From a virus, in IMG/VR virus record IMGVR_UViG_3300036771_000101, positions 1 to 64,000 of that record: DNA of 64,000 nt. The stretch is one strand, 5' to 3'. The notes below the pieces were generated by a model. It made no database searches and was not told where the DNA came from. It worked only from the letters and a program-made list of their open reading frames with translations. The position numbers and the translations under genes were made by a program. This document shows positions 1 through 64,000 of this stretch, piece by piece (within the stretch, counting starts at the first letter, position 1; every line of letters starts with the position of its first letter).

Positions 1-141
1 ATGGCTGAGGTGTTGGAGGCGGCGAAGAACCCGCCGAATCTGGCTCCGTACAAGATCCTGCCGGATGGTGATGGGTTCAAGGTCGTGAACAACAAGGGCG
101 AGACGAAGGCCCGGTTCAAGACGAGCGTCGTAGGAGGTTGA
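1..141 (+). CDS. Small hypothetical protein upstream of scaffold (possibly truncated by window edge)
   Basis: A 46-residue frame opens with ATG at the first base and stops at 139-141. The window edge hides any upstream SD, so it may be the tail of a longer gene. The C-terminal half (YKILPDGDGFKVVNN, then KGETKARFKT) resembles a short motif that I recall from phage proteins near capsid maturation genes; that link is from memory. The end of the gene (TAGGAGGT, 131-138) supplies the SD of the next gene, so the two are translationally linked. It is hydrophilic, without membrane segment or signal peptide. Function unknown. Confidence 0.55.
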   Translation: MAEVLEAAKNPPNLAPYKILPDGDGFKVVNNKGETKARFKTSVVGG

Positions 142-142
142 C

Positions 143-982
143 GTGGCCGGGAAGGCTCCGCCGATGACGAAGAAGCCGCATCCGTTTGCCAACAAGACGG
201 ATAAGAACGGCGACAACTGCGACACCTGCGGGGAACCCGCTGGCGACGCCATGCACAAGATGTACAACAACATGAACGACGGTCTCTCAGATTCGTCTGG
301 GGGTCGCGCCGATGGCAGGGACGTGAACGCTTTGCGGTCACTTCACGACCGGCTTCTCGCTGAGCGACCCGAAGGGGCCGAGCACGACGAGGACGCCTGC
401 GTGTTCTGTGGGTCCAATGACGATGATCTGGGAGGAGGTTGGATGGCGACCTTCACGGACGAGGAACTCCAGGCTGCGGTTGATGCTGCAGTGGCGGATG
501 CGACCTCTCCGCTCAAGGACCGGATCGCCGAGCTTGAGACCACCGCGCAGCAGGGCGAGTGGGAGCAGGCGAAGGCGGATCTGGAGGCGCGTGTCACCGA
601 GCTCGAAGCCAAGCTCGATGCTGCTGTTCTGGAAGCCACTCAGGCGAAGGAAGAGCGGGATCAGCTGCAGGCCGACTGGGACGCCGAGAAGGCGTCGGTC
701 GAAGAGGCCAAGACGGTGGCGGCACGTCGCGACGAACGTCTCCAGAAGGTTCGGGAGGTTGCCAGCTTCCCCGACGCCTATCTGGAGCAGAACGCTGATC
801 GTTTCGCGGCGATGAGCGACGACGACTTCAACGCTCGTCTGGAGGAGTGGACGGCCATTTCGAAGCCTGCGGCTTCGGGTGGCATCCCGAAGACGACGGC
901 CCTGACCGCTTCTCTCCAGGATGATTCCAGTGCGCTGGATCTCCTGCGGGAGTTCCAAACGTCCGATCCTCGGACCCTGTAA
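143..982 (+). CDS. Scaffold-like protein with Cys-rich N-terminal extension
   Basis: 279 residues, GTG start 5 bases after an AGGAGGT site. The first 100 residues are polar and hold two CxxC pairs (C26/C29 and C86/C89), a possible zinc site. Residues about 104-215 are Glu/Ala/Lys-rich with heptad character (IAELE, VTELEAKL), a long coiled coil typical of phage scaffolds; the rest is a short polar tail. Position directly before the decoration and major capsid genes supports a scaffold that guides procapsid assembly inside the cell. M101 has its own strong SD (431-439), so a shorter 179-residue scaffold is probably also made. No protease motif is visible. Scaffold role is inferred from context and coiled coil. 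Confidence 0.75.
   Translation: MAGKAPPMTKKPHPFANKTDKNGDNCDTCGEPAGDAMHKMYNNMNDGLSDSSGGRADGRDVNALRSLHDRLLAERPEGAEHDEDACVFCGSNDDDLGGGWMATFTDEELQAAVDAAVADATSPLKDRIAELETTAQQGEWEQAKADLEARVTELEAKLDAAVLEATQAKEERDQLQADWDAEKASVEEAKTVAARRDERLQKVREVASFPDAYLEQNADRFAAMSDDDFNARLEEWTAISKPAASGGIPKTTALTASLQDDSSALDLLREFQTSDPRTL
431..445 (+). promoter_or_regulatory. Internal SD and in-frame ATG in the scaffold gene
   Basis: GGAGGAGGT (431-439) precedes ATG 443 in the same frame as the 143-982 gene. This is one of the best SD sites in the region and would start translation at M101, exactly where the coiled-coil scaffold part begins. The arrangement recalls lambda, where the Nu3 scaffold starts inside gene C. 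Confidence 0.6.
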
Positions 983-996
983 GGGAGGTGTAGCTA

Positions 997-1575
997 GTGG
1001 GAACTTACGGCCGGAATTTCGAGTTCCGTGTTCCGCCCGATGGCGGGATGCGTGGCGCTCGTTACGTACTGCCTGCGTCGGCTCCTGCTGACATTCCCAT
1101 CGGGGCTCCGGTGGTGGTGGCTGACGGGACGGCTCCGGATGAGATGGGGCGTCTCCCTGTCGCTCTGGCGACGGGGGCGCAGGCCCCGAAGAAGGGCATG
1201 TGCGGGATCGTGCTGTACGAGTGGGCACCGGCTGCGTTTGCTGGTGACGACCCGTACCTCGTGACTTTCGCCGACAAGGACAAGGTCCCTCGGGGCAACG
1301 CTTGTCAGGTCATTTCTGGTGACCCGATCAAGGTGGTGTTCACGAACACCCCGACGGATCGGCTCTTCCTCCACACCCGGCATTACGCCGGTCGGACGAT
1401 GGTGGCCGGGATGGGCGCCACACCCACGCTGGCGCCGGGAGACATGCTGACCCCTGGCGCTGGGGACGACTCGGGTGGGTACTGGGCGGAAACCGCGGTG
1501 GAAGCGGACGCCTGGCTGATCGTGGAAACTGTCGATGCGGCACGCGGTGAAGTCGAATGCCGCGTGAACTTCTGA
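997..1575 (+). CDS. Putative capsid decoration or head stabilising protein
   Basis: 192 residues; GTG start preceded by AAGGGAGGTG (981-990). The protein is beta-rich and Gly/Pro/Ala-rich (for example IPIGAPVVVADGTAPDE and GATPTLAPGDMLTPG), without membrane segments or coiled coil. It sits between the scaffold and the major capsid protein, the usual place for a head decoration protein, and small beta-rich proteins at this position normally bind the outside of the capsid. I do not recognise a specific family, so the role rests on position and composition. An SD for the capsid gene (AAAGGAGG, 1575-1582) follows at once, so the genes are co-transcribed. Confidence 0.55.
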   Translation: MGTYGRNFEFRVPPDGGMRGARYVLPASAPADIPIGAPVVVADGTAPDEMGRLPVALATGAQAPKKGMCGIVLYEWAPAAFAGDDPYLVTFADKDKVPRGNACQVISGDPIKVVFTNTPTDRLFLHTRHYAGRTMVAGMGATPTLAPGDMLTPGAGDDSGGYWAETAVEADAWLIVETVDAARGEVECRVNF

Positions 1576-1591
1576 AAGGAGGGGAGCACAC

Positions 1592-2581
1592 GTGAACTCG
1601 TCAATGGTTGATGGTAGGGGCCGGTCGACTGAAGAGCGGGCTGCCCTTCGAGCGAAGATCGACAAGCTCAACGCCGAGGCCCGCGACAACTGGGACAACC
1701 CGGCGTGGCGGAAGATGATGGCGCAGGAAACCACCGAAACGATCATGTGGGGGTTCGAACACGAGAACCTGCTGTCCATGATGACGACGGTGGAGAACGC
1801 CCCGTTCGACGGTCGGGTCCTCGTGAAGGAGACCCGGGGTCTGCGGGCGTTCTGGGTTGCTCGCGGTGGCTACATCGAGAGCTCCACGATCCACTCCGAG
1901 GTCATGGAAATGCCTCGGGACACGATCGGGTTCCACGTCTACGAGTTCGAAGACAAGCTGCGGGTGAACTTCGCTGAGACCCAGACGACGCTGATCGATC
2001 TGGCGCAGCAGCGGATGGACGCCGAGGTGAACCTGCGGGTCATCCGTGGGTTCCAGGCCGCGATTCCTTCGACGTCGTCGTCGTACATCACCGGGGCGGG
2101 TCTTTCGCTGGCGGCGTTGAACACGGCGATCCGTGGCGTGGCCGACGCGACCTACGAGCAGGGTTCGATCGCCATCGTTGGTCGGCGCACGATGCTGGAC
2201 CAGATCATGGATCAGCTGACCGGGCCGAACACGTTCGGTGGGTTCATCCCGCAGACGAACGAAGACATCCTCCGCCGTGGAATTCTCGGCACGTATCGGG
2301 GCGCGAACCTGATCCAGCTGAAAAATTTCAAGGACGACGTCGATGTTCCGTTCTTCCCGGCGAACGAGCTCTATGTGCTCGGCGTCGACGCTTCGAAGTT
2401 TGCTTTCTTCGGTGGTCTCCTCTCCAAGGAGTGGAGCGAGGAAGAGAACTGGTATTGGCACTATCTCGCTCGCCGAGATTGTGGAATGGTCATCCACAGA
2501 CCTGAAAGGGCTCGGCGGATCGTGGACACGTCGATCAGCCCGACGGCTGGTTCCGGCGGTGGGGAGTGGACTCTCCCGTAG
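1592..2581 (+). CDS. Major capsid protein
   Basis: 329 residues; GTG start with AAGGAGGGG about 8 bases upstream. Size, position after scaffold and decoration genes, and the strong terminator right behind it fit the major capsid protein, which forms the icosahedral shell. The N-terminal 60 residues are charged and helical (STEERAALRAKIDKLNAEA), as expected for a scaffold-like delta domain. Later parts have the alternating strand/helix pattern of HK97-fold proteins, including a long helix around LIDLAQQRMDAEVNLRVIRG and a C-terminal strand region ending RRIVDTSISPTAG. I cannot assign a named subfamily by eye. It is probably the most highly expressed gene here. Confidence 0.82.
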   Translation: MNSSMVDGRGRSTEERAALRAKIDKLNAEARDNWDNPAWRKMMAQETTETIMWGFEHENLLSMMTTVENAPFDGRVLVKETRGLRAFWVARGGYIESSTIHSEVMEMPRDTIGFHVYEFEDKLRVNFAETQTTLIDLAQQRMDAEVNLRVIRGFQAAIPSTSSSYITGAGLSLAALNTAIRGVADATYEQGSIAIVGRRTMLDQIMDQLTGPNTFGGFIPQTNEDILRRGILGTYRGANLIQLKNFKDDVDVPFFPANELYVLGVDASKFAFFGGLLSKEWSEEENWYWHYLARRDCGMVIHRPERARRIVDTSISPTAGSGGGEWTLP

Positions 2582-2603
2582 CCCCCTGAGCGAGTTCCAC
2601 TGA

Positions 2604-2635
2604 GAGAAGGCCCCCGTTTCGGCGGGGGCCTTCTC
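2604..2635 (+). terminator. Rho-independent-type terminator after the capsid gene
   Basis: A perfect 13-bp stem, GAGAAGGCCCCCG (2604-2616) and CGGGGGCCTTCTC (2623-2635), with loop TTTCGG, lies 22 bases after the capsid stop codon. The T-tract is weak (ATTCC follows), as is common in GC-rich phages. It separates the capsid unit from the unusual C-rich tract. Confidence 0.9.
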
Positions 2636-2669
2636 ATTCCTGGACGATCGACAGCGGATCTGGCAGGAT

Positions 2670-3742
2670 CGACTCAACGCCGGTTGTATGACGGCTAGAC
2701 GATTCGACTGCTCGGCCCATGCCGTTCCATTGCCACTCCGGTCCCCACGATCCCGCCCGCTTCCGACTACGCGTCTCTCCCCAAGTCGATCCCGCCCGGC
2801 GACTTCTCACCGCATCCCTCGGCTTGCCATGCCTGGTCCGACTTCGCTTCTCAGCGCGTGTCTCCTCATTCCGAATCCACGACTTGTCGAGCCATACCCG
2901 GCCCACCCGACTGGTCAGATCAACACGTGCCCCTGCGGACCAAGCCGACTACTCACGTCCTCGCGTCCCAGTCCGAATCCGGCCCGACAGCCCAAGCCCA
3001 CCCGGCTCCACTCTGCCCGCGCCGCTCCGACTGGTCCACTCTGGTCACCACCTCGCGACTCCGGCCAACTCAACCCGACCGCTCTTCTCACCTCTCGACC
3101 GACTCCTCCCGGGCCAATCGACCACCCAATCCGGCACTGTCCATGTCGGTTCTCCTCAGCCCGGCGACTACTCGACACGTCTCCGCTCCACCCTTCCCGT
3201 GCCGCTCCACTGCGACTACTCGTTCCGTTGCACCTCCCAGCGGACCCGACCAATCCGACTTCTCGCCTCACCGCGTCTCGTGCCGCCGCCTACCGTCCCC
3301 ATCGACTGCTCAAGGCATCCCGAAACAACCCCTCACCGGCCCGGCCTCGCCATCCCATCCCGACTACCCCGTCCCGTCCCGACCCATCCAGGCCAACGAC
3401 TTCGCGCAACATCGCGTCTCGACTCGCCCCCGCCCGTCTCCACGACTACCCAGCACAGCCAAACCCATCCCCGACTACCCAGCCCAGCCCGAGTCGACAC
3501 GACTGGTCAACTCTGGTCCGCCCTACCCGGCCCGCCTCTTCCCCAGCCCCGACTGCCCATCGCACAACAGATCTGCTCCCGTCAGCACTCTCCTGGTCGC
3601 TTCCGACTCAGCTGCTCCGCTCCGCTCACACCATGTCGCAGCAGGCCCTGCCCGACTGCTCACCGCGAGGCGGCTCAACCCAACGCATGCGACTGGACGC
3701 GTCGCCGCCCCCCGAGCGCTTGGCTTGCAGGGGGCGGCGACT
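2670..3742 (+). repeat. C-rich, stop-free tract with 26 CGACT pentamers (non-coding)
   Basis: A strongly strand-biased tract between convergent transcription units. Two 60-base lines counted by hand give 30 C to 13 G (3001-3060) and 33 C to 8 G (3421-3480). CGACT occurs at 2670, 2705, 2764, 2800, 2839, 2880, 2908, 2946, 3028, 3056, 3100, 3165, 3213, 3256, 3303, 3361, 3397, 3420, 3443, 3472, 3500, 3550, 3604, 3653, 3690 and 3738, mean spacing about 43 bases, often as CCGACT followed by a variable pair and TC or CC. No TAA, TAG or TGA is seen on the + strand from about 2698 to 3741, so all three forward frames stay open, yet the translations are low-complexity Pro/Ser/Arg and lack an SD. I see no tRNA, CRISPR or known RNA. 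Function unknown. Confidence 0.8.
3701..3741. other. Strong hairpin closing the C-rich tract
   Basis: GTCGCCGCCCCC (3701-3712) pairs perfectly with GGGGGCGGCGAC (3730-3741) across a 17-base loop. GAGCGCTTG occurs once in the loop and again just after the right arm, so the two copies form a short direct repeat. It lacks a T-tract on either strand, so a structural or regulatory role is as likely as termination. Confidence 0.65.
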
Positions 3743-3744
3743 AG

Positions 3745-4096
3745 AGCGCTTGTCATGCGCGGATCCGATTGCTACCCGGCAGGGGGCTGCGGATAAGCCA
3801 GGCAATAAGGATCGCATCGGCGAGTTCTGTCCGATGCAATTTTCCCTGGAACGACTGTTTCGACGCGAAACAGGCTCTGACCTGCTGGAACTCCCAGAAG
3901 AAAGTTTGGCGGGTCTATATGGTCACTGGAATCTTCGAGGGGGAATCTGCGGGCTTGTCGGTCATTGATCGGCGACACAATCCGTCGGCGACGCGAAAGT
4001 GCTGGTCAGAGCGTTGCGTTTCTACGCTCCTCATATGCCGTGGAGGGTGTCACGCCTCTAACACCTCAATCATCCGCAACAAGCGGAATGGTCGTG
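3745..4096. other. Non-coding stretch between the C-rich tract and the leftward cassette
   Basis: Base composition returns to normal here. Frames are open on both strands (up to 113 codons forward), but none has an SD or convincing protein character. Small hairpins are present: TGTTTCG/CGAAACA at 3856-3872 with a 3-base loop, and GAGCGT/ACGCTC at 4009-4029. This is the downstream side of the leftward genes, so it may hold their terminator or an RNA, but nothing can be named. Confidence 0.5.
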
Positions 4097-4594
4097 TCAG
4101 CGAGGAGTGACCGGATTGACCTTCCGCATCCCCTGCTCGTCGGTCTCGATGTGGTCCGGGTTGACCTTCTCCGCGACCTGAGCCAGTCGACCCTTGAGGA
4201 CTTCCATCTGCCGCATCGTCACGTCATGACCGGGGGCGATCTCGATCAGCCGGTTCAGCAGCGCCGGGTTCGAAATCGTCTCGACCCGCTTCGTGAACGT
4301 GCGGATCTGCGTCCGGAACAGGCTGGGAAGCTGGGCGTCCGACAGATGATTCGGGTTGTCGGTCACCTCAGGTTCGGTGTCCTCGGGCAGATTGATCGGC
4401 TGCAACATCCCGTTGGAGAACACGTCCAGCTTCGGGTCGGCAGCCATGTTCTGGTTCATCCGCCGATCTTCGGGTGAGATCGAGAAGGTCCGCATCCCGG
4501 TGATGAGTTCGTGGCGGGGCAGCCCGTTCGGGCCGTTGCGTAACACGACGATCTGGGCGTGCCCAGCGTTCTTCCACACCTCAACGATGTCCAT
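4097..4594 (-). CDS. Hypothetical protein, last gene of the leftward cassette
   Basis: 165 residues, ATG start with AAGGGAAG upstream on the minus strand. The protein is soluble, with a strand-rich first third (AQIVVLRNG, then HELITGMRTFSI), a Pro/Glu/Asp-rich middle and a helical end (LLNRLIEIAPGH through RLAQVAEKVNP) that could form a short coiled coil. It does not look like any family I can name. It is the fifth gene after the AbrB-like regulator and is probably co-transcribed with it. It has no signal peptide or membrane segment. Confidence 0.7.
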   Translation of the reverse strand: MDIVEVWKNAGHAQIVVLRNGPNGLPRHELITGMRTFSISPEDRRMNQNMAADPKLDVFSNGMLQPINLPEDTEPEVTDNPNHLSDAQLPSLFRTQIRTFTKRVETISNPALLNRLIEIAPGHDVTMRQMEVLKGRLAQVAEKVNPDHIETDEQGMRKVNPVTPR

Positions 4595-4626
4595 AGCTTC
4601 CCTTTCGACTGATCAGTACGTGCATT

Positions 4627-4941
4627 TCAGTCGGCGGGCCACTCCAACGCAACCATGGCGTGGGCGATCTCGCGAACGGCCCGCTCAAGGTGGGTTCTGG
4701 GCGTGCAACCACTCTTACCCCAGGTCGGGTGGAGCTCCTCGGAGATCTGGTTCAAACAGTCGTTGAGGTAGGCGAGTCGCATGGAGAACCCGCTGCGCCC
4801 TTCGGCGGATCCGAACAGGGTCGCTTCGGTGACGGTGACGCTCTCTCCCATGTCGATGCCGATGACGAAGTGGCAGTCGATCTGATCCCCAGACTTGACG
4901 GTCATGGCTTTGGGGAGGCGGTAGGTCACGACAGGTTCCAC
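4627..4941 (-). CDS. Hypothetical protein following the PIN-like gene
   Basis: 104 residues. The chosen GTG (4941) overlaps the end of the PIN-like gene by 16 bases and has GGAG five bases upstream; an ATG at 4905 is an alternative. The first half is beta-rich (YRLPKAMTVKSGDQIDCHFVIG), the second half helical (RLAYLNDCLNQISEELHP, HLERAVREIAHAMVALEW). Three Cys are scattered, not in a clear zinc pattern. Overlap with the upstream gene implies translational coupling in the antitoxin/PIN cassette. Function unknown. Confidence 0.68.
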   Translation of the reverse strand: MEPVVTYRLPKAMTVKSGDQIDCHFVIGIDMGESVTVTEATLFGSAEGRSGFSMRLAYLNDCLNQISEELHPTWGKSGCTPRTHLERAVREIAHAMVALEWPAD

Positions 4942-5252
4942 AGAGACTCCGATGTGATGAGGGGGGCGTCGAGTCGTTCGGCGACCGCTTGGGCGATCCG
5001 GTCAGCGAGACACTGGTTCGGGTCGAGGTTCGCTGCTCGTAGTACGTCTTCCTCGTAGATCGGTTCGACTCGTAGCCCGACTGTGTAGAGCAGGGCGGCG
5101 ATTTGCCGCGGATCTGCTCCGTGGTGGCGTGCGCTGTCCAGTACGCACCCCCAGTCCAACGCGGTGATCCTATTTCCCTTCAGTTGGAGAAGTCGAGTCC
5201 CGGGTTCTTCCTGAAGCCAGGCCAGGACGCTTGAGGCGTGGAGCAGGTTCAC
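4926..5252 (-). CDS. VapC-like PIN-domain protein with degenerate active site
   Basis: 108 residues, ATG start overlapping the stop of the HigA-like gene (ATGA). The order of elements matches VapC-type PIN domains: LLHASSVLAWLQEEPG at the N-terminus (VapC: LDAS-LLA-L--EPG), TALDWGCVL, LRVEPIYEED, then CLADRIAQAVAERLDAPLITSESLW (VapC: LADR--LALA--L--P-LT-D--W). PIN nucleases cut RNA using four acidic residues. Here the first Asp is His5, the Glu position is near Cys36, Asp84 is kept and the last Asp is Glu102, so the fold seems kept and catalysis doubtful. It could be an antitoxin-binding decoy, a regulator or a relic. Family call is by motif reading, not by search. Confidence 0.72.
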   Translation of the reverse strand: MNLLHASSVLAWLQEEPGTRLLQLKGNRITALDWGCVLDSARHHGADPRQIAALLYTVGLRVEPIYEEDVLRAANLDPNQCLADRIAQAVAERLDAPLITSESLWNLS

Positions 5253-5548
5253 TCGGGACCGTCGTTGTGTTGCAGGTCGTAGGCCCGCTGGAGCTTGAGC
5301 CAGACTTCGATTCCCGTCCCGAAAAGCAGGGCTAGTCCTCCGGCCAGGCGATCATCGACCCGGCCACCAGCGATGAACTCCATCCATTGCAGGTACTTGA
5401 TCCCAGCCATTCGTTGGAGCATCCGACCAGCCATGTCGGGGCTGATCTTCCGGGCCTCAAGTTCGTCTAGGACGTACTCGAATGGGTGGAATGTCTCGGC
5501 CGGGTCGGGCACGACATCATCGGCGGCAGGTACGGGCTCAGGATTCAT
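5249..5548 (-). CDS. HigA-like HTH (XRE family) antitoxin or regulator
   Basis: 99 residues. After a Pro/Asp-rich leader (1-20), residues about 21-92 match the HigA/VapI pattern: FHPFEYVLDELEARKISPDMAGRML would hold the HTH, and GTGIEVWLKLQRAYDL matches the typical HigA C-terminus (GTS-EFWLNLQ-AYDL). HigA proteins bind operator DNA and neutralise HigB RNases. No HigB-like partner is visible; the gene instead overlaps the PIN-like gene by four bases, so these two are a candidate toxin-antitoxin-like pair. It probably autoregulates the cassette, although no operator could be identified. Confidence 0.78.
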   Translation of the reverse strand: MNPEPVPAADDVVPDPAETFHPFEYVLDELEARKISPDMAGRMLQRMAGIKYLQWMEFIAGGRVDDRLAGGLALLFGTGIEVWLKLQRAYDLQHNDGPE

Positions 5549-5726
5549 CGGTGCGCTTCCATTCCGAGGTCCAGAAGAACCGGCGACAGACCGGACAGCG
5601 ACGCTGCTTCTCGCCTCGTTCCGCCTTCCCCTCGGCGTAGTGGGCGTGGCCCAGATAGTTGCTGCCCCAGTCCATCGTGATGTGCTGGCATTCAGCTACA
5701 GAATCGGCGGGAAGTCGCTCAGTCAT
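5538..5726 (-). CDS. Small CxxC protein, probable zinc binder
   Basis: 62 residues; ATG overlaps the stop of the AbrB-like gene by four bases and its own end overlaps the HigA-like start by 11. A CPVC motif (C44, C47) followed by aromatic residues (RRFFW) with C13 and H15 upstream could bind one zinc ion. Small proteins of this form are common in actinobacteriophages and have no general function. Coupling to regulators on both sides suggests a DNA- or protein-binding accessory, but that is inference. Confidence 0.68.
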   Translation of the reverse strand: MTERLPADSVAECQHITMDWGSNYLGHAHYAEGKAERGEKQRRCPVCRRFFWTSEWKRTDES

Positions 5727-5965
5727 GGGGTCTGACGCTCGGCGATGAGCCGATCAGCCAGGGACGCGTCGACCTCGCGGAAGGCAGCGAGGAGCCGCTC
5801 ACGGGCGTTCCCCTCGTTGGTGAGGAAGATCCCACCCTCCACGACCTTCACTCCCATCATCGTGCCAGCGGAGATCCCCAGGAGGTCTCGCACGCTCTGG
5901 GGGATCACGATCCGTCCACGCTCGTCCACAACCGCCGACTTGTCCATACGTAGAGCATATCCCAC
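5723..5965 (-). CDS. AbrB/MazE-type (SpoVT-AbrB) DNA-binding protein, antitoxin-like
   Basis: 80 residues; GTG 5965 or ATG 5947 (residue 7) could start it. Residues about 8-52 form a SpoVT-AbrB swapped-hairpin domain: VVDERGRIVIPQSVRDLLGI, then GTMMGVKVVEGGIFL, the pattern of VapB/MazE/AbrB proteins. The C-terminal helix (ARERLLAAFREVDASLADRL) is where VapB antitoxins wrap round their PIN toxins. It is the first gene of the leftward cassette, so it likely represses its own transcription. With the PIN-like gene downstream it suggests a rearranged VapBC system with other genes inserted between. Confidence 0.85.
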   Translation of the reverse strand: MGYALRMDKSAVVDERGRIVIPQSVRDLLGISAGTMMGVKVVEGGIFLTNEGNARERLLAAFREVDASLADRLIAERQTP

Positions 5966-6017
5966 TCGGTCAAACCGGGGCTTGGAAGCGGGTGGTTTGT
6001 GTGCCGATGACTAGTTC

Positions 6018-6404
6018 GTGCCGGTCAACGCAGAGTTACGCAGGAAGAACGAGGCTGGTGAGCTAGTCGATTTCGTCCTCGTTGACGACGTCGAGAACCC
6101 GGACACGGGGCTGGCGGATCCCTCGATCGACTACGGAGCTCGCAGCCGACTCGACACGGTCGTTGCGCGACTCGAAAGTCTCCTGGAGACCCTCGCCGAC
6201 GTCCTGACGAACACGCAGCTTCGTGCCACCCCGATCAACGTCGCCGACGTCAACGGGCTCGTCCCGAAGCAGTTCGACGGGATGACCATGACCTACTCCG
6301 ACGGCAACGTCGCGACGGTCGCCTACAAGCAGGGCGGCACGACCGTTGCAACTCTGACGTTCGGGTACACGGGGGATGACCTCACGTCGGTGAGTCGAAC
6401 CTGA
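6018..6404 (+). CDS. Small structural protein at the start of the first adhesin block
   Basis: 128 residues, GTG start just after the divergent intergenic region; no strong SD. The first 65 residues are polar and helical (RLDTVVARLESLLETLADVL, a possible trimeric coil) and the C-terminal 35 residues read as short beta strands (MTMTYSDGNVATVAYK, TTVATLTFGYTGDDLTSV). A helix followed by a small beta domain is typical of short fibre or baseplate proteins. The stop is one base from the collagen-like gene, so they are in one operon. No family recognised. Confidence 0.65.
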   Translation: MPVNAELRRKNEAGELVDFVLVDDVENPDTGLADPSIDYGARSRLDTVVARLESLLETLADVLTNTQLRATPINVADVNGLVPKQFDGMTMTYSDGNVATVAYKQGGTTVATLTFGYTGDDLTSVSRT

Positions 6405-6405
6405 C

Positions 6406-6732
6406 ATGCCGATCAAGCTGAACCCTTTCACGGGTGAGCTCCAAGAGGTTGGGGTTGGAGCGATGGGGCCACCCGGCCCCCAGGGTCCACAGGGAGACCA
6501 GGGACCACCCGGTGCCATCGGAGGGACCTACCGACACGTCCAGGGGACCCCCGCCTCGACGTGGATCGTCAACCACAACCTGGACTACTACCCCGGCGGC
6601 ATCGCGGTGCGGGACTCCGGCGGGGATCTCCACGAAGGCTACGTCGAGTACCTCGATATCAACACGCTGCAGATCTCATTTTTTGTTGCAGGAGCACCGG
6701 TCGCATTTTCCGGTGAAGCCTTTGTGAGCTAG
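6406..6732 (+). CDS. Collagen-like minor tail or fibre protein
   Basis: 108 residues. Residues 21-38 are six perfect Gly-X-Y triplets with Pro and Gln (GPPGPQ, GPQGDQ, GPPGAI), the sign of a collagen-like triple helix and therefore of a trimer. A C-terminal domain of about 65 residues follows (VNHNLDYYPGGIAVRDSGGD, then EGYVEYLDINTLQISF), a beta-rich head domain also seen at fibre ends. Such proteins are virion fibres that contact the host surface. It lies two bases after the previous gene and 8 bases before the next. Confidence 0.75.
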   Translation: MPIKLNPFTGELQEVGVGAMGPPGPQGPQGDQGPPGAIGGTYRHVQGTPASTWIVNHNLDYYPGGIAVRDSGGDLHEGYVEYLDINTLQISFFVAGAPVAFSGEAFVS

Positions 6733-6740
6733 GAGGACAC

Positions 6741-8582
6741 ATGGCCCGCAGGATCAACGATGCTCTGGATCTGACCTACAACGAGATCCAGAACGTTGTA
6801 GCCCAGAACCTGAGTGCCGACCCTGGCTCCGGTGTGGTTGATGGGCGGCTGTACTACTCCACGGCTCTCAACGCGCTGCGTCTGCGGGCAGGGGGCTCAT
6901 GGACCACGCTGGCGTCCGGGGCTGGTTACACAGACGAAGCGGCACAGGATGCTGTTGGCACGGCGTTTGCCAACGGCACCCAGTCGGGGGTCACCGTCAC
7001 TTACAACGACGGGGCCAACAGTCTCTCGATCGCCGTCACCAATGACGAGACGTTCCAGGATCAGGTTGGAGCGTTCCTGGGAACGAACACTGGTTCGACC
7101 GGGATCACGGCCACTTACGACGACACCAACAACCGGATGAATCTGGCGGTTGCCTACGCCGCTCCGGGGTTGACCCTGGGGACGAGCAACTCCGCCGGGT
7201 CGGCCAACACCGCTCTGCGGACAGACGCTACCATCGCCATTTTCGACGCCACCGTGCCGGTGAGCCAGGCGTTCGGGGATACGGCGGCGACCGGTTCCGC
7301 GGCCTTCGCTGCGCACCGGGACCACACCCACGGGATGCCCGCCAACCCGGTGAGCTACGCCTCGCCGGGGCTGACGCTGGGGACGTCCAACGCGGCTGGT
7401 TCGGCGACGACACTGATTCGTTCCGACGCCACCATCGCCGTCTTCGACGCCACGGCTCCGGTCACTCAGGCGTACAGCGACAGCGCGGCGACGGGTTCGG
7501 TGGCGGTGACAGCACGACGGGACCACAAGCATGGCATGCCCGCTCACGGTCTCACTCAGCACCAGGAACTCATCGCCACTTCCGATCTGACCGACTGGCC
7601 CCGCACGGCGGCGCTCGACCTGAACAGCCAGAAGATCACTGGTCTGGCTGACGGTTCGGCTGCCACCGACGCGGCGACCTTCGGGCAGCTGTCGGCAGCG
7701 GTGGCGGGGTTCGACTGGAAGGAGCCGGTTCACGCGGCGACGACAGCCACCGTCACTCTGGCTGGGGGTGCTCCTAACGCCATCGATGGTGTGACCCTGG
7801 TGGTGAACGACCGGGTCCTGGTCAAGAACCAGGGCACCGCCAGTGAGAATGGCGTCTACGTCGTGACCACTCTCGGGACCGGTGTGAACGGCACCTGGAA
7901 CCGGGCGACCGACATGGACGCGGCTGCTGAAGTCAACCAGGCCACGGTGCTCGTTGAGGCCGGTACGGTCAGCCAGGGCGACATCTACCAGCAGACCGCC
8001 ACCGTGACGACGTTGGGTTCGGACACCGTCACGTGGACCAAGGTCTCCGAGGGCAACACGCTTTACAGCGCCGACGGCACCACGCTGACGCTGACTGGCA
8101 CCCAGTTCTCGGTGACCAGCGCCGGGATCACCGGGACGCAACTCGCTGCCTCGGTAGCGGGCAACGGTCTGGCCGGTGGTGCGGGTTCTGCTCTCTCCGT
8201 CAACGTCGATTCCACCACCATCGAAATCAACGCCGACACGTTGCGGGTCGCAGCCTCCGCGGCGGGTAACGGGTTGACCGGTGGTGGTGGGTCGGCGCTG
8301 GCGGTCGGCGCCGGAACTGGTGTGAGCGTGGCAGCTGACTCGGTGGCGGTCGACCACGCGACGGTGCCGATGCTTTACGCTACGGCTCTGGCTGGTGGGG
8401 CCACGTCGGAGGTCATCACCCACAGTCTCGGGACGCGAGATGTGCAGGCCACGGTGTACCTGTCCAGCGGCACCTACGCCGAAGAGGATTTCTCCATCGA
8501 GCGGACGACGACGAACACGGTCACGGTCCGGAGCTCGGTGAGCATCCCCTCCTCCACCTACCGGATCGTCGTCTTCGGGTAA
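6741..8582 (+). CDS. Large fibre protein with duplicated 67-residue module
   Basis: 613 residues, ATG behind TAGGAGGACAC. Domains in order: a short N-terminal attachment segment (residues 1-55, RINDALDLTYNEIQNVV, similar in opening to the protein at 8758), Gly/Ser/Thr-rich beta repeats, two copies of a 67-residue module (139-272) each ending RDHTHGMP or RDHKHGMP, then a beta domain (about 324-430; VTLVVNDRVLVKNQGTASENGVYVV) of a type common in phage tail fibres, and a repetitive beta tail. The HxH ends may bind metal as in trimeric fibres. It is a virion adhesin; whether it sits on head or tail is open because the gene lies beside the capsid genes. Confidence 0.8.
   Translation: MARRINDALDLTYNEIQNVVAQNLSADPGSGVVDGRLYYSTALNALRLRAGGSWTTLASGAGYTDEAAQDAVGTAFANGTQSGVTVTYNDGANSLSIAVTNDETFQDQVGAFLGTNTGSTGITATYDDTNNRMNLAVAYAAPGLTLGTSNSAGSANTALRTDATIAIFDATVPVSQAFGDTAATGSAAFAAHRDHTHGMPANPVSYASPGLTLGTSNAAGSATTLIRSDATIAVFDATAPVTQAYSDSAATGSVAVTARRDHKHGMPAHGLTQHQELIATSDLTDWPRTAALDLNSQKITGLADGSAATDAATFGQLSAAVAGFDWKEPVHAATTATVTLAGGAPNAIDGVTLVVNDRVLVKNQGTASENGVYVVTTLGTGVNGTWNRATDMDAAAEVNQATVLVEAGTVSQGDIYQQTATVTTLGSDTVTWTKVSEGNTLYSADGTTLTLTGTQFSVTSAGITGTQLAASVAGNGLAGGAGSALSVNVDSTTIEINADTLRVAASAAGNGLTGGGGSALAVGAGTGVSVAADSVAVDHATVPMLYATALAGGATSEVITHSLGTRDVQATVYLSSGTYAEEDFSIERTTTNTVTVRSSVSIPSSTYRIVVFG
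7155..7556 (+). repeat. Tandem 201-bp duplication within the fibre gene
   Basis: Two adjacent 201-base units (7155-7355 and 7356-7556) encode 67-residue copies that both begin YA-PGLTLGTSN-AGSA and end RDH-HGMP. They differ at many positions, so the duplication is not recent, but the frame and length are exact. Confidence 0.8.
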
Positions 8583-8590
8583 GGAGCCCC

Positions 8591-8758
8591 ATGAACAAAA
8601 AGCAAGCACTCTCCATGCTCGCCTTCATCTCTGATCTGTACGCCATCATCCAGGAGACGAACGCCAAGGAGGCGGCAGAGGCGGCAGCGCAAGTGACTGC
8701 CAACGGCAAGGTTCCGGCTGAAAGTTCGTGGCAAGCAGAGCCTGTGACGACTGACTGA
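8591..8758 (+). CDS. Small hypothetical protein between fibre genes
   Basis: 55 residues; ATG follows AAGGAG (8581-8586) with 4 bases between. It is mostly one amphipathic helix (QALSMLAFISDLYAIIQETN, then AKEAAEAAAQV) with a polar tail. The stop overlaps the ATG of the following YadA-like gene by one base, so translation is coupled. It could be a small chaperone or a clamp for the adhesin encoded next; nothing in the sequence decides this. Confidence 0.7.
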   Translation: MNKKQALSMLAFISDLYAIIQETNAKEAAEAAAQVTANGKVPAESSWQAEPVTTD

Positions 8759-10110
8759 TGCCGCGCAGGACCAACGACGCGCTCGAAGTCATCGAGCAGG
8801 CTGCTCCGTCGAATCCTGCGTCTGGCGCGCTCCGGCTCTACGCCGGTACGGATCATCTGATCCACGCTCTCGACTCGTCGGGGATCGACACGGCGCTGAC
8901 GGTGTTCTCGACGCTCGGGTCGGGCACGAACTCGGTCCAGGTTGGCCCCAGTGCAGCGGCTTCGTCTACGCAGGCCATCGCCATTGGCGAGAATGCTCGG
9001 GCGACGACCGCCAACGAGACGATCGCCATCGGTGGCGGGACCAATACAACGGCGTCGCCTCTTGCCAACGCCCAGGGTGCCATCGCCATTGGTGCGTCCG
9101 ATGGCGCGGCCGTCAACGGAGCCAGGGCGAGTGCGGCCAATGCCATCGCTATCGGGAGTGGCGATGCGTCGACCGCCGGGGCGACCGCAAGCACTAGCAG
9201 TGTCGCGATCGGTAAAGGTGCGACCGCCACCTCTTCGACAATCGCCATCGGTCAGAATGCGACTGACGCAGGCAACAGTGGCTGCGTGGTCATCGGGGTC
9301 TCGGCAGGGGCGTCATCCACCAGTGCTATAGCCATCGGCACCTCGACAAGCGCGGCGTCGAACAGCATCGTCATCGGCGCCAGCGGAAGCTCCAGCGGCG
9401 GCAGCTCCGTCGGGATCGGGAAGTCAGTCAGTGCCACCAGTGCTCAGGCCGTCGCCATTGGGACGAACGCCAGGGCTACCACCGGTAACGAAGCTATCGC
9501 CATCGGTAGCGGCACCAACAACACGATGTCGGCGTTTGCTAACGCCCAAGGCGCAATCGCCATCGGGTCCTCGGACAGTGCGTCAGTCGCCGGAGCGAGG
9601 GCGTCCAACACTCTCACTATCGCCATCGGTTCGGGTGACGGATCCTCGGCTGGGGCGTCTGCGGGAGGGACATCGGCGATTGCCATAGGAGCGACCGCCA
9701 ACGCAGCGCAGACATACAGCCTTGCGCTTGGCTACTTTGCGTCGTCGGCGGCATCGAGTGCTATCGCCATAGGTTCGGGGAACACCACTGGGTCCACCGG
9801 TAGAGCGCCGTACGCGTCGGGGAACGGCAGCCTGGCTCTCGGTGGGAGTTTCAGTGGCACCGGGTCGAAGGCGAGCGGGACTGATGCGATTGCGATTGGC
9901 GGCTCGTTCCTGGGCGTTGGGGCTTCCGCGACGGGGACGGACTCCATTGCCGTCGGGCGTCAGGCGAGTTCCGCGTATGTGCGCTCTGTGGCTGTTGGGC
10001 AAGGAGCCATGACAACTCAGGACAATCAGATTGTGCTCGGCGTGGTCGGTGACACGGTGGTTGCCCGCACGTTCGCCACTCGTCTTTCGGCACGAACGTT
10101 CTACAGGTAG
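8758..10110 (+). CDS. YadA-head-like beta-roll adhesin I
   Basis: 450 residues. After a short N-terminal segment (PRRTNDALEVIEQAAP), residues about 60-430 are roughly 21 turns of the pattern (A/S)(I/V)AIG--A-A, for example AIAIGENARATT, SVAIGKGATAT and SLALGYFASSA. This is the left-handed beta-roll repeat of YadA heads and other trimeric autotransporter adhesins. The C-terminus (NQIVLGVVGDTVVARTF) caps the roll and recurs in the next protein. It lacks the YadA membrane anchor, as expected for a phage protein, so it should be a trimeric virion adhesin. It is the first of three consecutive genes of this type. Confidence 0.85.
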   Translation: MPRRTNDALEVIEQAAPSNPASGALRLYAGTDHLIHALDSSGIDTALTVFSTLGSGTNSVQVGPSAAASSTQAIAIGENARATTANETIAIGGGTNTTASPLANAQGAIAIGASDGAAVNGARASAANAIAIGSGDASTAGATASTSSVAIGKGATATSSTIAIGQNATDAGNSGCVVIGVSAGASSTSAIAIGTSTSAASNSIVIGASGSSSGGSSVGIGKSVSATSAQAVAIGTNARATTGNEAIAIGSGTNNTMSAFANAQGAIAIGSSDSASVAGARASNTLTIAIGSGDGSSAGASAGGTSAIAIGATANAAQTYSLALGYFASSAASSAIAIGSGNTTGSTGRAPYASGNGSLALGGSFSGTGSKASGTDAIAIGGSFLGVGASATGTDSIAVGRQASSAYVRSVAVGQGAMTTQDNQIVLGVVGDTVVARTFATRLSARTFYR

Positions 10111-10119
10111 GAGATCGGG

Positions 10120-10719
10120 ATGGCAGCTGATCCGCAGTTTGCAGCGCTTCCGGCGATCGGGGCAGTCGCTGTCTCGGCGACCATCGAAACGTCATATACC
10201 ACTCCGGCGCAGTCGGTGACGATCTTCAAGGCGACTGGTCCGAGGGTTGTGACCGATGGTGCCACGAACTCGAACTTCACGGTGACGTCGGCAACGCTGG
10301 CTTTCGGGGCGGGCGACATCGGTCGGACGATCTCTGGCGGCACGATTCCGGTTGGCACGACGATTACGGCGGTCGGTTCGGCAACGTCGGTGACGATCTC
10401 GGCCGCGGCGACGAGCACGGCGACCGGTGTGACGCTGACTCTGGGCGGCGGGCAGGGGTCGAAGATCGAGGAGATCGTCATCGAGGGAACGGGCACGACT
10501 CTGGCGGGCGTGATCGTCTACTCGCTCTACGACGGGACCACGTACCACTCCTTCGATTCGACGGTGGTGACGGCGGTTACGCCTTCGACTACGACTGCGC
10601 CGTTCCGGGCGTCGCAGCGCTACACGAACTTGATCCTGCCGCCGGGCTGGAGCTTGGTGGCGTCGTCGTGGGTGGCGAGCCAGCTGGCGAAGGTGACAGC
10701 GCTGGGCGGGAACTTCTGA
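10120..10719 (+). CDS. Minor structural protein with inserted beta domain
   Basis: 199 residues, ATG after TAGGAG. It is a paralogue of the 135-residue protein at 35827: both start MA-DPQFAA, share KIEEIVI and end with a P--TTAPFR-S--YTNL motif. This copy has about 70 extra residues (about 39-112; NFTVTSATLAFGAGDIGR to VTISAAATSTATGVTLTL), a small beta domain that I recall from other phage adhesins. Without the insert the two proteins align end to end. It lies between two YadA-like genes and overlaps the next by one base. Its role is probably an attachment or spacer protein of the fibres. Confidence 0.72.
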   Translation: MAADPQFAALPAIGAVAVSATIETSYTTPAQSVTIFKATGPRVVTDGATNSNFTVTSATLAFGAGDIGRTISGGTIPVGTTITAVGSATSVTISAAATSTATGVTLTLGGGQGSKIEEIVIEGTGTTLAGVIVYSLYDGTTYHSFDSTVVTAVTPSTTTAPFRASQRYTNLILPPGWSLVASSWVASQLAKVTALGGNF

Positions 10720-11696
10720 TGAGCAACTCGGGGCTGGTCTCTGGTTGGAAGCGGCCAGCCTTCCCGTTGGCCGACTCGACTGGGGCGATCGCTATCGGCG
10801 AGTCCGTCGATAGCGGCACCGACGCGACGGTCAACGAGATTGCGATCGGGAACAACGCCAAGGCGTCGTGGGCCAAAGCGTCTGGTGGTAGCACTGGTAC
10901 TGGGGCCAGCCCAATCGCCATAGGTTCCGGATCGGCGGGGGTGAATGGTCCCTGGGCAACTGCTGATGGGGCCATTGCCATCGGTGGCGGTCTGGGGACG
11001 AAGAACGGTCCGCGAGCAGCAACATCCAATTCGATCGCTATCGGTTCAAGCACGCCGAGCGGCGTAGGGCCCGTAGCGGGATCGCTCGGCGGAGAGTGCA
11101 TCGCCATCGGAAGGCAGGCTTCGGCGCTTGATACGGCGTCGATTGCCATTGGGTCTGCAGCGAGCGGATCCACGCACAACAACATCGTCATGGGTCAAAG
11201 CTCTTCCTCCAGCGGCGCATACGGAATTGCGATCGGAGCGAGTTCGAAAGTGACCGTCGACTCAGCAATGGCGCTGGGCCGGTCAGCGGATGCGGAGGCT
11301 CAGAGCGCCATTGCTATCGGGGCGTTTGCGACAACCTGGGGTTACCAAGGCGTCACCATTGGTGGCGGTCTCAACACGACGAACTGTCCAGTGGCGAACA
11401 GCCAGGGGAGTATCGCTATCGGTGCGGCGTCGGGAACTGCCGTCAACGGGGCGAGAGGGAATGGCAACTTCTCCATTGCCATTGGCTGTGGAGACGCCAC
11501 CGTTGCCGGAGCGTCGGCCGGTGCGGATGCGATCGCTCTAGGACGTGGGGCATCTGCTCCATATTCGCGTTCAATTGCCGTCGGTCAGGGAGCAACGGCG
11601 ACTCAGGCGAACCAGATCGTGCTGGGAATCGTTGGCGACACGGTCGTGGCGAGGACGTACATCGGCCGGTTGGCGGCGCGGGCGGACCTCAGGTGA
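10719..11696 (+). CDS. YadA-head-like beta-roll adhesin II
   Basis: 325 residues from ATG 10719, which overlaps the previous stop (TGATG); an upstream in-frame GTG at 10668 would add 17 unlikely residues. The start MSNSGLVSGWKRP-FPLADSTGAIAIGES is nearly repeated in the next protein, so it is probably the docking segment. From residue 24 the (A/S)IAIG turns run almost to the end, with the same cap as adhesin I (NQIVLGIVGDTVVART). Predicted trimeric beta roll, virion adhesin. Several turns carry a longer loop with GDA or GDG, which may lie on the binding side. Confidence 0.84.
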   Translation: MSNSGLVSGWKRPAFPLADSTGAIAIGESVDSGTDATVNEIAIGNNAKASWAKASGGSTGTGASPIAIGSGSAGVNGPWATADGAIAIGGGLGTKNGPRAATSNSIAIGSSTPSGVGPVAGSLGGECIAIGRQASALDTASIAIGSAASGSTHNNIVMGQSSSSSGAYGIAIGASSKVTVDSAMALGRSADAEAQSAIAIGAFATTWGYQGVTIGGGLNTTNCPVANSQGSIAIGAASGTAVNGARGNGNFSIAIGCGDATVAGASAGADAIALGRGASAPYSRSIAVGQGATATQANQIVLGIVGDTVVARTYIGRLAARADLR

Positions 11697-13363
11697 GCAA
11701 CAACGGCGTTCTGAGCGGGTGGAAGCGGACGACGCGACAGATTGCCGACTCGACTGGCGCGATCGGCATCGGCGAGAGCGCCGACTCTGGGTCTGACGCG
11801 ACAATCAACGAGGTTGCTATCGGGAATTGGGCGCGGGCGGCTGGTGGTAGCGAAGCCATCGCCATCGGGAGTGGGAGGAGCATCGTTTCGGCTCCGAACG
11901 CCACGGCTCAGGGCGCTATCGCGATCGGAGCCTCTGATGGCCTGACGGCAGTGGGCGCTATTGCCTCTGGTGTTCGGGCGGTGGCGATCGGATCGGGTTC
12001 GGCGACTCAGCTTGGTGCTTCGGCAGGTGGCGCTCAGGCCGTCGCCATCGGTGGATCGTGCTCGGGTAATGCCTCCAGTGTGGTTTCGATCGGGTTTAAC
12101 ACCAACGCCTCAGGGGCGAACGGAACGGCTTTGGGCACGAGTGCTTCGGCGAGTGCGACGGATACAGTTGCCTTGGGGGCCAGCGCCGCGGCTTCCGCCA
12201 TCCAGGCCATCGCCATCGGTCGCTCCGCACAAGCGGCTGCGACCTACGCCATCGCCTTTGGTTTCAACAGTTACGTTGGTAGTGGCAATGAAGCCATAGC
12301 GATCGGCGGTGGTCCTAGCGGATCTTCCGGTGCCCAGGCGAGCGCTCAGGGCGGAATCGCTATCGGAGGGTCGGACGGGTCGTCGGTCAACGGGGCGAGA
12401 GCGTCTGGCATAACTTCCCTTGCCATCGGCTCTGGGGACGCGGCGAACGCGGGAGCGTCAGCGTCAGCTGCTGACTGCATTGCCCTCGGTCGGGCGTCTC
12501 TTGCTGACGGTACGGACTGTGTCTCTATCGGGCGTGGGTCGCATGGTGGTAACAGCGGCACGCGTAACGTGGCTCTTGGTGTTAGCTCCATTGCTGGCAG
12601 TACTTCAACGGTGGCTGTTGGAGATTCCGCTAGCAGCAGCAGCAACTACGATGTGGCGGTTGGGTTCAATGCTTCAGCCCAGGGCGGGGGTTGTGTTGCT
12701 CTGGGCGGGGGTCAAAGCTCAACTGCAAGAGCCACAGCGAGCGGCACCCGCTCCATTGCGATCGGCGGGTCGGGCGGTAGCGGCATCGCCGGGTCAGTGG
12801 CCTCTGCTGCAAACGCCATTGCCATCGGCACGGGCGACGCCGCAGTGGTCGGGGCTTCAGCTACCGCTGCGGACGCCATCGCTTTGGGGCGGCATGCGAG
12901 CGCGGGGCATTCCCGAGGTGTGGCAATCGGTCAGGGAGCAGCGACCTCTGCGGCCAACCAGATCGTCCTCGGTGTCGCCAACGATCTGATTGTCGGGGCC
13001 GGGGTGAACGTGCTGGAGGAGATGGCGCCGTTCTCCGGAGCGGGAACGCTTGCTGTCGGCGCTGGCGTCGGACGCTTCCGTTTCCCGTTCCCTGCAACGA
13101 TCATCGGCGTGACGGCGGCAGTCAACACGGCTCCGGTGGGAGCAGCGATCATTCTCGACGTCGACAAAAACGGCACGACGATCTTCACGACGCAGGCCAA
13201 CCGTCCGTCGATCGCGGACGGAGCGAACGCGACGGCCTCGGAAGCCGTTCCGGATGTCACTTCTATGTCGGCTGGGGATTACCTCACGGTGGATCGCGAT
13301 CAGGTCGGTAGCACTGCGGCCGGAGCGGATCTCACCGTCTTCATTCGGTATCGGAGGACATGA
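11693..13363 (+). CDS. YadA-head-like beta-roll adhesin III with beta-sandwich tip
   Basis: 556 residues; GTG overlaps the previous stop by four bases. Residues 1-22 match the docking segment of adhesin II (GVLSGWKRTTRQIADSTGAI). Turns of (A/S)(I/V)AIG/ALG continue to about residue 440. The last 115 residues differ: ATIIGVTAAVNTAPVGAAI, then YLTVDRDQVGS and LTVFIRYRR form a beta-sandwich-like domain resembling the C-terminus of the protein at 48090. This is the only one of the three with a separate tip domain, so it may be the receptor-binding end. Confidence 0.84.
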   Translation: MSNNGVLSGWKRTTRQIADSTGAIGIGESADSGSDATINEVAIGNWARAAGGSEAIAIGSGRSIVSAPNATAQGAIAIGASDGLTAVGAIASGVRAVAIGSGSATQLGASAGGAQAVAIGGSCSGNASSVVSIGFNTNASGANGTALGTSASASATDTVALGASAAASAIQAIAIGRSAQAAATYAIAFGFNSYVGSGNEAIAIGGGPSGSSGAQASAQGGIAIGGSDGSSVNGARASGITSLAIGSGDAANAGASASAADCIALGRASLADGTDCVSIGRGSHGGNSGTRNVALGVSSIAGSTSTVAVGDSASSSSNYDVAVGFNASAQGGGCVALGGGQSSTARATASGTRSIAIGGSGGSGIAGSVASAANAIAIGTGDAAVVGASATAADAIALGRHASAGHSRGVAIGQGAATSAANQIVLGVANDLIVGAGVNVLEEMAPFSGAGTLAVGAGVGRFRFPFPATIIGVTAAVNTAPVGAAIILDVDKNGTTIFTTQANRPSIADGANATASEAVPDVTSMSAGDYLTVDRDQVGSTAAGADLTVFIRYRRT

Positions 13364-13674
13364 TGCCCTTTACGCTCTACTACAACCACGAAGACCTCAC
13401 CAGGATTGCGGCGAACGTTCGTCAAGGGATGGTGGATCATCGACTTCACGCCCAGGAGCTCTGGCGGGGTGGGCTCGACAACTGGACCAACTCTCCGCTG
13501 GCTTCAGTTGAACGTCAGCAAGGCGATCCGGGCGTGCGAGCAGTGCACGTCGACACCGGGAAGGTGGAGCATCTCCAGACCCTGCTGAAGATCATCGCTG
13601 CACGCGTGTTGGGGGCGAGCTATCTCAACGCCATCGCCGAGGATCTCCCGAACCACGCGGAGGACATCAAGTGA
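13360..13674 (+). CDS. Small protein of the YNH-DLT family (copy 1)
   Basis: 104 residues; ATGATG start overlaps the previous stop. It opens with LYYNHEDLTRIAANVRQGM, matching the next protein (MFYNHVDLTPAAANTAEQL). The rest is alpha-helical and Trp-containing (WRGGLDNWTN), and both proteins contain GASYLNAIAEDL or EAGYLQSLANDM near the end. The pair are divergent tandem duplicates. Being in the adhesin operon they may be fibre chaperones or connectors, but no family is recognised. Confidence 0.7.
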   Translation: MMPFTLYYNHEDLTRIAANVRQGMVDHRLHAQELWRGGLDNWTNSPLASVERQQGDPGVRAVHVDTGKVEHLQTLLKIIAARVLGASYLNAIAEDLPNHAEDIK

Positions 13675-14063
13675 GCAAATTCGCGATGTTCTACAACCAC
13701 GTCGACCTGACGCCAGCGGCAGCGAATACGGCGGAACAACTGTTCAGCGGGTTGTCGGCTGACGACCAAGCCATGGCGAACAGCTTCTGGGATCACGGCA
13801 TGTCGGCTTGGTCGAACGCACCCTATGCTGCCGACGACCCACTGGCAGCGCCGCACGGAGAAGGGGACGCTGACTGTCGGATCCTCGTCATCGATGATCC
13901 CACCTACACGCTGGAGGATCTGCGTGGCCTGTTCGCTCGGATGAGCAACCTCATTCCGGAGGCTGGATACCTCCAGAGCCTCGCCAACGACATGGCTGGT
14001 TGGGCCGGAGCAGTTGACCCGTGGCCTCCGAACCCAGAAGACATCAATCCTCCGGGAGCGTAA
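13671..14063 (+). CDS. Small protein of the YNH-DLT family (copy 2)
   Basis: 130 residues, GTG overlapping the previous stop by four bases. It is a paralogue of the 104-residue neighbour (shared YNH-DLT start, helical centre, YL-A-D end) with an added Pro-rich C-terminus (DPWPPNPEDINPPG). It ends immediately before the ATG of the next gene. No membrane segment or known motif; function unknown, presumably structural or assembly-related because of its operon. Confidence 0.7.
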   Translation: MSKFAMFYNHVDLTPAAANTAEQLFSGLSADDQAMANSFWDHGMSAWSNAPYAADDPLAAPHGEGDADCRILVIDDPTYTLEDLRGLFARMSNLIPEAGYLQSLANDMAGWAGAVDPWPPNPEDINPPGA

Positions 14064-14537
14064 ATGGCGCTGTATGTTGCAACGGCTGATGCCACTGCTC
14101 TGGTGGCGGCGACGGCGAAGACGTTGATAGCGGTGCAGGCGGGTGCCCAGGACAGGCTCACCATCGTGCAGTGGTGGGTGGAGTTCGACGGGGCGACAGC
14201 CACGGCTGTGCCGGTCAAAGTGGAACTTATTCGTGCCACGACGAACACGGCGGCGGGTACTCGTACTGCTCTCGGTACGACGAACAACAACCCGTATCGC
14301 GACTTCGAGGGAACGAGCGCGTTCCAGACGGCGAACTCCGGTGTTGCTTACTCAGCTGAACCGACATGGACAACGCAGGTTCCCCTTGAGCTCCATCGGG
14401 TGCCGCCCACTTCGGGGATCATGATGCAGTACCCCTTGGGGCGAGAGCCGTCGATCCCGGGAGGTTCGGCATTGCAGTTGCGAGTAACTGCCGCTGCGAT
14501 CGTCAACGCGACGTACGGCGTGGTGTGGGACGAGTGA
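14064..14537 (+). CDS. Minor structural protein, beta-rich
   Basis: 157 residues starting directly after the previous stop. The sequence reads as a beta sandwich (TLIAVQAGAQDRLTIVQWWV, VKVELIRATTNTAAGT, LQLRVTAAAIVNATYGVVW) with no helix-rich part. Similar proteins occur near fibre genes of other actinobacteriophages as far as I recall, usually without a tested role. It is likely a virion component. There is a 3-base gap to the next gene, so it is in the same operon. Confidence 0.68.
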   Translation: MALYVATADATALVAATAKTLIAVQAGAQDRLTIVQWWVEFDGATATAVPVKVELIRATTNTAAGTRTALGTTNNNPYRDFEGTSAFQTANSGVAYSAEPTWTTQVPLELHRVPPTSGIMMQYPLGREPSIPGGSALQLRVTAAAIVNATYGVVWDE

Positions 14538-14540
14538 CGG

Positions 14541-15761
14541 GTGGCGCTCCAGTATCTCTGTGGCTTCGAGATGGGCCACCTTGAAGAGGTGTTCTCGATC
14601 ACGGGGTCTCCGACGGTCCAGACAACAACCGTTCGGAGTGGCACGTACGCGTTGCAATGCAATGCTGTGGCGGCGGCTACGTGGGTGCGGTTACAGAGCC
14701 GTGCTGCTGGAGGCACGAACCGTTCCCTCATGCAGTCGGCCCGATTCTATCTTCGGGTCGGGACGCTCCCTTCGTTGGCTTGCCAGATCTGTGCTGTCGG
14801 GACGGCATCTGGCGGAGCGCTGAACCTCCTACTCAACACGACCGGTACCCTGGCGGTGCGAGCGGGAACAACGACCAGGGCCACTTCGACCAGCACGTTG
14901 TCGGCAGATGGTTTGTGGCATCTCATCGAGTTCGACAACGGCTGGAGCGGCACAACCGTCGGAACGCGGGTGTTCGTAGACGGCGTTCAGTGGGCTTCGG
15001 ACGCTACCGACACATCGGTGACAACGACGACGACGGCTGATTTCGGGGTGATGACCGTAACGACAGCCAATCTCTACTTCGATGACATTGCCATCGGAGA
15101 CGATCCGATCACGACAGCGCTTGGAGCCAAGTACAGCCTCGCCATGTTGAAGCCAACGGCTGACAGTGCGAGGAGTGCTGGTTGGTTCCGGTGCGACGGC
15201 ACGACCACCACTGGTCTTTTCAATGAGGTCAACATCGTGCCGCCTGCCGGGAACACTTCTGTCGTGTTGGGCACCGGGAAGCACGTCAAGAATGCCGCTA
15301 GCTCCACGACTGATAACTATGACGCTACTTGTGCTGCGTACAACACGGTGGTTGGTGTGTATGACGAATGTTTGGCTGTTCAGGCGGTCACCAACTCTTC
15401 TCAGGAGGTCACCACCCAATCACCCAAGGCTGGAGCGATCGTCATTGCTTCGAATCCAACCGGTCAGACCGAGAGCTCCTTCGATTACGGTATCCCTAAC
15501 GGCACGGCTGGTTCGACCACAGCCGCGGCCATGGGTACCTTTCCCACTGGGTGGGGAACGAATGCCGGTCCGGTGACTGCTTGGCCTTCAGTTGATATCA
15601 CCACTGGGCCAGTGGTTCGAGTCGGGAAGCGGCAAGCAACGACCAGGGTGGTGGACGCCGACTACATGGGTGTCTACTTGATGTACGTACCGAACGTTCG
15701 GAAGCCACGACCGCCGTCTGTCGTGACGCGGGTGGCTGGAATCCGGGCTGGGAGCTACTGA
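14541..15761 (+). CDS. Minor tail or fibre protein with LamG/ConA-like domain
   Basis: 406 residues, GTG start. The first half has the concanavalin/LamG-like pattern: GFEMGHLEE, ALQCNAV, SARFYLRVGTLPS, then LWHLIEFDNGWSGTTVGTRVFVDGVQW and LYFDDIAIGDDP. Such jelly-roll domains bind carbohydrate or form fibre shafts. The second half is a further beta region ending in a basic tail (RKPRPPSVVTRVAGIRAGSY). Annotated as an adhesin component by fold pattern and context; substrate unknown. Its stop overlaps the next ATG by one base. Confidence 0.7.
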   Translation: MALQYLCGFEMGHLEEVFSITGSPTVQTTTVRSGTYALQCNAVAAATWVRLQSRAAGGTNRSLMQSARFYLRVGTLPSLACQICAVGTASGGALNLLLNTTGTLAVRAGTTTRATSTSTLSADGLWHLIEFDNGWSGTTVGTRVFVDGVQWASDATDTSVTTTTTADFGVMTVTTANLYFDDIAIGDDPITTALGAKYSLAMLKPTADSARSAGWFRCDGTTTTGLFNEVNIVPPAGNTSVVLGTGKHVKNAASSTTDNYDATCAAYNTVVGVYDECLAVQAVTNSSQEVTTQSPKAGAIVIASNPTGQTESSFDYGIPNGTAGSTTAAAMGTFPTGWGTNAGPVTAWPSVDITTGPVVRVGKRQATTRVVDADYMGVYLMYVPNVRKPRPPSVVTRVAGIRAGSY

Positions 15762-16048
15762 TGGCACGTCTAGGAAGATCCATTCCGAGGTTGATGTCGA
15801 AGGTTCGTGCCCCGGTCCAGAACATTCAGTCTTACAGCGAGATCAAGTATCCGGATGCTGCTCTGGTGCAGACGAATCTGACCGGGGCGCTGTCGACAGT
15901 TCAAGACGATCCGGACAACCCGGATGTGAACTGGATGACTTCGGCGGGGGCGATTGAGCTTCGAGTGTCGTTTCCCTCTCCGACGGGCACGCCGATCGCC
16001 GGAGCGAAATTGCAGACGTTCAGGATTCGCGTTCGGCCAGGGTCGTAG
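15761..16048 (+). CDS. Stand-alone copy of a fibre attachment module
   Basis: 95 residues. After a basic leader (ARLGRSIPRLMSKVRAP) comes a module PDAALVQTNLTGALSTVQDDPDNPD, then ELRVSFPSPTGTP and KLQTFRIRVRPG. The same module ends the protein at 38239 and begins the protein at 39081, so it is a mobile building block of this phage. As a separate small protein it may cap or dock a fibre. GC-rich and beta-rich, no membrane segment. Confidence 0.72.
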   Translation: MARLGRSIPRLMSKVRAPVQNIQSYSEIKYPDAALVQTNLTGALSTVQDDPDNPDVNWMTSAGAIELRVSFPSPTGTPIAGAKLQTFRIRVRPGS

Positions 16049-16054
16049 GCCGTC

Positions 16055-18574
16055 GTGGCTGCTATTACGAAGCGGGCCGGTGAAACGGTAGCGACGGGTA
16101 CGTCGAGTGTCGTAGCAACGGTTCCGTCCGCGGCAGTAACTGGCGATGTGCTGCTGTTCTATGCGGTCACGAACTCGGGGGCTACTCCTTCGGCTCCGGC
16201 GGGCTGGGAGCTTGTTCAGCAGCAAGCCAACAGCACCACCGTGAGCGGCTACGTGTTCGGGCGTGTGTCCGACGGCACCGAACACGGCACCAACGTCACG
16301 TTGTCCGGGTTGGCGACACACTCGGCGGGCTTCATTCAGGCATGGGCGAACTGCGACGTCACGACACCAACGATTGCCGCTGGAGGCAGCTGGTTAGGTC
16401 CGAAGTCCGCCAGAGCGAACGCTTCTGGAACGAAGGGCAGCACCTCGGTCACCCCGTTGGCGAATACGTGTGTGGTTCTCCTCTCCGACCATGTGCTGGC
16501 CGGTACGACCCACAACACATGGCTCGACGGCAACAGCAACGCCATGACCGAAGGCGACGCTGACGGTGGCGACGGCACGGTCTCGATCTGCAATGCCTTT
16601 CTGCTTCAGACGGCGAAGCAGGCAACCGGGGTTGGCACTTGGAGTCAGGCCAACAACGGCGCGGGCGTCGGCATGTGGATCACGCTCGTACCAGTTCTTC
16701 AAGCACCGACGCTTGTCTCGTATCAGGAGACAGCCAGCTGGGCTACGAGCCCGGGTGCTGGTGTCGCCAAAACCGTCCCTATCACGTGGCAGACCGGAGA
16801 TGTCGTTGTTGTCATTGGGCTGAATGGCGGTGGCACTGGAACGAGTTGGAGTGCTGTCACGTGCCCTGGGTTGTCGTTCACCACCCAGAAGAGTCTCTCG
16901 GGCTCGTCAACAGTGGATGGCTACATCAGCGCGGCGTCGGCTCCCGCTGCGGCGCCTGGAACGAGTCAGAACGTGTCCATGTCGGTCGCTGCGGTCACCG
17001 GCTGGGGTATGGGGGTGTGGGTTTGGCGGGGTTCTGACGGTGTTGGTAACTCGGCTGACACTCCTACGCCATCCAGCAGCACGAAAACGGCATCGCTGGC
17101 AACGGCTGTGCATTCGGCGGTGTGCTGGGGGTTTGACGATTTTGGTTCCAGTGCCACGCTTGGAACGATCGTGCCGACACCGACGGACACGAGGCAGCGA
17201 GCCAATATCTCTAACAACACCATCTATGTCGCGGATCTCATCGGCCAGACCTCGTCGCCTACGTCATACGGGCTGAGTGGGAGTGCCGGTGTCGGCCCGT
17301 GGCAGGGCGTGGCGACTGAAGTGGTTGGGACCGCCAGCGTTGGCCCTGCCGGTCCAACAGTTACCGCCGAGCTCTGGGAGAGCGGTTCGTTCGTCGCCAG
17401 CTTGGGTGTGGTGCAGATCACCGCTGAGAGCACGCTGTCTCTCACTTGGGATGCGAGTCTTCTGTCGGATCCGTCGGGAGCGGGTGTCGAGCTTCGGTTG
17501 ACGACGGACGTCGGCGCGGATATCGGGGCCATCGAGTGGCTCGATCTCTACGCGCCGCTGCCCGGCGGGCAAATCACGGACACGTTGACGACCGCTGATG
17601 TCGCGATTCGGACTGTTCACGACGGACAGGCCGTCACGGAGTCGCTTGTCACTGGACCCGAGGTCGCGGGTCGTTCCACCGCACCTCACCGCGGGACTTC
17701 TGACACCCACACTCCAGCAGACGCATCAGCGCGTACCGCGGCGCGAACCGTGGCGACAAGCGACAGCCTGTCGACGTCGGATACAGCGAACCGCCAGGCG
17801 ACAAATGCTCGGACAGTCCGGGACCAGAAACTCTCGCCCACCGAGCTCAACTTCTCGACCGGCTGGTACAACAAACAGAACGCCATCTTCAGCCAGTCAA
17901 TGGCTCAGAGCTACGACGGTGGGCCGTCTCTCCTCGTGCAGCAGGCAGTCGCGGGCACAGACCCCATTGTTTCAACGCCAGACGCTGGGATGCCGGTACG
18001 GGGCGGGCAGCCGGTCTACTACGCCTTCTCCTTCTACGGCACAGCCGCCGACTACATCGGGATGACGTTCTACGAATGGAACGCAGCCAAGACACTCATC
18101 AACACTCAGAACTACACCACTGGGCAGTTCGTACGCCTGGGCCAGTGGTACCGGTTCCCGAACCCCGCCACGGACAACATTGACTACAGTTGGTTTAACA
18201 CCAACAGCAGCACTCGGTATATCAGTTTCGGTCTGAGGGTCTCGTCGCCGTCATCGACTGCCGATAGCTACTACTTCGGCGGGGTGACGCTCCTCGGCGA
18301 CCCGGTCACGGTGTTCACGGACAGTCCGACTCGCGTTGTGTCCGAACCACGCTCGCTGACTGACACCGAAACACAGACGCTCACGCAGACGCAGACCTGG
18401 CAGATCGCCCGGCCGCTCTCTGACGCTCTTGTGGAAGTGGATTCCTCGCCGGTGACGGTTCATCTGGCTCGTGTGGCTGCTGCCGGAGAGTCGTTGGTGT
18501 TGGCCGACAGCGCGGCGACGGTGGTGGTGGGGGCCGGTGGGTACCAGGAGACATGGGGGATGGTATCGATATGA
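16055..18574 (+). CDS. Large modular fibre protein with Asp-Thr repeats and jelly-roll domain
   Basis: 839 residues, GTG start. Modules: a beta domain (1-210; VPSAAVTGDVLLFYAV, PAGWELVQQQ) and a second copy-like domain (220-425; VPITWQTGDVVVVIGL) of a type also at the start of the protein at 42802; a module (about 438-505; ELWESGSFVASLG, then GAGVELRLTTDVGADIGAIEW) also found in the protein at 39081; about four 20-residue Asp-Thr repeats (SDSLSTSDTANR); a carbohydrate-binding-like jelly roll (595-745; YYAFSFYGTAADYIGMTFY); and two more repeats at the end. A virion adhesin built by shuffling. Confidence 0.78.
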   Translation: MAAITKRAGETVATGTSSVVATVPSAAVTGDVLLFYAVTNSGATPSAPAGWELVQQQANSTTVSGYVFGRVSDGTEHGTNVTLSGLATHSAGFIQAWANCDVTTPTIAAGGSWLGPKSARANASGTKGSTSVTPLANTCVVLLSDHVLAGTTHNTWLDGNSNAMTEGDADGGDGTVSICNAFLLQTAKQATGVGTWSQANNGAGVGMWITLVPVLQAPTLVSYQETASWATSPGAGVAKTVPITWQTGDVVVVIGLNGGGTGTSWSAVTCPGLSFTTQKSLSGSSTVDGYISAASAPAAAPGTSQNVSMSVAAVTGWGMGVWVWRGSDGVGNSADTPTPSSSTKTASLATAVHSAVCWGFDDFGSSATLGTIVPTPTDTRQRANISNNTIYVADLIGQTSSPTSYGLSGSAGVGPWQGVATEVVGTASVGPAGPTVTAELWESGSFVASLGVVQITAESTLSLTWDASLLSDPSGAGVELRLTTDVGADIGAIEWLDLYAPLPGGQITDTLTTADVAIRTVHDGQAVTESLVTGPEVAGRSTAPHRGTSDTHTPADASARTAARTVATSDSLSTSDTANRQATNARTVRDQKLSPTELNFSTGWYNKQNAIFSQSMAQSYDGGPSLLVQQAVAGTDPIVSTPDAGMPVRGGQPVYYAFSFYGTAADYIGMTFYEWNAAKTLINTQNYTTGQFVRLGQWYRFPNPATDNIDYSWFNTNSSTRYISFGLRVSSPSSTADSYYFGGVTLLGDPVTVFTDSPTRVVSEPRSLTDTETQTLTQTQTWQIARPLSDALVEVDSSPVTVHLARVAAAGESLVLADSAATVVVGAGGYQETWGMVSI

Positions 18575-18735
18575 CGAGCCAGCTGGTGATCCGGATCGAG
18601 GGCTACCCGGATGAGGTGACGATGCCGGGTTTGGCGTTGGGGGCGGAGGTGGTGACGCCTACGGTGGAGGCGGAGGTTGTTACGAGCAGGGTGTCTGCCG
18701 ATATTGAGGTGCAGATCATCGTCGGAGGGCCGTGA
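18571..18735 (+). CDS. Small hypothetical beta-rich protein
   Basis: 54 residues from ATG 18571, which overlaps the previous stop by four bases; a longer start at 18553 is possible but less coupled. The sequence is almost all Val/Thr/Glu strands (VIRIEGYPDEVTM, EVVTPTVEAEVVTSRVSADIEVQIIV). A single small beta domain without Cys. It separates the first fibre block from the BppU-like and connector genes. Role unknown. Confidence 0.68.
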   Translation: MTSQLVIRIEGYPDEVTMPGLALGAEVVTPTVEAEVVTSRVSADIEVQIIVGGP

Positions 18736-19082
18736 TGGCGACAGAGACTGACATCGAGATTGTCGAAGACAATGACGCCGTCATCTTGTTCACCTGTCGC
18801 GTGGACGGGCAGGCGGTGGATCTGACCGGTGCATCGGTGAGTTTCTACTTGAAGCCCGATAAGGCCACCGAGGAAAATGCGCCAACAGTTGTCCATTACT
18901 CGACCGACGATGGTTCGATCGAGCTCCTACCGCAGACCGGGGCGACCCTGGGGCAGGGGCGGGTGTTGTTCGTCGGCACGGACGTTGCGAATCCAGCGAA
19001 GAAGAGATACAGACTCGACGCAACCATTGCTGAACGTCGATTGACGTATGCCTTCGGCAAAGTCGTCATCCAGGACGTGTGA
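18735..19082 (+). CDS. BppU N-terminal-domain-like baseplate protein
   Basis: 115 residues; ATG 18735 overlaps the previous stop by one base (GTG 18732 is an alternative). The order of strands VILFTCRVDGQAVDLTGASVSFYLKP and later GRVLFVGTDVANPAKKRYRLDATI matches the N-terminal domain of phage baseplate upper proteins (BppU), where this domain anchors side fibres to the baseplate. Here it is free-standing, so it may be an adaptor for one of the neighbouring fibres. Family call is by eye. Confidence 0.6.
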   Translation: MATETDIEIVEDNDAVILFTCRVDGQAVDLTGASVSFYLKPDKATEENAPTVVHYSTDDGSIELLPQTGATLGQGRVLFVGTDVANPAKKRYRLDATIAERRLTYAFGKVVIQDV

Positions 19083-19083
19083 C

Positions 19084-19575
19084 ATGGCCGTGGATCTCAG
19101 TGACCTCATCCCAAACTTGAAAGCACAGATCAACTCTCCTGGCACGGACGCGTATGCCAGCACGACGAACAACGAGTGGCTCACGAGACTTGAGAACGCG
19201 TTCTGGGAAGTTCGTCTTGACGGGCTGTTCACCAACTTCGTCGCGGCCGACGGCGAGATCACACCGATCGCTCCTGAGACCGCAGACCTGAGCAGAGATG
19301 CTCTTCAGTTGGTGATTTTGTACGCGGCGATGGACGTGGTCATGGCCCAGTTCCGATCGGTTCAGTCCGCGTTTAAGGCCGTGGCGGGGCCGGTCAGCTA
19401 CGAGACGCAGCAATCCGCCCAGCTTCTCCGCGAGGTGCTCGTCACTCTCCGCCAGCGCATCAAGGACGTCGTCTACAACCTGGCCTCGATCTACTACATC
19501 CGCACGGCCGTGCTGGACGCCGTCATCGAGCGGACCGATGCTCTGATCGACGGTGACAACTGGTGGATCCGATAG
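19084..19575 (+). CDS. Head-tail connector (adaptor-like) protein
   Basis: 163 residues from ATG 19084, directly after the previous stop; an upstream ATG (19048) would overlap. Mostly alpha-helical: EWLTRLENAFWEVRLDG, DALQLVILYAAMDVVMAQF, LREVLVTLRQRIKDVVYNL. Helical proteins of this size, first in a group of four small genes before the tail tube, are usually the adaptor that docks on the portal and starts the neck. The call rests on position and secondary structure. Assembly occurs in the cytoplasm. Confidence 0.65.
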   Translation: MAVDLSDLIPNLKAQINSPGTDAYASTTNNEWLTRLENAFWEVRLDGLFTNFVAADGEITPIAPETADLSRDALQLVILYAAMDVVMAQFRSVQSAFKAVAGPVSYETQQSAQLLREVLVTLRQRIKDVVYNLASIYYIRTAVLDAVIERTDALIDGDNWWIR

Positions 19576-19578
19576 CCC

Positions 19579-20055
19579 GTGGCTGAGAACTCCACCTTCG
19601 CGGCCGGGTTCGATGAGGCTGCCTTCCGCAATGCCATCGTGAATTCGATGCGCATGGGGATGGCAGTGAACCCGGCTGAGCAGCTGACGTGGTACTGGAA
19701 ACGGAACCAGACGTTCAACCCTCAAGACCGGACCGACCGGCCGTACAACTGGTCGCAGACCCCAGTCACGGACGCGCCGGGGAACCCAGATGAACCCGAC
19801 GGGTCGCTGGTGGTTGACTACGCCTTGGAGTTCACGTTCGCGAAGCGGTCTGGTGGGCGGGAGACGGCGCTTGGGCAACTCGATGCTGCGTCGGCGGTGG
19901 TGACGTTGATGGATGACGCCTACGAACTCGTGAAAACCGCCGACTACGCCATGATTGGAAACAGCCGTTACGAAATCGAGTTCACGGCTCCTGCCATTGG
20001 GTTGTTCAGCGTCGGTGTCTACCAGATCTATCTCCGCGCCGTGGACGAAGCATGA
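19579..20055 (+). CDS. Head closure or neck protein
   Basis: 158 residues, GTG start 3 bases after the previous stop. It has an N-terminal helix (AAFRNAIVNSMRMGM), a WYWKRNQTFNPQD segment and a beta-rich rest (VDYALEFTFAK, SAVVTLMDDAYELV, FTAPAIGLFSVGVYQIYL). A small beta-barrel protein between adaptor and tail terminator fits the head-closure (stopper) role. The stop overlaps the next ATG by four bases. Assignment by context. Confidence 0.6.
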   Translation: MAENSTFAAGFDEAAFRNAIVNSMRMGMAVNPAEQLTWYWKRNQTFNPQDRTDRPYNWSQTPVTDAPGNPDEPDGSLVVDYALEFTFAKRSGGRETALGQLDAASAVVTLMDDAYELVKTADYAMIGNSRYEIEFTAPAIGLFSVGVYQIYLRAVDEA

Positions 20056-20570
20056 CCGCGATCGAAGGTGGCCTGCGCGCTCGGCTGATCCGCGACAGCT
20101 TCGAGGAACTCGTTCGGGAGACGCTGCAGGCCCGTGGCTGGTTCGACTCGGGACGCGCTCATCTCCCGATCAACCTGCTCAGTGCTCCTGCGGCTTGGGA
20201 TCAGCCGATCGAGTACAACAGCCTCGCCGTGGTCGTGGAAGACGTCACCGACGAGGAAGGCGAGCTCGGCTCGAATCTCATGATCGACAGCTGGACGGCC
20301 TACGCCGATTTCTTCGCTGAAAACGAACAGGTCGGGATCCACCTCATCCACGACATCCGCGATTCGCTGCGTGGGAAGATCCCTTCCATTGGCAGAACCG
20401 GTGCGATCATGCCGGTGTACGACTTCACGTTGGCGACGCCGGTCGTGGCGTTCTACTGCAACATCGAGAACGTGATCACGGACCGTGCAGTGGGGTTCCC
20501 TCAGCCGTGGATGCAGTTCATGTACTCGGCACGGGCGATCCTGGTGGATGAGAACGACGTCGGCGCATGA
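20052..20570 (+). CDS. Tail terminator or tail completion protein
   Basis: 172 residues. It has the alpha-beta layout of tail terminators: an N-terminal helix (LRARLIRDSFEELVRETLQAR), then a central strand group (IEYNSLAVVVEDVTDE, LMIDSWTAYADFFAENEQVGIHLIHDIRDSLRG) where the strand-helix order matches the gpU/gp17-like fold, and a beta end. The position after the closure protein and before the tail tube agrees. Tail terminators stop tube growth and join it to the head. Call by context and fold pattern. Confidence 0.66.
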   Translation: MTAIEGGLRARLIRDSFEELVRETLQARGWFDSGRAHLPINLLSAPAAWDQPIEYNSLAVVVEDVTDEEGELGSNLMIDSWTAYADFFAENEQVGIHLIHDIRDSLRGKIPSIGRTGAIMPVYDFTLATPVVAFYCNIENVITDRAVGFPQPWMQFMYSARAILVDENDVGA

Positions 20571-20842
20571 ACCAGTACCAGGAGTTTCTCCGAAGACGGA
20601 AAGATCGGATCTGCGCCATCACTCTCTCCGCGGTGGAACGCGAGGTGCCTGACGGAGAGACGCGAGACCGACTCCGCAAGGTAATCCTCGACCAGATCAA
20701 CAACTTCTACAACGAAGCGATCGACGTGATCCACTCTCTGGATCCCGGAACGGTCGTGCTGAACCAGCTGTATCTGGAGCGGCTCGAAGGGAAACTGGAA
20801 GACATCCACGAGCTCGTGTTGCAGAACGGCAAACATGGCTGA
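20567..20842 (+). CDS. Small helical protein in the connector cluster
   Basis: 91 residues; ATG overlaps the previous stop. Two long helices with many charged residues (FLRRRKDRICAITLSAVERE, LRKVILDQINNFYNEAIDVI) and a C-terminal helix (YLERLEGKLEDIHELVLQ). It overlaps the next gene by 8 bases. Small helical proteins occur at this place in many siphoviruses without a known role. Confidence 0.68.
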   Translation: MNQYQEFLRRRKDRICAITLSAVEREVPDGETRDRLRKVILDQINNFYNEAIDVIHSLDPGTVVLNQLYLERLEGKLEDIHELVLQNGKHG

Positions 20843-21908
20843 GGGGAACATCTACTACGGCCCGCCGCAGCCGAGGGGCTATCAGGGCGAGTCGATGACC
20901 ATGAAGATCCGGGCGCAGGACGCGGCTCGGGCTCAAGTTGAGGCAGCCACAGCAGCCCAAACCGCCAAGGTGCTCTCCGAAGCGTCGATGGGTCTGACGC
21001 TCAACGTCGCCAACGGGTATCTCAACTCGGCTGCAGCCGGGATCGTGGTGGCGACAGGCACGGCCATCTCGATGGCTGAGGCGATCATGTCGCATGGGAT
21101 CAGTCCCGCCAAGCTCCTCGAAACGAACATCAGGATCTGCAAGCTGGCGCAGGATTCGATGCTCAGGGGTCTGGCGAATCGCACGCCGCGGCGAAGCCCT
21201 GCGTTGAGAGCGATGTATGCCTCCTACCGCAACAGCAACAGCAGCCAGCGGGCTTCGGGGGCGCTGAAGCGGGTGATCGGAGACGACAACTTCTACGAGG
21301 CGACGGTCCAGGGGATCCGTTTCATCAACACGAGTCTTCTCAACACCGAGGCGAAGCATTGGAAGCGGCTGAACTTCGGTGCGGGCAGCGGAGCGATCGC
21401 TGTCCCAGGCAAGTTCCAGCTGGACGTCGGTGGGCAGCTGATCGGCGAGGCGATTGGACTGAATCCAGATCCGCGGATCGGGTTCAACATGCCGCCGGGG
21501 TTCTGGCTGGGGCCGGGAGGGCAGCATCAGGCAGCAGGGTTCGCTGGGTCTGGCGTGTTCGTTCCGACAGGGAAGTGGCCCCGGTCGAAGAAGAAGTCGG
21601 GGATCGTCACGACCAACTTCATGGACGCTGGCGTGAAGAGGTTGGTTCGCGAGGTGGGGTTGCAGTACACGGCGTTGCTGGACGACTACGTCCGGGCGAT
21701 CGCCAACAGTGGGGTGGACGGATATTCGGAGGGGGCGGTGCGACTGCCTTCGGTCACGGTGCGGTCAGTGGCACCGCAGGTGGACCCTCGGCAGAAGGAC
21801 AAGATCAACGCGCGGCTCGCCTACTACAACGCTCACACGCCAGCGCGGAGTAATCCGTTGACGATCCAGGATCGTCGCCGTGGGAAGCCCTACAAGTTCA
21901 TCGTCTGA
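20835..21908 (+). CDS. Hypothetical protein before the tail tube gene
   Basis: 357 residues, unusual in size for the connector cluster. The N-terminal 110 residues are Ala-rich helices (DAARAQVEAATAAQTAKVLS, ATGTAISMAEAIMSHGI), possibly a coiled bundle; residues about 190-245 are Gly-rich with FGAGSGAIAVPGKF and MPPGFWLGPGGQHQAAG; the end is basic (RRRGKPYKFIV). There is no Cys-rich site. The Gly-rich centre could form a loop at a pore or an assembly interface. I do not recognise the family. It is the last gene before a terminator, so it closes the neck transcription unit. Confidence 0.72.
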   Translation: MAEGNIYYGPPQPRGYQGESMTMKIRAQDAARAQVEAATAAQTAKVLSEASMGLTLNVANGYLNSAAAGIVVATGTAISMAEAIMSHGISPAKLLETNIRICKLAQDSMLRGLANRTPRRSPALRAMYASYRNSNSSQRASGALKRVIGDDNFYEATVQGIRFINTSLLNTEAKHWKRLNFGAGSGAIAVPGKFQLDVGGQLIGEAIGLNPDPRIGFNMPPGFWLGPGGQHQAAGFAGSGVFVPTGKWPRSKKKSGIVTTNFMDAGVKRLVREVGLQYTALLDDYVRAIANSGVDGYSEGAVRLPSVTVRSVAPQVDPRQKDKINARLAYYNAHTPARSNPLTIQDRRRGKPYKFIV

Positions 21909-22022
21909 TCCTGCAGGATCGATGGGAACGACCATCGGCTGGGCGAGTTGAACGCATACGGCTGGGTGTCGATCTGAAGACGTGAGCATCAGCGCGTCAG
22001 CTGATCGGATCGTATCGAGTGG

Positions 22023-22056
22023 AAGGTCGGGGCCGACGAGGGGTGGCCCCGACCTT
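22023..22056 (+). terminator. Terminator between neck genes and tail tube gene
   Basis: AAGGTCGGGGCC (22023-22034) pairs perfectly with GGCCCCGACCTT (22045-22056), 12 bp with a 10-base loop and no T-tract. Upstream, the stop codon of the previous gene overlaps the perfect palindrome GATCCTGCAGGATC (21907-21920), followed by CGATGG/CCATCG (21920-21937). No clear promoter could be picked out. Confidence 0.78.
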
Positions 22057-22084
22057 GGCGCGGACTCCTCTCGACACCCGGCAT

Positions 22085-22124
22085 GTGCGTCGAGTGACGC
22101 ACTCAAGAGGAGGTAGTTCCACTG
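22085..22124 (+). promoter_or_regulatory. Leader hairpin, SD and CTG start of the tail tube gene
   Basis: GTGCGTC (22085-22091) pairs with GACGCAC (22096-22102) over a GAGT loop; the in-frame stop TGA (22095-22097) lies inside this hairpin. AAGAGGAGGT (22105-22114) is a near-perfect SD, and seven bases later comes CTG (22122). Between that stop and codon 183 there is no in-frame ATG, GTG or TTG, so the SD and position point to CTG as initiator. Confidence 0.75.
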
Positions 22125-23324
22125 GCTATCCGCTCAGGCGCCATTCTCCACGACGTCAACGGCTTCGTCATCGACCGGATCCAGACCGGCGGCGCGGGGA
22201 ACCTGAACATCCCCACCGAGAAGATCAACGAGCTCGGCAACTGGCAGACCGTCGCAACGATCCGCGACATCCCTGACCTCTCGTTCGACCTCGAATCCCT
22301 CGACGTCACCACCGAGATCGAATCGACGCTGCTCTACAAGAACCCCACCTCCGTCTCTCCCGGCGACGAGTTCGACTTCACTCTGGCGAAGCCCATCGAC
22401 GTCATCTCCCCGTTCAAGTCCGGGCCGGGAGCGTTCGACATCGTCCGAGGGCTCGCCCTGCCGTACCTCACTCTGGAGAGCGCCACCTACCGGTTCGGCA
22501 CCAAGGCCAACGCCACCCAGGCGTTCGCGCTGCGGGGCGACTCGATCTACTACATCCCGGGCACCCCGTACTACGAGGAGTTCTCGGCGTCGGGTACCGG
22601 CCCATACACCCTCGCCCACACGGCCATTCCGTACACCGAGCGGGGCGACACATTCCACGCTCTCGGGGTGTGCACGATCAGCGCCACTGGCGTGTACAAG
22701 CGGCTGTTCCACGGGTCGGACTACACCGACACCACCACCACGGTCACCCTTCTCGCGGCGGCTCCCGTCGGCGGCAAGGTCCGGATCGTCTACGGATCCA
22801 CGACGGCCGCAAACTATCCGCAGAGCGTCCACCAGGACGTGACCGTCAAGCCCGCCGCTGTCCGCGGCAAGGACATCGACGTCTACATCGGCACCACCGA
22901 CGCCACCCCCACCTTCACCCGGTGGACCGGTGTGCAGAACTTCGAAGTGGCCTGGAAGGTCACCCTCGACAACGACGAGGAATTCGGCAACTACCACTAC
23001 GTCGCGCAGGACTACGACTACCCGGACGTCAGCGGCACCATCACCGTCCGGTCCCGCGACCCGCAGGATCTGTGGGACAAGATCTACCAGGTCGCCAACA
23101 TCACCGGCACCCAAGTCGCAGGCCCCAACACTTCGGTGGGGCTCCCCATCGAACTGCGGATCAACAACCCGGACACCGGCGCTCGGATCAAGACGCTCTA
23201 CGTCCCGGACGCCCGGTTCACCCCGCCGCCGATTCAGGGTCGGGTGGCCCAGAAGCTCGAACCCCAGTTTGCTTTTACGTCTGACACGGGTGTGCTGAAG
23301 GTGTACGCCGGGGCTCGGCCCTGA
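22122..23324 (+). CDS. Major tail tube protein, CTG start
   Basis: 400 residues if started at CTG 22122: (M)AIRSGAILHDVNGFVIDRIQ. The frame is open from a stop at 22095 and carries strong protein character from its first codon, so the GTG at 22668 (a 218-residue version) cannot be the true start. The protein is beta-rich with the strand series of tail tube proteins (ETFNIP-like start NLNIPTEKINELGNWQ, then IRDIPDLSFDLESLDV), and has an inserted middle domain (about 145-245; YYIPGTPYYEEFSASG). It precedes the frameshifted chaperones and tape measure as tail tube genes do. Codons end mostly in C, unlike neighbours, a sign of high expression. Confidence 0.85.
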   Translation: MAIRSGAILHDVNGFVIDRIQTGGAGNLNIPTEKINELGNWQTVATIRDIPDLSFDLESLDVTTEIESTLLYKNPTSVSPGDEFDFTLAKPIDVISPFKSGPGAFDIVRGLALPYLTLESATYRFGTKANATQAFALRGDSIYYIPGTPYYEEFSASGTGPYTLAHTAIPYTERGDTFHALGVCTISATGVYKRLFHGSDYTDTTTTVTLLAAAPVGGKVRIVYGSTTAANYPQSVHQDVTVKPAAVRGKDIDVYIGTTDATPTFTRWTGVQNFEVAWKVTLDNDEEFGNYHYVAQDYDYPDVSGTITVRSRDPQDLWDKIYQVANITGTQVAGPNTSVGLPIELRINNPDTGARIKTLYVPDARFTPPPIQGRVAQKLEPQFAFTSDTGVLKVYAGARP

Positions 23325-23375
23325 TCAACGCTTCACGGAAATAGGACGCCCGCGAGGGCATACAAGGAGATGGAG

Positions 23376-24224
23376 ATGGCGAAGGCTCGGCGACGGTTGG
23401 AGGATCTCTACGTCATCGGTCGGGAATACACGGCTGAGGACGGGCAAGGCGAACCGGTCACGGTCTGGTTGCAGAAGATGTCCCCTCTGGATCACGAGAA
23501 GGCGATCCGGCGGGCTGGCGCGGCGAAAGCCAAGGTGCTGTTGGCCCGCCACGACAGAACCCACGAGATCTGGCAGGAGAGCTACGCCGACCTGACGGAC
23601 ATCGGGGGGCGGGATCAGCTGATCGAGTTCATCGCTTCGGAGGAGATCTCGAAGCTGCACGAGTCGGCGGAACGGGAGTTGGAGTTCTCGGAGGAATGGA
23701 CGAAGGACGACTATCTCGAAGGGTTGCGGGACGCGTGGGAGGTCGGCGAGCCTCCGTTGAGGGAGCAGTATCTCAAGGACTCCGAAGATCCGGAGGCTCG
23801 CCGGGTGTTCCTCGAACTGAAACGGTTCGCGGACTGTGTGAAGTCCAACGTCGACCCGGAGATCGAGAATCTGAAACGCGACTACGAGAACGCGTCGGAT
23901 GAGGAACTCCGCGACAAGGTGGTCGACAAGATCCTCGATCTGAAGAGCGGTCTGGCGTGGCTGCAGGAGTACCGGAAGTGCGAAGTGGCGTACGCCACAC
24001 GGGAACTCGGCAACCACGACGTCTACTACTTCCAGGAACGGCAGGCGGTCGATCGGCTCGCACCGCAGATCTTTGGCGCGTTGAGCACCGCCTACCAAGA
24101 GATGGTGGTGGAGATCCCCGAGGGAAAAGAATCGCCCAACACCCCCAATTCCTCGCCCTCGTCCGAACCGCCAAACGAGGAGGAGACCTCGCCTGTCTCT
24201 GGCCCCCAAGTTGTACGTCTGTAA
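23376..24224 (+). CDS. Tail assembly chaperone, short form (G)
   Basis: 282 residues. ATG 23376 is preferred because AAGGAG (23364-23369) is six bases upstream; ATG 23370 touches the SD. The protein is acidic and helical (ELEFSEEWTKDDYLEGL, RVFLELKRFADCVKSN) with a low-complexity end (Ser/Pro/Glu/Asn-rich). It lies between tail tube and tape measure. In siphoviruses two overlapping products, G and GT, bind the tape measure and chaperone tail tube polymerisation. A GGGAAAA site near the end allows the -1 shift to the second product. Confidence 0.85.
   Translation: MAKARRRLEDLYVIGREYTAEDGQGEPVTVWLQKMSPLDHEKAIRRAGAAKAKVLLARHDRTHEIWQESYADLTDIGGRDQLIEFIASEEISKLHESAERELEFSEEWTKDDYLEGLRDAWEVGEPPLREQYLKDSEDPEARRVFLELKRFADCVKSNVDPEIENLKRDYENASDEELRDKVVDKILDLKSGLAWLQEYRKCEVAYATRELGNHDVYYFQERQAVDRLAPQIFGALSTAYQEMVVEIPEGKESPNTPNSSPSSEPPNEEETSPVSGPQVVRL
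24122..24128 (+). promoter_or_regulatory. Programmed -1 frameshift site GGGAAAA
   Basis: The heptamer G GGA AAA is in the correct phase for the chaperone reading frame (codons at 24123 and 24126). A -1 slip continues at 24128 into the overlapping frame, which is open to 24460 and has no start codon of its own near the overlap. GGGAAAA is among the classical slippery sites of phage G/GT genes. Confidence 0.85.
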
Positions 24225-24460
24225 CGGCCGTTCCGATCGACCTGTACAAGGCGATCGAACATTCTCTGAACATCCTCTCCTGGCAGGAGAACTTGGGTGA
24301 AGAAGATATGCCTCCGGAATGGATGTGGAGCGTGGACCACGAGCTCGACAAGTGGTTCGACAAGATCAAGGTTCAGCGGGACGAGAAGTACGGGACCAAC
24401 CACGAGTCGGCCCCGATGATGGAGAACCAGTACGCCCAGAGAATGCGTGAGGCCCGCTGA
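24128..24460 (+). CDS. Tail assembly chaperone, T extension (frameshift product GT)
   Basis: 110 residues added after slippage at 24122-24128, giving a GT protein of about 361 residues (251 from G). The conserved-looking part starts around 24227 (PIDLYKAIEHSLNILSW, then EEDMPPEWMWSVDHELDKWFDKIK). The P-WMW-VD-EL-KWF pattern is typical of the T domain in actinobacteriophages as I recall. GT is made in small amounts and recruits the tape measure protein. The stop overlaps the ATG of the tape measure gene by one base. Confidence 0.8.
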   Translation, partial: RIAQHPQFLALVRTAKRGGDLACLWPPSCTSVTAVPIDLYKAIEHSLNILSWQENLGEEDMPPEWMWSVDHELDKWFDKIKVQRDEKYGTNHESAPMMENQYAQRMREAR

Positions 24461-27400
24461 TGGCTGGCGAATTCCTGATCGAAGGCAAGGTCAAGATCGG
24501 GCTGGACGCTTCACAGTTCAGTTCGCAGCTGCAGAAGATGGCGCAGGACGCCGAGTCTGCAGTCAACAGCCTGAAGAGCACGTTGACGAAGCAGTTGACG
24601 TCGACCAAGCCGGAGTCGGAGAAATCGGCCACGGTGGCGTCTGGAGTCACGAAGTTCCAGGGGCAGCAACGCGGCTTCGAGAAGCAGATCTCGGAGTTGC
24701 AGGCATCGGGTGCTGTCACACCTCAGCAAGCGACGCAGCTGCGACAGGCCGTCTCGAAGCAGATCAACCAGATCAACAATCTGCTGAAGATTGACGAGTC
24801 GACGGGCAAGATCCAGAGCGAGCTCGGTCAGGTACTTGAGAAGTACGGCCAGAACGTCAAGCGTCAGAACGAGGTTGTCGCCGGGGTTCGCGGGAAGGGC
24901 GGTTCCAGCGGCGGGCGTGGCGGCGGTGGAAACCCGCCTCGTCCACTGGCTGGCGGTGGAGGCGAAGGAGAAGAGGGAATCTCCGACGCCGCGATTCGGC
25001 AGCGAGAAGCTGCGGCTGGAGCTCGCGCTCTCATAGCTGACGAAGCGTACATCGAAGCCACCGTGCTGCTGAATGCTGCTCGGCGCGCTCTTTCCGCCAA
25101 CATTATCGCCGAGGAAGAAGCCAGTGTTCTTTCTCTGCGAGAGATCATCAATCTGAGGATTGCTCGCGAGAAGTTGGCTGCTCGCACCGAGAGCGAACTG
25201 TCGAATCAGCCGGAGTTCATCGGGGCGAAGACGTCCCGGGCGCTGTCTGGGCTTGATATCAAAGCGCAAGTTGCACAAGGAGTAGCCGGAGAGCAAGGAG
25301 CGGAGTCAACGCTGGCCTTGGAAAAGGGCCAGAAGACATTGGCAGCGCTTGTTCAAGAGTTGGCGCTTTCGGACGAGAGTCTTATCGAGCTCAATGCCAA
25401 GTTGAAGACTCAAGGTCTTCAACTTGTGGCCGCCACCAACGAGAAGCTTGCCGCTGACGAGACGTACATCGAAACCCAGCACACGCTGAATCGACAGAAG
25501 GTCGAAGAAGCGACGACGTTGGCACGGGAGCGCACTGTTGACCAAGAGATGGTTGGGGTCAACGCTGAACTCCTCAATGCAAGGCGTGCCGAGAAGCGTG
25601 CGGTTGAACAGAGAGCGATCGATGAGCGGAACGCTGAGCTTCAACAGCAAGGGATCACGCCGACGCGTTGGCAGTCGCTCGGAGCGAAGGTCAAGAGCGC
25701 TACCACGGGGGAGGCGCAGGACCCGTTCGAGCAGGCGACGTTCGGTTCACAGCTTGCTCAACGAGGACTGATCGCTGGGCAATACGCTATAGCCGGTCTG
25801 TCGATCCGTCAGGTACTCACGACTGTTACGTCGATGGTGGCCGAAGCTGAGAAGCTGGAGGTCGTCTTCGGTCAGATCGATCTGGAACTCAAGGCGATCG
25901 GTCAAGGTGACGCGTTCGACAAGGTGCGCTCTGACGTCCTCGACATCGCGAAGAACCTCGGGATCGCCGCAGATCAACTTGCTGGCATTGAACAGCGAAC
26001 AATCGGCGTCTACCAGAACATCTCTCAGGCTACGGCAGCAACGAAGGCCATCGGGCAGTTGCAACTCGTCACCGGGATCCCGTCTGCCGACCTGTTCAAG
26101 AATTTGATTCCGGCGGCGTTGGCTTTCGGCACAACCATTGACCAGATCGGCGACAAGGTTATCGGCCTCAGTCAACGGTTCGGTACGAACAATGCCGAGA
26201 CGGTGGCGTTCTTCGGGCGGGCTTCGGAGGTTGCGTCTTCCACTGGTCTAACACTTGACCAGTTGGGTGCCATTTCGGCGACGTTGCAGCAGCGGCTAGG
26301 TCAGGGCGGTACCGCATCCGCTGACCTCTTCGACCGTGTCGCTACTTCGCTGGGACAAAACAGCGAAAAAATCCTGGACATCATGGGTCGCATTCCCTCT
26401 TTGGCGCCGCAGGTCAACGAGACTGCTGCTGCCATTGCTAAGGGCAATACCGGGCAAGCGCTGCTTACCATTGCTCAAGGCTGGAGTAAGGTCGGCGAAG
26501 ACGCTCGCAAATCGCTGCTTCAGCAGGTAGCGAATCGTCGTGAAGCAGCGACGATGAAGGTGCTACTCGACAACCTTGCTCCGGCTCTGGCAACTGAAGG
26601 AGCGGCCGGGGACGACAGCGGGAAGTTGGGAACAGCGGCTGCCAAGACCCAGGACACGATCGCTCAGGGTATCGCCCGGCTGAAGGAAGCGCTGCGGCAG
26701 CTGGGCGACACGATCGCCAGGTCCGGGCTCAGTTCCTTCCTGAAAGACGTCCTGACTGTTGCCGATGCGCTGGCAAAGGTTGCTGGTGTACTGCTCGGCG
26801 TTTTCGGGGCGATCAACAACACCACTCACGGGCTTGTGGGCACATTCGCTGCCCTGACCGCCGCTCTGTTCGCTGTGCGCTTCGCTATGAACGCCATCGC
26901 CAACTTGAAGGGCAGCCAGTTCGGCGCTTCTGTTCGGCGTGGACTTCAGCCCGCCGAGCAGGTGGCGGAAGGTGGAGCGGCGGAAGCAGCGGGAGCTACA
27001 GAAGCCGCTGGGGTGGCTGGGGGAGCGACTCTGGCCGAGGGCGGGACTGCTGCTGGAACCGAGGTCGCCGCTGGCGGGAAGGCCGCTGGCGAGGCGTTGG
27101 AAGCGGGGGCGGAGCAGTCGGCTGTAGGAATGGAAGCCGGGGCTGGGGCGGCTGCTGAAACGATCGTTGCCGGTGGCGTTGGTGCGGCGGAGCAGATCGC
27201 TGCTGCGGGACCTGAAGTCGCAGCGAGCCTCGAAGCTGCTGGTGCTGAAACGGCGACGCAGGTCGAGGCGGCTGGTGTCGGGATGCGAGCTCGACTCGCA
27301 TCCGCTGGTAGCGGAGTTTCTGAACTGACCGTGGCGGGTTTCAGTCTCGGGACGCTTGCGTTTACTGGCGTTGTGTCGGCAGCGATCATCGCTGTCACTA

Positions 27401-29781
27401 ACACGTACAACCACGCGAAGGAAGCATCGGAGAAGCAAGGAAAGGCGTTCGAGACTCAAGCCGAGAAGCTGCTCAACACCGGAACTGATCAGCAGAAGGC
27501 GTACATCGAGCATGTAGCGACGGGTCAGGAAGACATCTGGACACGTCTCGCTGGGGACATCGGGCTGGACACACCGAAGAAAGAAGCGGGGAAGGCCGTC
27601 ATTGCGGCCGAGGCTCCTGCACTGACGGCGAAGCTTCAGGCTCTGAAGAACCAGAAGATCCCTGGGCTCGAAGGCACGATCGACACCATCAAGCCGAAGA
27701 GGGATTCGTGGCTTGAAGAGAACCTGCACACCTTGGTGGATCCGACGTACAAAATCCCCAAGGACCGCAAGATCACGATCGATAGTCTGATCAGCAGACT
27801 CGCCAGCGGCGATGCGAAGGCAGCGGCAGACGCAAAGGCTGAGCTCGACAGACTCGGCAAGGACCCCAAGTACGCAGCGGCGGTAGCGCAGGCCATCGGG
27901 CTCGGCAACGACGTTGCTGATCAGGCGAGTGGGGCGATCGTCCAGACGGCCGATGAGGCAGTCAAGGGCTTCAAGGCCGGGCGAAACACCGCTGCTGAGA
28001 CGTTCGACAACATCAACCAGGCACTCGCTCGGGATCGGAATGTTCTTGCCTCGGAAGGGGATCAGCCCGACCCGAAGATCCAGGAAGAGATCGACAAGCT
28101 GATCGCCATGTCGAACGACGTGATCAGCACGATCACGTCGCAGGCGGAGTCTTGGATTTCCCTGGTCACGGCTGCTGGTGGAACGTCAGCGGATATCGCG
28201 GCGGCAACCCAGGATGAGATCACCAAGCTGGAATCAGCGTTGGCGTCAGCTTCGCTGGATCCGGCAACGAAAATTGCAACTGTTGCCAAGATCTTGCAGA
28301 TCAAGCAGGGGTTGTTGAAGTCGCTGGCGGATCATGCGCACTCGGCGGCTGACGCTTACAAGCTTCTGCTCGGTGGAACGACGATTTCCACTGAGGATCT
28401 CATCGCGGCGGGGGTGCTCACGGCTCCGGCTGCGGCGGGTGCCGCACCGTCGGGACCGTTGTCAGTACCGGAAGATGCGTGGAAACCTGGTGGCGTTCCG
28501 ACGGGACCAGTAGCTGGTCCGCCAGTACCTGCTGCGCCTACTCCTGCATATCAGCTGCCAGCGTTTACTGGGCCGTTCGGGGCGGCTCCTCCGCCGACTG
28601 GGGCTGGTCCTGTCCCGACTGCTGCAGCGCCGACTGGGCAGGCACCTGCTTCACCGACGACGGCCACCTATGCGGATGGCTACACGGTGGATGTCGGTGG
28701 AGTGAAGATTGTCTACGACGCCAAGACAAATTCTTGGAAGATCCCGGCTCTATCGGAGTCGCTCAAAGCGGCGTCGCGTGCAGCTATCCAGGAAAGTCTT
28801 GGCACGTACACCCTGCAGAAGTCCGAGACCAGGGACCCGCAGAAGCAAGCCCAGATTAGTCTCAAGTCGGCTCAGGACAACCTTGCTCAACTCAAGGCGC
28901 AGACTGGTGATGCGGCGGCGACGAAGGCTGAGCTCGATGCGGCTCAGGCTCAAGTCAACGATGCGCAGAATGCTCTGGACGACGCGAACAATGCTGCTGA
29001 TGACGCCAATCTTCAGTTGTCCCGAGCTCGGATCGGGACGTTACCGAACGCTCTTGAGGACGCCAAGCTCGCCCAGCAGGACGCTAAGAACGCCATTGCC
29101 CGAGCTCATGGTCCAGTGGCGGAGGCTCAGGCTCAGATCGCGAAGCTGAAAGCGGATCAGCAGTACAAGGACGCGATGACGGCCATTGCTGACTCCCGGG
29201 TCAATCTGTTGATCACGTTGGCGCAGGCAGCTGGAGATGACGTTACGGCTACGAAGCTGCGGTTGGACGATGACCAGAAGAAACTCAGGGATGCCATCGC
29301 TCAGGGCGGAGCGGGCGACGAGTACCTCAACCCACTGAAGGCGCAAGTCGCCCAGGACCGCGCATCGGTGATCGCCGCGCAGCTGGCTGATGTGGAGAGC
29401 ACGATCGACTTCCAGCTGGAGATGGGTCAGCTGACCAAGGGTCAGGCCATCGCTCAACTTCAGGCTGAACTTCCGTTGGTGGCAGGGAATCAGAAGCAGA
29501 CGAGAGAGCTTCTCTTGAAGATCCATCAGCTGATGAACGACACAGCTTCGGGGTTGCAGTTCAACCTCGGTGACATCAAGCTCCCGACGCTGTACGAGGT
29601 AAACCGGCTGGCCGGGACCAGGGCCGCTGGCACTGGATACAACGACAATCGGCAGATCTCGATCACCATGCACAACTACAACTCGACCGATTACCAGGGT
29701 TCCATCGATCAGTTCGTTGATCTTGCGAACCAACCCAGTCGGTACGGCACGTACGCCAGTATCTACCCGACGAGGAACTGA
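24460..29781 (+). CDS. Tape measure protein
   Basis: 1,773 residues, by far the longest gene here, directly after the chaperones. It fixes tail length and is held inside the tube; at about 1.5 angstrom per residue the tail would be near 265 nm. Residues 1-700 are helical and coiled (QLRQAVSKQINQINNLLKI). Two hydrophobic segments (about 778-815, VLLGVFGAINNTTHGL; about 955-985, FSLGTLAFTGVVSAAIIAV) could cross the host membrane at DNA entry. Residues about 832-950 are Ala/Gly/Glu low complexity and 1325-1410 Pro/Ala/Thr-rich. A C-terminal coiled region (about 1460-1560; DDANNAADDANLQLSR) follows. No lysozyme or peptidase motif is visible. Confidence 0.93.
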   Translation: MAGEFLIEGKVKIGLDASQFSSQLQKMAQDAESAVNSLKSTLTKQLTSTKPESEKSATVASGVTKFQGQQRGFEKQISELQASGAVTPQQATQLRQAVSKQINQINNLLKIDESTGKIQSELGQVLEKYGQNVKRQNEVVAGVRGKGGSSGGRGGGGNPPRPLAGGGGEGEEGISDAAIRQREAAAGARALIADEAYIEATVLLNAARRALSANIIAEEEASVLSLREIINLRIAREKLAARTESELSNQPEFIGAKTSRALSGLDIKAQVAQGVAGEQGAESTLALEKGQKTLAALVQELALSDESLIELNAKLKTQGLQLVAATNEKLAADETYIETQHTLNRQKVEEATTLARERTVDQEMVGVNAELLNARRAEKRAVEQRAIDERNAELQQQGITPTRWQSLGAKVKSATTGEAQDPFEQATFGSQLAQRGLIAGQYAIAGLSIRQVLTTVTSMVAEAEKLEVVFGQIDLELKAIGQGDAFDKVRSDVLDIAKNLGIAADQLAGIEQRTIGVYQNISQATAATKAIGQLQLVTGIPSADLFKNLIPAALAFGTTIDQIGDKVIGLSQRFGTNNAETVAFFGRASEVASSTGLTLDQLGAISATLQQRLGQGGTASADLFDRVATSLGQNSEKILDIMGRIPSLAPQVNETAAAIAKGNTGQALLTIAQGWSKVGEDARKSLLQQVANRREAATMKVLLDNLAPALATEGAAGDDSGKLGTAAAKTQDTIAQGIARLKEALRQLGDTIARSGLSSFLKDVLTVADALAKVAGVLLGVFGAINNTTHGLVGTFAALTAALFAVRFAMNAIANLKGSQFGASVRRGLQPAEQVAEGGAAEAAGATEAAGVAGGATLAEGGTAAGTEVAAGGKAAGEALEAGAEQSAVGMEAGAGAAAETIVAGGVGAAEQIAAAGPEVAASLEAAGAETATQVEAAGVGMRARLASAGSGVSELTVAGFSLGTLAFTGVVSAAIIAVTNTYNHAKEASEKQGKAFETQAEKLLNTGTDQQKAYIEHVATGQEDIWTRLAGDIGLDTPKKEAGKAVIAAEAPALTAKLQALKNQKIPGLEGTIDTIKPKRDSWLEENLHTLVDPTYKIPKDRKITIDSLISRLASGDAKAAADAKAELDRLGKDPKYAAAVAQAIGLGNDVADQASGAIVQTADEAVKGFKAGRNTAAETFDNINQALARDRNVLASEGDQPDPKIQEEIDKLIAMSNDVISTITSQAESWISLVTAAGGTSADIAAATQDEITKLESALASASLDPATKIATVAKILQIKQGLLKSLADHAHSAADAYKLLLGGTTISTEDLIAAGVLTAPAAAGAAPSGPLSVPEDAWKPGGVPTGPVAGPPVPAAPTPAYQLPAFTGPFGAAPPPTGAGPVPTAAAPTGQAPASPTTATYADGYTVDVGGVKIVYDAKTNSWKIPALSESLKAASRAAIQESLGTYTLQKSETRDPQKQAQISLKSAQDNLAQLKAQTGDAAATKAELDAAQAQVNDAQNALDDANNAADDANLQLSRARIGTLPNALEDAKLAQQDAKNAIARAHGPVAEAQAQIAKLKADQQYKDAMTAIADSRVNLLITLAQAAGDDVTATKLRLDDDQKKLRDAIAQGGAGDEYLNPLKAQVAQDRASVIAAQLADVESTIDFQLEMGQLTKGQAIAQLQAELPLVAGNQKQTRELLLKIHQLMNDTASGLQFNLGDIKLPTLYEVNRLAGTRAAGTGYNDNRQISITMHNYNSTDYQGSIDQFVDLANQPSRYGTYASIYPTRN

Positions 29782-29783
29782 AC

Positions 29784-30167
29784 ATGGTCGTTCGATGGAC
29801 GCTTACGGATCCGACGGTGCCGGAAACCTACACGTTCCCGATGAACCCGAATGAGGGCGGCACGCCAGGGATCACCAAGAAGATCACGTCTTCGGTGACA
29901 GCAGCGGCTGATGGTCAGGCTCTGGTCTTCGAGGGTCGTCCCGATCCGCAGAAGTTCACTTTCTCCGGGAGCATTCTCGATGAGAGCCACCTCGAATCGC
30001 TCATCTACTGGTTCCAGAAGGAACACCAGCTGCAACTGACGGATGACCTCGGACGCCAGTACTGGGTGTATCTCACGAGTTTCACGCCAACGCGGCAGCG
30101 GCGCGCTAGCCATCCGTGGCGGCACACCTACCAGGCTGAAGCGACGATTCTTGATGTGACGACGTGA
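29784..30167 (+). CDS. Distal tail protein (Dit-like)
   Basis: 127 residues, ATG 3 bases after the tape measure stop. Strand-rich: RWTLTDPTVPETYTFPMNPNEGG, LVFEGRPDPQKFTFSGSILDE, then LTDDLGRQYWVYLTSF and HPWRHTYQAEATIL. The FSG-ILDE and LTDDLGR-YWVY elements are typical of the first protein after the tape measure in actinobacteriophages. It should form the ring at the tail tip that joins tube and hub. Its end overlaps the next gene by four bases. Confidence 0.8.
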   Translation: MVVRWTLTDPTVPETYTFPMNPNEGGTPGITKKITSSVTAAADGQALVFEGRPDPQKFTFSGSILDESHLESLIYWFQKEHQLQLTDDLGRQYWVYLTSFTPTRQRRASHPWRHTYQAEATILDVTT

Positions 30168-33100
30168 GACTGCTGCCCCCTTACCTCCTTGAGCTCATCC
30201 AGCGCGGTGGCCCCTTCGTCGGCGCTGACCGTTCAAACGGTCGTGTCACGGTCGAGAAGGACTGGATGCTCAACCTCGCAACGGATGTGTTCACGGATGA
30301 TCCGTCGAAGCTTCCGTTCCGTTGGTGGCAGCAGGCAGACAACTCGCAGGTCGAAACGGAGATCCCCAACATCAAGTCGATCTCCTGGGATCGCAGTGTC
30401 GACACCGACGCGGCGTCATGCAATATCGCGGTCTACAACCAGAAGATGGACCCGAACGTGTCGGGTCAGAACCGGATGCTGGGGAAACCTGGGTACTTCA
30501 CGTGGCATGGCCGTGACGCCAATGCGACGGCTCGCTGGGTGAATCTCGTGGAGAACGAATGGAAGGGGGTGCTCATCCCCAACGCGCTTCTGCGCACTTA
30601 CGAAGGGTTCGGCGGGCACGACAAGACCCTCATGGAAGCCATCGGAGATGGCAACCTTGTTCTCACAGGTGTGTGGCTGATCGATGAGGTGAAGGTCACC
30701 TCCGATGGGCTCCTCAACCTGACCTGCCGCGACATGTGCAAGCTCCTGATCGAGCAGCAGATGTATCTGCCGTTCATGCCCCCAGCGAAATATCCGTTGG
30801 CGTACTCGCGGTGGCGGTACGAAACCTTCTTCTACCCCGCCGTCAATGCCTACGACCGGGTTGATCCCGACCCGAACCCGGTGCAGTACGGACCAGGAGC
30901 GGAAGGCCGCAAGTACATCACGGATCTGGCGCTCGACGCTGACGGCGGTGGGTACGGTCTGCTCGGAACGGACGGCGGGGTCTTCTGTTACAACACGACG
31001 TTCTACGGGTCGCGTGGGCAGGGTGCCGTCGGGTCCGTGGCGGGGATGGCCTCAACTTCCGGTGGGGATGGCCTCTGGGCGGTGAACGCCGGGGGTGACG
31101 TGTTCACGCGGGGAACGGCAGTCGATCTCGGCGGAGTCACCGACTGGCCGATCACCGCTGACATTTCCAGCATCGTCGCGATTGAACCGACCCACACCGA
31201 CGGGGGCTACTGGATCCTGAGTGACAACGGATGGGTGTTCCCGAAAGGCGACGCGGGAACCCTGAGCGTGACTCCTCCGGACACGTCGGTGTTCCTTGCT
31301 GATATGGCGAGAACACCGAACAGCGCTGGCTACTGGATCCTCGCCGAAGACGGCGCCGTCTACTCCTACGGCAACGCCGGATACCACGGCAACGCCACTA
31401 TCGCTTCAGGGCATTCGGCAACTGGGATTGTCGGGACTCTTGATGGTGGCGGCTACTACATCGTCGCCGACGACGGGGCAGTATTCGCGCTCGGGGACGC
31501 TACTTACCACGGTGGAGCGAACACGTTGTCGCTGACCAAGCCGGTCATCGACATCGTGTTGACTTCGACCGGGAATGGCTACTGGCTGGTCGCATCTGAC
31601 GGTGGCGTGTTCGCTTTCGGTGACGCCGTGTTCCACGGGTCGCTCTCGGGGAGTCTCTTCACCGTTCGAGCTATGGCACGCACAGCTGACAACGGGGGCT
31701 ACTGGTTGATTGTCGATGGCGGTGGCATCACCCAGTACGGCAACGCCACCGACTTCGGAGACGTAACTGGCGCGGTCGACGCGGCGCCCATGACCGGGTA
31801 CGACATGGACCCGCTCGGTCGGGGCTACTGGCTGGCAGGAGCAGACGGATCCGTCTTCGCCTTCGGGGAAGCTGTCTACTACGGCCGGGCGACGGTCGAT
31901 CCCAACGGTGCCGGGCGGATCTGGCGGCTCGTTGCCCACCCCTCCGGGAGAGGATACTGGCTCCTCGGACGCGACGGTGGTGTGTTCAGCTACGGGAGCG
32001 CCGGGTTCCATGGCAGTGGTTCGGGACTCATGGAATCTCCAGCTGTGGACATGGCATCCACCCCCTCGGGGAACGGCTACTGGATCGTTTCCGAGCAAGG
32101 CCACGTGTTCGCCTTCGGTGACGCCACCTACTACGGCAATGCCACGATCACATCGCCGGACAAGGCGGCGGGGATGGCAGTCCGTTCACAAGGCGACGGC
32201 TACTGGATTTGTTCGGAGAAAGGAGCGATTTTCGCTCTCGGCCAAGCTCCCTACTACACACCCAACAGCGACTACGCCACTGCTCTCACCAATCTCAGCG
32301 ACCCGATGATCGGCATGGACGCCATGCCTGATGGAGACGGCTACCTGCTCGTAGCTGGGGACGGTGGAGTTTTCTCCTTCGGTAGTGCACCGTTCGAAGG
32401 ATCGCTTCCTCTCGACTTCTCGGGCACGAAACGGTTCGACGGGAACTACAAGGACTTCACCGAGATCATCAAGGATCTTCTGCTGTGGGCAGGCTGGCTG
32501 CTCCACGGGGCGTCTGACACGCAGCAGGCAGGGTTCCCGGTGTACGGCAACCTCGAATCGACCGGCACCTTCGCCGAGGATGCTTTCCCGCCCGATGCGT
32601 TCGACAAGAAGCCGATCATCGATGGGATCAACGCGGTCAAGGAAATCGTCGGGTTCCAGTTCTGGATTGACGAGGAAGGCGGAGCTCGTTTCGAGAGCCC
32701 GAACTGGTACACGTTCGGGAACTTCATTCAGGAAACCGGCGGTCGTACGGGTCAGATCCCAACGATCGATGAGCGGCTGCACCTGACCCAGTACGGGCTC
32801 TCCTACGTGGACCGGCCGGTGCGAACCGAAATGATCGTTACGAGTGACGACCCAACACGGGGTTCTGACACGACGATCACCACACGGCTCGTTCCTACCA
32901 ATCCGCTGCTGACACAGCTGTTCCGTGGGATGGTGCGACCGGCGATGCTGCCGGTGCCGCTCACGGTCACGAAGGCGCAGCAGGAAGACATGGCGCGGCT
33001 CATCGAGATCCACATGTCCTTCCAGCTGCTGCAGGGGCAGATGTCGTGTGTCGCTAACCCGGCGGTTCAGATCAATGACCAAGTACGGGTCTACGAACGG

Positions 33101-33232
33101 GTCACTGGGGACACCGATGTCCACTACGTGCGAGGAGTGTCGTCATCTCATGACTTGGACTCAGGCGTATGGACGTACGAACTGACGACGAACCGGTTGG
33201 GGGCCGGGGTGACGGGAGCGATCAGTGGATGA
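30164..33232 (+). CDS. Tail hub (Tal-like) protein with inserted 12-repeat domain
   Basis: 1,022 residues, GTG start. Residues 1-250 (IKSISWDRSVDTDAASCNI, VLTGVWLIDEVKVTSDG) and 755-1022 (IIDGINAVKEIVGFQFWIDE, DQVRVYERVTGD) read as the two halves of a tail hub like gp27/Tal. Between them, about residues 252-752, lie 12 repeats of 43-46 residues with the pattern GYW-(L/I)---DG-VF-FGDA-(F/Y)-G, for example NGYWLVASDGGVFAFGDAVF. This repeat is frequent in secreted actinobacterial proteins and probably folds as a beta propeller. The insert would project from the tail tip and may bind the cell wall or a glycan. No peptidase motif is visible. Confidence 0.85.
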   Translation: MRLLPPYLLELIQRGGPFVGADRSNGRVTVEKDWMLNLATDVFTDDPSKLPFRWWQQADNSQVETEIPNIKSISWDRSVDTDAASCNIAVYNQKMDPNVSGQNRMLGKPGYFTWHGRDANATARWVNLVENEWKGVLIPNALLRTYEGFGGHDKTLMEAIGDGNLVLTGVWLIDEVKVTSDGLLNLTCRDMCKLLIEQQMYLPFMPPAKYPLAYSRWRYETFFYPAVNAYDRVDPDPNPVQYGPGAEGRKYITDLALDADGGGYGLLGTDGGVFCYNTTFYGSRGQGAVGSVAGMASTSGGDGLWAVNAGGDVFTRGTAVDLGGVTDWPITADISSIVAIEPTHTDGGYWILSDNGWVFPKGDAGTLSVTPPDTSVFLADMARTPNSAGYWILAEDGAVYSYGNAGYHGNATIASGHSATGIVGTLDGGGYYIVADDGAVFALGDATYHGGANTLSLTKPVIDIVLTSTGNGYWLVASDGGVFAFGDAVFHGSLSGSLFTVRAMARTADNGGYWLIVDGGGITQYGNATDFGDVTGAVDAAPMTGYDMDPLGRGYWLAGADGSVFAFGEAVYYGRATVDPNGAGRIWRLVAHPSGRGYWLLGRDGGVFSYGSAGFHGSGSGLMESPAVDMASTPSGNGYWIVSEQGHVFAFGDATYYGNATITSPDKAAGMAVRSQGDGYWICSEKGAIFALGQAPYYTPNSDYATALTNLSDPMIGMDAMPDGDGYLLVAGDGGVFSFGSAPFEGSLPLDFSGTKRFDGNYKDFTEIIKDLLLWAGWLLHGASDTQQAGFPVYGNLESTGTFAEDAFPPDAFDKKPIIDGINAVKEIVGFQFWIDEEGGARFESPNWYTFGNFIQETGGRTGQIPTIDERLHLTQYGLSYVDRPVRTEMIVTSDDPTRGSDTTITTRLVPTNPLLTQLFRGMVRPAMLPVPLTVTKAQQEDMARLIEIHMSFQLLQGQMSCVANPAVQINDQVRVYERVTGDTDVHYVRGVSSSHDLDSGVWTYELTTNRLGAGVTGAISG

Positions 33233-33381
33233 CTGTCGGGGAGTCCTTCGAGGATCATTCGCATCTCTCTCCGAAGCTGCAGCGGGCCGTGGAGGACGGG
33301 TGGCGTCGCCCCCGGTTGGGGCTGAGGAAGCAGCGGCGAGTTCCGAGGGTGGAGAGCCATGACGGCACCCCGGATTCGTAA
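33229..33381 (+). CDS. Small basic hypothetical protein
   Basis: 50 residues; ATG overlaps the hub stop by four bases (ATGA), which supports translation. Charged and basic (SFEDHSHLSPKLQRAVEDGW, then RRPRLGLRKQRRVPR). The end overlaps the next gene by 23 bases. No family recognised; could be a small assembly factor. Confidence 0.6.
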   Translation: MTVGESFEDHSHLSPKLQRAVEDGWRRPRLGLRKQRRVPRVESHDGTPDS

Positions 33382-33763
33382 CGTCCAGGCTCCGTTCGAA
33401 GCACGCCGCGCCGACGTCGAACGGGGCAAGGCAGTTCAGGGCAAGACGTATCAGGTGTATGGGCGACTGGAGTTCCAGGGTCCCGGGGAGACCACCGCCA
33501 ACGTCACCTTTCCCGTCTGGTTCTTCATCGACTCGCCCCAGTTCACATTCGGGGCGGAGCTCGGCGGAAACCAGGCGATCGAGGCGGGGAACTTCCCGCG
33601 AGTGAACGTCATGGTTCGTTCGTGGACAACGACCGTGCGGAACGGCGTGACCTACTACACGGGCGCCCAGTTGATTTTGGTTGCTGAAGGGTCGACAGAC
33701 ATGACGGGTATCGCTCACTGGCAGGTTGAAGGAACGGGTCTTACGAACCCGTTGTCACAGTAG
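33359..33763 (+). CDS. Minor tail protein, beta-rich
   Basis: 134 residues, ATG preceded by GAGGGTGGAGAG. A beta-sandwich pattern: TYQVYGRLEFQGPGETTANVTFPVWFFIDSPQFTFG, FPRVNVMVRSWTTTVRNG (quoted in parts), and GIAHWQVEGTG at the end. It follows the tail hub and precedes a fibre-type family protein, so it is probably a tail-tip component. Strand organisation resembles H-type lectin-like domains found in fibres, but that is tentative. Confidence 0.68.
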   Translation: MTAPRIRNVQAPFEARRADVERGKAVQGKTYQVYGRLEFQGPGETTANVTFPVWFFIDSPQFTFGAELGGNQAIEAGNFPRVNVMVRSWTTTVRNGVTYYTGAQLILVAEGSTDMTGIAHWQVEGTGLTNPLSQ

Positions 33764-33770
33764 GAGTCTC

Positions 33771-34214
33771 GTGGCTGGTTCAATGACCGACTATCTGGAG
33801 AAGCGGGTCCTGGACCTGATCTTCAGAAACGCGAACGCTTCGGCGACGGTCCCTCTGGGGCTCGATTCGGCGAGTGTTTGGGTCGGGTTCTTCACGGACT
33901 CTGCTGGTACGTCGCATGAGACGGGGACCGGGACGGAAGTGGCCTCGGGCGGCTACGCCCGTGTTGCTGTGGCCCGTTCAGGGTCCCCTGGCTGGACGGC
34001 AGCTGCCGGTTCGTTGGGGACCACTGGGAATAGCGGTTCGATTGCCTTCACGACGGCAACCGGGTCGTGGGGCACCGTCAATCAGTTCGGGATCTTCGAT
34101 GCTTTGACGGGTGGGAACTTGCTCTACTGGGGCGACTTGGGGTCGCCTCGAACGATCGGGGCGGGTGATACGGCGACGTTCGCCGCAGGAGCTATCACGA
34201 TCACGCAGGACTAG
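33771..34214 (+). CDS. Fibre-type protein, DALTGGNLLYWG family (copy 1)
   Basis: 147 residues; GTG 33771 has TAGGAG a few bases upstream, so it is preferred to the earlier in-frame starts. Pattern: N-terminal helix YLEKRVLDLIFRNA, strands VWVGFFTDSAG, GYARVAVARSG, GSWGTVNQFGIFDALTGGN, and TATFAAGAITITQD. Three paralogues lie at 49962-51150. The family is common in phage tail operons. A role in the baseplate or fibre is inferred. Confidence 0.75.
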   Translation: MAGSMTDYLEKRVLDLIFRNANASATVPLGLDSASVWVGFFTDSAGTSHETGTGTEVASGGYARVAVARSGSPGWTAAAGSLGTTGNSGSIAFTTATGSWGTVNQFGIFDALTGGNLLYWGDLGSPRTIGAGDTATFAAGAITITQD

Positions 34215-34228
34215 GACAGGAGGATTTC

Positions 34229-34597
34229 GTGCCGCACATCGAACTGGGCAACATCTCGCCGATTGAAATGATCACCGACCCGGAGACTGGTCTGCGAACC
34301 AAGTACCGGTTCACCAACATCGAACAGGCCATCACAAGCTTCGCGGTTCCGGGAGGTCGGGACCTGCTCACGCTGCTCACCGAGGTCAACTCGGCGTGGG
34401 CTGCTCACAGCGATCAGCCGCCGGTGTGGGTGACCTGCTCAGACGATCTCGATCTGCAGGACATCCTGCGGAAGCACTTCGCGACTGGTGAGCGTCCGGA
34501 GGGTTGGGACATCGTCGTGACTGGTCCCTCGGTCGCCGTTCCGGTCGAGGATGGGATTCCCAATGTCGAGGTCAACACCGCAGGAGGTGAGGGGTAG
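34229..34597 (+). CDS. Hypothetical protein in the tail operon
   Basis: 122 residues, GTG after AGGAGGATTTC. Mixed alpha/beta: YRFTNIEQAITSFAVPGGRD, LLTLLTEVNSAWAA, VWVTCSDDLDLQDILRKHF, WDIVVTGPSVAVP. Not fibre-like in composition. The stop overlaps the next GTG by one base. I cannot assign a function; it may be an assembly chaperone for adjacent proteins. Confidence 0.68.
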   Translation: MPHIELGNISPIEMITDPETGLRTKYRFTNIEQAITSFAVPGGRDLLTLLTEVNSAWAAHSDQPPVWVTCSDDLDLQDILRKHFATGERPEGWDIVVTGPSVAVPVEDGIPNVEVNTAGGEG

Positions 34598-35310
34598 TGT
34601 CGAAGATCAACAACGGCATCGATGCTATTGCGATGCAGGGTGGGTACCCGGGGACAATCAGCACTGCAATGACAGGAACGTCGACTACGGCTCCGACCGC
34701 TACGACGTTTCCGATGGATGGTGCGACGATGCCCTCGGCATCTACTGGTGGTCCGCCGCAGAACGTTGGTGCTCTCATCGGTTCCGTGGTCTGCCGCGCC
34801 AACCGTTACGGGATCATCCTTCAACACTCGGCGACTGCTGCTACTGGCGCTACCATCGATCAGTGGTACGACCCGACGACGGGTCTGCAGGGTTCGACTC
34901 CGGCGGCAGGTCAGTGGATGATCGCTCCGGGAAACGCCCATGCCATCCAGATGGGTTTGTCGACGGCGACGGCGACGATCAACGCGACGGACACCTGCCT
35001 GGGCGGTACTTCGGTCAGCGAGATCTGGAACTCTGGTGGTGGTCTGAACCGAGGCGTGTGTGTGTTCGGTCACACCCGGGGGACTCCGTCGGCTTCGTAT
35101 ACGTTGACGAAGGTGTTCACGTCGACGGGTTCCGACCCGGCTTCTTCGACGGTCCACCGTGTTGGGATTTTCCAGCACGCAGTGAACGCGGCACCGTCGA
35201 CTACGACGACGGGCATCATGATCTATGTCACCAACCTGTCAGCCGACGCGATCATCACCAACAACGGCACGGACAGCTTGACCGTCACCGAAACCGTCAC
35301 GATTTCGTAA
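34597..35310 (+). CDS. Minor tail protein, Thr/Ser/Ala-rich
   Basis: 237 residues; GTG overlaps the previous stop by one base. A beta-rich and low-charge sequence (TSTTAPTATTFPMDGATMPS, GVCVFGHTRGTPSASYTLTK, HRVGIFQHAVNAAPSTTTTG) typical of virion surface proteins. It has three Cys with no zinc spacing. No repeat or catalytic motif could be seen. Likely a fibre or baseplate subunit by context. Confidence 0.68.
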   Translation: MSKINNGIDAIAMQGGYPGTISTAMTGTSTTAPTATTFPMDGATMPSASTGGPPQNVGALIGSVVCRANRYGIILQHSATAATGATIDQWYDPTTGLQGSTPAAGQWMIAPGNAHAIQMGLSTATATINATDTCLGGTSVSEIWNSGGGLNRGVCVFGHTRGTPSASYTLTKVFTSTGSDPASSTVHRVGIFQHAVNAAPSTTTTGIMIYVTNLSADAIITNNGTDSLTVTETVTIS

Positions 35311-35322
35311 CGGGCGTTTCGA

Positions 35323-35823
35323 ATGACTTTCATCCCGAACGACGTCGTCGGCGGGACGCAAACGCAACACGCGATTGCGTCTCCCGACGCTGTCGACTTC
35401 ATGATCATGCTCGCCGCGGACGCCGGAATTGGCGTTGTCTCCGGGTTGACCGTCACTCCCAACAGTTCTGGTGTCAACCTGAACGTCAACATCGCGGCGG
35501 GTACGGTCCTGATCAACGGGATGCAATACAGCATCGCTGCCGTTACGAACCTGACCGTGGCTGCAGCAGACGGTACGAACCCCCGGTTCGACCTGATCGT
35601 GTGCTCATCCACGACCGTGTCACGGACAGGAGGGACGGCGGCAGCGAACCCGGTGTTCCCTGCCATTCCGGCGAGCTCGGCGGTGCTCGCCGCTGTCTAC
35701 ATTCCTGCAGCGGCAACGTCGATCACGGCGACGAACATTGTGGATAAGCGCGTGATTATGTCGCCCGGCGGGGTTCCGAAGAACTACGCGGCCCGTACTT
35801 ACGCTCGGGGGACTTGGAGGTAG
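35323..35823 (+). CDS. Fibre domain protein
   Basis: 166 residues, ATG start. VSGLTVTPNSSGVNLNVNIAAGTVLINGMQY, read in parts, followed by FDLIVCSS and NIVDKRVIMSPGG is a pattern common in phage tail fibre and baseplate proteins (a strand ladder ending in a DKR--- turn). A basic, aromatic end (NYAARTYARGTWR) may be an interaction tag. Operon context agrees with a tail adhesin component. Confidence 0.7.
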   Translation: MTFIPNDVVGGTQTQHAIASPDAVDFMIMLAADAGIGVVSGLTVTPNSSGVNLNVNIAAGTVLINGMQYSIAAVTNLTVAAADGTNPRFDLIVCSSTTVSRTGGTAAANPVFPAIPASSAVLAAVYIPAAATSITATNIVDKRVIMSPGGVPKNYAARTYARGTWR

Positions 35824-35826
35824 CGG

Positions 35827-36234
35827 ATGGCGACCGATCCGCAGTTCGCAGCAGTGGTGTCGGTGGCGGCGGCTCAGTTGACGGGGGCTGCGGAGACGAG
35901 CCTCACGGCTCCGACGACGGCGACAACGGTTCTGACGGCCGGAGCCAACGGCACGAAGATAGAGGAGATCGTGATTCACGCGATCGGGGCGAGCTTGACC
36001 CAGGCGACAACGGCGGGATTCGTCTATGTCTTCATCAACGACGGGTCCTACCGTCTCTATGACACGATCCCGATCACGGCGGTGACGCCGAGCGCCGGGA
36101 CCACTGCGCCGTTCCGTGTCAGTCGCACGTACACGAACCTGTGGATCAAGTCTGGCTCGACGTTGCGGGCGAGCAACTCCGTCGTTGGCAATCAGAACTT
36201 TCTCATGATGTTGGTGTTCGGTGGTGACTACTGA
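35827..36234 (+). CDS. Minor structural protein, short paralogue of the protein at 10120
   Basis: 135 residues, ATG after a TAG stop and GGAGG upstream. MATDPQFAAVVSVAA, TKIEEIVIHAIGA and GTTAPFRVSRTYTNL align with the 199-residue protein at 10120 apart from the latter's inserted domain. One copy in each adhesin block suggests a shared docking or spacer protein. Its stop overlaps the next ATG by one base. Confidence 0.75.
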   Translation: MATDPQFAAVVSVAAAQLTGAAETSLTAPTTATTVLTAGANGTKIEEIVIHAIGASLTQATTAGFVYVFINDGSYRLYDTIPITAVTPSAGTTAPFRVSRTYTNLWIKSGSTLRASNSVVGNQNFLMMLVFGGDY

Positions 36235-37031
36235 TGAACAAGGGCGTGCCGAGCGGGGTGGCAGCAGAGAACCTGATCCCTGCTGGGGTCATCTGGGAGT
36301 TTGGCGGGAATGCCGCCGACATCCCGGTTGGTTGGCTGCTGTGCGATGGGTCAGCGGTCAATCGAGCGCAGTACTCGCGGTTGTTCAAAGCGATCGGCGT
36401 GTTGCATGGCTCTGGGAATGGCACGACGACATTCAACTTGCCGAATCGGCAAGGTCGAGTGGGTGTCGGTCAAGACGGCTCAGCCGAGTTCGCGAACGTG
36501 GGTTCTGTCGGTGGATCGAAGACGACCACCGCTTCGCACACCCACGCCACGACGACTGGAACGCCCAGTTCCACGAATACGGATGTTCCCAGTTCGAACT
36601 CCACCAGTTACCTGAGTGGGAACACCGGTGGGCAGGATGCTGTGACGTGGTGGGTGAACCAGGACCATGCCCATGGTACCGGGTTCATGTACGCCAACGC
36701 ATCGAACCACACCCACTTTTACAACAACCCGAATGCTGGCGGTACGGTCGGGCTGACGCCGGGGTCCAACACGTACCAGTTCTTGCCGTTGGGGGCCCAG
36801 ACCGGCACTGGGTACGTCGACCACCAGCACGGAACGTACGGTGAGGACACGAACCATAACCACAACATGAACAGCCACGTGCATGACCACAGCCACGGCC
36901 ACGATTTGCAGTCACATACGCACAGCATGCAGGGCCACACGCACACTGGCACGTCTGGCGACTCAAGCACGACAGCTTCGGCGGGTAACTTGAGCCCGTA
37001 CGTGGCTGTCAACTACATGGTCAAAATCTGA
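36234..37031 (+). CDS. Tail collar domain fibre with His-rich tip
   Basis: 265 residues. Residues about 16-82 are a phage tail collar domain: IPAGVIWEFGGNAADIPVGW, LLCDGSAVNRAQYSRLF, TTTFNLPNRQGRVGVG. The rest is rich in HTH, HSH and H-H pairs (SHTHATTTG, DHSHGHDLQSHTHSMQGHTH), as in T4 gp12/gp37 tips where such His bind metal ions along a trimeric needle. The end (LSPYVAVNYMVKI) is the usual collar-protein terminus. It is a short tail fibre, probably trimeric and metal-bound. Confidence 0.88.
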   Translation: MNKGVPSGVAAENLIPAGVIWEFGGNAADIPVGWLLCDGSAVNRAQYSRLFKAIGVLHGSGNGTTTFNLPNRQGRVGVGQDGSAEFANVGSVGGSKTTTASHTHATTTGTPSSTNTDVPSSNSTSYLSGNTGGQDAVTWWVNQDHAHGTGFMYANASNHTHFYNNPNAGGTVGLTPGSNTYQFLPLGAQTGTGYVDHQHGTYGEDTNHNHNMNSHVHDHSHGHDLQSHTHSMQGHTHTGTSGDSSTTASAGNLSPYVAVNYMVKI

Positions 37032-37052
37032 GGCGGACGAAAGGAGGAGGGA

Positions 37053-37280
37053 GTGGCACTGCGTATCGAGTGTGACAACTGTGGAGCGCAGCTAGGCGAG
37101 GAGTTCATCCGGGTGCAGGTGAATTGGCGCGGGACGATCGCTGACATTTGCTTGCCATGCTTCATGACGAAGACCTCGTTTGAAGACACGTTCTACAGCC
37201 AGATCGACCGTCCCGACATGCCACCTCCTCCGAATCCGGATGTGCCTACGGCGAAGACTCCTCAGTGGGTGAGGCCGTGA
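37053..37280 (+). CDS. Small zinc-finger-like protein
   Basis: 75 residues, GTG behind GAAAGGAGGAGGG. C8DNC11 and C34-L-P-C37 with a beta segment between form a four-Cys zinc ribbon; the C-terminal 25 residues are Pro-rich. It overlaps the next gene by four bases. Small zinc ribbons between tail and accessory genes have no general function; DNA, RNA or protein binding are all possible. Confidence 0.72.
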   Translation: MALRIECDNCGAQLGEEFIRVQVNWRGTIADICLPCFMTKTSFEDTFYSQIDRPDMPPPPNPDVPTAKTPQWVRP

Positions 37281-38017
37281 AGTGGCGTCGCAAGCGTCCA
37301 GTGATCGAGTTCGTGACAGACAACGAACGGATCCGAGAGTTCTTTCCTCCCGTCCCAGCTGCGCGTTTGGTGCCCGACTGGTTTCGACAGGCGAAGCTGA
37401 CACACGGTGAACCCAAGACGGTTCGTCGCCGTGGGGACCTCACCATCAAGGGCTGCCCTGGGGTTCATGACTACCTGAGCCTCGGTTACATCATCCCGAT
37501 GTGGGCAGACCACATTATCTCTGCCGTCGATGGCGGGTTCTCCTACGATGTCGACTATCCGCCGCAGCATTCGATCACGTCCTTCCCGCCAGTTCAGTGG
37601 GATGCCGTCCCGCGAAGAGAGCAGGAGCACGCCAACGTCCTGAAGCTTGCGCTTCCCTGGGAACTTCGAACTCCAAAGGGTTGGTCAATCCTTCTGATGG
37701 AACCGTGGTATCACCGTGAAGATCGTTGGACGGTCATGCCTGGGGTCGTGGACAGTGACATTCTGGGGACGCTCAATCTCGTAGCGTTGTGGCACTTGCC
37801 GGTGGGTGAGCAGACCTTGATCAAAGCTGGAACGCCGCTGGTGCATGTCATTCCCTTCCGGCGGGACCGCCTCGATCTGTCGGTCATCGCCGACAAGGAC
37901 CGGTTCGCTGACATTGTGGGCCGGGGGGTACGGGCGACGGGCGTGTCTAGCTCAAGGTTCGCTACCGGGGCGTACCGCGAAGTGCAGCGTCAAGCTCGCG
38001 AATCGTCTCGTGGTTGA
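37277..38017 (+). CDS. DUF6065-like phage protein of unknown function
   Basis: 246 residues from GTG 37277 (overlaps previous stop; GTG 37265 also possible). The sequence pattern IKGCPGVHDYLSLGYIIPMWAD, then LPWELRTPKGWSILLMEP, PGVVDSDI and AGTPLVHVIPFRRD fits a family I know from many phages (DUF6065), usually 220-260 residues with unknown role. Residues C60-P61 and D64 region, the MWAD motif and VVDSD are its conserved points. It may modify or bind a small molecule, but no activity is established. It is soluble and out of place among fibres, so it is a candidate accessory gene. Confidence 0.65.
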   Translation: MKWRRKRPVIEFVTDNERIREFFPPVPAARLVPDWFRQAKLTHGEPKTVRRRGDLTIKGCPGVHDYLSLGYIIPMWADHIISAVDGGFSYDVDYPPQHSITSFPPVQWDAVPRREQEHANVLKLALPWELRTPKGWSILLMEPWYHREDRWTVMPGVVDSDILGTLNLVALWHLPVGEQTLIKAGTPLVHVIPFRRDRLDLSVIADKDRFADIVGRGVRATGVSSSRFATGAYREVQRQARESSRG

Positions 38018-38026
38018 GGAGGAGTC

Positions 38027-38212
38027 ATGCCTATTCTGAATATTTGGCGTTGCCCGGTGTGTGGCAAGGAGAGCGAAGCTTCTCTGACTCAGCCACCGAA
38101 CTGGATCTCGGTCGGGGGTTCGCCGGGGGCGGGGGGTGCGGGCAACGAAGTGTTCGATCAGTGGCAGTGCGTAGCGACCTACGCCCAGGAGAATCAACCG
38201 TCAGGGTCTTGA
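38027..38212 (+). CDS. Small CxxC protein
   Basis: 61 residues, ATG behind GAGGAGG. CPVCGKESEAS near the N-terminus is half a zinc ribbon; a single Cys (WQCVATY) later could be a third ligand. Gly-rich centre. It pairs with the other zinc-type protein around the DUF6065-like gene. Function unknown. Confidence 0.66.
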   Translation: MPILNIWRCPVCGKESEASLTQPPNWISVGGSPGAGGAGNEVFDQWQCVATYAQENQPSGS

Positions 38213-38238
38213 CGGTGAGCCAGGAGAACGCTGCGTAA

Positions 38239-39084
38239 GTGCCGACTTTCCGTCTTCGTCGGAGCATTGGGAGCTCGGCGCTACGATCCAGCGTGGCGGG
38301 CGGTGCTCCTGGGGACACGCTGCGTTACAGCGTTGTTCTCTCCCCGACGACTTCGGACACGCTAACTCTCACCGACACCAACACGCAGCGACGCAACGTT
38401 CTGGCCCGCCCGGACAGCGACACGCTTACTGCGGCTGACACAAACACGAGAGACTACGATCCGAAGCGGGCACTGTCGGAGACGTTAGCGGAAGCCGACA
38501 GCATCACTCGGGTGGTTGGACGAGCTCGGGCAGCAAGCGACACCGAGACGCTCAGCGACACGGTTGCTCGACGTAATGTTCTCGCTCGTCCGAACGCTGA
38601 GACGACGACAGAAGGCGACTCCCTCACCCAGACAGACGCGCCGAAACGAGCGCTCTCCGATGCTCTGGTTCTGAGCGATACTCAAACACGGGACTACGAC
38701 CCGAAGCGGGCCATCTCGGATACCGAAATGACCGTGGACACGGCGGCGCGGTCGAATGCGCAGGGCCGTTCCGGGTCCACGGAAGCTACTGTCTGGACAG
38801 ATACGTGGACGTCGCTACGGAACCTGAAACGAGCGATCTCAGATCAGTGGTCGACTGGCGTCAGTCCGATCCCAGAACGACTCTCACCTGACTACATCCG
38901 CACGGCTATCCATTACGTCGGGCCAGTCAGCTACATCCAGGACGACCCCGACGCCGCTGACGCCAACTGGATCGTGTGGGACGGGATGCTCGGCGAGCTC
39001 AGGGTGAGTTTCCCTCAGCCTGCCGGTAACCCCACGACTGGTGCGGGGCTGCAGGAATTCCGCATTCGGGTGCGGCCAGGATGA
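38239..39084 (+). CDS. Fibre protein with eight 20-residue Asp-Thr repeats
   Basis: 281 residues, GTG start. After a basic leader (37 residues), eight repeats of 20-21 residues follow, of the type SDTLTAADTNTRDYDPKRAL. The last 75 residues form the attachment module also found at 15761 and at the start of 39081 (SYIQDDPDAADANWIVWD, LRVSFPQPAG, LQEFRIRVRPG). Stop and next ATG overlap by four bases. It looks like a shorter fibre arm made of the same blocks as the 1,175-residue neighbour. Confidence 0.78.
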   Translation: MPTFRLRRSIGSSALRSSVAGGAPGDTLRYSVVLSPTTSDTLTLTDTNTQRRNVLARPDSDTLTAADTNTRDYDPKRALSETLAEADSITRVVGRARAASDTETLSDTVARRNVLARPNAETTTEGDSLTQTDAPKRALSDALVLSDTQTRDYDPKRAISDTEMTVDTAARSNAQGRSGSTEATVWTDTWTSLRNLKRAISDQWSTGVSPIPERLSPDYIRTAIHYVGPVSYIQDDPDAADANWIVWDGMLGELRVSFPQPAGNPTTGAGLQEFRIRVRPG

Positions 39085-42000
39085 CCCAACGTCTCGCTCC
39101 TGATGCTCTTCTACTCCAGACCAACCTCGTTGGGGCTGTTGGCGCCATCCAGGACGACCCGGACTCTCCTGACGCCAGTTGGCTCACGGCGAGCTCCACC
39201 ACCGCTGCGTCGATTCTGCGGGTCTCCTTCCCGACGCCCACGGGATCGCTACCGCAGGGTGCGGGTTTGCAGGAGTTCCGGGTCTGGGTCCGTAAGACGA
39301 GCGCTTCGGGTACGCCGACCACGACGATCGAGTTGTGGGAGAACGGCACGCTGAAGTCGACGCTGCTGGCAGCGACCAACATCACTTCAACTACCGGACA
39401 GCTTCTCTCGGCCACATGGAACTCGTCGTCTCTGACGACTGCCGACGGTTCGCTGGTTGAGTGCCGCCTCACGGGCACTGTCGGAGGTTCGGGTGGTAAC
39501 CGGGCCACGATGGAAGTTGGAGCCGTCGAGTGGAACGCCACCACCGGCATCTACTCGGTCTCGATCTCCGATTCACTGACTGAAGCGGACACGGTTGCCA
39601 GTTCTGTATATCTCTCGCCGTCGATCTCCGAGACGGACACTACCGCCGACACTGTCGCCACTGTCATCTCTCGCATCAGGACAGCGGCTGACGCTCTCGT
39701 TCTCACCGATGTGGCAACGAACCCTCTTCTCTCCGTAGAACTGTGGGAGAACGGCGCCTTCGTTGCGTCCCTCGGTCAGTACAACATTTCCGACGGGGTT
39801 CTCTCCGTCACCTGGAACGCTTCGCTGCTCTCCCAAGCCAGCGGAGCGGGAGTCGAGCTCCGTCTCGTTCCGCTCTACGCGGCTGTTGATCTCGGAGCCG
39901 TCGAATGGAACGTGACACGGGCGTATAGCGGTGACTTCGCTCGCCAACAACACGTCGTTACACGCACCTGTTCTGACTCCGTAACACTGACCGGCACGGT
40001 TGGTGGTGCTGCCCAGTTCGCCACCGCCACGGACACGGTTACTACTGCCGATGCGAACACGCAGCGACGCAATACTCTCGCTCGACCAATCAGCGAGACC
40101 GTCGCCGAAGCTGACGCCGTCAGCCGCGATTACGACCCGAAGCGTGCAACGTCTGATACCGAAACGACCGTTGATACGGTTGCACGTGGAGTGTCCTTCG
40201 CCCGAGGGCCAGCCGATACCATCACAACTGGCGACACCGGTACCCGAGCCAACGGTTTGCAGCGCCCAACGACAGAGACGACCACCGACGCGGACACGAA
40301 CATCCGTGACTACGACCCGAAACGCTCACTGTCTGACACGCTGTCCCTCACAGATACAGTCACTCGTTCCGAACCTGCAAGCAGAACGGGTGCAGACACG
40401 TGCACCTTCGCCGACACCGCGACTCGCTCGATCGGGCTGCAACGCACCGGATCGGAGACGCTCACCACCTCGGATTCGGCCGCAACATCGACCGTTCGCC
40501 ACTACGCCCGTGCCGTAAGCGAAGTTCTCGCCGAAGCGGAAGCTCTTCTCCGGTCAGAGTCTCTGGCTCGCGGTCCGCCGGAGACCTGCACTACCTCAGA
40601 TTCGGTAACGAGATCCGAACCGCAGGCCCGTCCCGTCTCGGAAACGCTCACCACTTCTGATTCTGGGGCAGCCTCACGGCATGATACGCGTGCTACCGCC
40701 GATACTGAGACCACTGGCGAGACAGTGGTTCGCTCGGAGGTGCTGGGGCGCAGCAACGCAGATACGTGCACCACCTCTGACTCTGGGTCCGGGTCTTCGA
40801 CGCGGCCGCGTGCTATCTCCGATACTGAGACAACCACCGACACCGTCACTCGGTCGGTGTCCGAACCGCGGTCGAGCTCGGACACTGAAACGACATCGGA
40901 TTCGGCTGCTGTCAGCCGTGCGCTTGGCAGACCGACCAGCGATACGGCTGGCCTAGCTGACACGGCGACACGCAGCGACACGCTGAGTCGTTCGAATAGC
41001 GATACATGCGGAGTGGCAGAAACGTGTGCTCGGTCCTCTGCCGATGCCCGTCCACTCAGCGACACGGTGGGTCTGGCGGACACGGTATCGAGAACGGCGA
41101 TCAGACCTCGGTCAATCTCCGATTCGGTCACGCTGACCGATACGGCGGCGCGGTCGCTGGTTCGGTCAGCAGCAATCAGCGACACGCTCACCACTGCGGA
41201 AACCGTCACCCGAGGGGTGTCGGAGCACAGATCACCCAGCGACACGGTGACTGACGCCGATTCCGTCACTCGGGGTGAGACAACCAACCGGACGAGCTCC
41301 GACACGATCACTCTGACTGACACGGTCGCTCGCGGCATGAGTCTCACTCGCACAGCCAGCGACACGGTGACGCTCACTGATTCGGTGACCACGGCGAGCC
41401 GGGGTGCGAGTCGGGCTATCTCGGAGACGGTCACCACGGTCGAAACGGTTGTGCGGTCTGTTGGTCAGGCCCGTGCCCCTCCAGAAACCGTCACGAGCGG
41501 GGATGCGACAACCCGAACCGAGTCGCTAGCACGGACTGGCTCCGACACGTGGTCGACGTCGGAAACAACGTCGACGCCGTCAGTGACGCGCTCGGGCGCC
41601 GACACGCTGACAACGACTGACACGGCAGATCGAAGCACGGCCGAGAGCCGTTCTGGAACCGAAAGCCTGGTGACGAGCGACACGATCGTTCGGTCGCTCA
41701 CCGACGCGCGTACGGGCTCCGACGGTCTGGGCCTGGCAGACACGGTCACTGCGTCGAGCTCAACAACCCGGACCGCTTCTGATTCGCTCACGGAGACCGA
41801 GACGGTCCTCCGAGGTGAATCTCTTGCTCGGTCGCCATCGGAAACCTGCACGCTGACCGATGCAGGCTCGGTTACGGCGACACGACCGCGGGTCATCTCC
41901 GACACGCTCACCGAAACCGAAACGGTCGTTCGGACAGAAGATCTTGCTCGGACGGGTTCTGATTCCACGACGAGCTCTGATTCGGGATCTGGGTACTCCA

Positions 42001-42608
42001 CCCGACCCAGATCCACTTCCGAGACACTCACGCTCACCGAGACGGCAGGACGGGCTCTCTCTGAGTCTCGGACGATCAGCGATACCCGTGTGCAGAGCGA
42101 CACGAGTGCTTCCTCGACTGCTCCTCATCGAACCGCATCAGAAACTGAGAGCACCGCGGACGCCGTTGCTTCCGCACGGGTTGCATCCAAGACTGTTTCC
42201 GATACGTGCACTCTTGCCGAGACGGCAACGCGGGTTCTTGTCGGGTCTCGGACCATCTCCGATACCCGTGTGCAGAGCGACACGATCAGTCGCTCCGAAG
42301 CTCTCCACCGGACCGCATCCGACACGGAGAGCACAGCGGACGCAGTCGTTTTCAGTCGTGTCGTTGGGTTCTCTGGAACGTCAGCCGGTGTTTCCGGCGT
42401 TCCGAACGCCACGCTGACGGTTCAGAACCTCCGAGGGTCGACAGCGGGGACTTCAACGGTCAGTGGATCTCTCCGGATGATCTGGGGGCTCTCTCTCCTC
42501 TATGAAGGAGAGAGCAGCTACCTTGTTCTTGATCCAGTAGTTGCTGCAATTCCATTGCCGCCGTCCATGGTGATCACCGGTAGTGGACGAACGAGAGTGA
42601 GGGCCTAA
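39081..42608 (+). CDS. Long fibre protein with about 40 Asp-Thr repeats
   Basis: 1,175 residues. Residues 1-75 are the attachment module (DALLLQTNLVGAVGAIQDDP, ILRVSFPTPTGS). Two copies of a WENG module follow (IELWENGTLKSTLL and VELWENGAFVASLGQYN, each ending VGAVEWN or LGAVEWN). From about residue 294 to 1093 there are roughly 40 repeats of 20 residues, (S/P)(D/E)T-T--DT-TR-------R, for example SDTVTLTDSVT. The last 80 residues are a small unique domain. Regular 20-residue steps, Thr/Asp/Arg richness and lack of hydrophobic core suggest an extended trimeric shaft. Large virion fibre; binding partner unknown. Confidence 0.82.
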   Translation: MTQRLAPDALLLQTNLVGAVGAIQDDPDSPDASWLTASSTTAASILRVSFPTPTGSLPQGAGLQEFRVWVRKTSASGTPTTTIELWENGTLKSTLLAATNITSTTGQLLSATWNSSSLTTADGSLVECRLTGTVGGSGGNRATMEVGAVEWNATTGIYSVSISDSLTEADTVASSVYLSPSISETDTTADTVATVISRIRTAADALVLTDVATNPLLSVELWENGAFVASLGQYNISDGVLSVTWNASLLSQASGAGVELRLVPLYAAVDLGAVEWNVTRAYSGDFARQQHVVTRTCSDSVTLTGTVGGAAQFATATDTVTTADANTQRRNTLARPISETVAEADAVSRDYDPKRATSDTETTVDTVARGVSFARGPADTITTGDTGTRANGLQRPTTETTTDADTNIRDYDPKRSLSDTLSLTDTVTRSEPASRTGADTCTFADTATRSIGLQRTGSETLTTSDSAATSTVRHYARAVSEVLAEAEALLRSESLARGPPETCTTSDSVTRSEPQARPVSETLTTSDSGAASRHDTRATADTETTGETVVRSEVLGRSNADTCTTSDSGSGSSTRPRAISDTETTTDTVTRSVSEPRSSSDTETTSDSAAVSRALGRPTSDTAGLADTATRSDTLSRSNSDTCGVAETCARSSADARPLSDTVGLADTVSRTAIRPRSISDSVTLTDTAARSLVRSAAISDTLTTAETVTRGVSEHRSPSDTVTDADSVTRGETTNRTSSDTITLTDTVARGMSLTRTASDTVTLTDSVTTASRGASRAISETVTTVETVVRSVGQARAPPETVTSGDATTRTESLARTGSDTWSTSETTSTPSVTRSGADTLTTTDTADRSTAESRSGTESLVTSDTIVRSLTDARTGSDGLGLADTVTASSSTTRTASDSLTETETVLRGESLARSPSETCTLTDAGSVTATRPRVISDTLTETETVVRTEDLARTGSDSTTSSDSGSGYSTRPRSTSETLTLTETAGRALSESRTISDTRVQSDTSASSTAPHRTASETESTADAVASARVASKTVSDTCTLAETATRVLVGSRTISDTRVQSDTISRSEALHRTASDTESTADAVVFSRVVGFSGTSAGVSGVPNATLTVQNLRGSTAGTSTVSGSLRMIWGLSLLYEGESSYLVLDPVVAAIPLPPSMVITGSGRTRVRA
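39960..42360 (+). repeat. Degenerate 60-bp tandem repeat array in the long fibre gene
   Basis: About 40 units of 60 bases encode the 20-residue Asp-Thr repeats. Units are divergent at the DNA level, with recurring words such as GACACGGT and CGACACG. Divergence should limit slippage, but unit gain or loss by recombination is possible without breaking the frame. Confidence 0.75.
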
Positions 42609-42790
42609 TGACAGACACACCCGTCCCTGACGAAATCACTACGTTGACGCAACGCGTCGCTGATCTTGAAGCGGTGATCGCTCAGCTGATGGCGGATCCA
42701 CGAGTTGGACGCCGGGTTCTGAGAGATGCGCAGGGGAACGCGCAGGTGAGTCGGATCGTACAGCGGGCTGGCGAGACGCCGCCCGGTTGA
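42608..42790 (+). CDS. Small coiled-coil protein
   Basis: 60 residues; ATG overlaps the previous TAA by one base. VPDEITTLTQRVADLEAVIA with heptad Leu/Val/Ile spacing forms a short coiled coil; the end is basic. It may be a trimerisation or chaperone subunit for the long fibre. No other hint. Confidence 0.7.
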   Translation: MTDTPVPDEITTLTQRVADLEAVIAQLMADPRVGRRVLRDAQGNAQVSRIVQRAGETPPG

Positions 42791-42801
42791 GGAGATAGTT
42801 C

Positions 42802-45336
42802 GTGGCGCCAGTTCTGCGGGGTCGTGCTGTTGCGGCCACCGATTCAAACTTTTCCAGCACGGTCACGGTCCCGCTCAGTTCGTTGGCGCCGTCGGCGGCG
42901 CAGGTTGGCGACGTGATGGTGATGTTCGTCTGGCAGCCGGGGACCGTGTCAACCATCACCATCCCGACTGGCTGGACGCAGGACATTGCCTACCCTTTGT
43001 CGGGCAGCAGTCTCGTTGTGGCGCACCGGGTCAAGCAGGCGGGTGACCCGAGCTCCTGGACGGTAACCGGAATTGAACACACGGCCACCAACCAAGTCAC
43101 CTACGGCATGTGGGCGTACAGCGGAGCGTCAGACAGTTTCTACGGCGTGTACGCCCAGGGCGGCACGGACACTTCACTGGAGACGTACAGCGTCAACACG
43201 CTCGCCGACATGGCGGTTGTCACGTGGCTCTCCGCTGAGGACGGCGATAACCCCGCCGCGAGGATCAACCTCCCTTCGGAGCTCACCCCGCGACTGAACA
43301 ACATCACCTACGTCGCGTTCGGCGACGCCGAGGTGTATGTCCCGGGCGGAACGACCGTTGGACCGTACACGGCGACGAGGAGCGGGGCGTGGTCCGCTCC
43401 ATGGGCCTACTTCATGATCCTCATGGATGGGATCCACCCGCCGCCCATGAACGACAACTGGGCCAACGCAACGGATCTCGGTCGGGCTGTCTCCGGATCG
43501 TTCTCCGGCACCACGAAGGGCGCCACGTCGGAAGACGTCGAAGACACGATCTTCACGGATGCCAGCGTCTGGTACGGCTGGACAGCCCCCGACCGTGGAG
43601 TGCTGACGCTTACCCCGGAACCGAACTACGGCCAGCTCGATGTGTGGATCGGATCACCACTGGCGCAGACATGGAACGTTTTCGACACTGCCGACGTCGC
43701 CGTCGGGGATGGCTCTTATCGGCTAGCAGTCTCTGTGTTCGCTGGGGTCCATTACTGGATACGAGTATCCGACTCCGCGGACTTCACCGTGAACTGGACC
43801 TTCGAGGACTTCCCGGTTGGTTGCGTGCCAGCCGAAGAATGGATCGCAGCCGGGTTCGTTCGTCGCTACATGACAGACGACCAGTACGCCGATCTCTACC
43901 GCGGTTTGAAGGTAGCTCCAGACTTTGCTACTGCACTGATCACCACGGACCACGCCACGTTCAGTCCGCTGACGCTTCCGATCACGGGTGATTGGACATC
44001 GACCAACTTCATTGTCAGCGACGGTCCCTGCGCAGCTATCGGAGGGTGGATCTTCCCCGGCGAGAACCACGGTCTTGCTTCGGCTGGTCTCGTCATCACC
44101 AACGACGCGGGGCGCACCTGGAAATACCCGAGCAGCGTTTTCTTACACGACCACGATCAGCATCCCGACCCGACTGATCCCAACGATCACGACGTCTTCA
44201 TCGACTATGACAAATGGACCGACCAGGGAGCCGTGGGCAACGGTCGGATGGTCGTGATCGGCTACGTGACCCATCCAGACTCGGTTCTCGATGAGACGGG
44301 GGCGTCCGCGGCGTTCTTCGGTGATTCGGCACCTCGGGTTATCAGTGCTCCGAGCGACGATCTCTCGACGTGGGGGACGGCGTCGATCTCTTATCTCACG
44401 GCAACGCCGCTGACCCATCATTACGATTCGATCTACCCGGGTGGAGATGAGTTTCCGTTTGGGCTTCAACCACACTTCGTTATGTTGGCGTTCGCTGGGG
44501 GCTACTTCTTCGTTGTGGCCGAACCTGATCTCATTGGTGGGCTCTACGGGGAAGACCCGCCGGGTTACACAGCACCCGACGAGCTCGCCCACATGTGGCG
44601 AAGCCTTGATGGCATCACCTGGATTGAAACTGGGCGACTTCCGGAGACAAATTCGGCGCTGCGGGCGATCGCCAGCGACGGTACGAAATGGATCGGTTCG
44701 GGTTTCTGGTACGACAATCCTCCCTACGGAGGAAGTTACAGTTTCAACCGAAGCGGTCCCAGTCACGGTCACCCCTTTGGAGGCACGCGACACAAGGCCA
44801 TGTGGAGATCGTTGGATGCCGGGAATACCTGGGTCATCGTCGCTGACGACCTTTCTGAGCATCTCAATCCGATCGTCTGCGACCATGGGGTTTGGTTGGC
44901 AGCTGGTAGTACCGGGCTCCACCGCAGCGACGATGGTGAAACTTGGACACTCGTGCGAACGCTTTACAACATTTCGGATATCTACTGGGACGGTGATCGC
45001 TGGTGGGTGAGCCGGGGCGGTGTCGACGCCGTCGCCACTGTTTGGACCGGATCTTCAGATGGTCTGACGTGGACTCCGATCACCACCAATTTTGACGATG
45101 GGCAGGCGTTCGGAAGTTTCTTCAGTCGCGGCTACTGCATCGGGGTTCGGAAGGTCGTTCCTGTGTATGTCCCGCCGAACCGCACTCCTCGCGCCGATAT
45201 CCCGGTGCAGCAAGTCGAACTTCATCTTCCCTCGGGGCGGGGGAGTCCACGCACTCGCGTGAAGGTTGGTAGCGACAGCATCATCCAGATGACATCACGA
45301 GATCCGCAACCGCCTACTTCTGGATCGCCAACATGA
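42802..45336 (+). CDS. Fibre protein with Asp-box (BNR) repeats, sialidase-like propeller
   Basis: 844 residues, GTG after GGAGATAG. Domains: a beta domain (1-212; GDVMVMFVWQPGTVS, IPTGWTQDI) related to that at 16055; a beta-sandwich domain (about 216-335; NDNWANATDLGRAVSGSFSG, DASVWYGWTAP) like bacterial pre-peptidase-type domains; then a propeller with five Asp-box motifs (TNDAGRTWKY near 432, SLDGITWIE near 602, SLDAGNTWVI near 669, SDDGETWTL near 708, SSDGLTWTP near 751). Asp-boxes mark sialidases and other glycan-binding propellers. A sialidase active site (Arg triad) is not evident, so binding is more likely than cleavage. Confidence 0.78.
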   Translation: MAPVLRGRAVAATDSNFSSTVTVPLSSLAPSAAQVGDVMVMFVWQPGTVSTITIPTGWTQDIAYPLSGSSLVVAHRVKQAGDPSSWTVTGIEHTATNQVTYGMWAYSGASDSFYGVYAQGGTDTSLETYSVNTLADMAVVTWLSAEDGDNPAARINLPSELTPRLNNITYVAFGDAEVYVPGGTTVGPYTATRSGAWSAPWAYFMILMDGIHPPPMNDNWANATDLGRAVSGSFSGTTKGATSEDVEDTIFTDASVWYGWTAPDRGVLTLTPEPNYGQLDVWIGSPLAQTWNVFDTADVAVGDGSYRLAVSVFAGVHYWIRVSDSADFTVNWTFEDFPVGCVPAEEWIAAGFVRRYMTDDQYADLYRGLKVAPDFATALITTDHATFSPLTLPITGDWTSTNFIVSDGPCAAIGGWIFPGENHGLASAGLVITNDAGRTWKYPSSVFLHDHDQHPDPTDPNDHDVFIDYDKWTDQGAVGNGRMVVIGYVTHPDSVLDETGASAAFFGDSAPRVISAPSDDLSTWGTASISYLTATPLTHHYDSIYPGGDEFPFGLQPHFVMLAFAGGYFFVVAEPDLIGGLYGEDPPGYTAPDELAHMWRSLDGITWIETGRLPETNSALRAIASDGTKWIGSGFWYDNPPYGGSYSFNRSGPSHGHPFGGTRHKAMWRSLDAGNTWVIVADDLSEHLNPIVCDHGVWLAAGSTGLHRSDDGETWTLVRTLYNISDIYWDGDRWWVSRGGVDAVATVWTGSSDGLTWTPITTNFDDGQAFGSFFSRGYCIGVRKVVPVYVPPNRTPRADIPVQQVELHLPSGRGSPRTRVKVGSDSIIQMTSRDPQPPTSGSPT

Positions 45337-48002
45337 CAACAACCCATACCGTCGGTGAGCAGAACATCAGCGGATACGTGAATCTTACGGTTGAAGGGAC
45401 TACTGGGTTCCCTGCGTCTGGCTGGTTGAAGATCGGTGCTTCGCTGTACAGCTACAACGGCAAATCCTCGTATCAACTGTTGCAGGTGACCGGTCCTCAG
45501 TGGCAGTTCGACTCCGGAACCGAGGTGACGCTGTATAGGTCGGCGCTGGCTCCGCCGGTCATCGTTGGCGAGTTTCGCAACGAGGGGGTCGGGAGTGTCG
45601 CCACATTGGACGTGACTGGCGCTGTTGGAGATGTCGTAGGTCTCTGCCTGGTGGTACCAGAGCGGTCAATTACGTATCTCACGCACCAGAGCCCACCGAC
45701 TCGCTATTGGACTCAGAGCGTCGGTGGCTGGACTCATGCTAGCGGCACCAATCCCGTGCGCGGCTACCATAGTTGGTACCGGTTCATGACTGACAAAACC
45801 CAAACGTTCCAATGGACGTTTGATCAGTCGTTCGCATGGGAGTTCGCGGGAGCAACTTTCCAGCTGGCGGAAGACCCAGGGCATCTCGCCGGGTCAGTAG
45901 CAAACTCATCTGCGACTGATGGCACTATTGCCTTTGGCTACAATCAGCTGGTCAATTTCCCGCCAGAATCGGTTATGGTCGATGTGCTGGGAGGGAAGAG
46001 CTCTGGATCTACGATCACTGCTCCAGATCCCGATCCGGGTCTCTACACGTCGTTTCGTCCCTACGGCGAGTTCCCGATGTGGGCAGGGGGTGGCGGTGGA
46101 ACGCCTGCATACCCCGCCGATCTGCGGCCCTACTACAATTCGGTTGCTTCGGTGCAAGCGGGGGACTTACTGCTGTTACAGGCATGGTCTGCTACGGGCG
46201 GGTCAACACCGCTTCTTGCGGGCTGGACTTCGTTGTTCACTGCCAGTGACCCACAATGTCGGTTGTCGTACCGGGTCTGGCAAGAAGGTGATCCCACGAC
46301 GATTGCAGGGGCGGGCGACCTGTTCTACTTCTATATCTTTCGAGGAGTAAGCCAGTCGTCGCCGATCGAGGCATTTTCATCCTCCGGTTCAGTTGGAGCG
46401 ACTGACGACAGCCTTTGGGTGGCACTTTTTTTCTTGACGACAGTATCTACCTCGTACTACATCGATAGTCCCTCAGGGAGATCAGGTAATCCGTGGGGGT
46501 TCGCTGAACGTGCAGGTATCAACTCGTACGGTACGAACAAAATGGGTCTCGCTGATCAACCCGTCGAAGCCGGGACGTACAATCAACTTGTTTGGACGTG
46601 GGGCAACGGGAACCCTATGTCGTCGCTGGGGACGTTTGCTCAAGCTGCGGTTATGCTTCGGCCAGCAACGCCACCTTCAGCGCACGGAACGCTCAAGAAG
46701 ACCCCAGCGTTTTTCACGCGTACGGAGCCGGGGGGATTGTGGACCCCGTACAGCTATACGAGCAGCGACCGAGGTACGTGGTTTGTCTCGCAAAGTATCC
46801 TGTCGGCGCCTCCTCCAGAGGAGGCTTACGGCGATTTCCTGTCAGCAGCAAATGCCACGATTGCCATTGCCGTAGCAGGACTTGAGAACTATCACGGGGG
46901 CAGTCCTCAGGATGGAACGCTGAGGGAGGAATGGCTTGCTCTCTACCCGGAAGATGCTCGCCCGTTCCTCGCCGCGTTTCCCGATAGTCCGGTTCCCGAG
47001 AATGTTTCGTCCATCATCTATCTGAACGACAACGGCGACACCGTAGCTGTCCATCCGTACAGCCGGGGCCGAGACACATGGGGATACGGCCCGGTGTTCA
47101 GCCCGGACGGCTCAACTCTTGTCGTCTCAGGGTGGTTCAGCGACACCGACTTCTACTGTTTCGGTCTGGACGGCACTGCGCTCTGGCAAACCTCCAACTA
47201 TGGAGTTGATACGCCGCCGTGTTTTTCGGCCGACGGGACGGTGCTCTACGCGTTCAGCACTTGGGGTCCCGAGAACACGCTGCTCACGATCGACGCGGCG
47301 ACTGGTGATCTACTCGACTCGAAAGCGCTGAGCGATCAGGGTCAGTGGCCTCCGTGGAACCCGCGTTTCATGCCTGACGGCACGCACCTCATTGGAGCGG
47401 TGTACGACAATGATGAGCCGATTGGGATTTACACGATAGAGATCGCAACCGGAGCGTACGAACCGTGGTTGTTGTGGGACGACGTTGTAGGCGACTTGCC
47501 GTTCCCTGTTTCGTCTGGGGAGTGGGGGCTTGACGTTCATCCGGGTGGTGAAGGTTTCGTTGTAGCTGTTCGTGGCAATTCGTCTCGTCGTTCGTTTGAG
47601 ACGATGCTGATCGAGGTTGGCTGGGACAAGTCGATTCAGAACACTTACCGGATGGGGGACTGGGCGTTTACTTCCGGGTTCCCTCCGGGGATGATCGAGC
47701 TCTGCTACTCGCGAGATGGCAATTACATCTACACGACGGATGATCTTGGGTGGCTCGTCATGCGGTTCACTCGGGGACCGGGGAGTGTCGGTGGCGAGCT
47801 CCCCTTCATGAATCTCCAATACGTTTCGCGGGCCGATTGGGAAGCGGAAGGTTTCCCTCTGGATCTGGGTGATTTCTCGGAGACCGACGTTCGTGCTGCC
47901 TGGTTTCCCGGCACCACGGGGGTGGACACTCGGATCCCCTCTGTTGCACGTCCATCGAACGCGATCAGTCACTCCGTGGTGGGGGTGCGGGGCCGATGGT
48001 GA
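45333..48002 (+). CDS. Fibre protein with PQQ/YVTN-like propeller
   Basis: 889 residues, ATG overlapping the previous stop. The N-terminal 75 residues start with GEQNISGYVNLTVEGTTGF, then two beta domains of the GWT--- type (about 75-450). From about residue 585 to the end, blades with FSPDGSTLVVSG, FSADGTVLYAFS, FMPDGTHLIGAV and YSRDGNYIYTTD show the S-DG--LY pattern of WD40-like/YVTN/PQQ propellers. A glycan- or protein-binding adhesin is likely. It is more AT-rich in places than neighbours (for example 45900-46560), which may reflect separate acquisition. Confidence 0.75.
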   Translation: MTTTHTVGEQNISGYVNLTVEGTTGFPASGWLKIGASLYSYNGKSSYQLLQVTGPQWQFDSGTEVTLYRSALAPPVIVGEFRNEGVGSVATLDVTGAVGDVVGLCLVVPERSITYLTHQSPPTRYWTQSVGGWTHASGTNPVRGYHSWYRFMTDKTQTFQWTFDQSFAWEFAGATFQLAEDPGHLAGSVANSSATDGTIAFGYNQLVNFPPESVMVDVLGGKSSGSTITAPDPDPGLYTSFRPYGEFPMWAGGGGGTPAYPADLRPYYNSVASVQAGDLLLLQAWSATGGSTPLLAGWTSLFTASDPQCRLSYRVWQEGDPTTIAGAGDLFYFYIFRGVSQSSPIEAFSSSGSVGATDDSLWVALFFLTTVSTSYYIDSPSGRSGNPWGFAERAGINSYGTNKMGLADQPVEAGTYNQLVWTWGNGNPMSSLGTFAQAAVMLRPATPPSAHGTLKKTPAFFTRTEPGGLWTPYSYTSSDRGTWFVSQSILSAPPPEEAYGDFLSAANATIAIAVAGLENYHGGSPQDGTLREEWLALYPEDARPFLAAFPDSPVPENVSSIIYLNDNGDTVAVHPYSRGRDTWGYGPVFSPDGSTLVVSGWFSDTDFYCFGLDGTALWQTSNYGVDTPPCFSADGTVLYAFSTWGPENTLLTIDAATGDLLDSKALSDQGQWPPWNPRFMPDGTHLIGAVYDNDEPIGIYTIEIATGAYEPWLLWDDVVGDLPFPVSSGEWGLDVHPGGEGFVVAVRGNSSRRSFETMLIEVGWDKSIQNTYRMGDWAFTSGFPPGMIELCYSRDGNYIYTTDDLGWLVMRFTRGPGSVGGELPFMNLQYVSRADWEAEGFPLDLGDFSETDVRAAWFPGTTGVDTRIPSVARPSNAISHSVVGVRGRW

Positions 48003-48089
48003 CTTGGATCAGAAAGACCATGTGTCGATGAGCTCCGTAGGTGATCGAGGTGCTGGTCGCGCGGAGACGCGAGGTGAAAGAAGGAAGGT

Positions 48090-49454
48090 ATGGGCTTCAC
48101 CCAACGGTACGGTCTGAAGAAGCTCAACGTTGGAGACAACCTCTCCGATGACAGCTACAAGTTCTCCGATGCCGACCGAGACACCGAAGATCTCCTCTTC
48201 TTCCTCGGGGTAGAGGGACACCACCACACTGGCGGGGCTGGCTCAGGGAGCGCACCGACCAGCGGGCCGGGCCTGACTGTCGTGACGACGTCGGGTGTGA
48301 TCCCTTCTGGTCGTAGGGTGTACTACAAGTACACGCTCGTTGATCCTACGGGGGCGGAGAGCGGGTCTTCGCCAGAAGCGTTCGTTGATACCCCGGCGCA
48401 GATCCAGGCACCAGCGAAACCGACACTGACGTTCGACACGACAGGTGGAGCGCTTCTCCCCGGGAACTACTACTACATCCTCTCGGCGTACTCCGGAACG
48501 GTCAGCAACTACGAAACTCCAGCGACGAACCCTGAATACATCTTCGTGTCGTCAACGACCGCGACGAACGTCATTACGGTTACACTCCCAGCGCTTCCCT
48601 CCGGGGCTACGGCCTTCAACGTGTATCGGCAGGCACCAGACGGTCCCGGATACTTCTTCCTGACATCGATCGACATGTCGGCGGCGACACCACCGACGCA
48701 GTTCATCGATGACGGATCGATCGCTCCGAACTGCGACCGGACCAGACCACTGACGAACACGTCGCGGCAGACCAACTCGATCATCATCACGCTGCCGACG
48801 ACACTAACCACTGGCTGGTCGTGGCGGATCTACCGGACGTTCACCACCAACGACTACACCACCTCGCTGCTGACCACGCAGACCGTCTCGCCGTACACTG
48901 ACACGGGTATTCCAACGACGTCGGGTCAACCGCCACTGCAAGGACTCAGCCCCGGGAACCCAGCCAGGGTGCAACTCACTGACATGGCTGAAGTCCAAGG
49001 GCGGCTTCCCATGTCCGGCGTGTCAGCGTTTCCGGAGGTCATCACGTTCACGATGGACGGCGACGTGTTCGCTCTGACCGGAACGAACGTGTGGGTCTGC
49101 GAACATCCTCAGGCGACGATCATCGCTGTGCGGGCCTCGCTCGGTCGAGGGTACACGCCGACGAACCAGGATGTGATCGTCAACGTAAAGAAAGGCAGCG
49201 GAGCGACACCTGTGTTCTCGTCCATTTTCACCGCTGATGCTGACCGGCCACGGATCCCAGTTGGGTTGCAGATCGGGACCAGGATGCCGCCAACGGCCAT
49301 CACTGAACTCGTGGAGGGCGACTGCCTCACGGTCGATGTTGATCAGGCGGACACGGCCAGCCCACCCACGGATCAGGATCTCACCGTGTCGATCTGCATC
49401 TACTCTTACGGTTGGACTGACCCGACGAGCCATCCCTGGACGGTGTGGCCGTGA
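48090..49454 (+). CDS. Fibre or baseplate protein with FN3-like domains
   Basis: 454 residues, ATG behind AGAAGGAAGG; the 87 bases before it hold no gene. Residues 1-60 are a charged docking segment (DNLSDDSYKFSDADRDTEDL, then GVEGHHHTGG). Two FN3-like domains follow (about 70-180 and 185-285; YYILSAYSGTVSNYETPATN, FNVYRQAPDGPGY, and WRIYRTFTTNDYTTS). The last 130 residues resemble the tip domain of adhesin III at 11693 (ATIIAVRASLGRGYTP, CLTVDVDQADTAS). The YYY-L-A-- / FNVYR patterns are common in phage fibres. Virion adhesin by context. Confidence 0.76.
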   Translation: MGFTQRYGLKKLNVGDNLSDDSYKFSDADRDTEDLLFFLGVEGHHHTGGAGSGSAPTSGPGLTVVTTSGVIPSGRRVYYKYTLVDPTGAESGSSPEAFVDTPAQIQAPAKPTLTFDTTGGALLPGNYYYILSAYSGTVSNYETPATNPEYIFVSSTTATNVITVTLPALPSGATAFNVYRQAPDGPGYFFLTSIDMSAATPPTQFIDDGSIAPNCDRTRPLTNTSRQTNSIIITLPTTLTTGWSWRIYRTFTTNDYTTSLLTTQTVSPYTDTGIPTTSGQPPLQGLSPGNPARVQLTDMAEVQGRLPMSGVSAFPEVITFTMDGDVFALTGTNVWVCEHPQATIIAVRASLGRGYTPTNQDVIVNVKKGSGATPVFSSIFTADADRPRIPVGLQIGTRMPPTAITELVEGDCLTVDVDQADTASPPTDQDLTVSICIYSYGWTDPTSHPWTVWP

Positions 49455-49960
49455 CCATCCAAGACGATGCTCGGGCCATCCTCATCGACAGGTTCGCCAA
49501 TGCTGGGGTGACTTTCACTGATGAGGTTCTCGACGCGGTTCTGCTCAACATCCCTACGGATGGCCTGATCACGGCCGCTGCAGCCCGCGTGAGGTGGGAA
49601 TGGTGGGATGGGGTATCGCCGGTCAACGGGGTTCCTGCCCAACGGGTGTTGCAGCAGTTCGAGATTCCTGATCGGGCGTTGCTGGTGTATGTAGACGACC
49701 AGCTGTTGTACTTCCAGCCTCACGATCCGTCGGAGGACGGGATGGTGCCTCTTACGTCAGCGTCGGATGCCGTAGCAACGGCGTTTGCTGACACCGTTGT
49801 GCAGAGCCTTGCGCTTGAGGCGTTCACGGCCTTGGCCGGTATCCAGTTGCAGCAGGTAGCCGATCAGCAGGCAGCGCGAACTGGTGTGACACCGACGCCT
49901 GCTGATCAGTCCCCCGCTGCTGTGAGGCGACGTAGAACTACTTCGGCCTCGGGAGGTTGA
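49451..49960 (+). CDS. Hypothetical protein in the fibre operon
   Basis: 169 residues from GTG 49451, which overlaps the previous stop by four bases (GTG 49445 adds two residues). The first 120 residues are mixed alpha/beta (AILIDRFANAGVTFTDEVLD, LQQFEIPDRALLVYVDDQLLYF); the end is helical then basic and Ser-rich (VRRRRTTSASGG). Not recognisable; possibly a fibre chaperone or baseplate wedge. Confidence 0.68.
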   Translation: MTIQDDARAILIDRFANAGVTFTDEVLDAVLLNIPTDGLITAAAARVRWEWWDGVSPVNGVPAQRVLQQFEIPDRALLVYVDDQLLYFQPHDPSEDGMVPLTSASDAVATAFADTVVQSLALEAFTALAGIQLQQVADQQAARTGVTPTPADQSPAAVRRRRTTSASGG

Positions 49961-49961
49961 C

Positions 49962-50354
49962 ATGGGCGTTGGGGTTGTCCTCGCCAACTCGGTTCTCACC
50001 TACATCCTGAAAAGTGGCAGCATTTCGTGCTACGTGTCGCTGCACACGGATGAGCCGCAGCCGTTGATCGCGACACCGGATCTGCATGAGGTGACCGGTT
50101 CGGCGTATGCACGGGAGCCGCTTACTGGAACGGACTGGGCAGCGGCGGCTGATGGGATGATCGAGACGGATAACGCGGTGACGTTCCCACCCGCCGGGGC
50201 GTCTTGGGGAACTGTGACGCATGTCGGGATCTACGACGCTTTGACTAGCGGGAATCTGCTGTGGTGGGGGCCGCTTGCTACACCGAGAGCGGTGAGCTCT
50301 GGCGACACGATCAGTTTCCCGGTGGGGAACCTGTCGGGGCGGGTGCCTCAGTGA
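49962..50354 (+). CDS. Fibre-type protein, DALTGGNLLYWG family (copy 2)
   Basis: 130 residues, ATG after GGGAGG. Shares VLTYILKSGSISCYVSLHTDEP with family copies in layout and ASWGTVTHVGIYDALTSGN closely. Final strands DTISFPVGNLSG. It is the first of three tandem paralogues with four-base overlap to the next. Structural, tail-associated by family context. Confidence 0.75.
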   Translation: MGVGVVLANSVLTYILKSGSISCYVSLHTDEPQPLIATPDLHEVTGSAYAREPLTGTDWAAAADGMIETDNAVTFPPAGASWGTVTHVGIYDALTSGNLLWWGPLATPRAVSSGDTISFPVGNLSGRVPQ

Positions 50355-50734
50355 GCGACAATCTCAGCGACTACCTGGAGAACGCTCTCCTCAACGCTGT
50401 GTTGCGAGCGACGAGCTACACGTCCCCCACGACTGTTTATCTGGCGCTGTTCACGACTCCAACATCGGACGCTGCACCAGGCACCGAGGTTTCTGGAGGA
50501 AGCTACGCTCGGCAGGCAGTGACGTTCGCTGCTCCAAGCGGGGGTCTCGCCTCGAACTCTGGGGTTATCACGTTCAGCAACATGCCCGCCTGCACGATCA
50601 CGCATTCGGCGATCATGGACGCTCTCACTGGCGGGAACATGCTGTTCCAGGGATCGTTGCCTTCGGCGCGAACGTTGGCCGTGGCTGATTCGGTGACGTT
50701 CGCGGTCGGTTCGATCACGGCGACTTTGGCGTAG
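50351..50734 (+). CDS. Fibre-type protein, DALTGGNLLYWG family (copy 3)
   Basis: 127 residues from GTG 50351, overlapping the previous stop (GTGA); an upstream GTG (50261) lies inside the previous gene. SDNLSDYLENALLNAVLRAT, VYLALFTTPTSD, GGSYARQAVTF and MDALTGGNMLFQG follow the family layout closely. Same role as its neighbours. The tandem copies probably arose by duplication and may form hetero-oligomers. Confidence 0.76.
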   Translation: MSDNLSDYLENALLNAVLRATSYTSPTTVYLALFTTPTSDAAPGTEVSGGSYARQAVTFAAPSGGLASNSGVITFSNMPACTITHSAIMDALTGGNMLFQGSLPSARTLAVADSVTFAVGSITATLA

Positions 50735-50742
50735 GAGGCAGA

Positions 50743-51150
50743 GTGGGGAGCGCATCTGATACCTACGAGAACAACCTCCTGAATGCCATCCTGGGTGCAG
50801 GCTTCACCAAGGACGCCACCGTGTATGTGGCGCTCTGCACGTCCGCTCCGACGGACTCGGCGCTCGGAACGGAACCGAGTGGGAACGGCTATGCCAGAGC
50901 AGTCGTCCCGAACAACGCAACGAACTGGCCCACTGCTGCAGGGGGGCAGAAGAGCAATGGTGCGGCGATCGCGTTTCCTATGGCGACGGGAAGCTGGGGC
51001 ACGGTGACGCACTGGATGCTGATGAACCATGCGACAGCTACAGCAGCGTCGAACATGATTGCCTGGGGAGTGCTTGGTTCGTCGTTGGCGGTGGCGAACT
51101 TTGACGTGCCGCAGTTCGGGATTAACGCGCTTGTGCTGACAATGGACTGA
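50743..51150 (+). CDS. Fibre-type protein, DALTGGNLLYWG family (copy 4, divergent)
   Basis: 135 residues, GTG after TAGGAGGCAG. SDTYENNLLNAILGAGF, VYVALCTSAPTDS, GNGYARAVV and GSWGTVTHWMLMNHA match the family but the DALTGGN loop is replaced by NHATATAAS. The loop change may alter the contact site. Stop is one base before the next ATG. Confidence 0.74.
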   Translation: MGSASDTYENNLLNAILGAGFTKDATVYVALCTSAPTDSALGTEPSGNGYARAVVPNNATNWPTAAGGQKSNGAAIAFPMATGSWGTVTHWMLMNHATATAASNMIAWGVLGSSLAVANFDVPQFGINALVLTMD

Positions 51151-51151
51151 G

Positions 51152-53887
51152 ATGCCGACCTACACGATCTATGCCGATTCGACTTCTGGCTGGATGTACC
51201 AGACGGGGGCGAATCCCGGCGCGAGCCCGATCTACTGCGGTTACGACACGACGCCGAATTTTTATCAGCTTGGGCTCGCATTCGATACGTCGAGCGTGGT
51301 GGGGACCGTTACTTCGGTGACGCTTTCACTTCGAGGCACCAACAACAGCTTGTCGACGGTGTTGGCGTTCGAGGCTCGACTGTACGACTGGGGCTCAACG
51401 CTTACGACAGCTGATTGGCAGTCAGGCAGCGCATTCGGTGCTCTTCCGCTTCTGGCGACGTTCGGTTCAGGGTCGGTTTCTTTCAGTACGCTGGATGCTT
51501 GGTCTAGTCAGAGCGCGTTTTTGACGAGCATCAACCAGTCTGGATTCACTCGCATGGTCGTTTCAACCGCTGCTCAGCGGTTGGGGACACAATCAGGGGT
51601 CAGCTACATCGGGTTCTACCCACCGGCGAATGGTGCAGGGTACGCTCCGCAGCTTGTCATCACGACGACGGTCTCCGTGACCAGATCGATCACGGGCCAA
51701 GCCGACATGGCGATGTCAACGTCGGGGACAGCCGCTACGACGTACGTCGCCTTCTCTGGGGACAGTGGGTACAGCGCTTACTCGCGTCGTGTTTCCGGTT
51801 CGGTGTGGGAAGAAATCGCCGTTCCGATGCCTTCCGGTGGGCGTTGGGAGCTCGGAGTGGGGGCGGTAGGAGGGAAGCTCTACGCTTTGGGTGGCTGGAG
51901 TGTTGGCAATGCGTTCATCTCAGGGAAGCTGGTCGAAGCGTACGACCCAACGCTGAACGTGTGGACAGCCAAAGCGAACCTGCCAGAGGCGCGCACTGGC
52001 GGTGGCGTAGCAGTTGTCGGGTCCTATCTGTACTACGTCGGTGGGTATCAGCCGGTCAGCAATAACCCGCACACGAATCTGTGGCGATACGACCCTGCGG
52101 CGAACACCTGGGCAACGCTGGCGGCGATCACGCCTGCACCGGCCAACTATCTGACCGTCGCCATCGGTGATCCGGTGCACAACAAGCTGTACTGCTGCGA
52201 GAACGAATCCACCACGCTTTACATCTACGACATTGCAACGGACGCGTGGTCGACGGCGACGAAACCGACGATGCTCATCCCGATGGGTACGTGGCACTCC
52301 AATGGGAAGGCGTACTTCTTCACTCTGGTCGCTTGGACTTCCGCTCCGAACTCTCTGTATGAGTACGATCCGGTGGCAGCAACGTTCACAGCGAAGGCCA
52401 CCGATCCCAATCGCTATGCCTGCGCCATGTTCTCCTTCGATGGTCAGGTATGGGTGGCTGGGGGCTTCACGGTCACCGGTCCCGATCTGTCGCAGGCTGT
52501 TCATTCGTTTGATCCGGCGACGAACACGTGGACCGTCCGAGACGACTTGACTCGCCCTCGTACATCCTTCAATGGGGATGTACTCGATGGACATCCGGTT
52601 GTGGCTGGCGGCTTCACCCCAAGCGCGCCGTACCCGACTTACGCTATCAGTTCAGCCGAACGGTACGCCCTGCCGCAGGATTCCAGCTGCGAGTTCGAGC
52701 TCGACCTTGATCCGTTCTACCCGATGAAACTCATGAAGGGCACGTTCGACTTCGAACTCGACGTCGATGGCGATACGCGGATCGATCCGCAGCGAATGAA
52801 CCCTGGGTTCGTGCACATCGGGCACCGACCGGTTGGGTATCGAGATCGCACCTACTTCCACGTCGTGGCGAGCAGCGATCTGCCGCTCCCAGCCGCCGAT
52901 GCTTCTGACATCTGGGTTGATGGCGGGACGCAGGACCGAGCGCCGGTCTGGCTTGACGAGTTCGCCTACACCACGAGCGCTGATGGACGCTACTTGTACA
53001 TCATCTCGGGCTACTGGTGGGGCAACTCCTACACGTGGGAGCAGTGGTGGTCGAACCGCCTGTACCGCTGGGACGCTCACGATCTCACGTGGACGGAAAT
53101 GGCGCATCTCCCGGGTTACGTCGGTTCGGAAGGCTGCGTCGGCGGTCGGATCGGCGACAAGATCTACGTGTTGATGGCCGACACCGGAGACGACGACGTG
53201 CAACCGTTCGGGGTTGGCGGTGACGCTCCCGACCCGGAATGGCTGGGTGGTGGCACAGATCAGCTGCAATCGATGTGGGTGTACGACATCACGGGGGATT
53301 CGTGGTCACGAGGAACCCAGCCGCCGTTTGCTCAGGACTACGGAGGTTGCGCGGTTCTCGACGGGAAGCTCTACGCCGCGCCGCAGTGGGATGGGGTGAT
53401 TCCCGGTGAGTCTCCGGCGTTCTACGTCTACGACCCGGTAGCTGACACGTGGACGCAGCTAGCTGATCTGATCGATCAGATAGACGACACGCCTGCGATG
53501 TGGGGTGCAGACGGAAAGATCTGGCTGGTCAGCCGGATCTGGAACGTCTGGAACGTCATCGTCTGGTCTTACGATCCGGGAACTGACGCGTGGACTGATG
53601 AAACAGCGAACTTCCCTGGGGCGACAGACGTGCTGCCGGGGTATGCACCGGCGGTGCTGATCGTTTCCCCAACGGTCGTTCGGCTTGTCGGTGGCGGCGG
53701 GGGGAGCGGTCCTTTGGCTGATGATCGAACGACTCTTGAGATCGACGTTGTCGCCAAGACAGTGACAGATCTGAACATTCACATGTTGTTCGGGGATAGC
53801 TACTTCGGGGGCACCTACTACAACGGCAAGATGTTCGTCGTGGTGGCTGACGACGACTCGAACTCAACCAACGTGGAGACGGACTAG
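51152..53887 (+). CDS. Fibre protein with two kelch-repeat propellers
   Basis: 911 residues. An N-terminal beta domain (1-175; LGLAFDTSSVVGTVTSVTLS, WSSQSAFLTSINQSG) resembles DNRLRE-type stalk domains. Residues about 205-510 and 595-911 carry kelch motifs: GKLYALGGWS, AYDPTLNVWTAKANLP, SYLYYVGGYQ, RYDPAANTWATLA, then YRWDAHDLTWTEMAHLP, VYDPVADTWTQLADL and SYDPGTDAWTDET. A short bridging domain (about 515-590) lies between. Two propellers in one fibre give it a broad binding surface. It is the last rightward structural gene. Target unknown. Confidence 0.83.
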   Translation: MPTYTIYADSTSGWMYQTGANPGASPIYCGYDTTPNFYQLGLAFDTSSVVGTVTSVTLSLRGTNNSLSTVLAFEARLYDWGSTLTTADWQSGSAFGALPLLATFGSGSVSFSTLDAWSSQSAFLTSINQSGFTRMVVSTAAQRLGTQSGVSYIGFYPPANGAGYAPQLVITTTVSVTRSITGQADMAMSTSGTAATTYVAFSGDSGYSAYSRRVSGSVWEEIAVPMPSGGRWELGVGAVGGKLYALGGWSVGNAFISGKLVEAYDPTLNVWTAKANLPEARTGGGVAVVGSYLYYVGGYQPVSNNPHTNLWRYDPAANTWATLAAITPAPANYLTVAIGDPVHNKLYCCENESTTLYIYDIATDAWSTATKPTMLIPMGTWHSNGKAYFFTLVAWTSAPNSLYEYDPVAATFTAKATDPNRYACAMFSFDGQVWVAGGFTVTGPDLSQAVHSFDPATNTWTVRDDLTRPRTSFNGDVLDGHPVVAGGFTPSAPYPTYAISSAERYALPQDSSCEFELDLDPFYPMKLMKGTFDFELDVDGDTRIDPQRMNPGFVHIGHRPVGYRDRTYFHVVASSDLPLPAADASDIWVDGGTQDRAPVWLDEFAYTTSADGRYLYIISGYWWGNSYTWEQWWSNRLYRWDAHDLTWTEMAHLPGYVGSEGCVGGRIGDKIYVLMADTGDDDVQPFGVGGDAPDPEWLGGGTDQLQSMWVYDITGDSWSRGTQPPFAQDYGGCAVLDGKLYAAPQWDGVIPGESPAFYVYDPVADTWTQLADLIDQIDDTPAMWGADGKIWLVSRIWNVWNVIVWSYDPGTDAWTDETANFPGATDVLPGYAPAVLIVSPTVVRLVGGGGGSGPLADDRTTLEIDVVAKTVTDLNIHMLFGDSYFGGTYYNGKMFVVVADDDSNSTNVETD

Positions 53888-53932
53888 GCGGGCGGGGAGC
53901 TCTGGCTGGGGATCAGAGCTCCACCAGCCCGC
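53888..53932. terminator. Bidirectional terminator between convergent units
   Basis: GGAGCTCTG (53896-53904) pairs with CAGAGCTCC (53914-53922); an outer stem GCGGGC (53888-53893) with GCCCGC (53927-53932) extends it. The structure separates the rightward fibre operon from the leftward genes that end at 53942. Confidence 0.8.
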
Positions 53933-53941
53933 GCTTGAAGT

Positions 53942-54151
53942 CTACTGGGGCAGCCCCAGCTGTTTTGAGAGGGCAGTCATGTCGTCTAGTTCCTTGGCGA
54001 TGTTGACGACGGCCACGTTGGCTTTCCGTAGGAGATCGACGCGGTGGAAGAGGCTGGGTTGACGCATGGCGCGTTCTACGACCGTGGCGTGCCATCGGTC
54101 GATGGCGACTCTGATGATGGCGACTTCTTCCGGGTCAGGATCAGGTTTCAT
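53942..54151 (-). CDS. Small helical protein, end of leftward unit
   Basis: 69 residues, ATG start. All-helical (EEVAIIRVAIDRWHATVVER, DLLRKANVAVVNIAKELDD), acidic. It overlaps the upstream gene by 11 bases and ends before the terminator. No motif recognised. Confidence 0.65.
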   Translation of the reverse strand: MKPDPDPEEVAIIRVAIDRWHATVVERAMRQPSLFHRVDLLRKANVAVVNIAKELDDMTALSKQLGLPQ

Positions 54152-54323
54152 CGAGGTCGATCTCGGTGGGTCCGGAGAGCACGAACTGGAACTTGCATTT
54201 GTGGTCGTCTCCTTCGCCGTGTCCTCTGCACACGGCGAAGGAGACCCGGTCGGCGATGAGCTCGGCGTCGGCGCGGCTGATCGCTTCGAACGTGACGTGC
54301 AGGTCGAACCAGGGCCGCGCCAT
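54141..54323 (-). CDS. Small hypothetical protein
   Basis: 60 residues from ATG 54323, which overlaps the upstream stop; a longer start lies inside the upstream gene and is unlikely. WFDLHVTFEAISRADAELIA and KCKFQFVLSGPTEIDL suggest a small alpha/beta domain of the form strand-helix-strand. Probably co-translated with its neighbours. Function unknown. Confidence 0.65.
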   Translation of the reverse strand: MARPWFDLHVTFEAISRADAELIADRVSFAVCRGHGEGDDHKCKFQFVLSGPTEIDLDET

Positions 54324-54502
54324 CAGACCTCTTCTTCGACCTTCCGGAAGGCGGGGGTGGTGACGATCTGGTGAGTGTGGCCTTTCTCGGTGTAGTCGTG
54401 GGCGTGCCACACCTCAGAGAACATGGGGAGGTCGGCGCCGTCGAGAGTGAGCCGGTGATAGTGGTAGTTGGGATCCTCGGTGAGATCAGTTGCTCTCGCC
54501 AT
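54323..54502 (-). CDS. Small His-rich hypothetical protein
   Basis: 59 residues from ATG 54502, overlapping the upstream stop. YHYHRLTLDGADLPMFSEVW, then HAHDYTEKGHTHQIV: seven His in the centre, possibly a metal site. Start chosen because the upstream extension is only a shadow of the next gene. Unknown role. Confidence 0.62.
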   Translation of the reverse strand: MARATDLTEDPNYHYHRLTLDGADLPMFSEVWHAHDYTEKGHTHQIVTTPAFRKVEEEV

Positions 54503-54732
54503 CAGCCTTCTCTTCGCAGATCGGCCATGGGTTTCCGGTCCCCGTGGGCGCGGGCGGTGACGGCCACGCTGAGGTTGACGAGGAACCATCCGAGATCTTC
54601 GGCTTGTTCGGGAGTGAGGTGGGTGACTGTGTCGCCGATAGCGACACGGATATCCACCTTCTCCGGAACCGACACGACCATTTCGGGATGGCCTCCGATC
54701 CCCCGAGTCTTGAACTTCGGATCCGACTTCAC
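54502..54732 (-). CDS. Small hypothetical protein
   Basis: 76 residues, ATG overlapping the upstream stop by four bases. A strand-rich first half (EMVVSVPEKVDIRVAIGDTV) and a helix (TPEQAEDLGWFLVNLSVAVT) with the layout of many small actinophage proteins. No motif recognised. Confidence 0.68.
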   Translation of the reverse strand: MKSDPKFKTRGIGGHPEMVVSVPEKVDIRVAIGDTVTHLTPEQAEDLGWFLVNLSVAVTARAHGDRKPMADLRREG

Positions 54733-55154
54733 GAAGTTTCCTGATCGGCCTGCAGCAACTCCGCTACTCGTTGTTTGATCTCCGGTATGTCGCTGGAGAT
54801 ACCGAGCGGTATGCCGTACTTGAGTTTTGCCTTGACAGTGGTGGCTGTCTGCTGAGCGATCGTTTCGAAGAAGGTGTCGTCATCTTCGGCTTCGTCGTAG
54901 AAGTCGCCCCACTGTTCCGGGTCTGTCGCCGTGGCGTCGCTGACGACGTGGATGGCGGGGTAGCCGCCGTGCATGTCGGCTTCAGTGTCGAACCAGGCGG
55001 CGACACGGCTGTTGCAAGGGCCGTACCAGCCCGTTTCGATATCGCCCTCTAACCAGGCGTTGGCGGCGTCGGCGTCCGCGAATGGACCGATGATGTCGGG
55101 TTCCAGGACGCCATTCTTCTCTTCGGTCCCGATGAGAATGACGTACGCGCTCAT
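54729..55154 (-). CDS. Hypothetical acidic protein
   Basis: 141 residues. The first 60 residues (SAYVILIGTEEKNGVLEPDI, PFADADAANAWLEGD) look like a short alpha/beta domain (YVI---, PFAD---A--WL) often seen in phage proteins; the second half is acidic and helical (YDEAEDDDTFFETIAQQ). The stop overlaps the next start. Function unknown; cytoplasmic. Confidence 0.7.
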   Translation of the reverse strand: MSAYVILIGTEEKNGVLEPDIIGPFADADAANAWLEGDIETGWYGPCNSRVAAWFDTEADMHGGYPAIHVVSDATATDPEQWGDFYDEAEDDDTFFETIAQQTATTVKAKLKYGIPLGISSDIPEIKQRVAELLQADQETS

Positions 55155-55450
55155 CAGTTCAGTCCATTCCGATGGGTGATGAACTCGGACTTAGCGAAAC
55201 GGTACTCGGAGATTACGGCGACAGACGCCTGCTCGGCGGTCTGGTTGAACACGATCGGTTCGCCGTCGACCCACAGGTCGTAGCCGTCAACGGCGTAGAC
55301 GACTTCGGTGGGGCCGTACGACTGGGACGGCTGGTGGTAGGCGGTCAGCACGGGCATGTCGCGTTCGATCGTCACGCAGTTACACTGCGCGGCGACCACG
55401 ATCTTGGCGACAGCAGCGAGACCGGCGATCTGCTCTTCAGCGGTACGCAT
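55154..55450 (-). CDS. Hypothetical protein, start of a leftward sub-operon
   Basis: 98 residues from ATG 55450 (AAAGGATCAGG upstream); the longer frame would run into the terminator. RTAEEQIAGLAAVAKIVVAA, then VYAVDGYDLWVDGEPIVFNQ and a helical end. It is the first gene after the terminator at 55475-55509, so it may have its own promoter or arise by read-through. Unknown function. Confidence 0.68.
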   Translation of the reverse strand: MRTAEEQIAGLAAVAKIVVAAQCNCVTIERDMPVLTAYHQPSQSYGPTEVVYAVDGYDLWVDGEPIVFNQTAEQASVAVISEYRFAKSEFITHRNGLN

Positions 55451-55474
55451 CCTGATCCTTTCAGGCAGAGGGTA

Positions 55475-55509
55475 AAGTGGGGCTGGAGATCTGACCTCCA
55501 GCCCCACTT
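55475..55509 (-). terminator. Terminator for the leftward winged-helix gene
   Basis: A perfect 14-bp stem: AAGTGGGGCTGGAG (55475-55488) and CTCCAGCCCCACTT (55496-55509) with a 7-base loop; on the minus strand it is followed by TACCC after ACTT, giving a short T-run. It lies 8 bases after the stop at 55517. Confidence 0.87.
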
Positions 55510-55516
55510 GTAGCTG

Positions 55517-55942
55517 TTAGGGACGGTTGGCGATACGGTCCAGACGGTCAGCCATCTGACCGAGGTCGTAGGCGATGTCGTCCAGAGTCACGTCGGGGAC
55601 TCCACCGCTACCGAGCTTGATGGCGGCGGAGGCCACGATGTTGCGGAGGCGACGGACGCCCTTGATGATGGGCTTCAGCCGGGTTCTCCGGTAACCGTGG
55701 ATCTCAGCAGCCGTGGTAGCCAGGTAGTAGATGCCGTTCCGGCAGGTGACGAGGTCACCCCGGTCACGCGCTTCGGCGAGACCGGCGTTGATGCTGACGG
55801 AACCGTATCCCGTCAGTTCCTCGAACTCGCGCATCGTCTTCGGACCAGGCGAAGCTGTTCTGACACGCCCACCGTAAGATGCGACGGTGCCCCCTTCGAG
55901 GCAGGTCACGATCCGGTCGGCCATGCGGGTCTTCCAACTCAT
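55517..55942 (-). CDS. Winged-helix-like DNA-binding protein
   Basis: 141 residues, ATG start. Residues about 30-75 (TMREFEELTGYGSVSINAGL, AEARDRGDLVTCRNGIYYLA) show the helix-turn-helix plus beta-wing order of a winged helix. The rest is helical and basic (KPIIKGVRRLRNIVASAAIK, DIAYDLGQMADRLDRIANR). It lies downstream of the 289-residue gene, sharing its promoter, and is closed by a strong terminator. A regulator of early or middle genes is plausible. Exact family not recognised. Confidence 0.7.
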   Translation of the reverse strand: MSWKTRMADRIVTCLEGGTVASYGGRVRTASPGPKTMREFEELTGYGSVSINAGLAEARDRGDLVTCRNGIYYLATTAAEIHGYRRTRLKPIIKGVRRLRNIVASAAIKLGSGGVPDVTLDDIAYDLGQMADRLDRIANRP

Positions 55943-55945
55943 GAG

Positions 55946-56815
55946 TTACACACCCCCTTCCCGCAACATGTCCTCGAAGGCGTCGGCGAAGCTGCCGCCT
56001 TCGGACCAGGACCGGACGAACCCGAGCTTCTGCTCGATCCGGTCGACGGTGGTGAGAATCTCGGCCTTGTTGCGGTTGGTGGCCGCGACGCGAGAGAGGA
56101 GCTCGATGGCTTCGTTGATCTTGTCCTCGGCCTGGTCGAGACGAACGGCGGCGGTGTTGAGCTCGTCAGCTTCGACCAGCCCCGGTGCCGCGTCGCGCTC
56201 CCGCTCCTCGCGGTCGTAACGGTCGTTGCGGCCCACGACGCCGTAGGCGGCGGAGATACCCTTCCGCATCGGCTCGTTTTCCACGAGACCGCGGGCGACG
56301 TTGGGGTCACCGGCGATGTCGGGGTCCTTCGAGTACTCCAGGAAATCGGCCCGCTTCTCCTCCGCGGTCATGAGCTTGCGGCTGGGGCGGCGAGCGGGAG
56401 CTTTCCCGACGAAGGCCCGGATGTCGTTGACGACGAGGGTGCGCTTGTGCTGCTTCTTCAGCTGGGTCCACACGGCGAGGCGTTCGTTCTCCTCGGTGTG
56501 CTGAACGAGCTCCTTGCAGAAGCTGTAGCTCTCGGGGAGCTCCATGATCTGGTCGCGGAGCTTGGCGGGGAGTCCGCCGACGGTGATGCGCCGCTCGGCG
56601 AGCTCGTCGGTGGGGAGCCCCGCTTCCTGGGCCAGCGCGTGAACGAGCCGCTGGGCCTCTCCGGGGTCGGTGTCCATCGGGATCTCCGCCAGGGCGATCT
56701 GCCCCTGGAACTTGCTGTTGTCGGAGACCACCTTCTTCGAGCGCTTGATGACGCCCTGGAGTTGCCCCAGCGCGACTACCCGCTGGGCGTGGGTTTTCGG
56801 GACGACGTACTGCAC
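55946..56815 (-). CDS. 289-residue protein of unknown function behind a strong promoter
   Basis: GTG start with AAAGGAGC upstream. The sequence is helical and highly charged: KTHAQRVVALGQLQGVIKRS, IPMDTDPGEAQRLVHALAQE, LPAKLRDQIMELPESYSFCK, KRTLVVNDIRAFVG. A middle linker (KAPARRPSRKLMTAEEKR) is basic and the C-terminal 90 residues are a coiled coil (DELNTAAVRLDQAEDKINEA, LLSRVAATNRNKAEIL). Layout recalls DNA-binding partition or replication accessory proteins, but I see no canonical HTH or ParB box. The TTGACA-type promoter implies strong early expression. Confidence 0.72.
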   Translation of the reverse strand: MQYVVPKTHAQRVVALGQLQGVIKRSKKVVSDNSKFQGQIALAEIPMDTDPGEAQRLVHALAQEAGLPTDELAERRITVGGLPAKLRDQIMELPESYSFCKELVQHTEENERLAVWTQLKKQHKRTLVVNDIRAFVGKAPARRPSRKLMTAEEKRADFLEYSKDPDIAGDPNVARGLVENEPMRKGISAAYGVVGRNDRYDREERERDAAPGLVEADELNTAAVRLDQAEDKINEAIELLSRVAATNRNKAEILTTVDRIEQKLGFVRSWSEGGSFADAFEDMLREGGV

Positions 56816-56848
56816 GATGCTCCTTTCGGTTCTGGTCGGTCGAAGGCC

Positions 56849-56877
56849 ACTCTACGAACGACCACCGAGGGTGTCAA
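56849..56877 (-). promoter_or_regulatory. Leftward sigma70-type promoter
   Basis: Minus strand: -35 TTGACA (56872-56877), 17-base spacer, -10 TAGAGT (56849-56854). It drives the 289-residue gene and the winged-helix gene. It is the best promoter in the window by sequence. Confidence 0.82.
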
Positions 56878-56929
56878 GAGGGACCCTTGAGGGGGGACAG
56901 TTTTGTGGCGAAAAGTGCCTTCTGTACAC

Positions 56930-56955
56930 GCAAGACTTCACTTTGTGACTCTTGC
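56930..56955. promoter_or_regulatory. Imperfect dyad overlapping the rightward -35 (candidate operator)
   Basis: GCAAG (56930-56934) and CTTGC (56951-56955) enclose TCAC (56938-56941) and GTGA (56945-56948) with a TTT centre; one arm has one extra base. The right end covers the first four bases of the -35 of the rightward promoter, so a bound protein would block it. Confidence 0.5.
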
Positions 56956-56980
56956 ATAGCCTCACAAGGATCCTTAGAGT
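56952..56980 (+). promoter_or_regulatory. Rightward sigma70-type promoter of the winged-helix pair
   Basis: -35 TTGCAT (56952-56957), 17-base spacer, -10 TAGAGT (56975-56980), identical to the -10 of the leftward promoter. The ATG of the gene lies about 42 bases after the likely start of transcription. Confidence 0.68.
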
Positions 56981-57028
56981 GGCACTCAACGATGATTCGA
57001 AAAACATCTTTTGAAAACGAGGCTCAGA

Positions 57029-57526
57029 ATGTTCTCCTACAACGAACGTCTTTCTGACGACGGACGAACGCTGCTCATCGACGTGCAGATTCCACTGGAG
57101 ATGAGACCAACGTGGAGATCTGTCGTAACGGCCTTCCTCCAGTCCGATCGCGAACTCGACTACCGCATCGCAGTAGTGAGGCAGACCTATCTGTCCTGGG
57201 TGGCGGAGGACGAGCCCCTCGCGCAGGAGCTCGTGGAGAACATCACAACATCTTCCCGGCGGGCGCTGTGGCTTTTGGCGCGCCGGGCTGACACCTGGGT
57301 GCAGATGGATGATCTTGTGCGGGAGATGGGTCTGTCGTCGCAGGCGGCGTTGTCGGGGGCGTTGTCGTGGCCGTCCCGGCATGCTCGGAGGCTTGGTCGG
57401 AAGCACCCGGTAACGCGGCAGCGAGAGCGGGTGATGATGAAGGGAGAGGTGGCGGTTCTATTCCTCCCGGCGTTGGAGAGGGTGCTTGATAGACAAGAGC
57501 TCCCGGCTCTGGGACCTGTCCCTTGA
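57029..57526 (+). CDS. Winged-helix paralogue A (putative regulator)
   Basis: 165 residues from ATG 57029, GAGG upstream (57019-57022); the TTG at 57011 is less likely. Residues 1-70 are a strand-helix domain (TLLIDVQIPLEMRPTWRSVV); residues about 75-130 form a winged-helix-like unit: RRALWLLARRADTWVQMDDL, GLSSQAALSGALSWPSRHAR. The motif A--WP-RHA--LG is shared with the next gene at 57591. A regulator is inferred from this fold, the divergent promoters and the dyad. Confidence 0.72.
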   Translation: MFSYNERLSDDGRTLLIDVQIPLEMRPTWRSVVTAFLQSDRELDYRIAVVRQTYLSWVAEDEPLAQELVENITTSSRRALWLLARRADTWVQMDDLVREMGLSSQAALSGALSWPSRHARRLGRKHPVTRQRERVMMKGEVAVLFLPALERVLDRQELPALGPVP

Positions 57527-57551
57527 CATACCTCTGAGATAGGTCCAGACT
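57523..57551 (+). promoter_or_regulatory. Rightward promoter of winged-helix paralogue B
   Basis: TTGACA (57523-57528), 17-base spacer and CAGACT (57546-57551), a weak -10 half-matching TAGAGT. TGACATA occurs at 57524-57530 and again at 57558-57564, a direct repeat around the promoter that may bind a regulator. Confidence 0.5.
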
Positions 57552-57590
57552 GGGTACTGACATAGGTTGCCCTCTGCCACGAGGAGGATC

Positions 57591-58103
57591 ATGGAACTCG
57601 TCCACGTCTCCGGCGCGGTCCCGCAGGACCGTCTCGCCGACTACTACAGGATGCTCGCCGACCTCAACGCTCCCGCGGTTCATCCCGCTCTGGCTGGACC
57701 GGCAGTTGCTCTCGCTGATCTCCTCAACGAGGGTGGCCCGGTCAGGGAGTACTGGCGGCGGCTCAGCCCCCACGCCAAGAACATCCACACGCTCCTCGCG
57801 CTCAACCCGAAGAAGCGGTACGACGGGCAAGAGCTCGCCGACAAGCTCCAGATCCCCAACGGTCGTTCCGGTGTGGCGGGGGCGTGGGCGTGGCCCGGCC
57901 GACACGCCAAGGAACTCGGCATGGAATACCCGTGGTCGTGGCACTCCGACGGAGTCGAGACGTCCTACTGGTTCGAGGAAGCCGAAGCGGAGATGTTCCG
58001 GCCGTACGCCGAGAAGTGGCTGTCTTCCACTGAGTGGCAGAACCTCGAAGCGGAGTGCTGGCTCGGGGCGCCGTCTCGGCACGACATAATCGCTGCACAG
58101 TGA
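57591..58103 (+). CDS. Winged-helix paralogue B (putative regulator)
   Basis: 170 residues, ATG after GAGGAGG. Residues 1-55 are helical (VSGAVPQDRLADYYRMLADL); about 60-120 form the winged-helix-like unit (LSPHAKNIHTLLALNPKKRY, ELADKLQIPNGRSGVAGAW) ending in AWAWPGRHAKELG, the motif shared with paralogue A; the C-terminal 50 residues (YPWSWHSDGVETSYWFEEAE) are aromatic. It resembles a family of small actinobacterial winged-helix proteins. Followed by the terminator at 58151-58185. Confidence 0.74.
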   Translation: MELVHVSGAVPQDRLADYYRMLADLNAPAVHPALAGPAVALADLLNEGGPVREYWRRLSPHAKNIHTLLALNPKKRYDGQELADKLQIPNGRSGVAGAWAWPGRHAKELGMEYPWSWHSDGVETSYWFEEAEAEMFRPYAEKWLSSTEWQNLEAECWLGAPSRHDIIAAQ

Positions 58104-58150
58104 CGTAGACTACGGAAGCGCTAGGAGGATGCTCACTGCGTCCGACCTAC

Positions 58151-58185
58151 AAGGACCCCTGGGACGCACACTCCCAGGGGTCCTT
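58151..58185. terminator. Terminator between convergent regulator and leftward genes
   Basis: A perfect 14-bp stem AAGGACCCCTGGGA (58151-58164) and TCCCAGGGGTCCTT (58172-58185) with a 7-base loop, followed by CGTTTTA on the + strand. It serves the winged-helix gene and probably also the leftward gene ending at 58190. Confidence 0.88.
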
Positions 58186-58189
58186 CGTT

Positions 58190-58417
58190 TTACCCCTCGG
58201 CGGGAGGGTCGGTGGGCGTTGCGGGAGCCGGATCAGGGGCAGGTTCCGGGTCGGCCGGAGCAGGCTCGGGTTCCGGTGCGGGAGCGGGAGGCTCCGGAGC
58301 CGGAGGAACGTCGGTGGGAGCATCGCCCGCGGGTTCCTCCACGACGATGGTCTCCTCGATGATCTCCTCGACTACTTCCCCCTCGGGCTCATCGGAGGGG
58401 TCCTGAACGTCGGTCAT
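58190..58417 (-). CDS. Acidic, Pro/Glu/Ala-rich small protein
   Basis: 75 residues from ATG 58417 with AGAAGGAGATC upstream. Half of it is Glu/Asp/Val (EGEVVEEIIEETIVVEE), then Pro-Ala-Glu repeats (PAPEPEPAPADPEPAPDPA). It is in the same frame as the 233-residue frame above. Proline-rich acidic proteins of this type are usually disordered spacers; a DNA mimic is also possible because of the high negative charge. Confidence 0.7.
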   Translation of the reverse strand: MTDVQDPSDEPEGEVVEEIIEETIVVEEPAGDAPTDVPPAPEPPAPAPEPEPAPADPEPAPDPAPATPTDPPAEG

Positions 58418-58891
58418 CAGATCTCCTTCTAGGGATTGGGATTGATCGTGTGGGTATGGCTGGACGAGCTCCACGTCGTCGGCCAACCACTCGCCGTCAC
58501 TGCTGTTTGTCCGCCGATCGCTATCGCGTTCGTCCCGGAACCGGGCGAGTGATGGGCGCCGATTGCCACCGAGTACACCGGGTTCGCCGACCCCATCGCG
58601 TACACCGGCTGCGAGGTCTGCAGCGGCTCCGGGAACGGCAGGTAGTGCTCCGGGTCCTCCCGTAACGCCCGTTCCATCGCCCGGATTTTCTTGTCGATGT
58701 CGTCTTGTTTCCGCACCGGCTACCTCCTCATCGAACGGTTCAAGGTCAAGCAGCGGGATCCACTCGGTGACCGGTCGCCGGTCACTGGTCCCCCAGTGCA
58801 CCAGGGCCGCACCATCCTCGGAAACCTCCAGAACGATCGCGCACTGGGGGAGCCCGATGCGGTGTACCCGATCCTGCGGTTGAATGCTCAT
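58190..58891 (-). CDS. Long leftward frame whose N-terminal 58 residues look like a real protein
   Basis: 233 residues, ATG after GAGAGGGCC. Residues 1-58 (RVHRIGLPQCAIVLEVSEDG, AALVHWGTSDRRPVTEWIPL) look like a small beta domain that could bind nucleic acid or protein. From about residue 59 the frame passes without a stop through the gene at 58429-58716 in another phase and then joins, in phase, the acidic protein starting at 58417. The middle looks like shadow sequence, so the true product may be shorter by an error, or a real fused protein. The SDs at the inner genes show they are also translated. Confidence 0.5.
   Translation of the reverse strand: MSIQPQDRVHRIGLPQCAIVLEVSEDGAALVHWGTSDRRPVTEWIPLLDLEPFDEEVAGAETRRHRQENPGDGTGVTGGPGALPAVPGAAADLAAGVRDGVGEPGVLGGNRRPSLARFRDERDSDRRTNSSDGEWLADDVELVQPYPHDQSQSLEGDLMTDVQDPSDEPEGEVVEEIIEETIVVEEPAGDAPTDVPPAPEPPAPAPEPEPAPADPEPAPDPAPATPTDPPAEG
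58429..58716 (-). CDS. Small protein with beta-roll-like VAIG/AIAIG repeats
   Basis: 95 residues; GTG start with AGGAGGTAG upstream. An N-terminal charged helix (DDIDKKIRAMERALREDPEH) is followed by PVYSVAIGAHHSPGS and GTNAIAIGGQT, two turns of the same pattern as the YadA-like adhesins at 8758-13363, and an end rich in Ser/His (SSSSHTHTINP). It is the only leftward gene with this motif, far from the adhesins. It may be a fibre-related tip or a binding partner of the adhesins. Confidence 0.68.
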   Translation of the reverse strand: MRKQDDIDKKIRAMERALREDPEHYLPFPEPLQTSQPVYAMGSANPVYSVAIGAHHSPGSGTNAIAIGGQTAVTASGWPTTWSSSSHTHTINPNP

Positions 58892-58917
58892 ACTGGCCCT
58901 CTCATCGACAGATCAAC

Positions 58918-59583
58918 TCACTTTTCGAAGACGATGATCGCTTCGGTTGGGACTCTGGCCTCTCGGTTCTCCCCGTGGCGGAGCCGAGGAGTCGGGATCT
59001 CAAACGACTGTGTCACCGTGAACCCGATCTCCTGGCACAAGATCCGGTGGCGAGCCACCACCGGGAACACCTTCTTGCTGCGGATGCAGTCCGACACGTT
59101 CAACACGAACACCGCGTTCGGTTTGAGGGTCCGCCACACCTCCCGCCACGCCGCTTCGTGAAGCTTCCAGTAGGCCGGGTTCCAGGCGTACAATCTTCCG
59201 GCGTTTTGGGGGTGCAGCTGGTGGGCAGTGTCCCCGACAGTTCGTTGGAGGTCGTGTGTGTACGATCGGCGTAAGGAGCCATCGCGGGCATGGTGACTGT
59301 CGGACATCCTGTTGCCGTACACGGGGCTGGTGAATGCCCCATCGAAGATTTCGTCACGGAATGGCAGATGACGGGCGTTCCCAACGATCGTGCTACGGCG
59401 GGCGGAGGCCCACGGGAACTCGATCTCGACACCGACGGTGAACCGGAGCGAGTGATTGAGCTCGTGGATCCTCCCCACACCAGCGAAGCAATCCAAAATG
59501 AGTCCATGCGGAACCAGATGCTTTTTGACTACGAATTCTAAGATTCCGTCGGAGAAGGTGGCGGGGTGGTAGCGCCGCGTCAT
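58918..59583 (-). CDS. DNA methyltransferase (adenine-N6 or cytosine-N4)
   Basis: 221 residues, ATG overlapping the HNH stop. S-adenosylmethionine site D31CFAGVGR (motif I), an acidic residue in VGVEIEF (about 53) and a catalytic motif T-S-P-V-Y-G-N-R at 85-92, which fits the (S/T)PPY family with Val in place of the second Pro. The DGSLRRSYTHDLQRTVGD segment and final LNVSD match phage and actinobacterial methylases of the SPPYGNR type. It would protect phage DNA from host restriction. The Val change may alter activity. No paired nuclease apart from the HNH gene. Confidence 0.83.
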   Translation of the reverse strand: MTRRYHPATFSDGILEFVVKKHLVPHGLILDCFAGVGRIHELNHSLRFTVGVEIEFPWASARRSTIVGNARHLPFRDEIFDGAFTSPVYGNRMSDSHHARDGSLRRSYTHDLQRTVGDTAHQLHPQNAGRLYAWNPAYWKLHEAAWREVWRTLKPNAVFVLNVSDCIRSKKVFPVVARHRILCQEIGFTVTQSFEIPTPRLRHGENREARVPTEAIIVFEK

Positions 59584-60029
59584 GCGTGTCCCCAGCGAGC
59601 GAGGCTTGCGTTGCGGGCACGCTTTTCTTCGAACTCTGGCCGGTGCTCATTCATGTGTTCTGCTCGGGTCAGGAGATGCAGGTTCGTAATGGAGTCGTCC
59701 AGGGTGTCGCGGCTGATGTGATGCACCAAAAAGCCCGATGGGATCGGACCGTGGGCTTGCTCCCAGACCAGTTGGGACCGCAGCTTCCAAACGTTGGGTT
59801 CAGCTGTCTTCACCCAGACGCGAGGACCGTCGTCTCGCTTGGGTCGGAACCGGGTTTGTTCGCTGCCCACTGGGAGTCGATTGTGAGCGGGTTGGCCTTG
59901 GGTGAAGCTCCCGGTGTTGGGCTTGGCGTCGGAGAAGTAGCAGGCGCGGGAGCAGTAGACCTCGTGTGTGCGTTTGACGGGAGTACCGCAGACTCGACAA
60001 AGCCGCCGCGGTTTACGAGGCGGCGCCAT
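59580..60029 (-). CDS. HNH endonuclease with zinc finger
   Basis: 149 residues from ATG 60029, which has a GGAG-like site and overlaps the upstream gene by 17 bases; ATG 60071 (163 residues) would overlap by 59. A CRVCG and a YCSRAC (C11/C14, C26/C30) form a zinc finger. The HNH motif is GFLVHHISRDTLDDSITNLH, then LLTRAEHMNEHR: H103-H104, N116 and H125. HNH nucleases cleave DNA for homing, packaging or defence. The stop overlaps the methyltransferase start, so the two may act together as a homing or restriction-like pair. Confidence 0.8.
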   Translation of the reverse strand: MAPPRKPRRLCRVCGTPVKRTHEVYCSRACYFSDAKPNTGSFTQGQPAHNRLPVGSEQTRFRPKRDDGPRVWVKTAEPNVWKLRSQLVWEQAHGPIPSGFLVHHISRDTLDDSITNLHLLTRAEHMNEHRPEFEEKRARNASLARWGHA

Positions 60030-60192
60030 TGCTCCATGCGGGACGTTGCGGGCGCGTTTTGGCGAGCTCATCCAACGCGGCGCTGATCGGCTTCCGGAGG
60101 CAAGGGGTGCACCACCAGTCCTTCACCTCTGGTTCCTGCCGAGCGAACAGGTCATGCTCATCCTGGAGCCCACACCCTGGGCAGACCTTCAC
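60013..60192 (-). CDS. Small zinc-ribbon protein
   Basis: 59 residues, too short for many gene finders; GTG with GGGAGG four bases upstream. MKVCPGCGLQDEHDLF and WWCTPCLRKP supply two CxxC pairs (C4/C7 and C28/C31) of a four-Cys ribbon. The C-terminal part is basic. It overlaps the HNH gene by 17 bases. It is probably a nucleic-acid or nuclease partner. Confidence 0.72.
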   Translation of the reverse strand: MKVCPGCGLQDEHDLFARQEPEVKDWWCTPCLRKPISAALDELAKTRPQRPAWSNGAAS

Positions 60193-60249
60193 CGAACCTC
60201 CCGCCGGATCGTCAAGAACTCGCGGTCCAACACCACCCAGCCATGCAGA

Positions 60250-60930
60250 TCATCTCGGTTTATCTCTTCGACGTGGCCGAGACACGCTGACAGCACGACC
60301 ACCCCGTTCCAGATCAGAGGGCTTGTCGCTTCCTTTCTGCACAGGAACACTGGACACAGCAGCACGTTGAACTCTTCTCGCTACGATCTCATCGATCTTC
60401 GTAGCGAGGATCTCATAGACCCGGTCTTCCATGCAGGTGAGTTTCAGGTCGAGTCCGTCCCCCACGGTCGTTCCGAGTAATGCTCGGATGGTGCTGATCA
60501 GCCGTCGGATCTCTTCCGTGTCGAGTGCGCTTTCGGCGGGGAGTGTGCAGGATGGCTGGCCGATGCCGGGTGCTCGAAGGAACGACTGCCGGTGTTTCTT
60601 CGATGCTTCGTAGTATCCCCGTTGGACAACGCGGGCGTCGGTGAGTGCTTCCAGGATCTTTTCGTACTGCTCCCAGGTCATCTCTTTGTCGATGTACAGA
60701 TGGAAGTGGCCGGGGGTGCGCGACGGGTACAGCTTGCAGGGGAGATCGATGTCGATGGCGGGTGCGTGCATCCCGTTTGGCAGTGATGATCCGATCAGGT
60801 TGTACTGGTACGGCTTGTCGCCGGGCGCGACGGGGGCGCGGTTGCTGTAGCCGTCGCCTGTGTCGAGGTTGGCGAGGTACCAGTGGGTGCGTTGCAGGAG
60901 GGGATGTTCAGTGAAGTGGATGGTAGCCAT
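60250..60930 (-). CDS. Hypothetical protein of 226 residues
   Basis: ATG 60930 is taken as start since GGAAGAG lies a few bases upstream; an ATG at 60948 adds six residues. HWYLANLDTGDGYSNRAPVA and YPSRTPGHFHLYIDKEMTWE with YEKILEALTDARVVQRGYYE form an alpha/beta domain; later residues are helical (TEEIRRLISTIRALLG) with a basic tail. The GHFHLYID motif is one I associate with conserved actinophage proteins of unknown function. The 174 bases upstream hold no convincing promoter or gene. Confidence 0.7.
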   Translation of the reverse strand: MATIHFTEHPLLQRTHWYLANLDTGDGYSNRAPVAPGDKPYQYNLIGSSLPNGMHAPAIDIDLPCKLYPSRTPGHFHLYIDKEMTWEQYEKILEALTDARVVQRGYYEASKKHRQSFLRAPGIGQPSCTLPAESALDTEEIRRLISTIRALLGTTVGDGLDLKLTCMEDRVYEILATKIDEIVARRVQRAAVSSVPVQKGSDKPSDLERGGRAVSVSRPRRRDKPR

Positions 60931-61122
60931 CTCTTCCATCATTCCCATTGTTCGAACGATTGTTAGCTCTGACGCTTAGGCCCCTATGGTTATTGCCAGC
61001 CTTTGTGCATTGAGGAGCAATGCTCTGACCTGCACTTTTACGATTCGGTGGAGTTGCTCCGAGAGGGAAAGCGGCCCGTACTCCCCCTTGAAGGTTGAAA
61101 CAATAACTCCGCCGTTAACGCG

Positions 61123-61395
61123 TTATGAGCGTGGGAGCTCGAACAGCCAGTGCTGACCGGAGAACTGGATCGGTTCGGGCTCCCATCGCACGGGTTGGGA
61201 ACGGACGATCTCGACCGTTGCGCCGTACCGTTCGAAGATCTGAGCTCGGCGTTGAGCGCCCGTGAGGCTCAGGTAGGCCCGGTTCATCGGCCAGTGGAAC
61301 GGGACCATCATCCCGTCCTCTTCCCAGTGGGTGAGATCAGGTTCGTCAGGCAGGGTCACGATCAGGCGAAACACTCGACGGTCTCGTTCTTTCAT
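61123..61395 (-). CDS. Hypothetical protein
   Basis: 90 residues, ATG overlapping the lipoprotein stop by four bases. RVFRLIVTLPDEPDLTHWEE and FERYGATVEIVRSQPVRWEP form a small beta-rich domain with several Trp. Strand pattern recalls small actinophage proteins of unknown function. Coupled to the lipoprotein gene. Confidence 0.68.
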   Translation of the reverse strand: MKERDRRVFRLIVTLPDEPDLTHWEEDGMMVPFHWPMNRAYLSLTGAQRRAQIFERYGATVEIVRSQPVRWEPEPIQFSGQHWLFELPRS

Positions 61396-62138
61396 CGGCG
61401 TCCTCCACCAAACGAACGACCTCCACCTCCGAACCCGCCAGAGTGACCGCCACCAAAACCGCCACCACCGCGGCTGCCCCCACCAAAGCCACCGGAATGA
61501 CCACCGCTAGATCCACCGACATGCGACCCTCCACTACGAGAGCCTCCACCGTAGCCCTTCCCACCCGACGGAGCCTTCGGGGTCGACGGAGCCTTCGGGG
61601 TCGGGGTACTCTGAGCGGGAGGGGAAACGGACTTCGGGCCGGGGACACTCGGAGTCGCGGGTTCGGGGGTGGCACCACGTGCGCCGCCCCCGAATTTCGT
61701 TCCTGGCGCACCGAACCGAGCCCCACCCCCGTATTTCGCAGCGCCGATCTTCGACGCGGGGACGGTTTTCCCGTTCGATCCGAGGTAGGTCGCTTCCCGG
61801 GTGGCGGTAGCGATCGCCGACTTGTTGGTGGATCCCCACGACCGTTCCGAGTTGACGTAGACGGTGCGGGAAGCCCGAGGGACGTACACGCTGTAATACG
61901 CGGGGCTGCTGTAGTAGGGGTAGTAACGCTGATGCCAGTACCCAGGCATCAAGGTCGGCGCCCAGCCTGGTTGGCACAGACCGGCGGCTTGCAGAGCGAC
62001 CGCTTCCGCGGGGCTGTTGATGTAGTAGCACTGGTTGTTCTCGCCGTAGGCGATCGGCCGGTACGCCAATCTGCTGCCTCCGCCGCCGCAGGCGACGAGA
62101 CCCAACACCATCGTGAGAGCGACGAGAACACGTTTCAT
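61392..62138 (-). CDS. Lipoprotein with Gly-rich tail
   Basis: 248 residues from ATG 62138 (AGGAG upstream). The signal peptide is classical: MKRVLVALTMVLGLVAC, with lipobox LVAC at residues 14-17, so Cys17 should be lipidated and the protein anchored to the outer face of the host membrane. Residues 20-120 contain many Tyr (PGYWHQRYYPYYSSPAYYSV); 120-190 are Pro/Lys/Thr-rich; the last 55 are Gly/Ser repeats with GGFGGG and SGGHSGG. Surface lipoproteins of phages may block superinfection or assist lysis; here both are inference. Confidence 0.8.
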   Translation of the reverse strand: MKRVLVALTMVLGLVACGGGGSRLAYRPIAYGENNQCYYINSPAEAVALQAAGLCQPGWAPTLMPGYWHQRYYPYYSSPAYYSVYVPRASRTVYVNSERSWGSTNKSAIATATREATYLGSNGKTVPASKIGAAKYGGGARFGAPGTKFGGGARGATPEPATPSVPGPKSVSPPAQSTPTPKAPSTPKAPSGGKGYGGGSRSGGSHVGGSSGGHSGGFGGGSRGGGGFGGGHSGGFGGGGRSFGGGRR

Positions 62139-62278
62139 GGTTTCTCCTTCGGCCATCGCCATTGGATGTAGAGCTTGCCGCGGCGCCACTGCCACTTCAG
62201 GAGCTTCTTCAGTTCCGGCTGGTGTTTCGTGATGACGGCTGGGATTAGGTAGCGGGTCGGGTACAGCTTCTCGGTCAC
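62135..62278 (-). CDS. Small basic protein
   Basis: 47 residues from GTG 62278, which overlaps the upstream stop (GTGA). YPTRYLIPAVITKHQPELKK and LLKWQWRRGKLYIQWRWPKE: very rich in Trp/Arg/Lys, like a membrane- or nucleic-acid-binding peptide. It lies directly upstream of the lipoprotein, overlapping by four bases. Unknown role. Confidence 0.62.
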   Translation of the reverse strand: MTEKLYPTRYLIPAVITKHQPELKKLLKWQWRRGKLYIQWRWPKEKP

Positions 62279-62472
62279 AGCTTGTCGGCGAGGGGCATCC
62301 CTTCCGGTTCCAGGAACCGGCGGCATCCCAGTAGGTACCCTTCGGTTTCACGGAGGATCGAGTACGCCTCGTGAGATTCCGCAACGGTCATGACGTTGAA
62401 CTCTGCCTTGATCTCTTCCAGTAGGGATGCGGCGGCTGACCGGATCTTGTTGGCGTTGTCGAGGGCACTCAT
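62275..62472 (-). CDS. Small helical protein
   Basis: 65 residues from ATG 62472 (overlaps previous stop). NANKIRSAAASLLEEIKAEF and HEAYSILRETEGYLLGCRRF give two helices. Start chosen by coupling; a longer frame exists upstream but lies in the zinc gene. No motif recognised. Confidence 0.65.
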   Translation of the reverse strand: MSALDNANKIRSAAASLLEEIKAEFNVMTVAESHEAYSILRETEGYLLGCRRFLEPEGMPLADKL

Positions 62473-62672
62473 CTGCGCAACATCCGTTGAACGGAAGCGT
62501 TTTCGTAGTCCTGACAGGGTTGACACACGTCCCATTTCTTTCCGTCCTCTGGGTCTACAGCCAGTTCGTCCTGGGTGACCCGTTCGAAGCAGATGCAGCA
62601 CATGACTTTCCCGTCGGGGCACACCGGACCGGCGTGGCGTTGCCCGCAGCACAACCTGACCGGGTCGATCAT
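62469..62672 (-). CDS. Cys-rich protein, probable double zinc site
   Basis: 67 residues from ATG 62672, overlapping the cupin-like stop; the GTG/ATG further upstream would overlap too far. Eight Cys in pairs (RLCCGQRH, PVCP, MCCICF, VCQPCQ) suggest two zinc ions. The acidic stretch DELAVDPEDGKKWD lies between. Likely a protein-protein or nucleic-acid adaptor. Confidence 0.66.
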   Translation of the reverse strand: MIDPVRLCCGQRHAGPVCPDGKVMCCICFERVTQDELAVDPEDGKKWDVCQPCQDYENASVQRMLRR

Positions 62673-63283
62673 TCGCTCGTCCACCCTTCGCGTTTGTCCC
62701 ACTGGTTCAACTCATCGAGTTCCTCCGGGGACAGATCCTCCCGTGCTTCGGCTCTCATCTTCCGGGCGGCGAGCGCGTCGAGGAACTGCTGATTGAACTT
62801 GTGCTTGTCAAACGGAGTGAGGGTGCCGTCGCGGTCGAGGTACTGCCAGATCCGTGTTCTTCTGCCGACGAACACCAACGTCCAAGTCGGTACGCGGTGG
62901 AGGTGGCTGATCCAGTGCATGGCGTCGAATGGCATGACGTTGAGACGGCGCACCTTGTGGGGGTAGGCGTACATCCAGTTCTGCGGGCCGGGTTTCGTGT
63001 GGGTGTCGCGGCGCATCTCGTCGTACCCGCCGCGTAGCACCACGGCGGTGAACGGCCATGGATGGTCGTGGAGGGTGGGTCGCGGGTCGGGTGTTTCAAG
63101 TTTGTGGAGGTACACCCCGAACAGTGGTGTCTGGATGATCCGCAGCCGGGTCAGATAGTTGTCGTCGGTTTCGGGGTGGGCGTAGTCCGGAACGACGAAC
63201 CGTTCCATGAACGCCCAGTCAGGAGAGCGACGATTCGCCAGCTGCACCTTGTTCTGCTTGGGGACTCGCGGTCGGAGTCTCAT
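62669..63283 (-). CDS. Cupin-like protein
   Basis: 204 residues, ATG with GGGGGTGAAAC upstream. After a basic N-terminal segment, residues about 60-150 look like a small cupin barrel: LHDHPWPFTAVVLRGGYDE (H72, H74) with later His in FDAMHWISHLHRV as possible metal ligands. Cupins bind metals and small molecules; phage copies have unknown substrate. The C-terminal 60 residues are helical and charged (EAREDLSPEELDELNQWDKR). Confidence 0.7.
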   Translation of the reverse strand: MRLRPRVPKQNKVQLANRRSPDWAFMERFVVPDYAHPETDDNYLTRLRIIQTPLFGVYLHKLETPDPRPTLHDHPWPFTAVVLRGGYDEMRRDTHTKPGPQNWMYAYPHKVRRLNVMPFDAMHWISHLHRVPTWTLVFVGRRTRIWQYLDRDGTLTPFDKHKFNQQFLDALAARKMRAEAREDLSPEELDELNQWDKREGWTSE

Positions 63284-63431
63284 GTTTCACCCCCCAACAC
63301 CCGGGGCACGGCACGTCGACGCGTCGTTTGGATGCGCTGACGCAGTCGCACTGTTCGATGATCCGTTTGTGGTAGGAGCAGACAATCATGTAGCACTGAC
63401 CGCAGGTCGGGAGTCGCGGTTCGTCGCTCAT
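63219..63431 (-). CDS. Cys-rich small protein
   Basis: 70 residues, ATG start. CGQCYMIVCSYHKR, CDCVSAS and CPGCWGVKH give up to eight Cys and two His for zinc. It overlaps the cupin-like gene by 65 bases at its 3-prime end, so one of the two starts may be later than annotated. Unknown function. Confidence 0.58.
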   Translation of the reverse strand: MSDEPRLPTCGQCYMIVCSYHKRIIEQCDCVSASKRRVDVPCPGCWGVKHETPTASPQAEQGAAGESSLS

Positions 63432-63634
63432 TGCTGCTCGTTGTTGCGTGCGATCCAGGCGAGAAGCCCGTCGCCGATGGCCTTCGCTCTGGTCGAGTCG
63501 AAGATGCCCGCTTTCTCGGGGAACTCCCAGCAGACGCTCGCGGCTCCGAGTGCTTGAAAGACGGCTGAGGCCAGGTCTTCGGCGTCCTCGAAGTCGTACG
63601 GTCCTGCTACATCTTCGGCGGGTTGTGCATCCAT
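63428..63634 (-). CDS. Small hypothetical protein
   Basis: 68 residues from ATG 63634; the ORF runs further upstream in shadow of the next gene. DFEDAEDLASAVFQALGAAS and FDSTRAKAIGDGLLAWIARN: acidic, helical. Overlap with the Cys-rich gene by four bases. No family recognised. Confidence 0.64.
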   Translation of the reverse strand: MDAQPAEDVAGPYDFEDAEDLASAVFQALGAASVCWEFPEKAGIFDSTRAKAIGDGLLAWIARNNEQQ

Positions 63635-63635
63635 G

Positions 63636-63917
63636 TCAGTATTCCGCAACGGTCGTGCGGTCAGGATCGTCGGCGAAGGTTGCATAGGTGTCGACCGCGG
63701 CGAGTTTCCCTTCGAACACGGCACACACCCACAGCACCCCACCCTTCTCGTTCGCGGTCAGCTGCACAAGATCCTCTGCTTGTCGTGGCGACGCGGCGGA
63801 GACGTGCTCCATGTACCGCTCCTTCGTCTCCGGCCACACACCGCACACCGTGTAGTAGTTCTGGAGTTCCTCGATCTTGTTCAATGCCGCGTCGATCGGG
63901 TCACCGTCCACCGCCAC
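63636..63917 (-). CDS. Hypothetical protein
   Basis: 93 residues, GTG with GAAGGAGG upstream. MAVDGDPIDAALNKIEELQN then YYTVCGVWPETKERYMEHVS, GGVLWVCAVFEGKLAAVDTY: alpha/beta, cytoplasmic. Similar small proteins with a Y-V-GVWPET segment occur in actinophages as far as I recall, without role. It is the first gene of its sub-group, behind a dyad at 63928-63950. Confidence 0.66.
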   Translation of the reverse strand: MAVDGDPIDAALNKIEELQNYYTVCGVWPETKERYMEHVSAASPRQAEDLVQLTANEKGGVLWVCAVFEGKLAAVDTYATFADDPDRTTVAEY

Positions 63918-63927
63918 GACCTCCTTC

Positions 63928-63950
63928 CACTATGCACAACGTGCGTAGTG
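63928..63950. promoter_or_regulatory. Inverted repeat before the leftward gene (candidate operator or leader hairpin)
   Basis: CACTATGCAC (63928-63937) and GTGCGTAGTG (63941-63950) are inverted copies with one mismatch around AAC. The dyad sits just upstream of the SD of the 93-residue gene. Confidence 0.55.
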
Positions 63951-63957
63951 ATTGATC

Positions 63958-64000
63958 AGTGAGCGTTCCGCACGCCCGGATCTTCTCCACCTTCAAGTCG
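63958..64000 (-). CDS. Partial leftward gene at the window edge
   Basis: One minus-strand frame enters from the right edge and stops at 63958-63960, ending GGEDPGVRNAH. Another frame runs on to 63901. I favour the first because the next gene's dyad and SD then lie in an intergenic space. Too short to name. Confidence 0.4.

What the first reader, a model, noticed from the sequence alone, without database searches (positions are those of the whole stretch)
2698..3742. 1-kb C-rich, stop-free tract with 26 CGACT repeats
Between convergent transcription units lies a strand-skewed stretch (33 C to 8 G in 3421-3480) with CGACT about every 43 bases and no TAA, TAG or TGA on the + strand over about 1,040 bases. 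The pentamer is far above chance, yet spacing is not constant and the translations are low-complexity, so it is neither CRISPR nor a normal gene. It could be a protein-binding array, a decoy, a non-coding RNA, a DNA-structure element such as a replication or packaging site, or a recombination sink beside the adhesin block. Its skew and repeat word have no counterpart elsewhere in the window.
Basis: partly seen in the sequence, partly recalled or inferred. Interest (0 to 1): 0.78.

Follow-up and report, generated by a model that had tools for sequence, protein, structure and literature searches.

The report
Phage RNA-guide array, VIPR type
The odd C-rich stretch is a string of about twenty short RNA guides written in a five-letter rhythm, of the recently described VIPR kind (a phage relative of CRISPR); two of the guides decode to genes of rival phages, so it is probably a weapon against them.

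Summary
In detail: 25 CGACT (2.8 in shuffles), strong C skew, no stop triplet in 1,045 bases. About 100 other IMG/VR phage loci carry the same kind of array, usually beside a 230-aa protein that is homologous to the Vipr protein of phage SUSP1 and folds like class 1 CRISPR RAMP proteins. This identifies a VIPR guide array (PMC13142463). Read by the published rule (two bases per pentamer, skip one target base), unit 2705 matches the probable capsid gene of sister phage L002 at 21 of 22 bases (controls 18 at most; other skip lengths 16). Unit 3550 exactly matches 44 IMG/VR contigs, 41 of them at the codons AHELGHLVMH of ImmA/IrrE-type regulators. Two unrelated phages encode the same guide with only the information bases conserved. 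No vipr gene is present in the 85-kb record, so the array is an orphan here or the record is incomplete. RNA strand: probably the C-rich one, not proven. Stop-freeness is mostly a by-product of the pentamers.

The parts
2705..3700 (+). Array of about 20 guide-like units, each CGAC (or GAC) + 4-11 pentamers NNSYC; C-rich strand given as + (probable RNA strand)
2705..2763 (+). Unit 1, 11 pentamers; decodes to TGxGGxATxGTxATxCAxCGxCCxGAxCGxGC = codons for CGMVIHRPERA, probable capsid gene of relatives (21/22 in L002, 20/22 in the own gene)
2764..2984 (+). Units at 2764, 2800, 2839, 2880, 2908, 2946 (5-7 pentamers each); targets unknown
2985..3302 (+). Units at 2985, 3028, 3119, 3213, 3256 (5-8 pentamers) plus short or imperfect units between; targets unknown
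3303..3360 (+). Unit of 11 pentamers; no exact target in IMG/VR or GTDB contigs
3361..3549 (+). Units at 3361-3472 (2-5 pentamers) and 3500 (9 pentamers; no exact target in IMG/VR)
3550..3603 (+). Unit of 10 pentamers; decodes on the opposite strand to AHELGHLVMH, active-site motif of ImmA/IrrE-type (Peptidase_M78) regulators; the same guide recurs in L252 (18/18 NN) and L156 (17/18)
3604..3689 (+). Units at 3604 (9 pentamers; 1 exact IMG/VR match, about chance) and 3653 (6 pentamers)
3701..3741 (.). 12-bp perfect hairpin GTCGCCGCCCCC / GGGGGCGGCGAC at the end of the array; possible tail or terminator (Mae-JY09 has a similar one)
1592..2581 (+). Probable major capsid gene (by position); its CGMVIHRPERA codons at 2480-2512 differ from unit 1 at both Arg codons (AGA, AGG instead of CGN)
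2604..2635 (+). 13-bp inverted repeat after the capsid gene, terminator-like stem, just upstream of the array

Best explanation
The tract is an array of guide RNAs (vrRNAs) of a VIPR system. Each unit starts at (C)GAC and holds 4-11 pentamers NNSYC. The S, Y and C positions would be held by Vipr, a RAMP-fold protein that forms a filament along the RNA. The NN positions pair with double-stranded DNA of a rival, two bases at a time with one target base skipped, and the skip falls on the codon wobble position. Bound complexes would then block transcription of genes such as the capsid gene of sister phages or ImmA/IrrE regulators of prophages. Shown here: the anatomy, the link of such arrays to a Vipr-type RAMP family in other phages, and the decoding of two units. 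Inferred: that this array is transcribed (probably the C-rich strand), that a Vipr serves it (none is in the 85-kb record; it may lie in the missing part, be too divergent, or come from a co-resident element), and repression as the effect, which was shown for other VIPRs in PMC13142463.
For: Period-5 order re-set at each CGAC. About 100 array-bearing loci of the same build in IMG/VR. The RAMP family is found in 59 of 99 array loci, and in 12 of 20 further records when searched whole; it is absent from 24 capsid-gene relatives without such arrays. It is homologous to SUSP1 Vipr, and its model (pLDDT 89.8) has class 1 CRISPR RAMP chains as nearly all or all of the 50 best PDB hits. Unit 1: 21/22 in the L002 gene; 400 shuffles 18 at most; skips 0/2/3 give 16; other base pairs of the pentamer give 17; the third base is free. 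Unit 3550: 44 exact IMG/VR matches where chance is far below 1; four other long patterns gave 0, 0, 0 and 1; 41 hits are AHELGHLVMH in the open frame, and 6 of 7 scanned proteins match Peptidase_M78. The same guide occurs in L252 and L156 with bases 3 and 4 near chance agreement. Rule and biology of VIPR: PMC13142463.
Against: No Vipr is found in the 85-kb record with profiles of two Vipr groups. Only 2 of about 17 testable units have an assignable target; over 247 long units of all arrays the 1-nt skip rule beats the others only slightly in the small sequence set at hand. The published consensus is GGY/NN with 9-16 repeats and a 3' tail; here it is SYC/NN with 4-11 repeats and no recognised tail. 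There are no expression data. Profile-profile comparison with a single SUSP1 sequence is weak.
Confidence: 0.9

Rival explanations
1. Same VIPR array, but the guide RNA is the G-rich minus strand: repeats GRSNN (close to the published GGY/NN) ending in a 3' GUCG anchor, transcribed leftward.
For: GRSNN resembles GGYNN, and type II vrRNAs are anchored by a 3' tail. Decoding of double-stranded DNA targets is the same for both strands.
Against: The C-rich strand is the vipr strand in 49 of 52 loci and in phage Mae-JY09. In SUSP1, Ecliptus and phiHSIC the repeats lie on the vipr strand too, and phiHSIC has the consensus ANNGC, which grades into NNSYC. The C-rich strand is nearly unstructured and the G-rich one is not (-18.8 against -35.0 kcal/mol per 100 nt).
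Confidence: 0.22
2. A low-complexity protein gene in one of the three open + frames.
For: Open frames of 312-426 codons.
Against: Period 5, not 3; spacing of the units is not a multiple of 3; relatives of the array share only the rhythm, and two units decode to known genes.
Confidence: 0.01
3. A DNA element: binding array, Chi-like or primase sites, packaging or partition site, or a rut-like Rho loading site.
For: Strand bias, C richness, a repeated word, position after an operon.
Against: None of these needs 5-base phasing with free NN positions, nor explains decoded targets, convergent guides or the link to a RAMP protein. Arrays lie at varying places and on both strands of phage genomes.
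Confidence: 0.02
4. A degenerate, no longer used VIPR array (orphan remnant).
For: No vipr in the record; some units are short or out of phase (3056-3110, 3361-3499).
Against: C at the fifth position is kept at 88-100% for six pentamers after CGAC, which decay would have eroded; unit 3550 still matches present-day genes exactly.
Confidence: 0.15

Closest known systems
VIPR type II of Escherichia phage SUSP1 (PMC13142463)
   Same: Tandem pentamers with two hypervariable bases and three constrained ones; array near a RAMP-fold Vipr in related loci; 1-nt skip reading; targets in other phages, skip at the wobble base
   Different: Constrained bases SYC (or GRS on the other strand) instead of GGY; 4-11 pentamers per unit; units abut with only GAC between them; no separate structured tail per guide; no vipr in this record
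Other VIPR layouts named in the paper (staggered, hammerhead-interspersed, single vrRNA)
   Same: Arrays of pentamer guides with a 'related consensus'
   Different: No phase carry-over past the next CGAC, so no sign of overlapping guides; no Rfam ribozyme in the window stretch or ten relatives; many guides, not one. The supplement that defines the types could not be read
Class 1 CRISPR arrays and Cas7-like RAMPs
   Same: RAMP fold of the partner protein; many guides in a row; guides against phages
   Different: No repeats or spacers of CRISPR type, no cas genes, five-base rhythm inside the guide, noncontiguous pairing

Membership tests
VIPR | Pentamer tandem repeats with two hypervariable and three constrained positions | tested here: met
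VIPR | Constrained positions GGY or a related consensus | tested here: inconclusive
   SYC on the C-rich strand, GRS on the other; the 'related consensus' list (fig. S17) was not readable
VIPR | 9-16 repeats per vrRNA and an invariable 3' tail (described for the type II systems) | tested here: not met
   4-11 repeats per unit, no tail between units; other VIPR types are said to differ in array layout, so this argues against type II rather than against VIPR
VIPR | Vipr (RAMP) protein associated with such arrays | tested here: met
   In relatives: 59/99 loci, plus 12/20 whole records; RAMP fold
VIPR | vipr gene in the same genome as this array | tested here: inconclusive
   None in the 85-kb record, but the record has no end repeats and may be incomplete
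VIPR | Targets read by the 1-nt skip rule, wobble-aligned, in competing phages | tested here: met
   Units 2705 and 3550
VIPR | vrRNA transcription, Vipr binding, repression | not testable with these tools
   needs RNA-seq and reporter assays
CRISPR array | Identical direct repeats with unique spacers | tested here: not met

The most novel reading that the evidence does not exclude
A punctuated VIPR architecture not described in the main text of the paper: dozens of short C-rich guides in one run, divided only by GAC, read from a fixed 5' (C)GAC. Such guides aim at codons of conserved protein motifs (the same ImmA/IrrE motif is hit by three unrelated phages), and the owner shields its own capsid gene by CGN to AGR swaps, which are among the few synonymous changes that alter a read base.
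Probability: 0.45. Interest if true: 0.88.

Novelty: new variant of a known kind. Interest (0 to 1): 0.83.

Why it matters
VIPR rests, as far as the library searched shows, on one 2026 preprint. Here an unannotated tract in an uncultivated phage is recognised as a VIPR-type guide array from sequence alone, its code is checked independently on two guides, and about 100 further arrays with a simple searchable signature are found. Three phages independently writing the same guide, conserved only in the NN positions, is direct evolutionary evidence for the noncontiguous code. It makes phage-phage targeting networks readable from metagenomes.

Tried and rejected
(1) Reading each pentamer as a codon plus two bases: dropped as a coding idea because stops at that phase occur about as often as expected in L081; the impression came from real codon matches in unit 1. 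(2) Selection against stops as the main feature: mostly a by-product of C at every fifth base. (3) Overlapping guides: no phase carry-over. (4) Hairpins or terminators at the array's ends as a strand test: no clear difference between the ends. (5) Vipr in the own genome with two profiles, a G-loop pattern and SUSP1 Vipr alone: nothing. (6) Exact targets for units 3303, 3500, 3604: none or chance. (7) L046, L079, L135, L069, L129 and some other hits of the first pattern are ordinary coding repeats. (8) Rfam: nothing relevant. (9) BLASTN of the tract against phages: none.

Full report
Setting. The window is bases 1-64,000 of an 85,022-base IMG/VR virus record. The tract follows the probable major capsid gene (1592-2581; named by its place after scaffold-like and decoration-like genes, since no Pfam family matched and its PHROG matches have no known function). 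It precedes genes on the other strand. Capsid-gene relatives are few: GX15bay at 58% and 28 IMG/VR loci. None of those loci has such a tract; the closest, L002 at 89%, has other sequence there.

Observation. The decisive property is a five-base rhythm. Splitting the tract at CGAC gives units such as CGAC TGCTC GGCCC ATGCC GTTCC ATTGC CACTC CGGTC CCCAC GATCC CGCCC GCTTC. After CGAC, C stands at +5, +10... in 97, 96, 93, 100, 89 and 88% of cases, while counted back from the next CGAC the phase is smeared. Bases 1 and 2 of the pentamer are close to uniform, base 3 avoids A and T, base 4 is mostly pyrimidine, base 5 is C. Unit lengths over about 100 arrays peak at 28, 33, 38, 43 and 48, that is 3 + 5n, so the divider is GAC.

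Relatives. A pattern of three CGACTNSTC found two other phages with the same style of tract, L081 (4.3 kb of it) and L113. A scan for C-rich, period-5, CGAC-dense stretches gave arrays in 99 loci, 109 distinct arrays, a few of which are probably coding repeats.

Partner protein. Clustering proteins around the arrays gave one family in 34 loci, always within 1.5 kb. A profile found it in 59 of 99 array loci and in 12 of 20 further records searched whole, the eight misses all being contigs under 24 kb. It has a central segment like NGFKRDxxGLYIEGRQxKAALKEAA and a C-terminal glycine-rich loop GIGASRSQGFGRY. The SUSP1 Vipr gene (28474-29061 of KT454805, identified here by the TNNGG arrays on both sides) matches it in the corresponding segments. 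The AlphaFold2 model (pLDDT 89.8, pTM 0.83) has class 1 CRISPR RAMP chains at the top of its PDB matches (best E 4.5e-7, TM about 0.45, so fold-level kinship) and matches a viral protein named 'Cas system-associated RAMP superfamily protein' (E 1.6e-10).

Literature. PMC13142463 describes VIPR: phage RAMP proteins with vrRNAs of GGY/NN pentamers that read double-stranded DNA two bases at a time with one base skipped, the skip usually at the wobble position, aimed at satellites, prophages and their lysogeny regulators. It was the only paper on VIPR found in the library.

Decoding. NN was taken as bases 1-2 and one base skipped. Unit 2705 gives codons for CGMVIHRPERA and fits the L002 gene at 21/22 and the own gene at 20/22. 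The best of 400 shuffles is 18, the other skip lengths give 16, other base pairs of the pentamer give 17, and the third base agrees only 6/11 and 3/11. The own gene differs at both arginine codons, AGA and AGG instead of CGN, and two of its three AGR codons lie in this site; that suggests self-avoidance, which is an inference. Unit 3550 (20 fixed bases) occurs exactly in 44 IMG/VR contigs. In 41 of these the codons are AHELGHLVMH in the open frame, and 6 of 7 proteins scanned carry Peptidase_M78, five of them with a helix-turn-helix domain. Patterns of four other long units gave 0, 0, 0 and 1 hits in the same collection. L252 and L156 carry the same guide: against the window unit, NN agree 18/18 and 17/18, while bases 3 and 4 agree 5/9 and 3/9 (L252) and 3/9 and 3/9 (L156). 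This is convergence on the read positions.

Limits. The other units have no assignable target; short units cannot be tested in large collections. Over 247 long units against 3.3 Mb of fetched sequence the 1-nt skip gives 19 matches with at most one mismatch, against 8 for each other skip and 11 for shuffled guides: a weak excess, driven partly by the guides above. No vipr is in the record. Arrays elsewhere can lie more than 70 kb from vipr (G014), so a missing part of the genome could hold it. Strand: in 49 of 52 loci the C-rich strand is the vipr strand; phage Mae-JY09 is alike; in SUSP1, Ecliptus and phiHSIC the repeats are on the vipr strand, phiHSIC with ANNGC. I therefore prefer + strand guides of the form (C)GAC-(NNSYC)n, but GRSNN on the minus strand remains open.

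Verdict. A VIPR-type guide array, orphan in this record, of a punctuated C-rich variety. Whether that variety is one of the seven published types could not be checked, because supplements were not readable.

Noticed in passing
L342 4357-4619 (Gordonia phage Ecliptus), L343 5015-5229 (Pseudomonas phage Medea1), L344 4600-4925 (Listonella phage phiHSIC): Pentamer arrays beside genes annotated as hypothetical that are similar to SUSP1 Vipr; phiHSIC uses the consensus ANNGC.
   Followed up: partly
L340 4735-5150 (Microcystis phage Mae-JY09): A named, isolated phage carries the same CGAC-pentamer array directly after a Vipr homolog: a practical model for experiments.
   Followed up: partly
record IMGVR_UViG_3300037258_000549 (90.8 kb; L155, L179, L222, L226): At least six separate arrays on both strands of one phage, 91 matches to the unit pattern.
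   Followed up: no
L232, L201, L169, L245 and others (12 loci): A second protein family of about 180 aa (DYLxxMxxAIxAAIPxG...) lies next to the arrays in 11 of 12 loci; candidate accessory (vap) gene.
   Followed up: no
window 4097-4594 (-) compared with L003 7067-7590 (+): The gene after the array looks like the gene that follows the capsid gene on the same strand in L003, so the 3.75-6.0 kb block seems inverted here (judged by eye).
   Followed up: no
window 6741-13363: Long genes full of IAIG repeats (YadA-head-like adhesins).
   Followed up: no
L097 4290-4500: Pentamer array of ACCNN style (NNGGT on the other strand) in a prophage-like contig.
   Followed up: no
own record, minus strand at 67961: A single CGAC followed by eight NNNYC pentamers, outside the array; chance or a stray guide.
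   Followed up: no
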